A DNA stretch of 64,000 nt from the NCBI GenBank assembly GCA_029834535.1, contig JAQMWT010000396.1:1-64000 (forward strand), written 5' to 3'. Below the pieces are notes generated by a model that searched no databases, was not told where the DNA came from, and was given only the letters and a program-made list of their open reading frames with translations. How positions within the stretch are numbered: the first letter of the stretch is position 1; every line of letters starts with the position of its first letter. This document shows, in pieces, positions 1 through 64,000 of the stretch. The stretch comes from Chrysophaeum taylorii (lineage: Eukaryota; Sar; Pelagophyceae; Pelagomonadales; Pelagomonadaceae). Position numbers and translations under genes: made by a program.

Positions 1-3000
1 GTGAGGAAGCTATGACACTTACCCCTGCACCACGTATCCAGTATCCTTACGTCTTTCTCTTATCGCTAGTCTAACGCCTCATACCATTCGTAACATGGTA
101 GCAGGTGTTCGTTTCGATCGACGACCTGCGCTTGACTTCGGCGACTCCTCCTCGGCTTCAGTTCATTGCTACGTGTTCGGTTCGTTATCGTTTATCATGT
201 CCTCGATCGAAATTAAGGATAGCAAGCTTTCGCAAAAACTCGATGCCTTCAGTGGTGAGCGACATCTTTTTCACCAATGGACCCGGCGCCTGGAAAACAT
301 GATCATTTCCACCGGTGATCGCATTATCTTGACCACTGACACTTGGACTAGCATTTCCGCTTCTGGCTGCTCTGAAGAAGAATTTTGGTCTCAAGCAGCA
401 ACGCTGGTACAGTGCACTCTTCATGGCACTACCAATGCATGATGATCGTGCGGATATCCGTGAAAACCGCGATATGAACTTCACGCGGCTTTACAAACGC
501 ATTGATGTTTACATGGGTCATGGAGATCGTGTCGCTCAGTCTGCAATTGCTTCTTCACTGCATTCCTTGGTGTGCAACAATATCGATGAACTTGAGTCTT
601 TTCTTAACAAGTTCATCATCACTGGTGTTCAAGTTGCTCGGCATCATCAAGATTTCCCTGACACAATGCATTGCAATTGCTTCAGACGAAAATCCCCGAC
701 TCGCTCTTGTCTAAGGATCTCATTGCACTTGATCCTAAATTGCGCACATATGATGGTTTCGTTGATCGCCTCCACAGTAAAGTTTTTGATTATCTTCAGA
801 CCAAGTCTGTGCACGTCCATGCTACGTTCCGTGAAAGTCCCCGTCATCGTGAACGTTCCAACTTTTACGGTCGCCATCCTTCTGAAAAGCACTTTCATCG
901 CTTCAATGCTTTGCGCTCTCAACAACGTTCTAGCCCACGCCCCTCTTTTCGATCATCATTCCGTAACCCACCTTCATCTTCACGTGGTTTCCATCGCAAG
1001 CGCCAACGCCATACTGATCTTTGTCACTTTTGTGGTATTCCTGGCCATCACCAGAAAGATTGTCATAAGCGCCAGCGCTATTGCTCTCACAAGCTACCGC
1101 CCGCCCTCGGCATCAACACCAATACCCACGTCGGTCGCATTCCCAATACCCACCTCGGTCCACTCCCCAATACCCACCTAGGCCCCATCCACCCTTCTAC
1201 CAACACCATCTTTTCGCCCCCAATCCACCCTTGCCTCCATCTCAATCCTCTCCGCCGCTTCTTGCGTTGCCACCCTCCACCACACCCTCTGTCCCGCCTT
1301 CCACCGCTGTCACCCTTCCTGACCCATCCCTTTCTGCACCCACCTGCCGTCCTACAATTTCCATCTTCTTTCCATCTCCCCCTCCATTCACAAGTCCTTT
1401 CCTCCACCAACGCCCTTACCGCTCTGCTCACCGCTCGTGAGCGCGACTACCTTCACAGCACCAACCTTCGTCTCGTTGTCTATGATACCGGCGCCAACAC
1501 TGGCTTCACTGACCTTGACAACACTCAACAGCATTCCATCACTTCTGCTATCGGCACTGGCTCTGTTTCTGGTTCTGGCACTGCTCACTTAACGTTCCCT
1601 TCAATTGGTCCTCTTGACAATCGTGGTCTTCCTTCTCCTGCACCCACTCTTTCCGCCCCTCATGGTATACATGTCGCGTTTCCGCATACTCATCTCTCCT
1701 GGCCTTGGTGACAAACGGATTCTTTCGGATCATTCCCTTGAACAAGTTGGTTACGATTGCCACACCATTCAGGCCGTTGGCCCTGCTTATCCGCAACGTA
1801 TTTTACGTCACCGCCAAACGCATCACGTTATTCCCCTGCTTCGTCGCTGTGGTCTTCTTTTGATCGTCTGTTGGATCGGCAATACGACCGCTGCGCCCTA
1901 CGCGGACTACGTTTCACCTTTTGTGGCATTTTCTTCTTCCCTCGTGTCCATGATCCTTGTGCGTTTCCCGCTGTGTCTCAACGCACTCAACTTACTTTCG
2001 ACCTTTGGCATGCTCGTCTTGGCCATTATAGTCCTGCCTATCTTCGGCGTTTGTCTTCTCTTGCTGTTGGCGCACCGTTTTCCCGAGCTCCGCGTCGCTT
2101 TCTTTTGTCCTGCTTGTGCTCTCGGTAAAATGCATGCTGCGCATGTTGGCCAACGTAAAGCTCATGCTTCCACTTCGTCTCCTTCCTCCGAGCCTTTGTC
2201 TCGTCCACGTGCCGTTGCGCCCTACCTTATTATCCATGCCGATCTCATGTTTGCCGGCGTCCCATCCTATATATCAAGATCGCGCGATCCTCACGTTTGT
2301 CGATGATCATACGCGCCGCCGCGCACGTTACTTTGCTCCACGACACGATGCCCTTACGAACGCTCGTCAACTCGAACTTTTTCTGTCTACCGTGGTTCGC
2401 CCATTCGGATATCGCATTGCCCTCATCTACACCGATCGTGACCGCTCTCTTATGGGCCAATTCGAAACCTTCTGTCTGGGCAACAATATTGCGCTTCGGC
2501 GCGCTCCGGCAGCACAGTCCAAAACTGGCGCACGCTTTTTCCGGTGTTGTGGAACGCTCTCATCGCGCAACCGCGGATATTACTCGCACTCTTTTGGTAC
2601 ATGCGCACCGTCCACCTGATTTGGCGTTGGGCCATGGAAACGGCTGACTTCATCTCTGAGCGTATGCCAAATGCCTCTAATCCTGGATATATGACGCCAT
2701 ATGAAATGCTACATGAAACACTCCCGCGTGTCGATTTTCTTCGTGTTTGGGGCTGTCCTGCTGCAATTCTTACTGGCGACAAATGGCCTACCAAAGCTAT
2801 AACCGGTATCTTCATTGGGTATCCCTCTGCAGGCCCTGGATATCGCATATTGCTTCAACGCCCCACAGGTCCTGTCATCCACACCTCGATTGATGTTGTT
2901 TTTGACGAAAATTTCGCTCTGCGTAAGTCACTGTCCACTCAACCCCTTCCTCCGTCTCTAGTGGATTCTCGTTTTCCTGACTTGTTTTATTACGACCCTC

Positions 3001-5062
3001 GTTTATCTTCGGCCGTAGCCCCAATGTCTTCTGTTTTTGATGCTCCGGAGCCGGCCTTATCGGGACTGATCACCCCTGAAACGTCACTGCCCACACTGTT
3101 ACCGGACAATACGAAACGTGCACCATTACGTCGTGCCAAACGGGGCCGACCGCGCAAAGTCGACCAACGCGCGTTACAACAACCAACAAACTTTTTTACG
3201 GGCCATTCTGTTTCATCCTGTCACAATGTTGATACGGGCCATTCTGATGTTGATACGGGCCATTCTGATGTCGATACGGGCCATTCTGTTTCCTCTGTCG
3301 CTTCTGTTTCCCCCTGTAACTCTTTGTATGTCTCTTCTGTTAGCTTTCGTTTGTTAGTTCATTATGTCTTCCTTCCCCTTTGTTTAGCTAACACCCTTGT
3401 TGATCCCCATGCACACGTTTATTACTCTGCTTCCGAAGAAATGTCCCAGTATTACCTTGACGAAACTAATACTTCCACCCATTTACGTGAAGCTTTAGCT
3501 CCGACCAATCCTGAGCGTCCTGGCTGGTTGCAAGCCATCGCTAAAGAATACAGCTCTCTTGGTCAGCTTGGTTGCTGGGATGTTATGCGCCTTCCCTGAG
3601 ACTTTTTCTGGCAACATTTGTACCCTCAAGTGGATCCTCCGCAAGAAGTATGACTCTGGCCGCTTCAAATCGTACAAGGCTCGCCTCGTCGTCCGCGGTT
3701 ACACCCAGGTTCACGGCATTGATTATCATGACACCTACTCACCGGTTGCCAACATCGTCACGATCCGTTTCTTTCTAACCTTTGTCGCTGTTCATGACTG
3801 GGATTTGCACAAGTTGGATGTCAGCTCCGCTTTTATTCAAGCTCCCATTGACGAAGACATCTATGTCTGGCCACCCGAAGGCTATGCTCCTCGCCAACCC
3901 ACCGATGGTTCCAAAATCGTTTACAAGCTCCGTCGCTCTTGGTATGGTTGCAAACAAGCTTGTCGCAATTGGTGGCTTTATTTGGAACGCTTCCTTCTCA
4001 ATGATTGTGGCTTCGTCCGCGGATCTGGTGACACTTGCCATTACAAGCTCGTGCTCAATTCTACCGTGGTCCTCCGTCTCGTTTTTAGTCGTTGATGATC
4101 TTCTTGTGGCGCACCCTCCTCATTGCATTGACCATTACCAAGCCTTTTTCCTCCGTTTCCGCGCTTTCACTGACGTCAATGATCTTGATCTCAGCTCTTA
4201 CGTTGGTCTTCGCATTACGCGTCAATCCCATGCTATCCGTGAAATCCTTACCGAACATCGCTTCATCAACAGTAAACCCGAACTCACTCCCGCTCCCAAA
4301 GGTCTTCATCTTTCTGCGGCTGATTGTCCGGCTCCTGGTTCTCCAGATCACATTTTCATGGCACGCATCCCTTTTCGCCGTATTGTTGGCTGTGTCCTCT
4401 TCATCTCCATCATGACTCGCCCTGATATCACTGTCCGTCAATCAGTGTGCGCGTTTTTCCACAATCCTGGTAAACCCCACTGGCACGCTTTATCCCACTC
4501 TGCGTTATCTCAACGGTTCTCAGGATCTTGCCCTTATTCTTGGTCGCGATTCTACCCTTCGTCTCTGTGGTTATTCCGACTCCAGCTGGGCCGACGACCC
4601 TGATGACCGCCACTCTACACTGGTTTTTGTTTTCTCCTTGCTGGCTCTATGATAGCCTACTGCTCCCGCTCGCAGTACTTGCTCGCTCTTCTTTTGAAGC
4701 TGAATTGCTTGCTCTTTACGCTGCTACTGCTGAGCTCTCTTGGCTTCTCAAACTTTTTGATGACTTTGATCTCCCTCGTCACACGGTCCCAATGTATGTT
4801 GATAATAGCACCACCGTCACCCAAGTTCGTCTCCAATGTCTCACACGGCGCACCCGCCATATTGACATTCGCTTTTACAGTACCGCCGAATATCATCATC
4901 GCAACCACATCATTGATCTCAAACACATACCCCGCCTTCACAATCTTAGCGACATTTTCACCCGCAGTACGGAAGCTCCTTCCTTCCTCCGGCTTCGTGC
5001 TCTTTACCTCACTTCGTGATCTTCGCCCTGATCTCTGCTGTTTTTCTTGCCACAATGCCTCT
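1..5062 (+). mobile_element. Ty1/Copia LTR retrotransposon, copy A, broken
   Basis: A retroelement in the Ty1/Copia domain order. Recognisable parts are a gag with a CCHC zinc knuckle (CHFCGIPGHHQKDC, about 1018-1060), a proline-rich linker, a protease DTGA motif (about 1486), a pre-integrase zinc segment with LWHARLGH (about 1997-2030), an integrase core (about 2230-2620), a reverse transcriptase (about 3600-4200, with KARLVVRGYTQ and the VVDDLLV active-site segment) and an RNase H end (about 4560-5020). Integrase lies before reverse transcriptase, which separates Copia from Gypsy. The element starts at or before base 1; no LTR is visible at either end. It carries many breaks, so it is a fossil. 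A closely similar copy lies inverted next to it. Confidence 0.9.
3228..3288 (+). repeat. 18-bp tandem repeat inside Copia copy A
   Basis: About three and a half units of an 18-bp repeat containing GATACGGGCCATTCTG, in the linker between the integrase and reverse transcriptase regions. It encodes a DTGHSDV repeat in the element frame. The same repeat is present on the minus strand in copy B near 6553-6613. Confidence 0.85.
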
Positions 5063-5065
5063 GTG

Positions 5066-8000
5066 ACGAGGAGATCAAAGTCATCAAAAAGTTTGAGAAG
5101 CCAAGAGAGCTCAGCAGTAGCAGCGTAAAGAGCAAGCAATTCAGCTTCAAAGAACGAGCAAGTAAGTACTGCAGGCAGGGCAATGAGCTACCATAGAGCC
5201 AACAAGGAAAACAAAAACCAGTTGTGAAGTGGCGGAAGTCATCGGGTCGTCGGCCCAGCTGGAGTCGGAATAACCACAGAGACGAAGGGTAGAATCGCGA
5301 CCAGGGCAAGGGCAAGATCCGAAACCGTTGAGATAACGCAGAGTGTGGGATAAAGCGTGCCAGTGGGGTTTACCCGGATTGTGGGAAAAACGCGCACACT
5401 GATTGACGGACTGAAAACCGATATCAGGGGCGAGTCGTGATGGAGATGAGGACGCACAGCCAACAATACGGCGGGGATGCGTGCCATGAAAATGTGATCT
5501 GGAGAACCAGGAGCCGGACAATCAGCCGCAGAAAGATGGCCTTTGGGAGCGGGAGTGAGTTCGGGTTAACTGTTGATGAAGCGATGTTCGGTAAGGATTT
5601 CACGGATAGCATGGGTTGGTCGAGTGAGGTTCTCCGAGGGCGATCACGCGTAATGCGAAGACCAACGTAAGAGGTGAGATCAAGTTCATTGACGTCAGTG
5701 AAAGCGCGGAAACGGAGGAAAAAGGCTTGGTAATGGCCAATGCAATGACGAGGTGCGCCACAGAAGATCATCAACGACAAAACGAGACGTAGAGAAGGAC
5801 GGTAGAATGAGCACGAGCTTGTAATGGCAAGTGTCACAGATCCGCGGACGAAAGCAATCATTGAGAAGCGTTCAAATAAAGCCACCAATTACATTGTGCA
5901 ACCATACCAAGCGACGGAGCTTGTAAACGATTTTGGAACCATCGGTGGGTTGGCGAGGCATAGCCTTCGGGTGGCCAGACATAGATGTCTTCGTCAATGG
6001 GAGCTTGAATAAAGGCGGAGCTGACATCCAACTTGTGCAAATCCCAGTCATGAACAGCGACAAAGGTTAGAAAGAAACGGATCGTGACGATGTTGGCAAC
6101 CGGTGAGTAGGTGTCATGATAATCAATGCCGTGAACCTGGGTGTAACCGCGGACGACAAGGCGAGCCTTGTACGATTTGAAGCGGCCAGAGTCATACTTC
6201 TTGCGGAATCCACTTGAGGGTACAAATGTTGCCAGAAAAAGTCTCAGGGAGGGCGAATAACATCCCAGCAACCAAGCTGACCAAGAGGCTGTATTCTTTG
6301 GCGATGGCTTGCAACCAGCCAGGACGCTCAGGATTGGTCGGAGCTAAAGCTTCACGTAAATGGGTGGAAGTAATAGTTTCGTCAAGGTCTGAATACTGGG
6401 ACATTTCTTCGGAAGCAGAGTAATAAACGTGTGCATGGGGATCAACAAGGGTGTTAGCTAAACAAAGGGGAAGGAAGACATAATGAACTAACAAACGAAA
6501 GCTAACAGAGACATACAAGAGTTACAGGGAAACAGAAGCGACAGAGAAACAGAATGGCCCGTATCGACATCAGAATGGCCCGTATCAACATCAGAATGGC
6601 CCGTATCAACATTGTGACAGGATGAAACAGAATGGCCGTAAAAAAAGTTTGTTGGTTGTTGTAACGCGCGTTGGTCGACTTTGCGCGGTCGGCCCCGTTT
6701 GGCACGACGTAATGGTGCACGTTTCGTATTGGCCGGTAACAGTGTGGGCAGTGACGTTTCTGGGGTGATCAGTCCCGATAAGGCCGGCTCCGGAGCATCA
6801 AAAACAAAGGACATTTGGGGCTACGGCCGAAGATAAACGAGGGTCGTAATAAAACAAGATAGGAAAACGAGAATCCACTAGAGACGGAGGAAGGGGTTGA
6901 GTGGACAGTGTACGCAGAGCGAAATTTTCGTCAAAAACAACATCAATCGAGGTGTGGATGACAGGACCTGTGGGGCGTTGAAGCAATATGCGATATCCAG
7001 GGCCTGCAGAGGGATACCCAATGAAGATACCGGTTATAGCTTTGGTAGGCCATTTGTCGCCAGTAAGAATTGCAGCAGGACAGCCCCAAACACGAAGAAA
7101 ATCGACACGCGGGAGTGTTTCATGTAGCATTTCATATGGCGTCATATATCCAGGATTAGAGGCATTTGGCATACGCTCAGAGATGAAGTCAGCCGTTTCC
7201 ATGGCCCTACGCCAAAAATCAGGTGGACGGTGCGCATGTACCAAAAGAGTGCGAGTAATATCCGCGGTTGCGCGATGAGAGCGTTCCACAACACCGGAAA
7301 AAGCGTGCGCCTGTGAAGTTTTGGACTGTGCTGCCGGAGCGCGCCGAAGCGCAATATTGTTGCCCAGACAGAAGGTTTCAAATTGGCCCATAAGAGAGCG
7401 GTCACGATCGGTGTAGATGAGAGCAATGCGATATCCGAATGGGCGAACCACGGTAGACAGAAAAAGTTCGAGTTGACGAGCGTTCGTAAGGGCATCGTGT
7501 CGTGGAGCAAAGTAACGCGTGCGGCGGCGCGTATGATCATCGACAAACGTGAGGATCGCGCGATCTTGATATATGTAGGATGGGACGCCGGCAAACATGA
7601 GATCGGCATGGATAATAAGGTAGGGCGCAACGGCACGTGGACGAGACAAAGGCTCGGAGGAAGGAGACGAAGTGGAAGCATGAGCTTTACGTTGGCCAAC
7701 ATGCGCAGCATGCATTTTACCGAGAGCACAAGCAGGACAAAAAGAAAGCGACGCGGAGCTCGGGAAAAACGGTGCGCCAACAGCAAGAGAAGACAAACGC
7801 CGAAGATAGGCAGGACTATATGGCCAAGAAACGCCGAAGATAGGCAGGACTATAACCAAGACGAGCATGCCAAAGATCGAAAGTTAGTTGAGTGCGTTGA
7901 GACAGCGGGAAACGCACAAGGATCATGGACACGATGGGAAGAAGAAAATGCCACAAAAGGTGAAACGTAGTCCGTGTAGGGCGCAGCGGTCGTATTGCCG

Positions 8001-9960
8001 ATCCAACAGACGATCAAAGAAGACCACAGCGACGAAGCAGGGAATAACGTGATGATTTTGGCAGTGACGTACAATACGTTGCGGATAAGCAGGATCAACG
8101 GCCTGAATGGTGTGGCAATCGTAACCAACTTGTTCAAGGGAATGATCCGAAAGAATCCGTTTGTCACCAAGGCCAGGAGAGATGAGGGTATGCGGAAACG
8201 CGACATGTATACCATGAGGGGCGGAAAGAGTGGGTGCAGGAGAAGGAAGACCACGATTGTCAAGAGGACCAATTGAAGGGAACGTTAAGTGAGCAGTGCC
8301 AGAACCGGAAACAGAGCCAGTGCCGATAGCAGAAGTGATGGAATGCCGTTGAGTGTTGTCGAGGTCCGTGAAGCCAGCAGGGAATTGAAGAGATTGACGT
8401 TGGCGCCGGTATCATAGACAACGAGACGAAGGTTGGTGCTGTGAAGGTAGTCGCGCTCACGAGCGGTGAGCAGAGCGGTAAGGGCGTTGGTGGAGGAAAG
8501 GACTTGGTGAATGGAGGGGGAGATGGAAAGAAGGTGGAAATTGTAGGACGGGTAGGTGGGTGCAGAAAGGGATGGGTCAGGAAGGGTGACAGCGGTGGAA
8601 GGCGGGACAGAGGGTGTGGTGGAGGGTGGCAACGCAAGAAGCGGCGGAGAGGATTGAGATGGTGGCAAGGGTGGATTGGGGGTGGAAAGATGGTGTTGGT
8701 AGAAGGGTGGATGGGGCCTAGGTGGGTATTGGGGAGTGGACCGAGGTGGGTATTGGGAATGCGACCGACGTGGGTATTGGTGTTGATGCCGAGGGCGGGC
8801 GGTAGCTTGTGAGAGCAAATAGCGCTGGCGCTTATGACAATCTTTCTGGTGATGGCCTCCGGAATACCACAAAAGTGACAACAAAGGTCAGTATGGCGTG
8901 GGCGCTTGCGATGGAAACCACGTGAAGATGAAGGTGGGTGACGGAATGATGATCGAAAAGAGGGGCGTGGGCTATAGAACGTTGTTGAGAGCGCAAAGCA
9001 TTGAAGCGATGAAAGTACTTTTCAGAAGGACGGCGACCGTAAAAGTTGGAACGTTCACGATAACGGGGACTTTCACGGAACGTAGCATGGACGTGCACAG
9101 ACTTGGTCTGAAGATAATCAAAAACTTTACTGTGGAGGCGATCAACGAAACCATCATATGTGCGCAATTTAGGGTCAAGTGCAATGAGATCCTTGGACAC
9201 TTAGAGCGAATCGGGGATTTTCTTTCGTCTGAAGCAATTGCAATGCATTAGCGTCAGGGAAGAAATCTTGATGATGCCGAGCAACTTGAACACCAGTGAT
9301 GATGAACTTGTTAAGAAAAGACTCTCAAGTTCATCGATATAATTGTTGCACACCAGGGAATGCAGTGAAGAAGCAATTGCAGACTGAGCGACACGATCGC
9401 CATGACCCATGTAAACATCAGTAATGCGTTTGTAAAAAAAACCGCGTGAAGTTCATATCGCGGTTTTCACGGATATCCGCACGATCAGTATCACGAATTG
9501 GTAGTGCCATGAAGAGTGTGCACTGTACCAGCGTTGTTGCTTGAGACCAAATTCATTCTTCTTCAGAGCAGCCAGAAGCGGAAATGCTAGTCCAAGTGTT
9601 GTCAGTGGTCAAGATGATGCGATCACCGGTGGAAATGATCATGTTTTTTTCAAGACGCCGGGTCCATCGGTGAAAAAGATGATGTCGCTCACCGCTGAAG
9701 GCATCAAGTTTTTTTTGCGGCGAAAGCTTGCTATCCTTAATTTCGATCGAGGACATGATAAACGATAACGAACCGAACACGTAGCAATGAACTATGAAGC
9801 CGAGGAGGAGTCGCCGTGAAGTCAAGCGCAGGTCGTTCGATCGAAACGAACGAATGCTGCTGCCATGTTACGAATGGTACGAGGCGTTAGACGAGCGATA
9901 AGAGAAAGACGTAAGGATACTGGATACGTGGTGCAGGGGTAAGTGTCATAGCTTCCTCAC
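5066..9960 (-). mobile_element. Ty1/Copia LTR retrotransposon, copy B, inverted, broken
   Basis: The reverse complement of copy A almost throughout, from the RNase H region (near 5066) to the 5' untranslated region (near 9960). The same gag knuckle, protease, integrase (about 6800-7870) and reverse transcriptase (about 5430-6270) segments are present on the minus strand. It lacks the last roughly 280 bp seen in copy A. It has many breaks, and the two copies differ by substitutions and small length changes. No LTR is visible. Both copies share the sequence next to the outer edge (1-95 and 9866-9960). Confidence 0.88.
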
Positions 9961-10533
9961 ACAGGTGCTGGAAAAGAAGGAAAAAGGGGTAAGTGAGGTC
10001 CTCAGAGTTCCAACGAATAATAATAATAATAATAATAAGTAAAAAAAAAAAATGATGTAATAATAACATTTCTATATTGCTCCTTCCTCCTCACAATGTA
10101 GGTAAAAAAATGAATTAAAGTCAAAGATGTTTTGGTCGCTCTAATATATTGCTCCGACGACCCCACCCCCCCCAAAAAAAAAAACACAACTCTCCCCCAC
10201 CGGGCTTAGCGAATGGGTTCTGATATATATCTTGTGGGAAAAGCAGGTATAGACGATAAGGTGGTGTGTGTAGGAAAAAAGATCGACAGGCTAGTCGGAC
10301 CCGCGGTGGTCCTGGTCCCCCCTCCGACAGCCAGTTTCATTCCTCCGAGATAAGCATCCTTCCCCGCGACGATGCTGGCCACGGTGACCGCCGCGTCGCT
10401 GGTCGGCGGAGGACTCAGGATAATAATGATGATGGCTGCCAACACACACAGAAAGGGGATGCGTGCTTTTACCCAGGGGGGGGGGGAGAATAAAAAAAAG
10501 AGAGCCCAGCCACACAAAGAAGTACGATTTAAT
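9961..10533. other. Intergenic stretch, no gene seen
   Basis: Lies between the outer end of Copia copy B and the 3' end of the histidyl-tRNA synthetase gene. It holds a short (AAT)n run near 10018-10040, A-rich runs, and a G run near 10479. I see no conserved reading frame. The right part probably includes the tRNA synthetase 3' untranslated region. Confidence 0.5.
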
Positions 10534-12204
10534 TTAAAGTGGTGGTTTGGCGATGACGCAGAATTTGTCGGTGGGGACGAGGGTCCACTCGTTGGGTCCA
10601 TCAGCAGCAGCAGCAGCAGGAGGAGGAGGTTTCGATGATTGTGCGGGGGCATTCGTAGTAGTAGTAGTAGTATTCCCCCCCTCCTGAAAATAGGAGCGGA
10701 GATTGGGGAGATCGGAGAATGGAACGTCGCGCTGCTTGGCCTCGCCCGTCGTCGAATCTTTGTGGAGCATGTCCTTGACGCGGACCAAGCCGCGACTCCA
10801 CTCGTCGGGAGCCACGAAAGCGACCATCCTCGCTCCCGCGCGATTCGCCAGATCGAAGGCCGCTCGCGCTTTCCGCGGCGAAAGGGCGACGTCCACAGAA
10901 AACCCAGACTCGCGCAGTTTAGAAGCTACCATCGCGACGGCGGTTTGTTCCTTTCGAGAGAACGGACAGACGACGAAATCGACTTCGGGTTTGAGTTCGG
11001 GAACTAAACGTTTGTCGTCGAGGAGTTCGAGAATGACGCAGTCCCCAAATCCGAATCCAACGCACGGAATCTGACGACACTTCGCGCCGCCGTAGAGTTC
11101 GAGGAGTTTGTCGTACCGACCGCCGCCAGCGATCGCTCGGAGCTCGCCCTTTCGGTCGAAAGCTTCGAAGACGATGCCCGTGTAGTAGGCTAAACCTCTG
11201 ACGACCGAAGGGTCGAAAACCAGAAATTCGCGAAATCCGTAGGCTTCGGCAAGGTCGAAAAGCAGTTCTACATCTTCGCCGAGAGAAGAATCATCTTCGC
11301 GGCACGCCGCGAGAGTCTGAAGAATCGGTTCCGGCGAAATGCCCAATTCGCTCAACATTTCCGCGACGCCGTCGGCGCCGATCTTGTCGAGCTTGTCCAC
11401 GACGACGCAGACCCTGCTAAACAATTCTTCCGGAACGCCCGCATCTTTCATCGTTTTATCCAAAAGTTTGCGGTCGTTGACTCGAATCCGAACGTCCTCT
11501 TCGGTCAAGCCGAGACTCCGAAAAAAATAACACATAGCTCCCAACAGTTCGACTTCCGCAGTCACCGATTTTTCTCCCACAATATCCATGTTCCATTGGT
11601 AGTGCTCGCGCTTTCTCCCGCGCTGCGTCGTCTCGAACCGCCAGCACTGCGGAATCGAGAACCACTTGAGCGGCAACGGAACTCTCACTTCTCCCGTCGC
11701 GAGGTTCGTGTTCTTCAACACCAATCTCGCCAACGTCGGCGTCATCTCCGGCCTCAAAGCAACCCTCTCCCCGTCCTTGTCGGTGAAGTTGTACATCTGC
11801 TGGGTGATTTCCTCGCCAGCTTTGCGTTCGAACAGCGCGACCGACTCTAGCACTGGAGCGTCGTACTCCTTGAAAGAAAAAGCGACGGCCGCGTCTTTCA
11901 TTTTCTTGAACAACCACGACCGCACGCGCATATCCGCCGGTTCGAAGTCCCGCGTCCCCGACGGCGGCTCGAGGAGAAACGTGGGGTCTTCTTTATTCGC
12001 GGCGGCAATGGCGGCTTCGATCGCTTTGCGGGTCTTCGACCCCCCCCCCAGTCGCTCGAGGATCTCGGCCTTGCCCTTCTTTTCCCGCTCCTTCAAACCC
12101 TTCAGCTTCTGGCGCTCCTCGGCCGTCGGCTCGCTCTTCGGGGCCTCCACGGTCAACGCCTTCCAGAGCGCCACATCCTCCTCGGAAAAAATCTTCTTCT
12201 CCAT
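10534..12204 (-). CDS. HARS: Histidyl-tRNA synthetase, cytosolic type
   Basis: Charges tRNA-His with histidine using ATP. The 556-residue protein is a class II synthetase. Counting from the chosen ATG, it shows ALRPEMTPTLARLV (about 149-162), the motif 2 loop WRFE...RGRKREHYQWNMDIVG (about 188-210), and the histidine-specific HisA signature RGLAYYTG (336-343), followed by GGGRYDKL. The C-terminal anticodon-binding domain is recognisable (VDFVVCPFSRKEQTAVAMVASKL). A lysine/glutamate-rich N-terminal stretch before PSGTRDF fits eukaryotic cytosolic enzymes. The reading frame runs about 40 bases upstream of the chosen start, but only through non-ATG codons; the ATG at 12204 has AAGAAG before it and G after it. 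The tail (NTTTTTTNAPAQSS, then proline/alanine-rich) is low complexity. No organelle targeting peptide is obvious. The gene looks intact and intron-free. Confidence 0.95.
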   Translation of the reverse strand: MEKKIFSEEDVALWKALTVEAPKSEPTAEERQKLKGLKEREKKGKAEILERLGGGSKTRKAIEAAIAAANKEDPTFLLEPPSGTRDFEPADMRVRSWLFKKMKDAAVAFSFKEYDAPVLESVALFERKAGEEITQQMYNFTDKDGERVALRPEMTPTLARLVLKNTNLATGEVRVPLPLKWFSIPQCWRFETTQRGRKREHYQWNMDIVGEKSVTAEVELLGAMCYFFRSLGLTEEDVRIRVNDRKLLDKTMKDAGVPEELFSRVCVVVDKLDKIGADGVAEMLSELGISPEPILQTLAACREDDSSLGEDVELLFDLAEAYGFREFLVFDPSVVRGLAYYTGIVFEAFDRKGELRAIAGGGRYDKLLELYGGAKCRQIPCVGFGFGDCVILELLDDKRLVPELKPEVDFVVCPFSRKEQTAVAMVASKLRESGFSVDVALSPRKARAAFDLANRAGARMVAFVAPDEWSRGLVRVKDMLHKDSTTGEAKQRDVPFSDLPNLRSYFQEGGNTTTTTTNAPAQSSKPPPPAAAAADGPNEWTLVPTDKFCVIAKPPL

Positions 12205-12264
12205 CTTCTTCTCTCGAGTCAGCGATGATGCATGCACCACCAACCTTACCCTTTTTCTTCAAAG

Positions 12265-15200
12265 ACGACACTAAGCCGTTCGCGGATCTCGGTGGAACTG
12301 AGAACTGAGAACTGAGTTTGATTGATGCGGATGACCTTGGCGACGGGCTCCGGAGAGGGTAGTGGTCCTCCTCCTCCTCTAAGAGAGACCACCACCACGC
12401 GTTGCTTCGAAATCGTCGTCCTCAAAATCAAAAGCTTCGGCCGGCGGGAAGACGCGCGTACGAGCCGTCGGGGCGGCGGAGACGGTGCATCGCGAGCACT
12501 ACTGCTTCGACGACGGCGTCCTCCTCGAAGAAGCTTGCTGGGCTCCAAAGTACGTCTCGTACGTGTCGAACTCTCGCCGACGTCGTCCAATGACACGATC
12601 TCGTACGTAGCCCACCATCGTCTCCTCCTCCTCGGACTCGTCGCGCGTCAGCTCTTGCCCGCTTCGAAGGCAAAATAGGCATCGAGCGAGGCCTCGTAGT
12701 CCTCGAGACTGAGTTGGTGAATCGGCACGTCGGGATCGACAGTGGACGGAAGTTCCCACGTCCCTCCTTCGAGATCGTACACGTGATTCCACGCGTCGCA
12801 CTTCGCGATCTCCTTCTGCAATAGGCCTCGCGTCGTGCCTCGAGGTCTGCCTCGCGCTACGTATTCGGCTTCGTAGGTGCTGTAGTAGTGGTTAGCGCAT
12901 TGCAGATCGGTCCGATTGCCGACTTCGCGCGCGACCAATTTCCAGTTCTTTGCGTCGTATTTCTTGACGGCAGCGACAAACCGCTCCTGCTCGTCGGGTG
13001 TCCAGGCGCGAGGAGGAGCAGGAGTTGCACAAATACGACGCCCCAGGACATCTCTCCTCACACCATCTTCCTTCTCCTCTCCCATCTCGTCGACATACTC
13101 TTCGTCGTCGCGATCGTCGTCACCTCTTGGTTGGCGCGTCCTCGTCTTTCTCAACATCAGAATCTTTGTCATCGTCGTCTTCCACATCGTCGTCCTCTTC
13201 GTCCTCAAATTCCACGTTGTCAGGAAGGTCTTCGACGTCTGCCATCGCCGCGCGAGGACGTTCGTAAGCCATCAGTGGCTCGTTTGCGATTCGTCGATCT
13301 TCGCGAGCGCGAGCTTCGAGGACGTCGTCGACGGACTCGACGCCGTCGATGTCGCTCGGCCAACTCGGGGTATGCAGTCAGCTGGTCGGGCGTATGTTGT
13401 GCGTCGAGCGACTCGGCAGCAGCAGCAACACGAACATCTAGTTCCAAATTGGCCGGCTCGTGTCGCGGAGTTCGTTGACGAGTGTTCGCAACGACGTCCT
13501 CTCCTTGGTCCGGGAGGGGAACGGGTCCATCTCTCGTCCGATGCTCTCGGAGCGTGTGTCCAACCCAACTGGTTCACCGGCGTTCGACTCGTGGCGGTTC
13601 TGCGCGGCGACGTCACGAGTATGTTGCTGCTGCTGCTTGGCGACAGTCTCCTTCTCATCATCCGACATGGCGACGACAGTACCGTCGACGGGAGGAACTT
13701 GGGCCTCTTGGGGCAGCGGCGTGGGTTCGTCGTTGTCCAACAACATTTCGAGATGTTCTTCGAATGCGGGCGGCGGCGGCAAGAGCGACGGTGGCGGGAG
13801 CGGCGGGAGACCGGCGGGGATGCGGTCGGCGTGTTCGTTCGACACAGCGGACCACGTCAAGCTCGCGGCGTCGAGGAGATGTGAAGCGTGGCGTTTCGAC
13901 TCGTAGTCGGACCACGGCGTCTCGAGCGCGTCGAGACCATCGCACGACACACCGAGCGATCGCAGACGACTTCGGAGGTCTCGGCGGTCGGCGAGACGCG
14001 CGTGATTTGGGTCGAAAGAAGCATCGCCGCCGGGAGCGCGCCGGGAAACTCGATCTGGGGCACGAACAAAATATCGGGGTCGTCGGGGTGGTGGACGATC
14101 CGAAGCTTCAAAGCAACGCCGCGGACTTGACAACGTACAGAGCAGAACATAGCGCCGACCGCCGGTCGCACTCCCGGAATCAAATTGAACCGCATGTAGT
14201 AGTTGAGGCAGGAGATGTGGGCACCGTTCGAGCACAATCCTCGGCGGCCGTGGTTGGAATAAGTATCGATGATGAGATACGCCGAGCACGCGAAGAACTC
14301 GCCTTTCGCGCCCTCGGGCGGCTTTCCGCAGATGATGCCTACGTCGGGACGGTGTGAAGAATGTGGAAACGACGAGGACGACGCTGGGAATCGGTGAGAC
14401 AGGAAAGATTATTCGTATCGTTGGTCTGGCCGGCGGAGGCGCGAACGATCGCGCTTCTGATGATCTTCCGGATCTGCTGTTGCTCGCGAGCAAGTGGTAA
14501 CAGCTCGAGCTCGTTCGAGCGCGGCACCAAAGTGTAGTGGGCGAGCACGATGAAGAGTCCGGCGACGGTTTGCGGCGCACCCACGGCGGCGGCGGCGGCT
14601 TCGACGACAGAAGGATATGCGATGCCATCGGGGCCGACGTCGCAGTCCTCGCTGGTGATGGTTTTTTCGACTTCAAATCCGATCTCTTGGAGCCGAGCAA
14701 CTATGCGAGGAACGCGGTAAAGCAACAAGTCATGGACGATCGACAAGTGCTCACGCATTTGAAGCTGCGGGGAGATTGTTTAAAAGGCGATGCCTGCGAG
14801 CATACCTCGGTGAGCAAGCGCGTACCGCGGCCGTCGACAACATAGACGAAGACGCCGTGAGGTCGTTCGGGTCGGACTTCGTCGTTCGGGCCGGGTTCTC
14901 GCGAGACGGGTCGGCGCGGGTCGGTTCGGCTGATGCCTTCGCTTGCGCGTTGCTTGGCGGCGGCGGCGCGCGTGCGGAACTCGCGAGTCGACGCGGGCCT
15001 CGAAGACCGACTTCATGACGTCCTCGATGCGCGTCTCGGCCTTGAAGTGGTGTATCGGGAACTTGTCGCGTATGGCGCCTGATGTGTAACGGGTGAGCTT
15101 GAGGGCGGTTCTGGATACGCACGAATCTCCGAAATTGTCGAGGCGCGGAAGATTTGGAGGAGGCGCGCACAGAGGTCGGTCAAGTTTTTGGCTCGAAGCG

Positions 15201-16371
15201 TGTGCCTGACAGAGTAGCCCATCGGCGGCGTCGAGTCGTCGCCAGCAAAGATCGGCGATTGGTTCCTGCAAGGAAACAACCGGTGAAGGAACGGAAGCGG
15301 CGACTGCTCGTTGTACGAGTTCTGGAGGACGATCGAGACAAACTTTTTTTCGTTGAAATGCGCGGCCTTGTTCGCGATCCAAAACGGCACGCTCGCTCGC
15401 TCGCCGAGCGTCGCTGTGAATATCACGCGAGTGTGGAACGAATGGAACGCCGCGAGGTCGAGCAACGCGGCAATAAAACGCGTGCCTTTGGGAGGTGGTT
15501 GTCATGCGGAGCCAAGAAAGCGTATTGATTTTTAGTCGTAAAATTTCGGAAATACATCGAATGAATTTGACGCCGAAGTTCTTCTCGCCGAGCTTCTTGA
15601 GAGCCGGGCCTTTTCCTCAAGTCGGCGCGCGCGACGAAGGCGTGGACGTACAGGATCTTGTAGTCGCCGTGGGGCTTGGTTGAGTGCATGGCCTCGACCA
15701 CGGCCATCCCGATCAGCCCGAGGGTGTCGTCGACGAGCGCGATCGCCTGGTTGTTGTGGCTTGAGGTGAACACGGGAGAGCGCGAGACGGTGCGCGACAA
15801 AGAGAGTGGTACGACAACGGCTGGAGGCCGGGGGCGCGACACCGAAAAACAGACCCGCGGCTCACGCGAGCGAGAAGACGTGCCGCGGGAGGCGACAGTC
15901 CCGCCGAGCTGCCGTGCGAGCGCGAAAACAACAACAACAACAACAAGCAGCGCGGGTGACGGACCTGGCAAACCTCGAAGGGCTTGAGTCGCCGCGGGAC
16001 CATGCGGAAGTGTTTCGGGTAGTGTACGGAGAGTCGAACAAGTCACCTCGGCCAGAAGCTCGACGGCCTCGCGGCGGCGCGACCGCGGGAGGAGGCGGAA
16101 GCCGAGGATCGGGATGTGTTCGCGACGCGGAATGTGTTGTCGGCCGTGAAGACGTGGTAGTGGACGCTCGCGCGCTTATTAGGGCTGGCCGCGGCGGTCG
16201 GCACGGCGCGACGGTTCGTTTCGACGAGGGCTTTTTTGGTTCTATGTACTTTGAGTGTGTTTTTGTTTCTTGGTCGTCGTCGCGTTCGCCCGCGAATGAC
16301 GTGGCGTCGCGTTATACATCCTCAAAAAGAAAGTATTATTATTGGTGAATGAATTCGTTGCCGCAGATGGT
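12265..16371 (-). pseudogene. SANT/Myb-domain gene, copy 1, decayed
   Basis: A copy of the gene region at 44915-49178, on the same strand. The SANT/Myb domain is still readable near 12890-13040 (WTPDEQERFVAAVKKYDAKNW...NHYYSTYEAEY), but the long exon that is one open frame of 900 codons in copy 2 is spread over at least four frames here (pieces at 12246-12596, 12648-13208, 13438-14700 and 14339-14758). Several differences from copy 2 are extra trinucleotides or homopolymer length changes. The 41-nt intron of copy 2 is kept at 14765-14805 with the same ends, so this is a DNA-level duplicate and not a processed pseudogene. The piece starts abruptly on the 3' side, about 60 bp upstream of the tRNA synthetase start codon. 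Upstream exon remnants (FWIANKAAHFNEKK; HSTKPHGDYKILYVHAF) match copy 2. Confidence 0.75.
14765..14805 (-). other. 41-nt intron kept in SANT gene copy 1
   Basis: On the minus strand it begins GTATGCT and ends CCCCGCAG. It is nearly identical to the 41-nt intron at 47427-47467 in copy 2. Splicing it joins the frame ending ...RLLTE (copy 2 reading) to LQMREHLSIVHD. Confidence 0.65.
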
Positions 16372-16380
16372 GTTTTTTTT

Positions 16381-17410
16381 AGGGAAAAGTCAAGTTTCCA
16401 ACCACCATATAAGTTTGGTCATTGTAAACCTTCAACAAGTTTGGTCACTTAAGTTTGGTCAATCCGTCTCTTGGTTGACTAAACTTGTACTCTTAGAGAG
16501 CAAACATACGGTTCGATGACAAAACAAGGCCCGCCGTGATCAAGCTTTCAGCGGTTCTGCATGTCGTCGCGCTGTGACTCCGGATCGTCCTTCGACTTCG
16601 AAACGAACACGGTATCGATGCGGGTTTCGTCGCTCAGGTCGAGCGGGAGCGTGGTGGTAACACGCCGACGTCGGTTGACCACGACGCCGAGAAAGAAAAC
16701 AAGAAGTCGCGTGCCCAGGCGAAGGTAAACGACTATGAGAGATCGCCGAGTACGCTGTCGCAGCTCAGAGCGCGCAAATACGAGGGTAGTCCACTTTACT
16801 CGATCTGACCAAGATGCCAAGTTCATCAGGTGTGTTCTCGAGGCCGACTTGCAGGAGCAGATGATGTTCGACACGGGCGGCAAGTTTTTAGACGGCGTGT
16901 ACAACAACATGGTTTACAGCGCGACAGCGCTGTCTTTGAAGTGCTATATGCAAGATGCAGCTTTTGTGTGCGTGCTGGTCGTTGTGATGTGCAAGTAGAA
17001 AATACCGTCACGTGTGCTAAAAGGCACACCTGCTCTCGGAACCTTCTTGCCGACAAAGATCCAGCAATCGCGCGAAGCACTTCTGCGAGGCCGTGTCGGT
17101 CCTCATCAAGGGCTTTATGGAGGGCAAGTCAGGCGGCTCGCTGGCCGGTTAGCACCCGGAAAGTCCGTGTTGGGATGGGGTTCGCTCGGTTGGGCAGAAC
17201 GCGACGGACAGGTCGATTGTTCGTGGACCAACACGTCCGCGGCCTGCGACGCTTTTGCACGACCTCGCACAAGACCGCGCAGTGGCGGTCCACCATCAAC
17301 AAGTCCGTCCTCGTCCCTCGCCTCTGCCCCACAACTGCGTGATTTTCCTCCGTGATTCCGTACCGGCTCCTGCCGGTCCGGCCTGGCTCCCATGCTCGGG
17401 AGACGTCTGA

Positions 17411-17441
<31 letters not shown>

Positions 17442-18948
17442 CAGGCGGCTCTTCTCGGCATACGCGTTTGATAGACATCTGCAACAATGTCATCCGCTAA
17501 AGGCACGAGATGACGAACCGGGATCGTTCGCTGTAGTCTGTCCTAAACATCGAACACTAATAAGGCGCATCCGAAAAATCTTGGGCGACGACGAAACAGC
17601 GTGGTATCAGCGTTATCTTGCGCAGGCCTTGTTTGTGGATGTTGTTCTGCGAGTGTTCGCATGTTGATGCGCGTGTATGGTCAAATTTGGAGGCATTCAA
17701 TTTGGTGTGATCAAATTTCGAACAATCACATCAAACTTGTCATATTTTAGACTCGTACTGATGATGACTGGGTAAGAATGACAGGGGTGGTGTCGGCGAT
17801 CTTCCGGAACGAGGCTGTCGACGTCTTGACATCCCTTCGCGCCGCAGCTTGTATTATTTGCCGACTTTCTCGTACAGTGCTCGACGGTGCAGCAGCAGCT
17901 CCCGGGGAGATCTCTCTTGCGGCAGGGCGGGGTTGTCGAGCTGCGCGAGGAGGAGGAGGATAAGGAGGTGTTCACTTACGGTCGTGCGAGTAGTTTATGC
18001 TGGCGTAACGGCACGTGCTCGCGTTGCCGTCGCATGATCAAGCTGGACAGCTAACTCCGGATCGGGTACGCGACGATGAGGAACTCCTGAACGTGATCCT
18101 GTACGGCCCCGCACAAGCGTGGTGGGACTACAATGTTTGGGTGCTCCTGGGGCGGTGCTCGCGCAGTTTCTTCTCGAGGTCGTCGAGTTTCGCGTTCTCG
18201 ACCCCGAGTCGACTATTATCAAAGACGCGCTCCCTCTCGGAGAGATTTTGGGATGCTGAATGGGGTGATCCGTCTCACGCAGACCATGTAATAAGTCTGG
18301 TGTCCTATGTCCGCTTGTTGTTGAAGAATGACGCACGACCACGGCAACACCACCGTGGTGAGTCGCGGTCTGGGTGGCTTCTACGAACGATGGAAGGTAC
18401 GAGAATGGGCCCAGCTTAAATACGCCAAGTCGTGGGAAGAATCTGCTCTCGGGGCCGCGCGTCGCTGCCCGCTCTCCTTGCGCTTATCGCCGCGCTGTCT
18501 TAGGACGGACCTCCTTCTAAGGCGGGCGGTCATGGGGGGGTGTCCATGCCGCGCGTGTAACGCCACGGTAGATTCTGCGTAGCTGCAGCACCTAGCTCTC
18601 GTCGTTTTAAAAGCATTTTCGCAAAACCAAAAGCGCCGCTCACGCGCCCCCTTAAAAAGCCTCCTTAAGTTTGATTTAAAAAGCCGAAGTTTGGTCAATT
18701 ATTACTGTGGAAGTTTAAGGAGTAGTGATCAAAAAACTTGTTAACCAAACTTACAAGGAAATTAATCAAACTTAAGAAGGGTTGATTGATCAAACTTAAT
18801 GCAACTTCGGAGGAGTGACACCAAACTTAACTGACCTAACTTCTATGGAAAGTGACCACACGTGTGAGTTTTTCCTTAATCATACATCAAAATCAAGCGA
18901 ACATGAAAGAAATTCACCAAACTTTTTGACCAAACTTGACGGATCCCT
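16381..18948. mobile_element. Candidate non-autonomous DNA transposon with subterminal motif repeats
   Basis: The left edge reads agggaaaagtcaagttt (16381-16397). The reverse complement of 18932-18948 reads agggatccgtcaagttt, 14 of 17 identical, and both lie next to T runs. Inside each edge there are several copies of an AAGTTTGGTCA-like motif: pointing inward on the left (near 16403, 16437, 16449) and mostly in the opposite orientation on the right (near 18738, 18762, 18788, 18822, 18907, 18921), with related copies near 17690-17750. Terminal inverted repeats plus clustered subterminal motifs are typical of DNA transposons. No transposase is seen inside. The interior holds weak coding-like remnants (16735-16998, 18015-18340) that I do not recognise, and a copy of a (GTTA)n-tailed repeat. 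The left edge lies 10 bp from the end of the duplicated SANT region. Superfamily unknown. Confidence 0.5.
17140..17444 (+). repeat. (GTTA)n-tailed interspersed repeat, copy 1
   Basis: About 300 bp shared with 21155-21480, ending in several GTTA units (about 17411-17442). Just before the tail it holds CCGGCTCCTGCCGGTCCGGC and CTCCCATGCTCGGGAG, both of which could form short stems. A simple-repeat 3' tail with variable 5' truncation is a mark of non-LTR retroelements or their SINE partners. The plus frame contains a shared peptide (GSLGWAxRDGxVDCSW) that may be the end of an old reading frame. Confidence 0.65.
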
Positions 18949-19215
18949 TTTTTTGTATTGGAACGACACAAAAATGCAGGCAGGCCCGGCCCCTCCTGGG
19001 CTGGTCCGAAATCCCAACCCCCCCACTCGGTCCCAAATCCCCAAAGGCCTTTCCCCTGCCGCTATTATAACAACGGCTGCGTGGCGGTGTTTAGAGAGGA
19101 GTAAGGACCCAAAACACGGGGTTAGGGTGGCGTTTCCCTTTTTACTACTCCTCTTCCTTTTGTATCGTGACGTCATTAATTTCGGACGTCACCAGGAAGA
19201 AGAAGGAAGAAGCAG
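18949..19215. other. Short upstream region of the lipase gene
   Basis: Between the candidate transposon and the lipase start. It includes a C-rich stretch (near 18985-19050) and then purine-rich sequence just before the ATG. No clear promoter element can be named. Confidence 0.4.
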
Positions 19216-20901
19216 ATGGAGTGGTGGCGGTGGGGTTTGGGTGGAGCCGTTCTTGTCTTCTCGATGGTGCCGAGGTTTCATCGGGTGTCCTACTCCATTC
19301 TCCGGTGGCCGCTGCTCGGGCTGATTTACTCGTTGATTTTGGCGGAGTTGTGTTTGTACGTATCGCTCCGGCTGTTGGTTCGTTTTCTCGAACTCGCAGA
19401 AACTCCCGCGCACCGGAAACTGCGACGCGCGCTGCGCATGGCGTCGACGTACGACGAATGGCTCGCGAGCGCGAAGGCTTTGGACGCGTCGAAAGACGCG
19501 CAGAGGTGGCAATCGGACCTGAGATCCACTCGTTACAACTGGCCTTTCGTGAGAGATATGATAACTCGGCTCCGCGATGGCCGGGCGGCGGGCGATTGGC
19601 GGTCGGTCGTGTCGACGCTGAGGTTGTGCGCGAGACCAAACGTCGCGGGCGTCATGCATCCTCAGTTGTATTCGGCCACTTACGCCGGAGATCCGAAGAC
19701 AATAATTTCAGATTTCGTTCGAGAGACGGTGGACGCGATCCGTTGGATAGCGCCGAACGATGATGATGCGGTCCGAAAAGCTCTCCTCGCCGCGCGGGAA
19801 TCGTACGGAAAAACGGTTTTATCTTTGTCCGGGGGGGGTGCGTTGGGCACGTATCACTTTGGCGTCGTCAGGGCGATGTGGGCCGAGGGGTGTCTGCCGG
19901 AGACGGTCTGCGGGACGTCGGCGGGAGCGATCGTCGCGGCCTTCGTTGCGACCCGGACGGAAGCAGAACTCGTGTCCCAGCTCTTCGACGACGACCTCTT
20001 GAGGTCGAACCTCCGCGCTTTCGACCGCGGTCCAATAGAAATGGCGTCGAGCTTTCTGAGAACGGGAGCCGCCTACGATACAGATCGATGGTTGGAGATA
20101 ATCCGCTGGTTCGCGAACGAGGAGGGGGTGAAAGATATGACGTTCGCCGAAGCGTACAGCCGGTCGGGCCGAAACCTCGCGATTACGGTGTGCGCGAGAG
20201 GAAAGCGCGCGCCGCCCGTCCTTCTGACGCGCCACTCGTCGCCCCACGTCCTCGTGTCTTCCGCGATTCTAGCGTCCTGCGGCGTCCCGGGACTCATCAA
20301 GCCCTGCGGTCTGTTTGAGAAGGAAAGCGGGTCTGCCGTTACTCCCCAAAACGGAGAAACCTATATGGACGGCTCGATCGTCCACGATATCCCGACGAAA
20401 GGGCTGCTGGAAGCGTTTAACGCGAGGTTCGTGATCGCGTCGCAAGTCAACCCCCATATCGTCCCGATGCTCTACCAAACCAACGGCAACGTCGGCGATC
20501 CGACGAGATGGTCGTCGCCCCGCCACGAAGACGCGTGGCGCGGCGGTTTCGCCGTGGCCGCGCTAGAATTGTTTTTGAGGTCCTGCATGCTGTCGCAATT
20601 GGAGTTTTTGAGAGACGTAGACGCGACTCCGGGCTGGACCGGCAAATTTTTGACCCAAAACTTTGAAGGCACCGTCACCATCACCCCCGCCCTCCACTTC
20701 CGCGACTACTTCGAATCTCTCAAAAACCCCACCAAAACGAGCATGGCACGCTTCCTCCGCGAAGGTCGAATTGCCGCGTACCAAAAAATGTACATGATCC
20801 GCACGCGCTACGCGATCGAACGAGCGATCGACCGAGCTCTCGGTGGAGCTGGTGGTCGCCTCGAATCCGATGATGACTCCTTCACCGACGACGGCGCCTA
20901 A
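19216..20901 (+). CDS. Patatin-type triacylglycerol lipase (SDP1/TGL3-4-5 family)
   Basis: Predicted to hydrolyse stored triacylglycerol at lipid droplets, as plant SDP1 and yeast Tgl3/4/5 do. The 561-residue frame starts at ATG 19216 and has no intron. Hydrophobic segments at about 8-18 and 30-57 precede the DUF3336-type region (HRKLRRALRMASTYDEW, about 66-82). The patatin core shows the oxyanion loop SGGGALGTYHFGV (205-217), the nucleophile elbow GTSAG with Ser235, and the catalytic aspartate in YMDGSIVHDIP (Asp385). So both members of the Ser-Asp dyad are present. The Ser elbow, loop order and length all fit the family. The C terminus is acidic (ESDDDSFTDDGA). A phospholipase or acyltransferase side activity is known in the family and cannot be judged here. 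Confidence 0.93.
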   Translation: MEWWRWGLGGAVLVFSMVPRFHRVSYSILRWPLLGLIYSLILAELCLYVSLRLLVRFLELAETPAHRKLRRALRMASTYDEWLASAKALDASKDAQRWQSDLRSTRYNWPFVRDMITRLRDGRAAGDWRSVVSTLRLCARPNVAGVMHPQLYSATYAGDPKTIISDFVRETVDAIRWIAPNDDDAVRKALLAARESYGKTVLSLSGGGALGTYHFGVVRAMWAEGCLPETVCGTSAGAIVAAFVATRTEAELVSQLFDDDLLRSNLRAFDRGPIEMASSFLRTGAAYDTDRWLEIIRWFANEEGVKDMTFAEAYSRSGRNLAITVCARGKRAPPVLLTRHSSPHVLVSSAILASCGVPGLIKPCGLFEKESGSAVTPQNGETYMDGSIVHDIPTKGLLEAFNARFVIASQVNPHIVPMLYQTNGNVGDPTRWSSPRHEDAWRGGFAVAALELFLRSCMLSQLEFLRDVDATPGWTGKFLTQNFEGTVTITPALHFRDYFESLKNPTKTSMARFLREGRIAAYQKMYMIRTRYAIERAIDRALGGAGGRLESDDDSFTDDGA

Positions 20902-21154
20902 TATATATGCATAAATAAATTCGTCGGGATCTCCTCCTCGATTTTTTTTTAGGAGACAGACAGGCTCCTGTTGTGACGGACGAACGACCAACCAACAACA
21001 ACAACGTATGTGTGTGCCATCTGCCTCTGCTCTTTCCCGTTTTTTCTTCTTTTTATTTGCGACGATGGAGGACGGACGGCGCCTAACGCGCTCGCTTGCT
21101 CCCCGCGGCGGCGGCCACGGGACGCGTCCCGGAGTGAGACGGTGCCTGCTCGCC

Positions 21155-21480
21155 TCCCGGGCTGGCCGGTCATTAGCACCCACCCGGAAAAAAAAAAGTC
21201 CCCAGTCTGGGAATCATGGGGTTCGCTCGGTTGGGCGGCGGAACGCGACGGACGGGTCGATTGTTCGTGGATCAACACGTCCGCGGCCTGCGAGGGGTTT
21301 TTGCACGACCTCGCACAAGACCGCGGTCCGCAGTGGCGGTCCACCATCAACGAGTCCTCGTCCCTCGCCTCTGGCCCCAACTGCGTGATTTTCCTCTGTG
21401 ATTCCGCACCGGCTCCTGCCGGTCCGGCCTGGCTCCCATGCTCGGGAGAGGTGGTCTGAAGTTAGTTAGTTAGTTAGTTA
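21155..21480 (+). repeat. (GTTA)n-tailed interspersed repeat, copy 2
   Basis: Matches 17140-17444 over most of its length, with small insertions, and ends in GTTA units (about 21462-21480). It lies about 250 bp beyond the lipase stop codon and so may overlap the 3' untranslated region. A plus-strand frame reads GSLGWAAERDGRVDCSW and continues as far as the tail. Confidence 0.65.
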
Positions 21481-21854
21481 GCTTCTTTTTATTGCTCGTC
21501 GTCCATTTCAGTTCTCGTTCTTCGCGACTTTAGGAGGAGGAGGAGGTGTGTGTGTTCCGGCAAAACGTATTAATTATTATTTGGCGCGTTGACCGAAGGA
21601 AGATGATGATGTTCACACCACGAGAGTTTCGGGAGTGGAGTACGGAAGCGCGGCGAGCGGCCCCGAATCCTCAATTCGGGCTCCGGACATAATGCCCTCG
21701 CCGAGGGAGGGGAGGGGAGGGGAGGTGAGGTGAGGTGAGGTGAGGTGAGGCGAGCCCCCTATAGTCTAGTATAGAGAGGGCTGCCACACATATTTTCGAG
21801 GGTTTAGCGACCCGACGACACACAACGGATCTATTCTTTTCTGGTAACAACAGC
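21481..21854 (+). promoter_or_regulatory. Upstream region of the NACHT-WD40 gene with G-rich tandem repeat
   Basis: No gene is seen here. At about 21712-21753 there are tandem GGGGA units running into GGTGA units on the plus strand. The four or more G tracts could form a G-quadruplex, about 100 bp before the start codon. A regulatory role is only a possibility. Confidence 0.4.
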
Positions 21855-24800
21855 ATGTCGGGCGGCGGCGTCAGGATCCGCGAGGACATCGTCGCCGCGA
21901 CCCTCGAGGCCGCGCGCATGATCGCGACCGAGGGCCTCGGCGAGAACCAGCCCGCGCACGGCTTTTTGTTCATCATCGGCGACTCGACCGAGCTTCTCTC
22001 GCTTGATCCGGAACTCCCTTTCGCACAGCCCGAGTTTTCAGTCTGTTCGAAATACGGCATCTTCCCCAAAGAATTCGACCGCCGCCGCGATCGCCATATT
22101 TTGATTGAAAAATGCTCCCAGAGCGACGACGAAAAGCGGGCCCTCCAAGCCCTCTGCAAAGAAGACGGCGCGATCGTCGTAGACGGCGTATCGGGCCAGG
22201 TCTGCTGCGGGGGGTTTGTGAATCGCGACCTTACTACGCCTTATGGCAGGGGCGCGCGCACCAAAGCGGCCTCAGCGATCGCGAAAAATGCGGATTGCAT
22301 CTCTATCAAGGCCTCACAAGACATCTGCAGCACGCGCACGAACCCGGTAGCACCGGATGCGCACTTTGAAGTGTTCCGGCACAGCTACGATGATCCCCAA
22401 AAAATCGCTGTGGTGGAGAAGGCGCCTCGGTCAGCCAGCGAGACTGCACCTCCGTCGCTTGAGTCGCAGCTGCGCCCACTCTCGTTCAAAGCCGAACTCA
22501 AGTGGCACATCAAGCACTTTGTCGTCGGCACGCGCGACTGGATTCTCAATGAACTCATTTCTTGGGTTCACAGCACCGACGCCCCTCGATGCTGCGTCTT
22601 GCTCGCCGGACCGGGCTTCGGCAAGACGGCCATCGTCGCCAAACTGTGTTCGCAGCTTGGAGACGATGTTCTTATCGCTGTTCACCTGGTCCGCTACAAC
22701 AACGCCGCCAAGCGAGACCCGTGCCGCGTAATCACGTCGCTCGCGTACCGAATCGCGCAAGTGCTGCCGGCGTACCGCAAAAATGTCGAGGAGGTTCTTA
22801 GGGCCGGAAGTTGCGATCGGAACGATATCGCGCAGCTCGTGGACTGCATGCTCCTCGAGCCGCTCGCCAGCATCGAACTTCCCAACAAAGGTCGCCTGCT
22901 CATCGTGATCGACGCGCTCGACGAGGCTGAGCACGCGACGAAGAACGACCTCCTGGATCTCATCGCGCGTGAATTCCCCAAGCTCCCGCCTTGGGTCGCG
23001 GTACTTGTCACCTCTCGACCAGAGCTCACCGTGAAAACCAGATTGGCTACCCTTCGACCTAAATTCCTCGACTCTGAGGAGAACGCCGAGGAGTGCGCCG
23101 TGGACGTCCGCCGGTTTCTCCGAGCCATCCTCGCTCCAGTTGTCGAGCCCGAGCGCCTCGAAGACGCCATGAACACCGCTGCCGCCAAGACGCAGGGTCT
23201 CTTCTTGTATCTCTACTGGCTCCGAAAACGCCTCGAAGACGAGCCCCACGCTGATATCGAGGCACTCCCCGACGGCCTCGCCGGCGAGTACCTAGCCCAA
23301 TTTACTCGCGTCTTTTCCGACGGTTTTAGCGTCGACTGCAGACACATCCTCGGAGCCATCCTCGTCGCTCCTGACCCACCGCACATGAAAAGTACGTTGC
23401 CGGGTCTGAGCGGCGTCCCCGGATGCAAGGCAATACTTGAGACACTGTCGCAACTCTTTCCCGTGCGCGACGACGATTGCGTCCACGTCTTCCACAAGTC
23501 AATCGCTGACTGGCTAACGGGGGAGCACCCATATGTCCACCGCTCTGACGAGGATCCGTACTTCATCGACAGTGTCGCTGCTCACCATCGTGCCGCGGCC
23601 GCGTGCGTGGCCGCGCTTCTTCCCAAACTCGAGGCACCGAGGAACGTCAACAAGAGCGATGCGCACGCGGCGGCAATGATTCGCGCGGAGTGCAGCGGTA
23701 CCGGTGACGACCTTTTGGCTCCAGATGATTATGCTGTGCGATGGGCGATCACGCATCTCGTCGCGGCGAAATTGCACAATGTCGCGTTGGCGCTGCTGTG
23801 CTCGTTACGCTTCGTGACTTTGCGAGTTGAAGCGGGCCAGATGTTCGACCTTATTGGGGATTCATCCAAAGTTCCTGGAACGGAGGCGACGCTCGTGCGT
23901 CGGGCTTTGGCCCTTTCGCAAAACCACATGCGACTTTTTGGGGGGTGCGCGATCCTCGCAGAACAGCTCTGTCAGCGCCTGCTGGAGCCTGCTGAGACTT
24001 CGCGTGCTATGGCGGTTTTGCGATTGGCTGGAGATGCGCGGCAGATGGCTCGGGGTATGCGGCCCCTGATGATCACGGCGCGCCACGCGAGCCTCACGCC
24101 GGCTAATACGCCACTCCAGTGCGTCCTCGAGGGTCACAAAGGAATTGTGTTTGGTGTGACGGCTTTTAAGACGAGCGATGGCGAACCGCGGCTGGCGAGC
24201 TGCTCTGATGATGAGACGGTGCGCGTGTGGGACCCAAACGCGAGTCGCGAGCTCTTGAAGCTCGAGGGGAACACGGGTGCGACGTGTGGTGTGGTGGCGT
24301 TTGAGACGAGCGACGGCGCGCAACTGTTGGCGACCAGCTCTGATCACGGGAGAGTGCGTGTCTGGGACCGGAATACAGGCGTCGTAATTCGCGAATTCGA
24401 TGCAAATGGGAGTAGTTTCGACCCCGAAGATAAACTCGGACTCGGGGTGTGTGTCGTGACTTCGTTCGAGATGAACGACACCACGTGCCTCGCTATCGGC
24501 TGTCGCGATTGCACCGTGCGCGTGTCGGACCCGACCACACGCCGCGAACTCCGCAAGCTCGTGGGTCACAAGGGTTTGGTGCTAGGTGTAGTGGCATTCA
24601 AGATGAACGGCGCCACATGCCTCGCGAGCTCCTCAAAAGACACGACAGTGCGCGTCTGGAACCCGATGGAGGCCCGCGAACTCCTGACACTCGAGGGTCA
24701 CCGGAGATGGGTGAACAGCGTGGTGGCATTCGAGGCGAGTGATGGCCCGCGGCTGGCGAGCGGCTCCGACGACAGCACGGTGCGCACCTGGAACCCGACC

Positions 24801-26009
24801 GACGCACGCCAACTCCGCAAACTCGAGGGCCACCAGGATTGCGTACGGTGCGTGGCGGCGTTCTTGACGAGCGATGGCACGTGGTTGCTTGCGAGTGGGT
24901 CTGACGACAAGACGGTGCGGGTCTGGAATCCATCCGAAGGCCACCAACTCAACAAACTCGAGGGCCACTATGGCATGGTGTATGGCTTGGTGGTGTTCGA
25001 GGTCAGCGAAGGCGAACTGCGGCTGGCGAGCTGCTCCAGCGATAGGACGGTGCGCGTCCGGGACCCGATCGCGACCAGCAAAACGTCTGAGCTCGAGACC
25101 CACAAAGGCGCTGTGTTTGGTCTGGCGGCGTTCTGCACGAGGGACGGCGAGCCGCGACTGGCGAGCTGCGCTGGGGATAGGACGCTGCGCGCGTGGGATC
25201 CGAGCACTCGCCGCGAAATCCAGAAACTTGAGGGCCATGTGGGTGTGGTTAATGGCGTCGTGGCATTCAAAATGAAAGACGCTATACGCCTCGCGAGCTG
25301 CTCCTCGGACATGACGGTGCGCATGTGGGACCCGACCACAGGCTGCGAAATCCGCAAGCTCGAGGGCATCCATGCTTCTGGCGTGACGGCCTTCAAGATG
25401 AACAATGAAGTGTACCTGGCGATCTGTGAATTTTTCGAAGGGAAGCTACGAGTGTGGGATCTCGAGGGCGGCGAACTCTGCAGACTTAAGGGCAACCTAG
25501 GGTTTGTGAATGGTGTTGTGGCATTCGAGATGAATGACGAGGTGCGCCTCGCAAGCTGCTCCGATGATCAGACGGTGCGTGTTTGGGATCCGACCACAGG
25601 CCGCCAACTCCACATCCTCCAGGGTCACCAAAGCTCTGTCCTTGGAGTGGTGGCATTCAAAGTAAACGACGCCGTGCGACTCGCGAGCTGTTCCAACGAC
25701 AAAACGGTGCGCGTCTGGGACCCGGCCGACGCACGCCGACTCCGCAAACTCGAGGGTCACCAGGATTGGGTACGGTGCGTGGTAGCGTTGGAGGCGACCA
25801 ACAGGACCCCGCGGCTGGCGAGTTCCTCCTACGACAAGACGGTTCGCGTCTGGGACCCGATCGCCGGCGCCGCACTTCGAGTGCTCCCCGTGGAGAGCAC
25901 AGTACTTAGCATGACCGTGTTAGAGATGAAGGCGACAGACGGGGACGACCTGGTCTGCGCGTTTGGCCACGATAACGGCATGATCTCGTACTGGGACGTC
26001 CGCATATAA
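21855..26009 (+). CDS. DAC-like nucleotide-sensor domain + NACHT ATPase + WD40 protein
   Basis: A single-exon 1384-residue protein. Residues about 10-165 resemble the DisA_N/diadenylate cyclase fold: HGFLFIIGD (35-43), CKEDGAIVV with the DGA motif at 104-106, and GRGARTKAASAIAKNADCISI where the catalytic RHR is replaced by RTK (135-137). This suggests a cyclic-dinucleotide or nucleotide sensor rather than an active cyclase. A pre-NACHT segment (FVVGTRDWILNELISWV, 222-238) is followed by Walker A GPGFGKTA (252-259), Walker B LLIVIDALDEAE (348-359) and sensor VTSRPE (385-390). FHKSIADWLTG (546-556) is typical of NACHT proteins with C-terminal repeats. From about 757 to the end there are about 14 WD40 units (LEGHxxxVxxVxAF...LASCSxDxTVRVWDP), enough for two seven-bladed propellers. 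The architecture is that of NLR/NWD immune or self-recognition ATPases that assemble on ligand binding. The ligand and output are unknown. Confidence 0.88.
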   Translation: MSGGGVRIREDIVAATLEAARMIATEGLGENQPAHGFLFIIGDSTELLSLDPELPFAQPEFSVCSKYGIFPKEFDRRRDRHILIEKCSQSDDEKRALQALCKEDGAIVVDGVSGQVCCGGFVNRDLTTPYGRGARTKAASAIAKNADCISIKASQDICSTRTNPVAPDAHFEVFRHSYDDPQKIAVVEKAPRSASETAPPSLESQLRPLSFKAELKWHIKHFVVGTRDWILNELISWVHSTDAPRCCVLLAGPGFGKTAIVAKLCSQLGDDVLIAVHLVRYNNAAKRDPCRVITSLAYRIAQVLPAYRKNVEEVLRAGSCDRNDIAQLVDCMLLEPLASIELPNKGRLLIVIDALDEAEHATKNDLLDLIAREFPKLPPWVAVLVTSRPELTVKTRLATLRPKFLDSEENAEECAVDVRRFLRAILAPVVEPERLEDAMNTAAAKTQGLFLYLYWLRKRLEDEPHADIEALPDGLAGEYLAQFTRVFSDGFSVDCRHILGAILVAPDPPHMKSTLPGLSGVPGCKAILETLSQLFPVRDDDCVHVFHKSIADWLTGEHPYVHRSDEDPYFIDSVAAHHRAAAACVAALLPKLEAPRNVNKSDAHAAAMIRAECSGTGDDLLAPDDYAVRWAITHLVAAKLHNVALALLCSLRFVTLRVEAGQMFDLIGDSSKVPGTEATLVRRALALSQNHMRLFGGCAILAEQLCQRLLEPAETSRAMAVLRLAGDARQMARGMRPLMITARHASLTPANTPLQCVLEGHKGIVFGVTAFKTSDGEPRLASCSDDETVRVWDPNASRELLKLEGNTGATCGVVAFETSDGAQLLATSSDHGRVRVWDRNTGVVIREFDANGSSFDPEDKLGLGVCVVTSFEMNDTTCLAIGCRDCTVRVSDPTTRRELRKLVGHKGLVLGVVAFKMNGATCLASSSKDTTVRVWNPMEARELLTLEGHRRWVNSVVAFEASDGPRLASGSDDSTVRTWNPTDARQLRKLEGHQDCVRCVAAFLTSDGTWLLASGSDDKTVRVWNPSEGHQLNKLEGHYGMVYGLVVFEVSEGELRLASCSSDRTVRVRDPIATSKTSELETHKGAVFGLAAFCTRDGEPRLASCAGDRTLRAWDPSTRREIQKLEGHVGVVNGVVAFKMKDAIRLASCSSDMTVRMWDPTTGCEIRKLEGIHASGVTAFKMNNEVYLAICEFFEGKLRVWDLEGGELCRLKGNLGFVNGVVAFEMNDEVRLASCSDDQTVRVWDPTTGRQLHILQGHQSSVLGVVAFKVNDAVRLASCSNDKTVRVWDPADARRLRKLEGHQDWVRCVVALEATNRTPRLASSSYDKTVRVWDPIAGAALRVLPVESTVLSMTVLEMKATDGDDLVCAFGHDNGMISYWDVRI

Positions 26010-26570
26010 GCCGAAATATAGTGGGGTTGACGACTCGGGCGTCGTTGTTGTTGCATCGCGAGGTCGGTTTGCTCGGCAAGAAGGGTGTGCGGCGCGCGTG
26101 CGCGACTTGGAGGTTGATGGGGCGGTGTGCGAGCCCGAACGGCGGCCGTTTTTTTTTTCTCGCCGAGGAGGTCCTGTGCAGGATCCAGGTTCTTTTCGCC
26201 AGCCGACGACGTCGACGTCCTCGCGGCGCTCGAAGTGCTGATTGGCGCGGCGGATTTGATGATGATCATCGTCGATAGACGTATTCCCGGCGAAGAACAA
26301 CAGGCCGCGGCTCATCGCGGCGCTTGTGCTACCGCGGCTCATCGCGGCGCTTGTGCTACCGCGGCTCATCGCGGCGCTTGTGCTACCGCGGCACGCGCAC
26401 AAAGGGTACCGTGGTGGCTATCCTTGGGCGGCGGCGCAGTGCGAGTTGTGGTCGCAGCTTTTGCTCGACCCTCCCGCCTTGAGAGAAGTCGCCCACTCAA
26501 TATTATACGCCGCCAAAAATTGTCGGAATTTCGTCGTCGCCGCGGAACTAACTATTATTGTTATAATACG
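26010..26570. other. Intergenic stretch with a 27-bp tandem repeat
   Basis: Between the convergent NACHT-WD40 and EF-hand genes. Three exact units of a 27-bp repeat lie at 26307-26387, each made of GCGGCTCATCGCGGCG followed by CTTGTGCTACC. The repeat length is a multiple of three, so plus-strand frames stay open across it, but nothing else suggests a gene. Confidence 0.6.
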
Positions 26571-27773
26571 TTAGTTTTTTCCTGGACCACCACCACCACC
26601 ACCACCACCACGGGTCTCTCTCTTCGAAAGAACTTCTTCGAGAAGAGCCGTCTTTTTGAGGAGCTCGATGATGCCGTCGTCGTCCGCTAGGTGTTGCTGG
26701 AAGATGGAGACGAAGGTGTCGGCGTCGATCGCGTCGAAGTCGGCCAGTAAAAACAACAAGTCAGGTTCGTCGAGGGCGTGGGCGGCCGCCATCCGGCTGC
26801 AGAGGTCCTCGAGAGTGGACGGGGCGCCGAGGTCGTCGAAATAATACTGGCGTATTTCCTCTAGTTGGGAGGCGCTCAAATCGCAGACGCTCGGCTTGGT
26901 GCACACCGTTGTGAGATCCCACGACAACATCTCTTTGACGCCGCGCTTCCCGTACTTTCCGTACATCGAGGTCACGAGCTCCGCCCAGCTGATCATGCCG
27001 TCGCCGTTGGCGTCGGTTTTTTTGAACAAGTCGTAGTGTTTTCCTTTTTGCGCGAGAAACTCGGCCAGGGCGATTTCGCCGTTTCTGTCGACATCTATAG
27101 TGTCGAACACCTCCCTGAGTCCCCGAAGTTCCTTCTTCAGTTCCCGGGCGAGGCCGGGATGCGCGGCGAGGGCGGGCCGCAGCTTCTTTCGCGTCGTAGT
27201 CTTGGACGCAGCTTGTTTCAGCCCGAACGTTCGAATCACAAACCGCACGCCATCGTTTTGACGACAGAAATCGATCCAGTCGTCGCGCGTCGCGTGGTGA
27301 GAAAATGGCCACAACCTCTCCGACGCCGCAATAATGTCCTGTGGTGGTGAATGCCGCGTCGCCGCGCAGAGCCCCCTCGCGACGCTCGCGGTCAGCAGCA
27401 CGCCGTCGCTCGCGTCGAGGTAGTCTTTGTCTTCGTCGAACAATTCAAAAATCGCCGAATATTTCGCCACAGTAAACGCCGACGCGGTCACGATTGCCAC
27501 CGCAAAAAATTCGAGCAGATCGACGCGAGGCTTGGCGAACCTGCGTGGTTCTGAGCGCTCGTTCTCTTCAACAACTCACGCGTCATAGACACCTCTTGCT
27601 TGCCGCCGCGACATCGGCTTCACGAGCGCAGCAAACTCCTTGAAGCTCACCCCCGGCGACCGCATCCGCTCGTGCATCCGCCGAATCTCCTCCATGCTCA
27701 GCCGCGTCGCCGGCACCACGCCCTCGACGATCGCACCGTGTCCGACAAGTCCTTCCATCATCGCGTTTCCCAT
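26571..27773 (-). CDS. EF-hand protein, two exons, possible N-myristoylation
   Basis: Exon 1 is 27773-27580 and exon 2 is 27540-26571, separated by a 39-nt intron with GTGAGT and CAG ends. Splicing joins ...RGVYDA to FAKPRVDLLEFFAVAIVTASAF in frame and gives 387 residues. The first exon has an in-frame extension of nine codons with no ATG, so I take ATG 27773, giving MGNAMMEG, a glycine-2 start like that of myristoylated calcineurin B or CIB relatives. Two canonical calcium loops are visible: DVDRNGEIALAE and DANGDGMISWAE. An earlier DEDKDYLDASD is a degenerate loop. Likely a calcium sensor or adaptor; no kinase or phosphatase domain is present. The tail is glycine-rich (about nine glycines), encoded by a CCA/CCACC repeat on the plus strand at 26582-26610. 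Confidence 0.85.
27541..27579 (-). other. 39-nt intron of the EF-hand gene
   Basis: On the minus strand it begins GTGAGTTGTTGAAG and ends ACCACGCAG. It holds an in-frame TGA two bases in, so reading through would stop the protein right after VYDA; removing it keeps the frame. At 39 nt it is near the lower limit known for spliceosomal introns. Confidence 0.75.
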
Positions 27774-27800
27774 ATCTTTACAAAAAGGATACCTGAACAC

Positions 27801-28303
27801 TAATCCTTGCTTACCCTCAAAGAACCACCACCGTGAAATTCCTTCTTGACCGCGCGGCGTCGTCGTCCTTATCGTTACGCCCTATCCTTCACAACAACAA
27901 CAACAACAACCATCTTCGACTCCAAGCGTGTGTGCGCGCAATGGGCACGCACTTTTGCGAGAACAACACTGTGGCTTTAAAAACTTTGCAAAACACTTCG
28001 TACGGGGAACTGTTCCAACCACAAACGAATTAATTAATTAATTAATTAATTAATTTGTGGCTGCGCGAGTTTAAAAACGACTGTACTTTCTTTCCCGCGT
28101 AGTACAGGTCTTTTTGGGTGGGTGCTAACTAGTCTCTCTCAGATCAGTCAGTTTCGCGGCAGTCGTCCATGCAGACCAAGAACAGGATTAAGAACTTTAA
28201 GAAACCAGGCGCCATAGAATACGGCATGACCTTCGGCCCTGGGACAAAGACCTGGCCCACCGCGGCTCGACGACCTCATTACAAGACACTCCGAGAATGA
28301 CTA
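27801..28303. other. Intergenic stretch with (AATT)n cruciform-capable repeat
   Basis: Contains a (CAA)n run near 27890-27912 and seven AATT units at 28028-28055, flanked by ccacaaa on the left and tttgtgg on the right, so the whole block is an inverted repeat. It ends at the 5' LTR of the Gypsy element. No gene seen. Confidence 0.6.
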
Positions 28304-28679
28304 TGTGGCAGTAACGCCCATTCCCCCCACTTGCCTTGCCTTGCCTTGCCTTGCCTTGCCTGCCACCTGACTTACCCTGATTGTTGCAGCTCTGGTATTG
28401 ACCTTGCACTGATGGGGGGGGGGGTGTCGTCTTGACATCCGCGCTTCCACCATGAAGAACCCAACGTCGACCAGGAATTTTGTATTGCTTTCTTGCTTTC
28501 TTCTTTGCTATTTATTACCCTCATTTTTGATTTTTCGTGATGGCGTGAGGTGGTTGCGCTGATGAGATCGGGCGTGTGGGTGGTGGTTTCGCCGGGCGGG
28601 TTGTTGGGAGAAAAAAGGGTTGTTGAGGCCCCTGGTCCGGCGCCAAGAGGGGCGGGTATCTGAGAGAAAAACCACTACA
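28304..28679 (+). repeat. 5' LTR of the Gypsy element
   Basis: Begins TGTGGCAGTAACGCCC and ends ACCACTACA, giving the usual TG...CA ends. It matches 40812-41149 over its length with several length differences, including an expanded (TTGCC)n block near 28329-28358 that is short in the 3' copy. A run of ten G lies near 28415-28424. Confidence 0.85.
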
Positions 28680-30832
28680 GTGGTCTCAGAAACGGCGGGA
28701 ATCGATAGTCCAACGACTCCCGGACTATCGATCGATCTCCTTGTTTTTCGGCGGCGAGTCGGTTCGTAACGGTCGAGCGAGTGCGAAGCCGACGCATTTG
28801 TGGGTGAAGATCCAGGGGATCACGGGTACCGCCGCGGGGTTCATTTTGCGTGATTCGGATCGAACTGGGAGCGGAGTCACTACGACTCATTTTGCATGTT
28901 TTTGCATATCGTAACTGAGGGGCATTGTTATTAGTCCTAACCTAGCTCGCGCGAGGCAGACCACCACCTCCCTGACGGCGAGCGACAGCACCGGGAAGGC
29001 CGTCCCTAGTCTTCACGCGCAAGGCAAATACTTCCGTAAGTAAGTCCAGCGCACCGGTACAGCGCGCAGTAGTCAGACGGCCGCCGGCAATTGTCGTCTA
29101 ACGAAAAAGAATACAACAAGCGAGTTGTGAGCGTTCGGATTAATCCTATTATCCGGGCAAAGCGCGGTCATGGCAGAGAGGCCAATGACAACAGAACGAC
29201 CGCAGTGGTTTCGGGACGCACAGGAAGGAGCGTCTGCAACGATTCGGTGCAGCGACTCCGTTCTCGTCTATTGGAAGAACACCGTTGAGTGCGCCCTTTC
29301 CACGGCCGGAAGCCGAGGAAAGCGGCATCGGAAGAGAGGCAAGGTCATCTGATAGCCTCGACAGCCCCCCAAGCGTGATCATCCTTCCGGATCCACGCGC
29401 CGGCGAAGGGGGAGCTACGTAGGTTGCGCCAGACGCAACTTCAAGACCGGGCGAGCCGACGTTTGTACGTACGCACGACCCTACGAACGTGCGATGACTA
29501 CGACGGAGTCATCTCGAGCGGAACCCGGACCATTTACGGCGATGCGTGGACCAGAGGAGAGTGCACCTCCTATAGGCCACCATCCGCGAATACGAGAGTT
29601 CCGCCAGATTTTCGCGGGGATGCCGACCCCGAGAAGGTTCTGCAGACCATCAACGAACGATTCGAGATGTGCCAGTCGCAGATCGAGCAAGTCCTACGTG
29701 AACTTGAGCGCACCCGCCGCGACTCGCAACAACAACGCTCAGAAGTGGAGCGGCAGCGGATCGACAACTACTTCGACGAATGGTGGAGGAATCCACGCGG
29801 GCGCATGCTCGAGAGGCACGGCCAACCTCTCCGGATGCCACGCGTGTTACGCCCGACGACGATGATGACGCTGTATCGGCACTGAACGACGATCAGCCAC
29901 CGCGAAGAAGTCGACCGGAGCCTATCCCGCAGCATCATACGGACCCCGGTTCAGCACGTTCTCGTAATGAAGAAGAGATACTTCATATCAAGAAAGGAGC
30001 TGCTGGTGTGACTCGTATCACGTTTTCGCCTCTCAATGGGCAAATTACTAAGGACCGTGATGAGGTGGACGCGTGGTGGATGCAATTGCGGCGTATGATG
30101 GAAGGCAGGATTGACAAACCCTCAATAGCGATGAACGTGATTGGAGGCGAGTATCAACTCGCCCCTATGGAAGCTTATCGCAAATGGGAAGCCGAACGGC
30201 CGCAGATGTGGAAACAATATAAGGAAGGAACCATCACATTGAAAGAGTTGCGCCAGCATGATGAGGACTGTCTGGATGCTATGCAAGAGAAGACGAAGCT
30301 TCCTTGTCCACCTCGGGCTACGGTTGAGGAGCTTGAACGTGAATGGTTCAATTTACGGCAAGGGAATTTGTCATTGAATAAGTATATTGCGCGATGGGTG
30401 CAGAAATTCGGCCAGTGGCGAGCAATGTCAGGTCGCGATACTGATCCTGCTGCGTTCCGTTCGCACTTCATTGCTGGGCTCAATTCTGAGCGCTTGCGGA
30501 CGAGCGTCGAACTTGCTCAGGCCTCACCCCGTATGAAAGCATCTACTCTCACCCTCAACGATGTCATTCAATTGACCATCCAGATTTCCAAGATGCTGGA
30601 AACCAACCCTACTGCCAACATCGAAGATGCGATTAAGAAGGAGAAGGGAAAGGAGCGCGCACCACGGATGAGAAGAGAGCAGCAGATGCAGCAGATGCAC
30701 CAGTGGCAGCCAGTACAACAGGTTGGTTATGTTACCGACTCGGGATTTGGAAACTGGTTACCACAGGGGATAGATACCAATGCGCGTCTAGCAATTATGA
30801 CGTGCCTCAGTTGCGGCCGGCATGGTAATTTT

Positions 30833-33732
30833 CAGCGTTGGGAATTCACTGAGCTCACTTCACTAGGTTCACTGAATTTGGTTCACTTCACTTCACTTCA
30901 CTTCACCGAAAATTTTTCGTCCGAAGTCCAATGTTCACTTCACGTTCATTCACTTCGGCTGACGGCCTGACCCTGACCCCGTCTGATGAGCGAAGTCGAG
31001 CCGCCCACCTGGAGGTGGAGGATAATGTTGATGATGAGGAGGAATTTAAACGCGGAACAGAATGAGGAAGTTCACAAGAACGAGCCGATTGCGACGTCGA
31101 TGTTGTGACGTGGAACACACCCGGCAAGAGTGGACGATCAACCAGGTCCAAGGTGTGGGACTGCGTGCGTCGACTGAAGGAAAATCATCCTGACCGCGTC
31201 AGTGGGAAGGCGACGCATGTGTGTATCCGGTGCTGGGAGCGCCTGAAGGTGACGAGAGACTTCAAGAAAGGCACATGGCAGACGACCAAGCCTCTTGCCC
31301 ACTTCAAGGCTGCGCATCCGGAGGACGACCTGGGACGTCAACAGCTCACCAAGAAACAGAAGACAGACCAAGAAAAGGAGAGCGTTTTTTATGACGGCCG
31401 TGGGCGTTGTGGCAGCCTCGAAGGGTAAATCGGATATTACGAGATACTTCATGGCCATGCCCAGCCAGGCAAAGCACTCTTCCCTGATGGCATTCTCGGC
31501 TCGGCACTACGTGTACACGTCGCAGCGCATCTCCAAGCGCACCTTTGACTGACGACGAAGATCATCGCAACCTAATTGAGGCGGCGTATTACCGCGGCGG
31601 TGGCGGGAAAGGCAAGCGCCCTCGTTCATGACTCGAAAGGCGCTGTTTGAATGGGTGGACGCTGAATATTTTTTGCTTTGTTCGAAAATCTTGAAGCACG
31701 TCGTGACGGAGTGTTATGAAGCGGCGGCTTTCGGCAATCCATTCGCCCAGGTGCTCCATGACGGCGGGACATCCACAAGGATAAGTTCAAGCGACGGGCC
31801 ATTGGCCTTTTATCCTTCATCTGGCCCGATTGGAGTGGCGTCGAGACGGTGTTCCCGCGTGGGCCTCGTTCCAGCTGACGACGGAACCGATTCCGGCACG
31901 GCTTCCCTGCTCCGTTCTGTGGTCGCGGAGAGTGCGGGAATCGATATCGATTCGGCGGCCGCAACCATTGTTCAATACCGGGCTGCAATTGGCGTCGCCG
32001 AAGAATTTTTTGTTGAGGTCGAAGCGTGTGACATGCATGATATCTCAAAGATCTCGGCAGTGGCATGTGGCGACTTGACACGATCCAGAGGCAAGCGGGT
32101 GATTAATCCATTCCCAACAGGCCAGGAGCTGCTGAACAGTGCCCACGATGGAGCCAAGTACTTTTCTTACGGCACACACGATTGAAGGATCTGCATGCGC
32201 TTTTGCCATTACAGCCGGGGAAATAAATCGCTGAAGCTCAAGCTCGACCTCAATAAGACGAGGTTCCGGGCGCGATACCAACTTATTCGTTCCTTGCTGC
32301 GTATGCGCCACGTGCTCAAACTGAACGCGGCTACCAACATTGGATTCCCCTGGACAATCAGTGATGAGCAATGGGTGGCGTTGCCTGAATTCGAGGCGAT
32401 TTTTGCTATAACTGATGCGGCCGTTGTTTTCGTGCAACGTGAACACTTATACCTGGGGGCGTGCGCCGCATTGATCAAGCAAAACATGATCGAGTCTCAG
32501 CGAGCTGGGACGCTAGAAGTCATTTATCGCCCGAACACAACTGCGAAATCCATGCCACGTAAGACTGTCTCGATGTTGACGATCTCAGCGAGACCGGCAA
32601 AATCTGTCTTGAACAGGTTATTCTCGAATGTGAGCGTCGTTTTTTTTGCGGGAATAATGAAAACTACGTGCGTCACTTCGACTACGAATTCAACGATCGC
32701 GAGCTGATTGCCTTCCTTCTTGACTTTCGGACTATCAACTGCCGGCACCTGTCGTCCAATCAGAGAGCTCAGGCCAGGAAGTTGCTCAAGGAAGAATATG
32801 TGATTTACGCACGGACTGCATTCCACCACGAAAAGGCAAAGACTTCCTCCGAGCCTGCGCCTGCCCGCAGTCTCTTGGCGACACTCGACGCACCCGGCGC
32901 TTGGGACGACATTAGTGGCGACGTGCCTTCTTTTGCTATGCCTGAGAACCAGATGCCCGATTTCAATGTGGAATTTGAACAGGTCTTCACTCAATGGACC
33001 AGGCTCTCGAGATCGCTCAACTGGAAAGAGCATTATCCTGAACTTGAGAAGAAGGATGAAGTCGGCTTCAGAGATCTGGCTGTGCTCGACGTTGGAAAGC
33101 TGTATCGACCGCTCACCAAGGAGCAGTATGGGTTCCTTCCTTCCGGAGATGGCGAGAGCCTCTAAGGGTTCAATTGATACACATGGCGCGCAGAGCTACT
33201 GTGAGCGCTGCCTGAGCATTGGAAATCTTGTCCTGACTGAGGGAAACACGTTGCTCAGCGCGGACGAGACGGACAAAGTTGCCCTACTGTGCATGAACAA
33301 GAATTTCATTGCGGCGGCCCGGATTAAGTACAGGGACCTCGGACACGAGACCGAGTTTTTCAAAAACGCCGAGAGCACCATCCCCGAAGACTCTTCGGAG
33401 ATGGAGGTTGATGAGGAAGAACCAGACGAAGATACCGAGGTCGTTCACATCGCCTAAAGTAAGAAACACTGAACCCCATCCACGGTAACTCCTCTTTCGC
33501 CCCGAAACGCGAAAGAATCTAAGAGCACCAGACCTAGGCAATAGCGCGCGGGGGGCACGGAACTGACGGGGCGCGACAGGGACCGGCGCTGGCGTTAAAA
33601 AAAAAAAAAAGAAGTGGCGTTCACTTCACAAAGGTTCACGATGGCCACGCAGGGTGACGTGTTCACTTCACCAATATTGCGTGGCTGGTGAAGTGGTTCA
33701 CGTTCACTTGCTGAAGTGAATTCTCAACGCTG
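30833..33732 (+). mobile_element. hAT DNA transposon inserted in the Gypsy gag region
   Basis: Left end cagcgttgggaattcact and right end (reverse complement) cagcgttgagaattcact form 18-bp terminal inverted repeats with one mismatch. Flanking 8-bp target duplications are gtaatttt (30825-30832) and gtagtttt (33733-33740), with one mismatch. The 8-bp duplication and the proteins fit hAT. Coding remains on the plus strand include a BED zinc finger (about 31105-31320: CVRRLKENHPD...CIRCWERL...HFKAAHPED), a middle section (31626-32700), and a C-terminal dimerisation segment (about 33180-33310: SYCERCLSIGNLVL...LLCMNKNF). The transposase is split over several frames (about 31105-31428, 31628-32185, 32195-32707, 32668-33165, 32915-33457), so it is either interrupted or heavily spliced. 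Both ends hold repeated TTCACTTCAC motifs, likely subterminal transposase sites. Confidence 0.85.
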
Positions 33733-35802
33733 GTAGTTTTAACCACGACAACGGTGTGTGTCCTGTGCCGGACAATCCCTCGAGGAAGAGGCGTGCTGCT
33801 CAGACGTTGACTAATGCGGGTTTTCCAGCAACGCCAGAGGGACAGGAGCAATACCGACGGACGCTTTTAGCTGCAGCAGGACAAGCTTCAGTGACTCAGC
33901 TAGCGCCGCGCGTTGTGCAACAACCACAGGTGGTCTACACAGCAGCACAGGTGCCAGGTACAGGTCAACAGCAGCTGGTTGCAGGCACTCAACAGCGTTT
34001 GGTTGCAGGCACTCAACAGCAGGTGGTTCGAAGGCAGTCCGCAGTGCAGCGGACCGTTCAGACCTCGGTGCGCCTCGAGGATCTGACTACGGCTCTCAAC
34101 ACGATGAACTTGATTCGTCAGGCACAGCAGACGGCTCCAACGGTTAGAGGGCAACAGCCTCAGAGAGCAAACCCTAGCCAGCGCAATGATGGTGTCGCCG
34201 CTCAGTGGCTTGAAGTGCTTGGCGAAGATCAGGATGACGCTAAGCGAGCGGACTACTGCACTGTGCAGTATTCTGAGCTCATGGAGGGCAACGTGTATGA
34301 CGATGACGATGTTGGGGGCGATGATGATAGCTTCTCTGCAGAAGGCTATTCTCCTGGTGACCCCATGGAACCTCCTTCCTTTTTGGTCATCACTGAAGAT
34401 GCGTGGGTGGAGGAGCAGGAGCAAAGTACCGAAGTGACCGGAGTTGCACCCAGAGTTCCCTCGGAAGACGAAGATAATCGTGACGGATTGGGATATACGA
34501 TTGTTCGTGTGGGACAAGATACCTTCGTTACTATGGATATAGTGCCACCAAGGGACGACTGCGCCGAGCGTTATGCCGCTCACCAATCCATCTCTTCGGA
34601 TTTCGAGAGTTTCTGCCCTCAGACTTCGTTGAATACCACTCAGGATCCCGACCATCGCGAAAATAAAGCCGTGAGGTACGATGGCACGAGATCCACATCT
34701 TTGACGTATGTGCCTGTGGCTATCTCTTCGCTAGATGGTTCGAAATATTCCATCATCGCTGCCGGTTTGGATGGCATGGCTGATTCCCCCTACATCGAAC
34801 ACCGCTTGTATCGCAAACTTGATCGTGACGGCAAAATCATCTATCGTCAGCCACTCCCTACGATTCGTACTCTGAATGGGTCAGGAGGTTCGGGAGCTGC
34901 TATTCGAGAATGGGTCATTCTCCGGATCTCCTTGGTGCCAACGACATCCATGCTGCTCATGTTCTTCGTTGGTCAAACGAATGGGCAGTTACTTTTAGGA
35001 GCACGAGAATTACGACTCTTGGGTACGATTTGGGATTGTGCAACAGAGAGAGCTATTTTTCGGCGTTCTGAAGTGACCATTGGAGTTCTCAAGAATCGGA
35101 CTTCCGCCTCGCCACAAGACCAGCATGGAATTGTCCTTTACAATGATGCATTCGATGCGACTCCGCAGGTAGTGCAGATGTTCCCGACAGCTAAGCTTGC
35201 TGTCCAATACGGAAATATCAAAACTTGGACGCCAGTTGGTAAACCGTGGAGTTATGACAGTCTGCTGCGCTCTATTCGTATCAGAGCGAGCCACCATCAC
35301 GTTCCTCCCGGTGATCCGACTGCTGAAAAAGCGGAAGACCAACTTAAATGCCCTGCAGACGAGGAAGATATCACCCCTCATTTCGCGTACGTGACGAGTA
35401 CTCGATTTCTTCTTCCAAGCCAACCGTACTTCTTGGAGATGGAGTGCGATGTGCCGCTGGAAAAGGGTCACGTATTCCGACCTTATCGGTCACTCCTCCA
35501 AGATCTCCGCCTTGTACCTGGTTCCTATTCATCGTATTGCTCCGACGAGCCCAGCGAAGTTCATGTGGCTGTGGAGCACATTGGTGACGAACCCATTGGT
35601 ATCGACCCCGAAGTCCCGGTGGTCGAAGGCGAGGTCATGCCGCATGAAGGATGTGTCAACATGCAGCTAGAAGCCACTGATGACGTGTGTCATGCCACTC
35701 TTACGGCTGCTGTTGACGACATTGAAGTCGAGGAGGATGTCTTGAGTGACAGACCTCCTCCTCAGCCACCTCCAGATGAAGAAGTGAAAAAAAACACCAG
35801 AA

Positions 35803-37218
35803 ATGGAGATGGAGGCGACTGCTAAGGAGCTGCTATCTAAGCTCGTCTCCTTGGTTTGGATACCCATCACCTACACCTTTGTCGTCGTCTACTTTGCTGG
35901 CGCTGGAGGATCAACGTTAGGTATCCGGCGATGCAATGAGCTATATGGCAGTTCATTTCGCATTGTCCTGGCTTTGGATGCTTGTCCTCAAGCCCGAGCC
36001 ACCTTTGAGCTCAATTTTCCGAAGATTCCCTATGTTTTGCATGAGCTGGGGAAATCTCATCGTCGTACATACGACTTGGTGTTGTCGTATTTACATTCAG
36101 ATTTTTGGAAGCATTCTTCTTATTTTCACGCCAGTCCGCCGTGTATCTATGGATCGACTGCCAATTTGCACTACAGGGACGCACGCAAGGGCGCTACTAT
36201 TACTTCTTGGGTCCTGTGTCACTTCCGCAACGCACCTTATGTGATTGGACGATGGACGCTCGAGCAGGAACCATCAGTGATCCCTTTTGTGCATCACCAA
36301 TTTTATGTGCCGCGTATTGTTGATTTCTATAGTATCACACCAGAGCTGCTGTGCTCGCGCACGCGCCTACTTGCGTGCAATTTTCGCTTGGAACTGCCGT
36401 TATTATCGCGTGTACCACCGAATTTAAGGGACTGTTTTGGGCCAGCGTTGGGATTTACAGGTGGTCACCCGCTCATTATAGTGAACAGTTTCTCATCTAC
36501 GCGCCCTGCTATCGGCCCTGCCTTCACGGTGACGCGCAACAAGCTCCACCTAAGACCTCATTTCTCGAACACCCATCCACTCACGTTGCAGATGCACCAG
36601 GAAATTATGACCGTTCCTGCTACGTGGCAACGGGGTGAGAAAGTTTCAGAGACAGCAGCTATGAAGATGCTTGGCAGTGTGGTGCCACCCGCGACTATGA
36701 AGCGGATCGCGCTAGCAGTGCACAATTCGTTTGACCCTTCACTTCGAAATTCGGGTAAGTTGCGGAATATTGCGACGACTACGATAGCCCACCCCGATCA
36801 CCATATTCTACGATTTTCACCTTTTGCTGAAGAGTCGCGCATTCCAGCGCTCGACCCTTCCACTCGAAGTGTGTCATGGATTTCGCCCGATGAACTCTAT
36901 TCTCCTGCGAGTCCTGCACCACCAGCTGCTGCCCCCACCACCCCGCCACCACCTTCAGTTACGTCGCCTGGGACGGCTTCATCTTTTGCAGGGGGCACCG
37001 TCGCCACTGCTGTTATGCAGAGCAACCAAGTCGACAACCAGCCCTCCGCAACTGCCGAAGAAGAAGGCACCGCGAAAGAGCGACCAGCGTATTTCAATAA
37101 GTACGACGTTCCGTGGGCGGACGCGCCTCACGACGAACATGGTCAACCTTTACCGGTGATGCCTCCTCATTTAGCGGGTCAGGAGAGCATGCAGGTCATC
37201 CCTCCGACCGTCGCGTAG
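35803..37218 (+). CDS. C5 cytosine DNA methyltransferase domain carried by the Gypsy element
   Basis: A 471-codon frame that overlaps the end of the preceding gag-protease frame by 23 nt. The order of C5-methyltransferase motifs is clear: motif I FAGAGGSTLGIRR (31-43), motif IV ASPPC with the catalytic cysteine (110-114), a motif VI-like RWTLEQEPSV (150-159), motif VIII-like CSRTRLLACNF (184-194), and motif X MLGSVVPPATMKRIALAV (289-306). The enzyme class transfers a methyl group from S-adenosylmethionine to carbon 5 of cytosine. The target-recognition stretch between motifs VIII and X is short. A proline/alanine-rich tail follows. No chromatin-reader domain is seen, so it looks more like a compact Dnmt2/DCM-type unit than DNMT1 or DNMT3. 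It lies in the coding region between protease and reverse transcriptase, so it would be expressed as part of the element. Treated as a part of a broken element. Confidence 0.82.
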   Translation: MEMEATAKELLSKLVSLVWIPITYTFVVVYFAGAGGSTLGIRRCNELYGSSFRIVLALDACPQARATFELNFPKIPYVLHELGKSHRRTYDLVLSYLHSDFWKHSSYFHASPPCIYGSTANLHYRDARKGATITSWVLCHFRNAPYVIGRWTLEQEPSVIPFVHHQFYVPRIVDFYSITPELLCSRTRLLACNFRLELPLLSRVPPNLRDCFGPALGFTGGHPLIIVNSFSSTRPAIGPAFTVTRNKLHLRPHFSNTHPLTLQMHQEIMTVPATWQRGEKVSETAAMKMLGSVVPPATMKRIALAVHNSFDPSLRNSGKLRNIATTTIAHPDHHILRFSPFAEESRIPALDPSTRSVSWISPDELYSPASPAPPAAAPTTPPPPSVTSPGTASSFAGGTVATAVMQSNQVDNQPSATAEEEGTAKERPAYFNKYDVPWADAPHDEHGQPLPVMPPHLAGQESMQVIPPTVA

Positions 37219-40200
37219 GTCGAAGAGGTGATGACTGAATTGGGTATTACAGAGCATCCTGCTTTAGATGATGACGAGAAGCTGATGATGAAGCATTTAA
37301 TCTCGTATTCGTGGGCATTTTTCGATGATGTGATGAGACCTGTTGATTCAACTGAAGTGACGCTCCAGAGGTTCAAAGAAAAGAACCCGACTCCCGCCAA
37401 ACTCTCGCCATGTCGGTTGTCGAAAGAAAAGATTGAATGTTTGCGGATGCAGATTGAAGAATGGACCCGAGACGGAGCTATTATTCGTCCCGCGAATTCT
37501 CCGTGGGGGTTCCCTATTTCGATGTTGCCTAAGAAAGGTGCTGAGCCTGGCACTTCCAATGCTTACAGGGCAGCTGTCGACCTGCGGCGCCTCAATGCGT
37601 TGCTCAAGGATGATAGCTGGCCGAGTGTGAGCATGGTTGGCGCGTTGATGTTTCTCATCGACAAGTTTTGTCGTTCCAGTTTGGATATTCGTTGGGGCTA
37701 TCACAATTTATGATTGTCGCTAGATGCACAAGATGTGGTCACCTTCGCTAGTCCTCTGGGAGCGTACAGCTACATGCGTCTACCTTTGGGAGTCAAACCA
37801 GCCGGAAGTTTATTTTGCAAGCAGTTGAACACTGACTCGTCGAAATGGCTATATCGTGATCTCGTGGCATATATCGACGATATTCTCGTCGGTCACGCAG
37901 ATACAAAGAATCAATTGCAGTGCCTTGTGCAAGTTATTCCCCATCTCGCCTTGAAAGGGTACAGCGCCAAGATCAAGAAGATTCATTTTATGCAAGAAGT
38001 CATTGAGTTTTTGGGTCATTTATCTACCCCGAACGGACTTCTTCCGTCACCGAGGTCTTTAGAAGCCATCAGACACATGCCAATTCCTGGCACTTTGTCG
38101 GATGCTGACCCTAAGAAGCAAGTGCGATCTTTCCTTGGAATGGGGGGTTTTTGCCGACGTTATGTAAGGAATTTTGCGAAAGTTGCAGAGCCATTAAGAC
38201 AACTGACGTTGTCGGACGTGAAATTCAAGTGGACGAAAGAGTGTCAGGAAGCTTGGGTTGCCATCCATCATCGAGGCTATTGTCACTTCGAAGGGCGTCT
38301 ACCATCCTGATTACTCGTTACCTTTTTGCATTCGATCTGATGCTTCCGCGCATGGGTTGGGTGCTTACCTATTTCAAAAAGTACCAGTCGTTGACGACGA
38401 TGGAAGAGAAAGAATCGAAGAGAGAGTTATCGAGTACTGGAGTCGAACCGTGCCTAAGTCGATGAGGAAGTATGATCCTCGGCGCTTGGAACTCCTCGCA
38501 GTACTCTCCGCTCTTGAAAATTTCCGATTTTATATCGAAGGTCATCATCAGACGAAGTTAGAGACGGATCATCGTAATTTAACGTTTCTGCGGGATTCGA
38601 ATCATACGTCTGGACAGTTAGCACGGTGAGCTATGCGGCTTGCTGCGTTCGACCGGGAGCTCGGATACAAGCCTGGAAGCTCCCCTGGCATGCGTTTTCC
38701 GGATTGTCTGTCGCGCAACCCTATCGACAAATTGATCGAGAAAGACGAAGACGGGGAACCGATCAATGAAGCTTTTTTGATTTTCCAAGAAATCCCCACC
38801 GATGTCCCTGGCACAGCTTGTTTCACCTTCTCTTCGGTGACGATGCCTATGCTGACGGACAGCGGACCCGCCGCAGCTATGGTAGCAGTTAGTACGCGAC
38901 AGAACGCACAACCGCCTCAATTCTCGTACGAATCTGAGCCAGTTGACTCCGTCGAACGTCTCCCTTTATTTTGCGGATCATCAAGCGGAGGATGAGATCA
39001 CTCTTGATGAGATAGCGAAAGAACAAGCTGAAGATGACACATGCAAGCGAATCAGACAAAATATGGATTCTGAGCAGAAAGATCAAGACGAGCAGTCGTC
39101 CGTACCTTGTATGAAATTGATGACAACGTGTTGTATAAGGTCGATGATTCAGATTCGCAACGTCTTATTGTGGTCCCTCAGTCTATGCGAAAGCGTGTAA
39201 TCGCCATGCATCACCGAGGATTGTTCGGAGGCCATGTAGGACGAGACTCCACAGCGAATCAAATCTTAGAACGGTATGCTGCGACGCTGCATCGTACATC
39301 GCGAGCATATACAGGTCAGCGCCTCGCAGAGGTCCAATCAGATCCATACCTAGGACATAGCAATCTCGGACGCGATTCGGTTGACAGAGCAAGCCATGAC
39401 GCTTAGGCATGGTGGATCGAATCTTCTGGCAAATAATACAGGCATTGACAAACTCATTAACTGACGATGAGACGTTTGGCCACCAATTTCTTGAAATTAA
39501 AGCTCTGATCGACACAAACATGGCTATTCCATTTTGAAAACGCGTTTTTGGACAAGATTTTACTTGAGGGATGTCGTCTCCCACGGTGGTGGTGCATAGT
39601 CACGGATAATGGAAATGAGAGTTCGCGAACAGGTTATTTATTTCGCACGTTTGTTCGTCAATTCAACGTACGTTATCGTACTACTACCCTTCCGCATTAC
39701 CCTCAGAGTAAGTAACCACACTGAACGTGTCAACCGATTCATCAAAGCCTTCTTGCGAGCTGCGATCGATGAACCGCTGACAGCCAGATTGGTCGAATTT
39801 CCTCCCATACGTGGCATTCGCGTACAATAGGATGTACGTTCCGGGAAGAACGAAGATTTTTCAGCTTTCATGATGCGTACTGGCAAGCAACCCCTGTTAC
39901 CACCCGATTACAATCTTTTGAGTGAACAGCGTGATCTATACCGCAATCACGTCAACAGATTTTTTTGATGGACTTTAAGAACAAGTTTGAATTTTATAGT
40001 CGACTCGTTACGCGAGCTCATCGCAAAAGGCACAGGAGAGCCAAAAACTCAACTATGATGCCCACCAAAGTGACATCCAGTTTTTTTCCCCAGGTGATTG
40101 ATTATGTTCTGCGTTTCGTGCCTAAGACGCGCCACAAGCTACGACCCATTTGGCGCGGACCTTACATAGTTACCAGAAAGATCTCTCCCGTCGTTTACGA

Positions 40201-40811
40201 AATTCAGGACGTCAACAACGATGATATGCTGATTCGGTTGTAGTATCTGTACAACAACAAGAGATTGTGCATTCTTTGAAAAGTGCCAACCATCGACACT
40301 TCTTCAGTCCCTCTACATTTACCTTCGGACCGTTTCAAACATGGTAAGTTCGTGATTTTTTTCAGGGTTGAAGGACGATCCAACGCAGCGTGGAAGAAGC
40401 GTATCTATGATGGTGCCGAAGTCTACGAAGAAGAATATGACCACGACAATGATACACTGTTGCGCTTCACTACTATACCGATTTGGGACCGCGCGATCGA
40501 TGATCCTCGTGTGTTTTTTGATCCTACTAATAAGCCCCTGGCCGAGCGACGCTCAAGACCAGAATACAAAGATCCTGACGGAGGTCACATGCCTACGACC
40601 AAACATGGAGGGCTGTGAACCCTGTGTGACTGATTTTCGCCCGGATGAAATCGATGTCCTCGTACACACTAACTTCGGCCTCCACAGCAACAAAGTTCCT
40701 GCGGCTGATGTAGCTGACCGAGCTTATCGTGTACCATTCGTGAGCGACCTTCGTCAGTCACCCTTGAAGTCGATCGAGGACGACTTCATCTCAAGTAGGG
40801 GGCTCCTCTCC

Positions 40812-41149
40812 TGTGGCAGTAACGCCCATTCCCCCCTCTTGGCTTGCCTGCCACCTGACTTATTACCCTGATCGTTGCCCTGACTACTGACCTTGCAATT
40901 ATAGGGGGGGCCTCACCTGCGCTTCCACTGAAGAACCCAACGTCGACCAGGAATTTTGTATTGCTTTCTTGCTGTCTTCTTCTTGCTATTTATTACCCTC
41001 ATTTTTTTTGATTGTCCGATTTCGTGAGATATTACGCTGAGATTGGGCGTGTGGTGGTTTCACCCGCGGTTCGGGTTGGGAGAAAGGGTTGTTGAGGCCC
41101 CTGGTCCGGCCAAGAGGGGGCGGGTATCTGAGAGAAAACCACCACTACT
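40812..41149 (+). repeat. 3' LTR of the Gypsy element
   Basis: Matches the 5' LTR from TGTGGCAGTAACGCCC to the AACCACCACTACT end, with a shorter middle. A weak purine-rich tract (GTAGGGGG) precedes it near 40796. A clean target-site duplication could not be established. Confidence 0.8.
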
Positions 41150-41925
41150 ACCAACAGGACAAACACTCCCTGGAAAGACGGCTTGTTGGTCGGGAGGCAG
41201 GAGATTCGAGCGCTCATCCGGAGTAAAGCAGTGCTGATGGTTTCGGGACCGGTGGTGGTGGGGAGTTTCTTCGAAAGTCTTGCCACTGGCCGCTGCGAAG
41301 GGCAGCCGATCAGCTTAGGGTACTTGTCCTGCTCGACGCTGTCGGTGGTGTTCTCCTCCTTGAAGCAGCCAAGGGAGGAAGTGGGCTCACCGGTGCCGGC
41401 AGGGACCGGGTCGCTTTCTTGGGATAATGGTTTACGCACCCAGGGATAATAAATTTTGGGTGCCTCTATGGTACCCAAAAGTTATTAACCAAAAAAAGTT
41501 ATTAAAGTTATTATGTTATGGTACCCACTCGACAACGGGGAGCAACTCCTACGACCTCAAAACCCCCCGAGTCGCGTCGCATGTCGCGTGTCGCGTGTCG
41601 CGTGTCGCGTGTCGCATGTCGCATGTCGCATGTCGCATGCCAGCGCGGCATGCCACGCCCTCGTCGCCAATATACATTGAGCGCATCGAACCTGGGTGGA
41701 AAGTGTGGCGAATAACTATGAACACAGAGGCCACACAAGGCGGCCCGGGAAAAAAAACTCGCCGCATTAATCTACTACCGCGAGCGGGGGGGGATCGCCA
41801 GCGCATTGAAACCCTGTGCGCGCTGTGCCCTCCCCGATCCCAGCAGGACGCCACCCCCCCCCTCAAGAGCGGGTTCCGTTAGCCAACGGACCGCAGGGTG
41901 ATGGCAGACGACAAAAGTGTTTAAT
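41150..41925. other. Intergenic stretch with 7-bp tandem repeats
   Basis: Between the 3' LTR and the AP2 gene. A heptamer array of GTCGCGT changing to GTCGCAT lies at about 41571-41640. A short duplicated AT-rich block with TTATTAA and GGTACCCA lies near 41468-41528. Frames on both strands at 41032-41478 are open for over 80 codons, but neither is recognised. Confidence 0.5.
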
Positions 41926-42594
41926 ATGAAGCGCACGGAGGTGCCAAAGTCGTCGGTCCGGGGCGTGTACGCCTTCCGCGGTAAACGCGGGGGTTTTAAG
42001 TGGCAGTGCCTCGTTCCGAGCGAAGGGGGGGAAGTCTTTGCGGGAACGTTTGAGACCGAAGCCGAAGCCATTCGTGCCGCGGCGCCCGAAAAGCGAAAAC
42101 GGCGCGCGCGGGCCGAGGTGCCGCAGTCGAGGTTCAAGGGGGTGTATTTCGTTTTGGGCGGGAGGTGGGAGGCGAAGATCACGTACCGCTCGAAATCAAA
42201 GCACCTCGGAACGTACGACTCGGAAGAAGAGGCCGCCAGAGCCTTCGACGCGAGGGCAAGGCTTCTCGGCGTTCCTGAAAGATGCAATTACGACGAAGCC
42301 GGGAACGAGATCGTCGAATCGAAGGAACGTGGCGTCCGTCGGAGCCGGAACAAGTGGCGGGCCGTTATTTCCGTTGATGGCCAGAGCGTAAATCTGGGCG
42401 TTTTTGACTCCAAGGAACAAGCGGCGGAGACGTGCCGCGTCGCCGAAGCCCAGAACGCGCAGCGCAAACAGAGAGCCGCGCGCTGGTTCGTCCGCAACGA
42501 CCCCTCCGCGGCGGACTACCTTTTCGCCAGCTCCGACGACCTCTCCCTCGAACCAGCCTCCTACCCCCCGCCCTGGCACTTCCACCAGGCCTAG
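41926..42594 (+). CDS. Protein with three AP2/ERF-like domains
   Basis: A 222-residue protein, likely DNA-binding. Three AP2-like units follow one another: unit 1 about 8-53 (SVRGVYAFRGKRGGFKWQC...AGTFETEAEAIRAA), unit 2 about 67-120 (SRFKGVYFVLGGRWEAKI...LGTYDSEEEAARAFDARA), and unit 3 about 131-170 (RGVRRSRNKWRAVI...LGVFDSKEQAAETCR). Unit 2 is the most canonical, with RFKGV, the W in the third strand and the LGTYD(S)EEEAARAFD helix. The frame is open nine bases further upstream, but the first ATG is at 41926. In plants AP2 domains bind GCC-box-like DNA; in algae many short multi-AP2 proteins have no known role. The C-terminal tail is proline-rich. Intact, no intron seen. Confidence 0.85.
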   Translation: MKRTEVPKSSVRGVYAFRGKRGGFKWQCLVPSEGGEVFAGTFETEAEAIRAAAPEKRKRRARAEVPQSRFKGVYFVLGGRWEAKITYRSKSKHLGTYDSEEEAARAFDARARLLGVPERCNYDEAGNEIVESKERGVRRSRNKWRAVISVDGQSVNLGVFDSKEQAAETCRVAEAQNAQRKQRAARWFVRNDPSAADYLFASSDDLSLEPASYPPPWHFHQA

Positions 42595-42633
42595 TGCGCG
42601 GCGTTAGAAATTATTGTGTGGTTTTAAGCTTTC

Positions 42634-43952
42634 TTACCAGGGCAACACGTTGTTGTTGTCCGGCGGCATCTTCTTTCTGTAGGCGGCCAACTGCGTTTGT
42701 GCCTGCCTCCTGTTGAGTTTGTGTTTCGTGATCAGGGCGTCGACCTCGGGGAAGACGCCCACCTTCGGGAAACTCGCCGATGGCCCCCACGTGTGAATCG
42801 TGCTCGCGAACCACGCCCAGAGCTCCTCCTTTGCTTCTTTTGAGATCTTTATGGCGCGTCCCGAAGAAGCCGGTGCAGTAGGAGCAACGGGACCAATCAT
42901 CACCGTTGATGCGACAGCTTCGGTGGTGGCGACGACCGCAGCGGACACAGGTTCTTCAGGCTCTCGCTTGGCCCTGCGCAGCAAACAACGAAGGTGACGG
43001 TTTGTCATCGCGACACGCATACGACGAAGGCTTCTTCGACGCGGGCTTCTTCTTGAAGGCGACGGCCTTCACAGCCGACTTCTTGGAGACGGTGGCCTTC
43101 TTGACTACTGCGGTTTTGCCTCGAGAATTCCCCTTCTTCTTCTTCTCGGAGAGCCTCTTTAGCCAGTTGATGCCGTTTCTTTTGCGGCCGTCGCGTCGGA
43201 CTTCGCCATTCTTCATCAAGAGCTGCTGCTTCTCGTGCTTCCTGCGCGAAGTGATGGTATAAGGTAGCACAAAAGATCATGACACCGTTGATGGTTTTAC
43301 CTCTCCTCAAGGATCACGCGCGCACGACGTTGTTTGAACAACAGGAAAAGTTCGTAGCGATTGCGCCTTTGTGAAAGAAAAAAAAATAAAAAGCGGTTTG
43401 ATTGTCGATGAAGACTCCGCGAGTATGTGAATCACAAGAGTCGCGCGCGGTCGATCTCGTTGCGTATGGCCGGATCGAACGGGCTCACGGCGTTGAGGTA
43501 TCTACGCAAACGTTGCAAAATTGGAGACGACGATCACGACGACAGATGTTTCTCGAGAAGCACTGCAACGCACGGGATCAGCAGCCCAAGCAACCAGCAA
43601 GCGAAGATTATCTGTGAACAAGAGGATGTGTGTCGAAGATGAATCGTTGCAGGGAAAGGCAGGACGCTGGCACGGGCTAAGTCGATTTGATAAAATCGGG
43701 CGACCTTGAGGCTGTCGTTGACGCGGGCTTGAAAGCTCGCGCCATACGCCGGCCATGCGAAGCGGACCATACTGTCGGATTTTATCCCAAGCTCCTTGGG
43801 CGTGCGGCCGTCGAACCGGTCCGTGAGGCGAACGGGTACGCCACCTCCGGCACCACCTCTCCCTTTGCAAACCTCGAGGATCGCGACGAGGATCTGCAGG
43901 GCCTCGAGCACGCTCTTCGGATCGTTCGGGATGAATCCGTGCGAGCGAAGCT
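42634..43952 (-). CDS. Unrecognised spliced gene downstream of SANT copy 2 (basic C-terminal exon)
   Basis: Exons run right to left. A piece ending near 43660 reads HGFIPNDPKSVLEALQILVA...FYQIDLA, a short exon near 43436-43500 reads YLNAVSPFDPAIRNEIDRAR, a 66-nt exon is 43301-43366 (RNRYELFLLFKQRRARVILEE), and the last exon is 42634-43241. Introns of 69 nt (43367-43435) and 59 nt (43242-43300) are supported by GT-AG ends, phase, and the matching arrangement in copy 3. The last exon begins lysine/arginine-rich (RDGRKRNGINW, then KK-rich) and ends with LWAWFASTIH...LNRRQAQTQLAAYRKK, which could be a divergent homeodomain-like three-helix unit. Compared with copy 3, this exon changes frame near 43000-43020, so this copy may be broken. 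The gene may also be the 3' part of the SANT gene; no transcript is available to decide. Confidence 0.5.
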
Positions 43953-44052
43953 ACGTGGATGTCGAAAAGGTTAGGTCCAAATAAGCAATAGAGTGACAGA
44001 ATCTAGAAAAAACAACGACCAACACTCCAAAAAAAAATCATCATCTCGAGAT

Positions 44053-47000
44053 TCATTCAAGACGCGGGTTGTTGTTGTCAAGGACAATCTTCTCGACGTA
44101 GATCAACACCTCGACGATCGGCCCGCGCTCCAGCACGCGCCTTTCGCGAAACAGTCCCGGTATGGTCCACTTCTGAACCTTGCGGTCCCACGCAATTCCG
44201 TTGTAGCACGTCCGGGACTTGAGGTTCCTAATGGAGTCGAAATCGTGGAGAACTCGAGCCACACTCGCGTTCGCGATCGCCACAGCACCTGCGTGGTTGG
44301 AAGATGGTCGAATTGGGGTAAAAAAATTGGAAACTACTGATGTAAGACGCTGTGCGAGTTGTTGACGATAAGTGACGCGCGCGACGTGAGGCAACATCTG
44401 CGCAGCGCGACACGAATCAGTAAGTCGAGTGAGAGAATAGCGACGCGGCCATATGGTGTCCGACATCCTCGAGCGTTGCGGTTGCGCCTGCAATATGCGA
44501 GATCATTCATCTGCGAGTTGAACACCACGAATGCTAGAGCTACCAAGACTCACCGGGTGCCGTGAGCTCGAGGACGCGCGCCACTTCGGGCTCGATGCTC
44601 CACTGTTCGAGCTGCTGCCGCGCCGCCGAAAGCGTAAGCGTCTGAGCGCGAGCCCACGCTGCCTGTGGGTAGTTTCACGAAGGAAAACCTCGAGTGCAAG
44701 AATGGAGGTGGACTCTTTGGTTAGACCTTGTTGCGACGTGCTGGAGATTGTCCAATCTCTCTCGAAGGCTTCTTCCGGAGGTGTTCGGTGTCGACCCACC
44801 GGCGCCAGACAACGAGCTGGTTCGGGACGAGGTCTTCGAGTGTTTTCGGGGACAACTGTTGCTCGTCGGTGACCATCGATGATGATGATGATAACTCGCG
44901 CTCGTGTTGTTCGCGCACGGCAATACGTTCGCGGATTTCGGTGGACGTGAGGACCTCGCCAGTAGTTTGGTTGATGCGGATGACCTTGTCGACGGGCTCC
45001 GGAGAAGGTGTCGACGAGTGGTCCTCCTCCTCTTGATCACCACGCGTTGGTTCGAAGTCGTCGTCGAAATCAAAAGCTTCGGCGGGAAGACGCGCGTACG
45101 AGCCGTCGGGGCGGCGGAGGCGATGCATCGCGAGCACCGCTTCGACGACGGCGTCCTCGAAGGCTTGCTGGGCTCCAAAGTACGTCTCGTACATGTCGAA
45201 CTCTCGCCGACGTCCAATGACACGATCTCGTACGTAGCCCACCATCGTCTCCTCCTCGGACTGGTCGCGCGTCAGCTCTTGCGCTTCGAAGGCAAAATAG
45301 GCATCGAGCGAGGCCTCGTGGTCCTCGAGACTGAGTTGGTGAATCGGCACGTCGGGATCGACAGTGGACGGAAGTTCCCACGTCCCTCCTTCGAGATCGT
45401 ATACGTGATTCCACGCGTCGCACTCCAGGTACGGTTTGTCGAAGGCCAACCACCTCGCCTTGCGTTCCTCCTCACGAATCGCGTTTTGAATCGACTCACG
45501 CTGTGCGACGTATTCGGCCTCGTAGGTGCGGTAGTAGTGGTTTTTGCATTGCAGATCGGTCCGATTGCCGACTTCGCGCGCGACCAATTTCCAGTTCTTT
45601 GCGTCGTATTTCTTGACGGCAGCGACAAACCGCTCATGCTCGTCGGGTGTCCAACGGATTTGAGGAGCACGGAGACCAGCGGCACGCCGACCAACACGAC
45701 CACCACGGATATCTCTTCTCCCCTCCTCCTCCTCCTCCTCCTCCTCCTCTATCTCCTTTTCTTCGACATACTCCTCGTCGTCGCGATCGTCGTCACCTCT
45801 TGGCGCGTCCTCGTCTTTCGCGGTATCAGAATCTTTGTCGTCGTCATTATCTTCCTCGTCGTCGTCTTCCTGGTCCACGAATTCCGCGGGAAAGTCTTCG
45901 ACGTCTGCCATCGCGGCACGAGGACGTTCGTAGCCCATCGGCGGCTCGTTTGCGATTCGTCGATCTTCGCGAGCGCGAGCTGCCTGGACTTCGTCGACGG
46001 ACTCAACCCCGTGATTTCGCTCGGCCAATTCGGGGTACGCTGTGAGCTGGTCGGGCGTATGTTGTGCGTCGAGCGACTCGGCAGCAGCAACACTAACATC
46101 TAGTTCCAAATTGGCCGGCTCGTGTCGCGGAGTTCGTTGACGAGTGTTCGCAACGACGTCCTCTGCTTGGTCCGGGAGGAACGGGTCCATCTCTTGTCCG
46201 ATGCTCTCGGAGCGTGTCTCCAACAATACTGACGTACCGGCTTTATTCGGCGACTCTTTTTGGTGTTGCGCGGCGACGTCACCAGTATGCTGCTGCTGAT
46301 GCTCAGCGGCCTCCGCCTCCGCATCATCCGACATGGCGGCGACGACGGCAGTACCATCGACGGGAGGAACTTGGGCCTCTTGGGGCAGCGGCATGGGTTC
46401 GTCGTTGTCCAACAACATTTCGAGATGCTCTTCGAAAGCGGGCGGCGGCGGCAAGAGCGAGGGTGGCGGGAGCGGCGGGAGACCGGCGGGGATGTGGTCG
46501 GCGTGTTCGTTCGACACCGCGGACCACGTCAAGCTCGCGGCGTCGAGGAGATGTGAAGCGTGGCGTTTCGACTCGTAGTCGGACCACGGCGTCTCGAGCG
46601 CGTCGATACCGTCGCACGACAAACCGAGCGACCGCAGACGAGTTCGGAGATCTCGGCGGTCGGCGAGACGCATCGGACGCGTGATTTGGGTCGACAGGAG
46701 CATCGCCGCCGGGAGCGCGCCGGGAAATTCGATCTGGGGCACGAACAAAATGTCGGGGTCGTCGGGGTGGTGGACGATCCGCAGCTTTAAAGCAACGCCG
46801 CGCACTTGGCAAAGTACCGAGCAGAACATGGCGCCGACCGGTCGCACCCCCGGAATCAAATTGAACCGCATGTAGTAGTTAAGGCAGGAGACGTGGGCGC
46901 CGTTCGAGCACAATCCGCGGTGCCCATCGTTGGAATACGTCTCGATGAGGTACGCCGAACATGCGTAGAACTCCCCTTTCCCGCCCTCGGGCGGCTTTCC

Positions 47001-49144
47001 GCAGATGATGCCTACGTTGGGATTGGGGTAAACGCGAAAACGACGAGGACGACGCTGGGAATCGGTGAGACAGAGAAGACTCTGCGTGTTAGTTTGCCCC
47101 GCGGATGCGCGGACGATCGCGCTTCTGATGGTCTTCCGGATCTGCTGTTGCTCGCGCGGTGGTAGCAGTTCGAGCTCGTTTGTGCGCGGCACCAAAGTGT
47201 AGTGGGCGAGCACGATGAAGAGGCCGGCGACAGTTTGCGGCGCCCCCACGGCGGCGGCGGCTTCGACGACAGAAGGATATGCGATGCCATCGGGGCCGAC
47301 GTAGCAGTCCTCGCCGGTGATGGTTTTTTCGACTTCAAATCCGATCTCTTGGAGCCGAGCAACTATGCGAGGAACGCGGTAAAGCAACAAATCATGGACG
47401 ATCGACAAGTGCTCACGCATTTGAAGCTGCGGGGAGATTGTTTAAAAGGCGATGCCTGCGAGCATACCTCGGTGAGCAGGCGTGCGCGACGGCCGTCGAC
47501 AACATAGACGAAGACGCCGTGAGGTCGTTCGGGTCGGACTTCGTCGTTCGGGCCGGGTTCGCGCGAGACGGGTCGCCGCGGGTCGATTTGGCTGATGCCT
47601 TCGCTTGCGCGTTGCTTGGCGGCGGCGGCGCGCGTGCGGCCTCGCGAGTCGACGCGGGCCTCGACGACCGACTTCATGACGTCCTCGATGCGCGTCTCGG
47701 CCTTGAAGTGGTGTATCGGGAACTTATCGCGTATGGCGCCTGATGTGTAACGGGTGAGCTTGAGGGCGGTTCTGGATACGCACGAATCTCCGGGATCGTC
47801 GAGGCGCGGAAGATGCGAAGGAAGCGCGCGCAGAGCTCGGTCCAGTTTTTGGCTCGAAGCGTGTGCCTGACAGAGTAGCCCATCGGCGGCGTCGAGTCGT
47901 CGCCAGCAAAGATCGGCGATTGGTTCCTGCAAGGAAACAACCGGTGAAGGAACGGAAGCGGCGACTGGTCGAGGACGCCGAGCGGTTTGAACCCGGCGGC
48001 GAAGTTGTACGAGTTCTGGAGGACGATCGACACAGACTTTTTTTCGTTGAAATGCGCGGCCTTGTTCGCGATCCAAAACGGCACGCTCGCTCGCTCGCCG
48101 AGCGTCGCGGTGAAGATCATGCTATGGAACGAGTGGAACGCCGCGAGCTCGAGCAGCGCGGCAATAAAACGCGAGCCTGAGTTCGGGGGGTGACGCGTAT
48201 ACGCGGGTGGCGCTTTTGAGCGAATCAAAGTTGACAGTAGGAAAGAATAAACGAAACTCGTTAGAAATAACGCCGAAATTTTTCTCGCCGAGCTTGAGGC
48301 CGGGCCGCTTTCTCAAGTCGGCGCGCACGACAAAAGCGTGGACGTACAAGATCTTGTAGTCGCCGTGGGGCTTGGTTGAGTGCAAGGCCTCGACCACGGC
48401 GATCGCGATCAGGCCGAGGGTGTCGTCGACGAGCGCGATCGCCTGGTTTTCGCTCGAAGTGAACACAGCAGCAGCAGAAGGGCGAAACGTGCGGCGCGCG
48501 ACAAAAAGAGTGGTACGACGATGATGGTGGCGCTGGAGGGCGCGACACCGCGTTACAACAGACGTGGCCCCAACTCTGAGAAGACGAACTGAGGCCTCGA
48601 GTGCGACGGTCCACAACAACCACACAGCAAGGAATCGAACAAGAGGCACGACGAACGGCGGCAGAGGACCGCGGGGACCTCGGCGCACGAGAGACGCCGC
48701 CGCCGCCGCCGCCGCCGCGCGAGCACGAAAACAACAACAACAACGCGGGTGACGGACCTGGCACTCCTCGAAGGGCGCGAGTCGCCGCAGGATCATGCGG
48801 AAGTGTTTCCGGTTCCCCCAGAACGCCTGCGTGCGGGGTGACGGTAGTACGGAGAATCGACAAGTCACCTCAGCCAGGAGCTCGACGGCCTCGCGGCGGC
48901 GCGACCGCGGGAGGAGCTCGAGGCGGAGCCCGAGGATCGGGATGTTTGCGGCGCGGAAGGTGTCTGTCGTGAAGAAGTGGTAGTGGACGCTCGCGCGCTT
49001 GGCGTTGGCCGCGGCGGTCGGCATGGCGCGACGGTTCGTTTCGACGAGGGCTTGGTTATGTAACTTTGAGTGTATTTTTGGCTTCTTCGCACACCGGTTG
49101 TTCGCGTTCGCCAAGCATAGAGGTGACGTCGCATACATCCTCAA
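44053..49144 (-). CDS. SANT/Myb-domain protein gene, copy 2 (most complete)
   Basis: The main exon is 44727-47426, 900 codons open from LQMREHLSIVHD to RRNK. It holds a cysteine/histidine-containing region (IICGKPPEGGKGEFYAC...CLNYYMRF), proline- and acid-rich linkers with a run of about ten glutamates (near 45716-45750), and a SANT/Myb repeat at about 45510-45660 (RWTPDEHERFVAAVKKYDAKNWKLV...CKNHYYRTYEAEY). Introns: 41 nt at 47427-47467, 64 nt at 44663-44726, 66 nt at 44488-44553. The next exon reads AAWARAQTLTLSAARQQLEQW...RVLELTAP; the last part reads AIANASVARVLHDFD...IPGLFRERRVLERG and stops at 44053. Upstream exons (47468-49144) are less certain: pieces such as FWIANKAAHFNEKK and HSTKPHGDYKILYVHAF are conserved with copy 1. 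Probably a chromatin or transcription protein; the family of the rest is not recognised. Confidence 0.6.
47427..47467 (-). other. 41-nt intron of SANT gene copy 2
   Basis: On the minus strand it begins GTATGCT and ends CCCCGCAG. Removing it joins the frame ...VVDGRRARLLTE to LQMREHLSIVHD. The same intron is in copy 1 at 14765-14805. Confidence 0.7.
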
Positions 49145-49199
49145 AGTAGTATTATTGCAGAATTCGTTGCCGCAGATGGGTCTTGAAAGCCCATTGAAG

Positions 49200-51600
49200 T
49201 GTGATTTTTGGAACGAAGAAGGCCTGTTTGATAGCCGTTGAAGGGGATTCGTGACGATTCGCAGGCCGAATGAGGGGCAGAAAGGGTGGGTGCTGGTGTA
49301 GGTAGTACTGTACTACCGGCCACATAGGGCCGATTGTAGGGAACCTTAAGTGTGCGGTGCCCGAGCCAGATACGGAGCCAGGGCCAATGGCCGAGTTGAT
49401 AGAGTGTTGTTGAGAGTATCGTCAAAGAGAAAACCGCAAAACTGGTATCCATATTCACTTTCCCCATACTCTCATCTCCCCTGGCCTTGGTGACAGACAG
49501 ACAGACAGACAGACAGACAAGCGGATTCTTTCTGACCATGCCCTCGAGCAAGCTGGATATGACTGTCATACGATCCAAGCTATTGGTACTCAACGAATCT
49601 TGCGTCATCGTCATACCCACCACGTCATCCCCCTTCTTCGTCGCAGTGGCTTACTGTTTTTTGATTATATGTTGGATCGGCCACCGCTACTATCGCTTCA
49701 ACGGATTTTGTCTCACCTTTTGTGGCATTTTCTTTATCACGACGCTGTCGCTTTTCCCCCCGCCGTGTCCCAGCGCACCCCCACTTACTTTCGACCTCTG
49801 GCATGCACGGCTTGGTCATTATAGTAAATCTTATCTTCGACGTTTGCCCTTTCTCTCGCTGTTGGTGCGCCTTTCTTCCCAAGTTCCGCGTCTCTTTCTT
49901 TTTGTGCTGCTTGCTTGTGCTCTATGTAAACTGAAACCTTTTGCTTCTTGGGCAAGCAACAACATCGCACGTCGTGTCCTCTACGCAGCAACAGAAGAAA
50001 CGTCCCAATACACGTATATCAACGATGGCGCCATTTGTTCCACTCATCTACGTGAAGCTCTGGCGCATACAAATCCCGAGCGTCCTGGATGGTCGCGTGC
50101 CATAGCCAAAGAGTATCACGCCCTCGATCAGCTTGGTTTTGCTGGGATGTTGTTCGCCGCTTTCCTTCTTCCACTTTTTCTTCTAGAAACATATGTGGGT
50201 CCTCCTCCTCCTCCTCCTCCGAAAAGAAATTCGAATCTGGTCGGTTCAAATCCTACAAAGCGCGTCTGGTTGTCAGAGGTTATACGCAGATTCACGGCAT
50301 TGCTTATCACACGACACTTACTCCCCAGTCGCCACTATTGTCACTATATACGCTCTTTCCTCAATTTTTTTGCTGCTGCCGTTCATGACTGGGATTTGGA
50401 TGTCAGCTCTGCTTTCGTACAAGCACCGATCGCAGAAGATATATTTATGTCTGGCCACAGGAAGGCTATGCCCCTACCCAATCCAAAGATGGCTCTTAGA
50501 TCCTTTACAAACTACGCCGCTCTTGGTACGGTTGCAAACAAGCTTGTCGAACGAACGAAACTGGTGGATTTACTTGCTTGTTGGAACGCTTCCTTGTGTC
50601 AAAAAATGATTGTGGTTTCGTCCGCGGATCTGGCGACACTTGCAGTTACAACAACAAACTCTTGCTTAATTCCACTGTCGTTTTGCAACGCCTTGTTCTC
50701 GTTGTTGAAGACCTGCTTGTGGCTCACCCCCGTCACTGCATTGGACATTATTACCAAGCATGGATGCATGCTGCGTTTCAAAGCTTTCACCGATGTCAAC
50801 GAAATCGATCTCCAAACTTAGGTTGGTCTTCGCATCTCGCGCGTGATCGTGCGCGTCGCACGATCGTCGCTATCGACCACCAATCCCATGCTATCCGCGA
50901 AAATCTCGCGGAACACCGCTTTATCAATAATAGCAAACCCGAACTGACCCCCCCTCCAAAAGGTCTTCGTCTTTCTGCGGCTGATTGTCCTGCAGACGGA
51001 CGGTTCCCCCGATCAACTCTACGTGGTTCGCATCCCCTTTTTTCGTCGTATTGTTGGGGTTGCGTGTCTTGTTTATTTCTGTTATGACGCGCCCGGACAT
51101 CAATCATCATCGCTTGGACTGTTATTCAATCAGTGTGCGCGTTTTGCTGACAACCCCGGCAAGCCTCGTTGCCACGCTAGGAGCCATTGCATGCACTACC
51201 TTAAATCGTACTCAAGATCTTGCCCTCGTTCTTGGTCGCGATTCTGACCTTCGTCTCTGTGGTTATTATTCTGACTCCAGCTGGGCTGACAATCCCGACG
51301 ACGACCGTCATTCTACATCCGGCTATTGTTTCGTGCTTGGTAACTAACTCAATGATCAGCTACTACTGTTCACGCAACTAAATACCTCCTCTTTTGAAGC
51401 CGAGCTTCTCGTCGCCCTTTATGCTGCCACCGCTGAGCTTTCGTCGCTTCTGAAAAAAAAACTTCTTGACGATTTTGACGTGCCTCGCCGCCACACTGTC
51501 CCTATGTATGTCGACAACCGCGCACCACCGTGACACAAGTGTTACGGCTTCAATGCACGACTCGACGTACCCGTCACATCGACGTTCGCTTTTATAGATC
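49200..51600 (+). mobile_element. Ty1/Copia remnant, copy C, old and rearranged
   Basis: Related to copies A and B but clearly more diverged. Recognisable parts are a protease-to-pre-integrase stretch (about 49340-49930, with LWHARLGH at about 49795-49820), reverse transcriptase (about 50040-50850, with the SGRFKSYKARL and LDVSSAFVQAPI segments) and RNase H (about 51050-51590, with LRLCGYYSDSSWADN and FEAELLVALYAATAELS). Most of the gag and integrase is missing. It is heavily broken and rearranged, and holds a (GACA)n run near 49493-49519. No LTR seen. Its left edge is next to the end of the duplicated SANT region. Confidence 0.8.
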
Positions 51601-52575
51601 TGATTTTTATTTATTTCTTTTGCGGACGCGCGTGAATTGCGGCACTCATTGCGTGAAAGCATCGAAGGCGATTGTCGACAACAACCTCGGTTAGCCAACT
51701 GATGAGACAGGGCGTGCCGGTTCCATCGTCCGACTTGATTCAACAACCGGCCTTAGTGCGCTCGCTTGTCGATCAAGACGGCCACAAACGAGCCCGAACG
51801 CAGTTTAAAAAAAAAAAACCTCGACGACGACGACGACGGCAACAAAGCCGCAGGGTAAAAATTGTCCGAGATGCCAGCAAGCCGGAATTAAGGTATTGGC
51901 CACGTGCCAGTCGTACCTAGCGATTTGGAGTTGGCTCGAATCCAACGTTGTTGGTAGACTAGCACGATAACACTCCCGCCTTTCTGGTCACTTGCGTCGA
52001 TGAGAATCTGCTACGATCAGATCGTTAGAAGGACTCTTTCTCGAACTAACTACAGGCAAGTCCGGTGCAAGGGTGGCGCGCGGGATTAGAGTCGTCGGCG
52101 GAGAGTGATCATCAGGCTTGTCGCCATGCGACGCGGAGAGTCTCCGCGACGTGACTGAGATAACGATCCGTTTGCGCCCCTCATCATCAAAAAAAAAAAA
52201 AAAATGTGGCACTGCATTTCCAGAAAAGCATTCGTCCTTGATCGTTTCTATACGATGTGACCAACTGACCTCGCCGATAATCATCCTGGAAGGTATTAGC
52301 AGGTTTGCGAACGCGGTCGACAGTAGGCGGGCACCGAAACTTGGTGCTGAACGATGAGGAGCAGGACCGTTGAAAATTTTGATTGTCGCCGCAGCTTGTT
52401 GTATTTTGAGGCTTTTGTAGCAGCCGGAACGTTCGCAGTGGGACGGTGTATGGCCGGGGGGCGAAGACGGAAGGTTATCGACGAGTTGGTTGTCAGTCAC
52501 ATCGCGGTCTCCTCGTCGCATGGCGATTGATGGTCACTCTCCGCCGACTGGCCTTTCGGCGCTCCTCGTCTACAG
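51601..52575. other. Stretch without a recognisable gene
   Basis: Follows the Copia remnant. A minus-strand frame (51988-52521) is open for 177 codons, but it is interrupted by an A15 run and matches nothing I recognise. No repeat boundary is evident. Confidence 0.4.
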
Positions 52576-52655
52576 GCCCGTGATTCCGGACTGGCTCCTG
52601 TCGGTCCGGCCTGGCTCCCATGCTCGGGAGAGGTCTGAAGTTAGTTAGTTAGTTA
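52576..52655 (+). repeat. (GTTA)n-tailed interspersed repeat, copy 3, strongly 5'-truncated
   Basis: Only the last 80 bp of the family are here: GTGATTCCGGACTGGCTCCTG, the CTCCCATGCTCGGGAG stem, then GTCTGAAGTTAGTTAGTTAG. The loss of the 5' part alone is what target-primed reverse transcription leaves. Confidence 0.65.
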
Positions 52656-53484
52656 TAGCAACAATACATCCTTCATTTTTTTTACTTGGCATTCTAAAAG
52701 AACTTGAGAGCAGGTCTGTCTGTCTGTCTGTCTGTCTTGGCACGAAGCATAAACGGGCGGATGAACTCACGATTGTAAAAAAAATTCGCTGTCCGTTATG
52801 CTGCCGTCACGACGCCCGCTTCTTCGTTCTCTCTCGAGAATAATAACCCTAACCCTCATTTGAAACCGCGACGCACCTCGTTTCCGCAATTAGGACCACC
52901 AGCATCCAGGCGTGTGAATCGAATCTCTGTGTTGTTGAAACGCAGGCTTTCCCATTCACCCGGGAGGGCACAATCACCCAGCCTCTCGGCTGACGACCGA
53001 ATCTCGGCGGAAAAAAATTCCGACTCATCATATCTTGTGTTCAACTTGTCTGGGTCGAAAGCGCGTCGCATTCCGAGTCATCATATCTTGTGTTCAACTT
53101 GTCTGGCTCGAAAGCGCGTCGCAGTTCTTTCGTCTAGATAATGAGCCCCGTTCGCAAGGGAAGAACGGCACTGAGATGCTGCAGTAGACGCCATGGTATC
53201 GACAAGCTCTCAGCATTTCGTTACTTCATCGGAACGAAACCCCCGGATCAGTCAATTGTTTAAAATTTCGGCGATTCTCTCGTCGTGAGCTCGAGCGCCA
53301 AACAACCTAGTACTAGAATATAGGTAATGAAAGACTCGAGCATCGCGTCGGTCTTCTCTAATGCGAGAAAGGATCGAACATAAGAAAGTTTTGCCCAAAG
53401 AAAACGCAATTTCGCTTGGGATGACGAAAGAGTCCGCGAATCTTTAGGAGTGTGAGGTTTCTGGCATACGAGACGTGTATGGTA
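52656..53484. other. Intergenic stretch with simple and tandem repeats
   Basis: (TGTC)n near 52709-52735; two CCCTAA units near 52847-52858, too few for a telomere tract; and two copies of a 53-bp unit at about 53018-53123 (CATATCTTGTGTTCAACTTG, then GTCGAAAGCGCGTCGCA). No gene seen. Confidence 0.5.
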
Positions 53485-56440
53485 CAGCGTTCGCAATTCA
53501 CTTCACTATTGGTGAAGTGAAAGCGTCGCCCTACGTGGTTAAATTGAACCTTTGTGAGTGAACGCCACTTTTTTTCTTTTAACGCCGGTCCCCGTCAGTT
53601 CCGTACGCCCACTATTGCCTCCTAGGTCTGGTGCTCTTAGGTTCATTCGCGTTAAATTCGGGGCGAAGGAGGAGTTACTACCGTGGATGCAGTTCAGTGT
53701 TTTCTTACTTTAGGCGATGTGAACGAACGAACGACCTCGGTATCTTCGTCTGGTTCTTCCTCATCATCTCCAAAGAGTCTTCGGGGAAGGAATCATGGTG
53801 CTCCCGGCGTTTTTGAAAAACTCGGTCACACGAGGTCCCTGTACTTAAAATCCGGGCCGCCGCCGCCGCCGCAATGAAGAAATTCTTGTTCATCATGCAC
53901 AGTATGGTGGCAACAACTTTGTCCGTCTCGTCCGCGCGCCGAGCAGCAACGTGTTTCTTTCCCTCGGTCAGGACAAGATTTCCAATGCTCGGGCAGCGCT
54001 CACAGTAGTAGCTCTGCGCGCGATGTGTGTACTACCAATTGAAAAATCCCTTAGAGGAAGCTCTCGCCATGTCCGGAAGGAAGGAAGGAAGGAACCCATA
54101 CTGCTCCTTCCTTGGTGAGCGGTCGATTCAGCTTTCCAACGTCGAGCACAGCTGTGAAGCCGACTTCATCCTTCTTTCCTCAAGCTCGGGATAATGCTCT
54201 TTCCAGTTGAGCGATCTCGAGAGCCTGATGATCCATAGAGTGAAGACCTACGTGTTCATCAAACTCCACATTGAAAAAATCGGGCATCTGGTTCTCAGGC
54301 ATAGCAAAAGAAGGCTGGCTCATCGCCACTAATGTCGTCCTCCCAAGCATCGGGTGCGTCGAGTGCCGCCAAGAGATTGCGGGCAGGCGCAGGCTCGGGA
54401 GGAAGTCTTTGCCTTTTCGTGGTGGAATGCAGTCCGTGCGTAAATCGCATATTCTTCCTTGAGCAAGCAACTTCCTGGCCCGAGCTCTCTGATTGGACGA
54501 CAGGCAGTTGATAGTCCGAAAGTCAAGAAGGAAGGCAATCAGCTCGCGATCGTTGAATTCGGAGTCGAAGTGGCGCACGTTGTTTTCATTATTCCCGCAA
54601 AAAAAACGACGCTCACATTCGAGAATAATAGCCCGCTCAAGACAGATTTTGCCGGTCTCGCTGAGGTCGTCAACATCGACAGTCTCTCTCTGGTATGGAT
54701 TTCGCAGTTATGTTCGGGAGATCAATGACTCTTCTAGCGTCCCAGCTCGCAGAGACTCGATCATGTTGTGCCTGATCAATGCGGCGCACCCCCCCCAGGT
54801 ATAAGTGTTCACGTTGCACGAAAACAACGGCCGCATCCGTTATAGCAATAAATCGCCTCGAATTCAGCCAACGCCACCCATTGCTCATCACTGATTGTCC
54901 AGGGGAGTCCAATGTTGGTAGCCGTGTACAGTTTGAGCACGTGGTGCGTACGCAGCAAGGAACGAATAAGTTGGTATCGCGCCCGGAACCTCGTCTTATT
55001 GAGGTCGAGCTTGAGCTTCGGCGATTTATTTCCTCGGCTGTAATGGCAAAAGCGCATGCAGATCCTTCAAACGTGTGCCGCCGTAAGAAAAGTACTTGGC
55101 TCGATCGTGGCCACCACTGTTCAGCAGCTCCTGGCCTGCTGGGAATGCATTAATCACCCGCTTGCCTCTGGATCGTGTCAAGTCGCCACACGCCGCTGCC
55201 GGTAAATATTTGAGATATCATACCATGTCACACTCGCTTCGACCTCAAAAAAAATTTCATCGGCGACGCCGATTTGGGAGCCCGGTCTTGAATAGTGGTT
55301 GGTTGGGGCCGCCAAATCGATATCGATTCCCGCACGCTCCGCGACCACAGAACGGAGCAGGGAAGCCGTGCCGGAATCGGTTCCGTCGTCAGCTGGAACG
55401 AGGCCCACGCGGGAACACCGTCACAACGCCATTCCAATCGGGCCAGATGAAGGATACAAGGCCAATGGCCCGTCGCTTGAACTAATCCTTGTGGACGTCC
55501 CGCCGCCGTCGTGCAGCACCTGGGCGAACGCGAAAGCCGCCGCTTCATAACACTCCGTCACGACGTGCTTCAAGATTTTCGAACAACAAAGCAAAAATAT
55601 TCAGCGTCCACCCATTCATCAAACAGCACCTTTCGAGTCATGAACGAGGGCGCTTGCCTTTTCCGCCGCCGCCGCCGCGGTAATACTACGCCTCAATTAT
55701 TTGGTTGCGATGATCTTCGTCGTCAGTCAAAGGTGCGCTTGGAAAAAATCCGCTGCGACGTATACACGTAGTGCCGAGCCGAGAACGCCGCCATCAGGGA
55801 AGAGTGCTTTTTTGCTTGGCTGGGCATGGCCATGAAGTATCTCGTAATATCGTCCGATTTACCCTTCGAGGCTGCTGCCACAACGCCCACGGCCGTCATA
55901 AAAAAAGCCCTCCTCCTTTTCTTGGTCTGTCTTCTGTTTCTTGGTGAGCTGTTGACGTCCCAGCTCGTCGAATCGAATCCTCCTCCGGATGCGCAGCCTT
56001 GAAGTGGGCCGGCCCCAAGAGGGCATGGTCGTCTGTCTGCCACGTGCCTTTCTTTCTTGAAGTCTCTCGTCACCACCTTCAGGCGCTCCCAGCACCGGAT
56101 ACACACATGCGTCGCTGCCTTCCTACTGGTCAACGCGGTGATTTTCGTTCAGTCGACGATCGCAGTCCCACCACCACACCTTGGAAAAAAAAAACCTGGT
56201 TGTTGATCGTCCACTTTTGGTGCCGGGTGGTGTGCTCCACGTCACAACATCGACGTCGCAATCGGCTCGTTCTTGTGAACTTCTTCCTTCTGTTAACACC
56301 GCGTTTGAATTCCTCCTCATCATCAACATTATCCTCCACCTCCAGGTAGCGCGACTTCGCTCATCAGACGGGGTCAGGGTCAGGCCGTCGGCCAAAGTGA
56401 ATGAACGCGAAGTGAACATTGGACGAAAATTTTATGTGTT
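53485..56440 (-). mobile_element. hAT DNA transposon, second copy, inverted and one end missing
   Basis: Minus-strand relative of the element at 30833-33732, collinear over nearly the whole length. Its 3' terminal inverted repeat is present as cagcgttcgcaattcactt on the plus strand at 53485. The other end stops near 56440 inside the untranslated region, about 90 bp short of the terminal repeat, and runs into AT-rich sequence. The BED finger region lies near 55900-56200 and the dimerisation region near 53900-54000. The frame is broken in many places. The right-hand TIR is absent, so this copy should not be mobile by itself. Confidence 0.8.
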
Positions 56441-56775
56441 TTTTGGATCGCACCCCATTTTAGAGCCAAAAATAAGCCTCAAGCCCCCGATTAGGAACGG
56501 GTCTAAGCATTTTTTTTCACCCAGATAAAAGTCGCGCTATAATGTAATTTATGAGACTGTTTGAAATTCAACCACTGATGTTGTAGTAGTTATTAAAAGT
56601 AGCAACGGTTTATATCTAAAATCAGCCTAATAACTGGCACGTCTTTAAAGAATTTGTGCAAGATTGTTGTTGTTCAGACGACTGACTTCACAGCTAAATG
56701 TCATAAAGAAATCTACTAGCACTTTTTTAGTCAGTAACGACCGCGACTGTATGACACTAGATCATCTTCTCGTGC
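56441..56775. other. AT-rich stretch without a gene
   Basis: Follows the broken end of the second hAT copy. It is clearly richer in A and T than its surroundings. No open frame of note and no repeat recognised. Confidence 0.45.
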
Positions 56776-57600
56776 GAGCGCAGCCCGATGCCCAGCGATT
56801 CTCTGTCGCGTCTCTAGCTCCGTGAACTGCTGCTCCGAAGAAGTACATAAACCAGCGTCGCATCGTCAGAGAATGCTGCTGCTGACGATAGTACGACGTC
56901 GAGGACTCGAGGAGGGCGGGTTTCCGAGGGGGTTTCCCCGACATTCGAAGAACGTCTTGCAATTCCCAGGTGCGGTGGCGATCGTGAGTGTGGATCGACG
57001 ACTCTGCGACTTGGACTCCAGAAGGAGCCTCAAGCCCCGGACGTGGCTCTAGCCTTTCGAGGTCCACGTAGCTTCGCTCGCGCGGATTCATCCCGAACGA
57101 TTCGCGTGGTCGAGGACCTCCAGAACCCTCGTCTCCTCGAGGTTTGCAAGACGGGAGGTGGCGTGAATGGTGGCGTACCACCTCCGACGACCGCACTTCC
57201 GCCAAGGAACTTGGAGTAAACCGCAGCAACGTGGTCCGGATGGCCAACGGCTTCCGCGCCAACGAGGTCGCCCGATTTTATCAAATCGACTTGGCGCCCG
57301 GCGTCTTCCACTGCAACAACACGTCGTTGCGTTGACTCACTGTTCACAGATCTTGCCGCGTGTTCGGGTTTGCTGTTCCCGTAATTTTCAGTTCGGTTTG
57401 TCGCGTCATAAATTTTTTTTCTTCGTCTCAACGCCGTGAGCCCGTTCGATCCCAACGAGATCGACCGCGCTCGACTCTTGTCATCCATCCGCACGGTCTT
57501 CATCTCGAGAATCAACCCGGTATATTTCTTCTACAGACAGCGCAATTGCTATGAACTCGTCCGACGCGACGTCATTAGCAGTCGCGTATGAGCGCGTCGT
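56776..57600 (+). pseudogene. Inverted decayed piece of the SANT gene region
   Basis: On the opposite strand to copies 1-3. Matching blocks run in order: GGTGCGGTGGCGATCG (near 56970), CTCAAGCCCCGGACGTG, CACGTAGCTTCGCTCG with GGATTCATCCCGAACGAT, CCCGATTTTATCAAATCGAC (near 57270), and CTCAACGCCGTGAGCCCGTT (near 57430) up to GCAATTGCTATGAACTCGT (near 57560). A block present in copies 2 and 3 between the second and third of these is missing. The frame is not kept, so this is a gene relic. Confidence 0.7.
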
Positions 57601-60440
57601 CACATGTTGAGCCTTAGAGGGCGTCGCAATATAATAGCTGTTTTCCTTTCCAGTAGGAGCATCTTCAGTTACCTTTTCTTCTGGGCTGTCATCATTTGTG
57701 GGTAAATTACTACGATCGACAGGGTTGATAACAACATCCACTGCATCCTGTTGTTGTTGTTGTTCATCTTGTGGAGCTTCAGGCGCTGTGTAGAAAGAAA
57801 CGAGATGATGCTGCTGCAAGGTGCAGATTATTATGAAGCGATTGTGAGATAGAAAAAACAGACGGTGGGAGTGCAGTGCAACAAAGATGATTGATGGATT
57901 CCAGTACAGTAGCTGCAGCAGCATCTGTGGCTGAGAGAGGATGAGAATGGCGGAATAATAGGCACTTGAAGTCTTGAGCTAACGCGTCAGTCAGTCAGTC
58001 ATGAAGGGCAAGGTTAGGCGCGTCCTCCACTGGCGCAAGAACGGTGCTGCTTAGCGGACGGACAAAAAAACCCTTCTCTGATCTCCCGCTCGCATCTTCA
58101 CATGTTTAGAAACCTATACAAAACAAAAACTTAATTTGTCGATTTCTCGAAAGTAGGTCGTGTCACTAACCTCGACTTTTGTTTCCACTCAGCCACGACA
58201 TCTAGTGCCTTTTTTCTTATGCCAATCTGTGTCTCTTCGTACGCATTTAGCGGCGGCGGCGTCGAGAGGAGCATATTAGCCATAAGGTGGGGGAGCTGCA
58301 GAGTATAATGCAGTGCAGATTGTTGGCTTAATTGGATCTCAGCTAAGTGAGTATTGTGGTTTAAAATGTTGTTGTCCCTCCCGTTCAGCAGACTTGTCTT
58401 CCAGCTTAGCATTGCGAGCAGAGCGTTAATTGTTGCTTGAGGTGAGTCCAACTTAAGTTGGAGATCTCGAGTTGCTTCTTGAATCTGTATAATGGTGGAC
58501 ATATCTGGGACGCAGCAACCAAGGAGAAAGGTGTAGACTAGGCGTGACACGATCACTCGGCTCAGTAATCTGGACGAATAGAACGTTCGGATAACCAAGC
58601 GTGCTGTAGATTGCTTTTGTAGATCAGAAGCCAGAGAAGAAGCATAATCAGCGACAGGAAGGGCAGCATGAGGTTGATCGTTCGTAACCTTTTCCTGTGT
58701 AATAAAATGTCGTGCGAACTCATCGGCGACACAATCGTGAGAATACTCTCAGGATTACGAACAGATGCGCAGTCTGCTTCCATGGAATGCAGCAGAGTCC
58801 AATAGCAAGCCACGTGATCAAGACTAATCAACTGCTATAACATGTTCTTCTTCTTCTCAAGCGCATAAAAAAAAATCGCCCGAAAGTGTGCGTGGGGATC
58901 ACGGTAACAAGATATAGGCGAAAATGATCCTCGCACGTGTCGAATAGAACACGTAAGAAGACAAAACGCCTGGGAGGAGGCGCGCAATGCGTTGTCTTTG
59001 TGACGATCGCCTTTTGTGTGTTCGGTTATAGCTGCGTTTTGCATAAGAAAGTTGTTCGCGGCGAACCGCGACAAGATGAGCTGGTATGCCGGGCGAGGCG
59101 ATGATATACATTTCACGCAATAAACCTGCGCCATAACAGCAGGAAAGATAGTTGCAAACATCCCGTCAGCTGGTGCGACAGCTTGGATCCAAGTTACGCT
59201 TACGCAGAACAACGATGATATCAGATGCGGGTGGTTGGGTTCCTGCGTGGAACAAGCAGACTTAAAAATGTCTCGGAGCTACAGCAACGGGAGACAGTTC
59301 GGGTCCAGCAGTAAGGTGAAAAGCAAGAAGATCCATACCGTGAAACTCAGCCATGTGTGAAAGGAGCCCAAGCAAATCAAACAAGAACAAGGTCTGTAGT
59401 GTTCGTCGTCCTGTGGTTTGCTCGTTTGAAGAGGATATCGACACCTGAAGTAGCTGAGCAATAGTAGGAGCATTAGCAGCTTCTGGTAATGGGAGCAGGA
59501 GTAGTAGTTATAGGCGAGGTTGATGAGGTGGATCTAGCTTGTGTATCTATCCCGACGCGCTAAGGGAGCGCGTGGACGCATTGTTCGCGATTTCAGCACG
59601 AAATCTCTGCCAGCGCGACCCGCAAGCATGACGGGCGTGCGCTGCGCGAATATCTTTATGAATGTTCATACCGGTGAACGCAAAGTAAGATGTAAGCGAG
59701 AAAGGCTGAGTAAAGCTGACGCACACAAGAATATGCACCCAAGTGAAGTACGAAGCTGCGAGGGGGGTAGGTTAAGGTACATAACAGGGGTAAGCGTTAT
59801 GTGTTTTCCTGCTGTGATTTGGGCTGGCGTAAACCAAGTAGGATCCGAAACGAAGAAAAGAGAGCTGAAAAGGAAGCCGCCTGCTGTGTTCGTGTTGCCA
59901 GATATATGATGCAAACGAATACGCTTAATATAAGCTGAACGTAATTTCGGATTTTGGACCAGCGAGCGCTTTCGCCTTATTAGTGGCACTGTTCGACAGA
60001 TGAATAGCAGAAGCTGAATCACCCAAAATAAATCGGACTATTTCTGAAGAATGACACATCCGACGGCAGGAGGTTGTCGTGGAAATCCAGTAAAAGATCT
60101 TTGCTCTTGCGGGGGGGTTGTCGCAAATAATAAGCGGGATTTGCTCAACAATGGACAGCATCTCAGAGTTCCCAGTGACGACGAAGCAACCAAAGAGGTA
60201 AAAAGCGCACCCAGTGGTGCTTTCACCCCCTCTGTCTGTCTGCTTGTTATGATGTGGCGTTATTGACATCCACTTTAGCGACGACGACAAGAGGATCGAA
60301 CATATTAGAGTCGACCTGCTTCGCAGTTTAGTCCACCATAGTAGCCAGCCAGCCAGCCAGCCAGCCATATCAGTGCGGTGCGTAGAAAGAAACCCAAGAT
60401 GATCAGCCAACACAGCATTGGGTTTTGCGTGATAGCTCAA
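57481..60440 (-). CDS. Probable multi-exon gene for an unrecognised membrane protein
   Basis: A series of minus-strand open stretches lies in an AT-richer block: 59925-60440, 59666-60022, 58835-59212, 58562-58831, 58131-58598 and 57481-57924. Several carry hydrophobic segments that could span a membrane, for example LMLPFLSLIMLLLWLLIY (near 58630-58690) and FATIFPAVMAQVYCV (near 59100-59155). The last piece is hydrophilic, with a QQQQQ run and acidic residues. A plausible splice pair is CGAG-GTTAGT near 58170 with CCACAG-ATG near 57925. I could not link all pieces into one frame and recognise no family. The 3' end overlaps the inverted SANT-region relic. Several pieces may be chance. Confidence 0.35.
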
Positions 60441-60611
60441 CCGAAGAAGATTTTCGATTTTCGCAAGATAACCGGAGAGTGGTGGAAAGTTTGGATGTAA
60501 ACGTCAGCGGAAAGACAGACGGGTCTCCGGTCTGATAGGGGAGCAGACGGCGCATAGATAGGACAGGTATTCCCTTCTTCGACGAACAATAGGTCCTTTA
60601 AAGTTAAATAC

Positions 60612-61256
60612 TCAACTTTCGAGGCCCCAGTGGGCCTCCAAGGCGCCGAGGACGCGGTGGATGGCGGTGGCTCCGGAGAGGGGGTAGGTGGAGATCGAGA
60701 CCATGTCGAGCATGTTGTCCTCTTTGTCTATTGACCCCGAAGCCATAGCCCCGAAAACAAAGGCGACTGGACCTTCTGGCAGCGATGCGGCGAAGTGGTG
60801 CGGCGTGTAGCGCGTCCCGGCTTTAGAAAAGCCGTAGGTCGCCGTGCCCGCGGGCAAGGGAGCGGGGTTTTTAATAATTCGAAGCAGAACAGTTCCGTCC
60901 GTCGCTTTCACTTTTTTTCGCTGTAAAAGTTGTGCGAACAGACCAGCGAATCGCTTGTACGTCCTCGGAATTCGCGTCTCTGGGTGCACTTCGATCAAAA
61001 CGCGCTGCCGCGTTCGGACGTAGACCCGTAGCTTGCCGGCTTTGCTCAAGGGAGAGTCCAAACAAGCCATCAACTCTTGATGGACGATGTCCGGGCGAGA
61101 TTCCGATCTCCCATGCTTCGCGAGAACCGATCCGTGGTCGTCGCCGTTCAGGAGCGTTAGTTCCTTCTTGGTCTTCACGAGTTCGAGGGACGCGAGTTCC
61201 AGGATGACGTACACGGCTCGCTCATCATCGCTCCTCTTCCGCTTCTTCGACATCAT
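60612..61256 (-). CDS. EMG1: Ribosomal RNA small-subunit pseudouridine N1-methyltransferase EMG1/NEP1
   Basis: A 214-residue SPOUT-fold enzyme that methylates N1 of a pseudouridine in the 18S rRNA and is needed for 40S subunit assembly in the nucleolus. The family sequence is visible from end to end: VILELASLELVK (17-28), LLNGDDH (35-41), RPDIVHQELMACLDSPLSKAGKL (54-76, with substrate-binding Arg54 and Asp56), LIEVHPETRIPRTYKRFAGL (87-106), LLRIIKNP (124-131), VAFVFGAM (164-171) and VSISTYPLSGATA (186-198). The length matches short NEP1 forms. The start at 61256 has two ATGs in a row followed by a basic KKRKR stretch that may act as a nuclear signal. Only 37 bp separate it from the upstream gene's stop codon. 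Intact, intron-free. Confidence 0.95.
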   Translation of the reverse strand: MMSKKRKRSDDERAVYVILELASLELVKTKKELTLLNGDDHGSVLAKHGRSESRPDIVHQELMACLDSPLSKAGKLRVYVRTRQRVLIEVHPETRIPRTYKRFAGLFAQLLQRKKVKATDGTVLLRIIKNPAPLPAGTATYGFSKAGTRYTPHHFAASLPEGPVAFVFGAMASGSIDKEDNMLDMVSISTYPLSGATAIHRVLGALEAHWGLES

Positions 61257-61293
61257 CCGACACTTACCCTTTAAGGGTTAATTTCAACCTTTC

Positions 61294-62600
61294 TTACAAT
61301 CCGACGACCCGCACCTTCTTCCTGTAGGCGGCCAGTTGAGTCTGTGCCTGCCTCCGGTTCAGTCCATGTTTCCCTATGATGACGTCGAGGTCGGCGAAGA
61401 CGCCATCCTTCGGGAGACTCGTCGATGACCAAGAATGGATGGTGCTCGCAAACCACGCCCAGAGCTCGTCCCTCGCTTCTTTCGAGATCTTGCTGGCGCG
61501 TCCCGAAGAAATTCCCGATGCACCACCAGCAGCAGCAGCAGCGGAACCAATCGCGACCGATGGTGCGGCGGACGTTGTTGCGACGGCTCCCGTCGCGGCG
61601 GTCGCTGGTTTAAGAAGCGCTCGTTTTGGTGCCCTGCAACGGACGTGACGTGTTGTTTCGTCGTCACGAGAGACGCGCGTGGGCTTCTTATTGGAAGTGA
61701 CGGTCTTCGTGGCGGGCTTCTTGGAGACGGTGGGCTTCTTCGCGGCGGCTTTTTTGCCTCGAGATTGCTTCTTTTTGGAGAGCCTGACGCTCCAATTGAT
61801 GCCGTTTCTTTTGCGCCCGTCGCGTCGGACTTCGCCATTCTGCTTCAAGAGCTGCTGCTTCTTGTGCTTCCTGCGCGGTGTGATGGTATAAGGTAGCACA
61901 AAAGATCATGACACCGTTTATGGTTTTACCTCTCCTCAAGGATCACGCGCGCACGACGTTGTTTGAACAACAGGAAAAGTTCGTAGCGATTGCGCCTTTG
62001 TGAAAGAAAAAAAAATAAAAAGCGGCTTGATTGTCGATGAAAACTCCGCGAGTATGTGAATCACAAGAGTCGCGCGCGGTCGATCTCGTTGCGTACGGCG
62101 GGATCGAACGGGCTCACGGCGTTGAGGTATCTACGCAAACGTCGTAAAATTGGAGACGACGATCACGAATTTCAGATGTTTCTCGAGAAGCACTGCAACG
62201 CACGGGATCAGCAGCCCGAGCAAGCGGCAAACGAAGATTATCTGTGAACAAGAGGATGCGCGTCGAAGATGAATCGTTGCAGGGAAAGGCAGGACGCTGG
62301 CACGAGCTAAGTCGATTTGATAAAATCGGGCGACCTTGAGGCTGTCGTTGACGCGGGAGTTGATTCCGAAGCCGTAGGCCGGCCATGCGAAGCGGACCAT
62401 ACTGTCGGATTTTATCCCAAGCTCCTTGGGCGTGCGGTCGTCGAACCGGTCCGTGAGGCGAACGGGTACGCCACCTCCGGCACCACCTCTCCCTTTGCAA
62501 ACCTCGAGGATCGCGACGAGGATCTGCATTGCCTCGAGCACGCTCCTCGGATCGTTCGGGATGAAACCGTGTGAGCGAAGCTACGGGGATGTCGAAAAGG
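61294..62600 (-). CDS. Unrecognised spliced gene downstream of SANT copy 3 (basic C-terminal exon)
   Basis: The counterpart of 42634-43952, with the same exon arrangement. Last exon 61294-61870, 59-nt intron 61871-61929, 66-nt exon 61930-61995, 69-nt intron 61996-62064, then the exon reading YLNAVSPFDP... and upstream pieces to about 62600. Splicing gives ...RNEIDRARLL + RNRYELFLLFKQRRARVILEE + RKHKKQQLL in frame. The last exon is one open frame here: a lysine-rich part (KKAAAKKPTVSKKPATK), an alanine-rich linker, and ISKEARDELWAWFASTIH...LNRRQAQTQLAAYRKKV, which may be a divergent homeodomain-like unit. The lysine/alanine/proline composition suggests a nuclear DNA-binding protein. The family is not recognised. 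Confidence 0.55.
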
Positions 62601-62681
62601 TTAGGTCCAAATAAGCAATAGAGTGACAGAATCTGGAAAAAACAACGACCAACGCTCCCAAAAAAATCATCATCTCGAGAT

Positions 62682-64000
62682 TCATTCAAGACGCGGGTTG
62701 TTGTTGTCAAGGACAATCTTCTCGACGTAGATCAACACCTCGACGATCGGCCCGCGCTCCAGCACGCGCCTTTCGCGAAACAGTCCCGGTATGGTCCACT
62801 TCTGGACCTTGCGGTCCCACCCGATGCCGTTGTAGCACGTCCGGGACTTGAGGTTCCTAATGGAGTCGAAATCGTGGAGAACTCGAGCCACACTCGCGTT
62901 CGCGATCGCCACAGCACCTGCGTGGTTGGAAGATGGTCGAATTGGGGTAAAAAAAATGGAAACTACTGATGTAAGACGCTGTGCGAGTTGTTGACGATAA
63001 GTGACGCGCGCGACGTGAGGCAACATCTGCGCAGCGCGACACGAATCAGTAAGTCGAGTGAGAGAATAGCGACGCGGCCATATGGTGTCCGACATCCTCG
63101 AGCGTTGCGGTTCCGACATCCTCGAGCGTTGCGGTTGCGCCTGTGATACACGAGACCATTCATCTGCGAGTTGAACACCACGAATGCTAGAGCAACCAAG
63201 ACTCACCGGGTGCCGTGAGCTCGAGGACGCGCGCCACTTCGGGCTCGATGCTCCACTGTTCGAGCTGCTGCCGCGCCGCCGCAAGCGTGAGCGTCTGAGC
63301 GCGAGCCCACGCTGCCTGTTGGTGGTTTTATGAAGAAGAGCTGGTGCACGAGGATGGAGGTGGACTCTTTGGTCAGACCTTGTTGCGACGTGCTGGAGAT
63401 TGTCCAATCACACTCGAAGGCTTCTTCCGGAGGTGTTCGGTGTCGACCCACCGGCGCCAGACAACGACCTGGTTCGGGACGAGGTCTTCGAGAGTCTCGG
63501 GGAACGACTGCTGCTCGTCGGTGACCATCGATGATGATGATGATAACTCGCGCTCGTGTTGTTCGCGCACGGCAATACGTTCGCGGATTTCGGTGGACGT
63601 GAGGACCTCGCCAGTAGTTTGGTTGATGCGGATGACCTTGTCGACGGGCTCCGGAGAAGGTGTCGACGAGTGGTCCTCCTCCTCTTGATCACCACGCGTT
63701 GGTTCGAAGTCGTCGTCGAAATCAAAAGCTTCGGCGGGAAGACGCGCGTACGAGCCGTCGGGGCGGCGGAGGCGATGCATCGCGAGCACCGCTTCGACGA
63801 CGGCGTCCTCGAAGGCTTGCTGGGCTCCAAAGTACGTCTCGTACATGTCGAACTCTCGCCGACGTCCAATGACACGATCTCGTACGTAGCCCACCATCGT
63901 CTCCTCCTCGGACTGGTCGCGCGTCAGCTCTTGCGCTTCGAACGCAAAATAGGCATCGAGCGAGGCCTCGTGGTCCTCGAGACTGAGTTGGTGAATCGGC
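62682..64000 (-). CDS. SANT/Myb-domain protein gene, copy 3, partial (runs off window)
   Basis: Collinear with copy 2. The main exon is open from the window edge to 63379 and holds the region just after the SANT domain (MVGYVRDRVIGRRREFDMYETYF). Introns lie at 63316-63378 (63 nt) and 63141-63206 (66 nt). Exons are nearly identical to copy 2, while the 63-nt intron differs strongly from its 64-nt counterpart, which supports splicing there. The exon after the 66-nt intron holds a 24-bp in-frame tandem duplication relative to copy 2 (TATLEDVG repeated). The final part stops at 62682 as in copy 2. The N-terminal portion and SANT domain lie beyond the window. Confidence 0.6.

Follow-up and report, generated by a model that had tools for sequence, protein, structure and literature searches.

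Synthesis of c-di-AMP by diadenylate cyclase (DAC) domains is regarded as prokaryotic; bacterial DACs yield c-di-AMP only when two DAC domains stand face to face, as established for DisA. Among NACHT proteins, the close parallels are fungal NLRs with MLKL-like/HeLo or PNP_UDP N-termini and the HET-NACHT-WD40 (HNWD) non-self receptors of Podospora (HET-D, HET-E), which are ordered N-terminal domain, NACHT, WD40. Passages of a paper on fungal NLRs (PMC9815663) describe enzyme domains as known N-terminal effectors, MLKL-like and PNP_UDP-like N-termini as being among the effector classes, and swapping of N-terminal domains; DAC does not figure in this paper, the word 'cyclase' occurring 0 times in its main text. 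Among bacterial anti-phage systems, DS-2 is a CBASS with an added diadenylate cyclase, the DAC being a separate gene beside CBASS, and DS-8 is a NACHT with a metallophosphatase, i.e. NACHT plus an enzyme domain; a DAC-NACHT fusion is not among them in the excerpted part of PMC13092281.

Here we analysed a window of 64,000 nucleotides from the alga Chrysophaeum taylorii, in which one gene combines elements of these systems. Compared with DisA, CdaA, CdaM/DacM and DacZ (PF02457), its product scores below the Pfam cut-off and has RTK in place of RHR, and unlike bacterial and archaeal DACs its head is fused to NACHT-WD40 in a eukaryotic host. The order of domains is that of HNWD. In contrast to HNWD, the head is a DAC fold, HET is absent, and the host is a stramenopile alga instead of a fungus.

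A DAC-like head joined to NACHT and WD40

The gene occupies a single frame on the + strand, open from 21765 with an ATG at 21855, and carries the following features:

21855..26009, + strand: whole gene, DAC-like - NACHT - WD40 protein of 1384 aa in a single ORF
21876..22388, + strand: DAC-fold head, DisA/CdaA-like (aa 8-178; Pfam, AF2 model, Foldseek, VIA-align, paralogue P0007)
22164..22184, + strand: DGA motif inside DGAIVVD, intact (aa 104-110; DGA = aa 104-106)
22257..22265, + strand: RHR position, reading RTK (aa 135-137; register from profile alignments)
22527..23018, + strand: NACHT / NPHP3_N STAND NTPase (aa 225-388; NPHP3_N E 3.5e-22)
22605..22631, + strand: Walker A AGPGFGKTA (motif reading)
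22896..22931, + strand: Walker B LLIVIDALDEAE (motif reading)
23019..24119, + strand: post-NACHT region (aa 389-755), without confident domain
24120..26006, + strand: 14 WD40 repeats, blade-top positions being the most divergent between paralogues

The presence of a DAC-like head, NACHT and WD40 in one C. taylorii gene was confirmed. The degenerate RHR, the complete NACHT and the approximately 14 WD40 repeats of the original prediction were all recovered, as was the NLR-like order. The protein has the NACHT NTPase with Walker A and Walker B of STAND/NLR-type proteins and their succession of N-terminal domain, NACHT and C-terminal repeats, from which we infer the roles of the parts. The post-NACHT region gave weak Pfam matches only (TANC1 HTH, E 0.016; APAF1_C, E 0.055), and PADLOC returned a HEAT-ARM_XIII match within the WD40 region together with weak GajB and TmtA matches.

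The identity of the head was assessed by structure and by profile. An AF2 model (pLDDT 78.3, pTM 0.83) aligned structurally to DisA/CdaA in Foldseek and VIA-align, and the match was specific to the DAC fold; the comparison with DisA that had been proposed had a DAC fold as its outcome and not an unrelated one. The Pfam profile search was less clear-cut: DAC ranked as the best Pfam family, but with 16.3 bits against a gathering score of 27 bits. Weak Pfam matches to CCG (E 0.068) and gp12 (E 0.2), and 40S S12, the top row of a PDB-sequence profile search (E 0.2, with DAC at E 0.34), were set aside as identities of the head because the structural matches of the model point to DAC and outweigh them. 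With phmmer, aa 1-190 gave no match in PDB at E 10, and a HET domain was absent from aa 1-200 in a Pfam search at E 10 that returned three families. When the head family was compared with CdaA profile to profile, E was 0.004 (HH probability 8.4 per cent) if C418 was included and 0.14 (0.4 per cent) if it was left out, a weak match in which the register was unchanged. For the CdaA profile, 73 of 81 sequences from Cytophagales and their relatives were used; at the other 8 loci, both motifs never occurred in one frame.

The head family and its relatives

Twelve complete copies of the head are spread over 9 contigs of the assembly. DGA is kept in three of them (C396, C599 and C418) and its glycine is lost in 9/12; RHR is found in one (C418) and the His is absent from the other 11. 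The pocket motifs vary among copies as DGA, DNA, HNA or ENA and as RTK, RTR, RTT, RTG or RTQ. In an alignment of 11 copies (C599 excluded), the G, the first Arg and the AAS of GxRxxAAS as well as CGGF are invariant. Head dN/dS is below 1 in 66/66 pairs, with a median of 0.385. The C418 copy is a stand-alone paralogue (P0007) with DGA and RHR both intact; it scores 29.9 bits with PF02457, above the cut-off of 27, and is labelled 'DAC domain-containing' by a source. Its structure model had a pLDDT of 41.2 and was kept out of the fold argument.

The domain also occurs in other protein contexts. It heads LRR proteins without a detected NACHT (P0005 and P0008, in the source's gene models) and ankyrin/kinase proteins; it occurs in short ORFs on C677 and C600 in which NACHT was not detected, and in an ORF on C309 together with an MLKL_N-like domain that could be the executioner itself. 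In the copies without WD40, Pfam matched nothing in the middle domain of L049 or L052, and a PDB match was likewise absent; a possible CHAT identity, examined by hhalign against a CHAT-like piece on C165, gave an E of 0.031 and a probability of 1.6 per cent. Conversely, the slot before NACHT holds other domains elsewhere in C. taylorii, as in fungal NLRs: MLKL_N-like in C44 and two C359 genes, and PNP_UDP-like in C28. The NACHTs of these proteins are 40-46% identical to the window-type NACHT, and C44 and one C359 gene carry WD40 repeats at the C-terminus.

Protein searches at ~761-2422, ~153-488 and ~481-1531 aa returned 6, 1 and 7 proteins, all from C. taylorii or the window itself. Among 28 pattern stretches in viral contigs and 81 in prokaryote genomes, 0 were confirmed as relatives; the best E was 0.3 for the window head against phages and 3 for P0007 against plasmids. 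As these searches depend on shared words or moderate similarity, remote relatives may remain. A DAC match was obtained in 11 of 14 control genomes, E. coli not being one of the 11. The STING ligand-binding domain had no match in C. taylorii, nor in the 14 controls, so that its absence carries no weight; DHHA1, which occurs in c-di-AMP phosphodiesterases among other proteins, had 2 matches. A limited literature search (title and start of abstract, few subscription papers covered) gave no earlier DAC-NACHT protein or report of a eukaryotic DAC among the matches listed. We found no source for the statement that DAC-related sensor domains occur chiefly in bacteria: DACNV had no literature match, and 'diadenylate' and words starting with 'DAC' occur 0 times in the main text of PMC7159879.

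Diversification of the WD40 repeats

In three paralogue pairs, 43, 41 and 37 of 51 blade-top sites, selected after the repeats were inspected, were found to differ, compared with averages of 15.4, 15.7 and 11.2 in random site sets (n=2000). Blade-top dN/dS was 1.5, 1.2 and 5.1, the last value based on 4.4 silent changes, versus 0.40-0.49 in the remaining WD40. A scan of all repeat positions without site choice flagged 8 columns (2, 5, 8, 15, 16, 28, 48 and 50); 69-94 per cent of cells were changed at columns 15, 16, 28, 48 and 50 (27/36, 31/33, 33/39, 36/39 and 27/39) and 41-53 per cent at the other three. Column 14 was changed in 72 per cent, yet with pN < pS. The same columns vary within 14 repeats of two other receptors (C44, C359), whose internal repeat identity (0.85 and 0.87) is higher than that of the window gene (mean 0.48). 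According to passages of PMC1805685, diversified positions of HNWD likewise flank a Val and an Asp that are conserved from repeat to repeat, and the columns fit HNWD codons 7, 9, 25 and 27 in parts of PMC1805685 and PMC2873952, the codon mapping being our own reading. The WD40 comparison used a simple counting method, its three pairs are non-independent because they are drawn from three genes only, and repeat shuffling between loci could inflate the differences. In one of the three pairs (C454a-C454b), post-NACHT dN/dS (0.75) exceeds that of WD40 as a whole (0.66), which counts against the reading that we favour. Combined, DAC fold, NACHT and 14 WD40 repeats are joined in a multi-copy family in which blade-top WD40 sites are diversified and the head is conserved.

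Possible roles of the head

We favour, at an even balance between belief and doubt, an NLR-like non-self receptor in which WD40 recognises, NACHT clusters and the DAC-like heads, mostly pseudo-enzyme, are the output. The WD40 propellers would bind a variable, probably protein, ligand, upon which NACHT would switch and oligomerise like other STAND proteins, and the clustered heads would provide the output. Because bacterial DACs need two facing domains, heads driven together in this way would readily act as a switch. The window head would be mostly a pseudo-enzyme acting through DAC-DAC pairing, because RTK replaces RHR and the His is missing in 11/12 copies; it might bring in a catalytic partner or switch one on, the best candidate being the stand-alone C418 protein. 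A functional tie between C418 and the receptors is a conjecture, and the full scheme, in which a foreign protein bound by WD40 would bring the heads together and these would activate C418 as the alga's own diadenylate cyclase, making c-di-AMP or a relative, is in our estimate unlikely.

The original prediction had the head sense a cyclic dinucleotide. That its degenerate pocket takes up a nucleotide (c-di-AMP or a relative, whether a cue from bacteria or an alarmone of the host) and so licenses NACHT is doubtful in our view: the variable recognition surface sits in WD40, effector-class domains (MLKL_N-like, PNP_UDP-like) fill the same slot, and pocket motifs differ among copies. In its favour, the fold is retained despite degenerate catalytic residues, the GxRxxAAS and CGGF residues are invariant in the 11 aligned copies, and bacteria are present in the C. 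taylorii culture (in the relevant passages of PMC10366177). The domain also heads LRR and ankyrin/kinase proteins, in which the effector could be a different domain, and this speaks for ligand binding as well; a regulatory or ligand-binding head fits the forms without a detected NACHT and the MLKL_N-like C309 ORF equally well.

It is quite improbable that the window head is an active cyclase or transferase with RTK, perhaps with a product other than c-di-AMP and NACHT clustering as its switch. The DAC fold, purifying selection, the three intact DGA motifs and the enzyme effectors in passages of PMC9815663 speak for activity; against it, replacing either DGA or RHR by AAA abolished c-di-AMP formation by Bacillus thuringiensis CdaS (in part of PMC4568413). 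The loss of the DGA glycine in most copies argues in the same direction. NLR N-termini frequently act as adaptors, and the active sites are degenerate and variable; a purely structural or homotypic adaptor with nucleotide nowhere involved is, however, just as improbable, as the genome retains a paralogue with both motifs intact and some pocket-side residues are invariant. An artefact, be it contaminating bacterial DNA or a fortuitous motif match, has a negligible chance and is considered refuted: the assembly contains a bacterial CdaA contig (C301) and the head's own Pfam match is below threshold, but the genes that surround it in the window are of eukaryotic type (DUF3336-patatin, EF-hand, Myb), 12 complete copies lie on 9 contigs and the fold match is specific, in agreement with the predicted eukaryotic host.

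These results indicate that fungal-style NLR mosaics exist in a stramenopile alga, with MLKL-like, PNP_UDP-like and DAC-like N-termini on related NACHTs and diversifying WD40 blade tops. Via such receptors the algal cell may convert foreign recognition into a nucleotide-type alarm. If signalling through C418 were true, the alga would, to our knowledge, be the first eukaryote with a diadenylate cyclase, and its receptor the first NLR to signal by a cyclic dinucleotide as second messenger. The existence in an alga of many DAC-fold copies on receptors of immune type, one copy of the family carrying both catalytic motifs, makes two questions directly testable: whether c-di-AMP is made by any eukaryote's own enzyme, and whether a cyclase fold is usable as an NLR output.

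Head copies in Chrysophaeum taylorii and their motifs

The window gene (21855-26009, plus strand) is a single unbroken frame of 1384 aa; its host, C. taylorii, is a pelagophyte alga (Stramenopiles). Adjoining genes within the window include those for a DUF3336-patatin, an EF-hand and a Myb protein. At 33756-37218 (plus), a 689-aa ORF without Pfam match overlaps a 471-aa ORF matching C-5 cytosine DNA methylase (E 1.1e-7). Two further features were found in the window:

6798-7868, minus strand: fragment of a retroelement (SH3_retrovirus match at E 1e-11, rve match weak)
29780-30970, plus strand: weak Retrotrans_gag match

The assembly searched comprised 70.8 Mb in 697 contigs, the window lying on C396; the published assembly is described as 71 Mbp in 702 contigs (PMC10366177). 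Contigs C25 and C521 gave equal scores at near-equal positions (CHAT 69915/69905, MLKL_N 18620/18626), which suggests duplicated or uncollapsed contigs.

A search with the N-terminal DAC-like head of the window gene returned 24 rows from its own genome at E <=10, 21 of them below 0.001. Twelve complete single-frame copies were present on 9 contigs (C396, C599, four on C454, C165, C309, C575, C677, C600 and C418); the remaining rows were fragments or interrupted copies (C528, C677, C670, C675, C165) and three rows at E >0.05. Outside C. taylorii, searches of public proteins, viral contigs, prokaryote genomes, phages and plasmids, which pick up moderate similarity, found no head relatives. The head was joined to NACHT-WD40 on C396, C454 (two genes) and C165. 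C599 starts as these copies do, with a head 97% identical to the window's, and its frame is broken within NACHT. The public proteins P0005 (C454) and P0008 (C575) have an LRR architecture per the gene models of their source; the C575 frame taken alone had no Pfam match. The C418 copy has no partner domain. Further loci were:

C418:55094-55930 (L002 1258-2094): stand-alone DAC protein P0007, 279 aa, both DGA and RHR retained, Pfam score above cut-off
C309:612866-621898 (L047 867-9899): giant ORF, open frame of 3406 aa
C165:42727-43422 and ORF L057:6959-8431 (ORF on minus strand): divergent DAC-like domain over several frames, intron or decay
C301:22000-25350 (L001): bacterial contig within the algal assembly, folP-like gene (by eye), then CdaA (92% identity to a Cytophagaceae MAG)

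The C309 frame runs from a DAC-like head through an MLKL_N-like domain (24.4 and 29.5 bits in two scans, cut-off 27), ankyrin, protein kinase, and sub-threshold TPR and NACHT to more ankyrin. In four non-WD40 copies (L047, L048, L049, L052; alignment A4) a conserved middle domain of ~420 aa follows the head; it had no Pfam match and no PDB sequence match. Upstream of the split C165 domain is a region where CHAT-like motifs were picked out by eye (VTHD, LNACSS); Pfam gave no match.

The two motifs of bacterial diadenylate cyclases were then compared in the 12 complete copies. The DGA position reads DGA in three (C396, C599, C418), DNA in seven, HNA in one and ENA in one. The first Arg of RHR is present in 12/12, the His in C418 only, and the third position is R in seven, K in two, and a different residue (T, G, Q) in each of the other three. 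The window head keeps DGA and carries RTK for RHR, as originally predicted. Changing either motif to AAA in CdaS is described as abolishing c-di-AMP synthesis (PMC4568413); because of this and of its RTK, the window head is probably not a diadenylate cyclase of the usual type. Judged by its motifs, the C418 protein could be one, and is a candidate eukaryotic diadenylate cyclase.

Domains exchanged ahead of NACHT

Genome-wide matches numbered at least 14 for NPHP3_N and at least 13 for MLKL_N. Other domains precede NACHT at these loci:

C44:116425-120700 and C359:238312-246300 (L139-L141, L143, L144): receptors in which an MLKL_N-like domain precedes NACHT
C28:9100-10700 (L142): PNP_UDP-like domain, hydrophobic stretch (by eye), NACHT, another N-terminal swap

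The MLKL_N-like domains of C44 and two C359 genes gave E 1.8e-4, 5e-7 and 5.2e-5 (1/3 over cut-off), and the PNP_UDP-like domain E 0.0025, under cut-off. Identity between these NACHTs and the DAC-type NACHT is 40-46%, and the two C-termini read among these four genes (C44, one C359) are WD40. Effector classes of fungal NLRs include MLKL-like and PNP_UDP domains (PMC9815663). From its position, the DAC-like head would thus occupy a slot where output domains are swapped.

WD40 repeats

In three pairs formed by the window gene and the two C454 NACHT-WD40 genes, dN/dS was 0.34-0.46 for the head, 0.29-0.44 for NACHT, 0.40-0.75 for the post-NACHT region and 0.48-0.66 for WD40; over 66 pairs of the 12 heads the median was 0.385 and the maximum 0.64. 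Scanning every repeat position (13 repeats x three pairs) identified five outstanding positions (changed cells 27/36, 31/33, 33/39, 36/39, 27/39; pN > pS): the two residues preceding and the one following the conserved Val of GHxxxVxGV, and one residue either side of the conserved Asp of SxDxT. Three more columns were weakly elevated. In the C44 and C359 receptors (14 near-identical repeats, mean mutual identity 85% and 87%), variation is mainly at blade-top sites; entropy ranks 1-4 fall at the same positions, the residue after Asp sharing rank 6, with one R/P position elsewhere ahead of it. In Podospora HNWD receptors, codons 7, 9, 25 and 27 are described as positively selected, as lying on either side of the conserved codons 8 and 26, and as part of the propeller's interaction surface (PMC1805685, PMC2873952); by our reading of the repeat, these four are equivalent to the positions surrounding Val and Asp. 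Combined, the position-specific variation and this parallel indicate that, at the sequence level, the WD40 domain behaves as a diversifying recognition surface.

Possible roles of the head

These results establish the head's modelled fold and its motifs, the domain architectures, the number of copies, the pattern of selection and slot swapping. Whether the head is an output module is evenly balanced in our judgement; output is preferred over sensing mainly because the slot swaps MLKL_N-like and PNP_UDP-like domains. Against it, some copies of the head come with no detected NACHT, and the head is also found next to another putative executioner; it may therefore be a regulatory or nucleotide-binding module instead. 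That the head is a nucleotide sensor is doubtful: the original prediction had it sensing a cyclic dinucleotide or related alarmone, and recognition traits lie in WD40 while the head would sit in an output slot; it may still bind a nucleotide. In the proposed mechanism, the propellers would bind ligand, NACHT would oligomerise, clustered heads would pair DAC-DAC, and the catalytic-looking C418 protein might be engaged.

The NLR-type receptor itself is of a known kind. No earlier report of a DAC-fold N-terminus on a eukaryotic one was found in literature searches confined to an open-access collection. What appears new here is the DAC-fold N-terminus on an NLR-type receptor, in a eukaryote.
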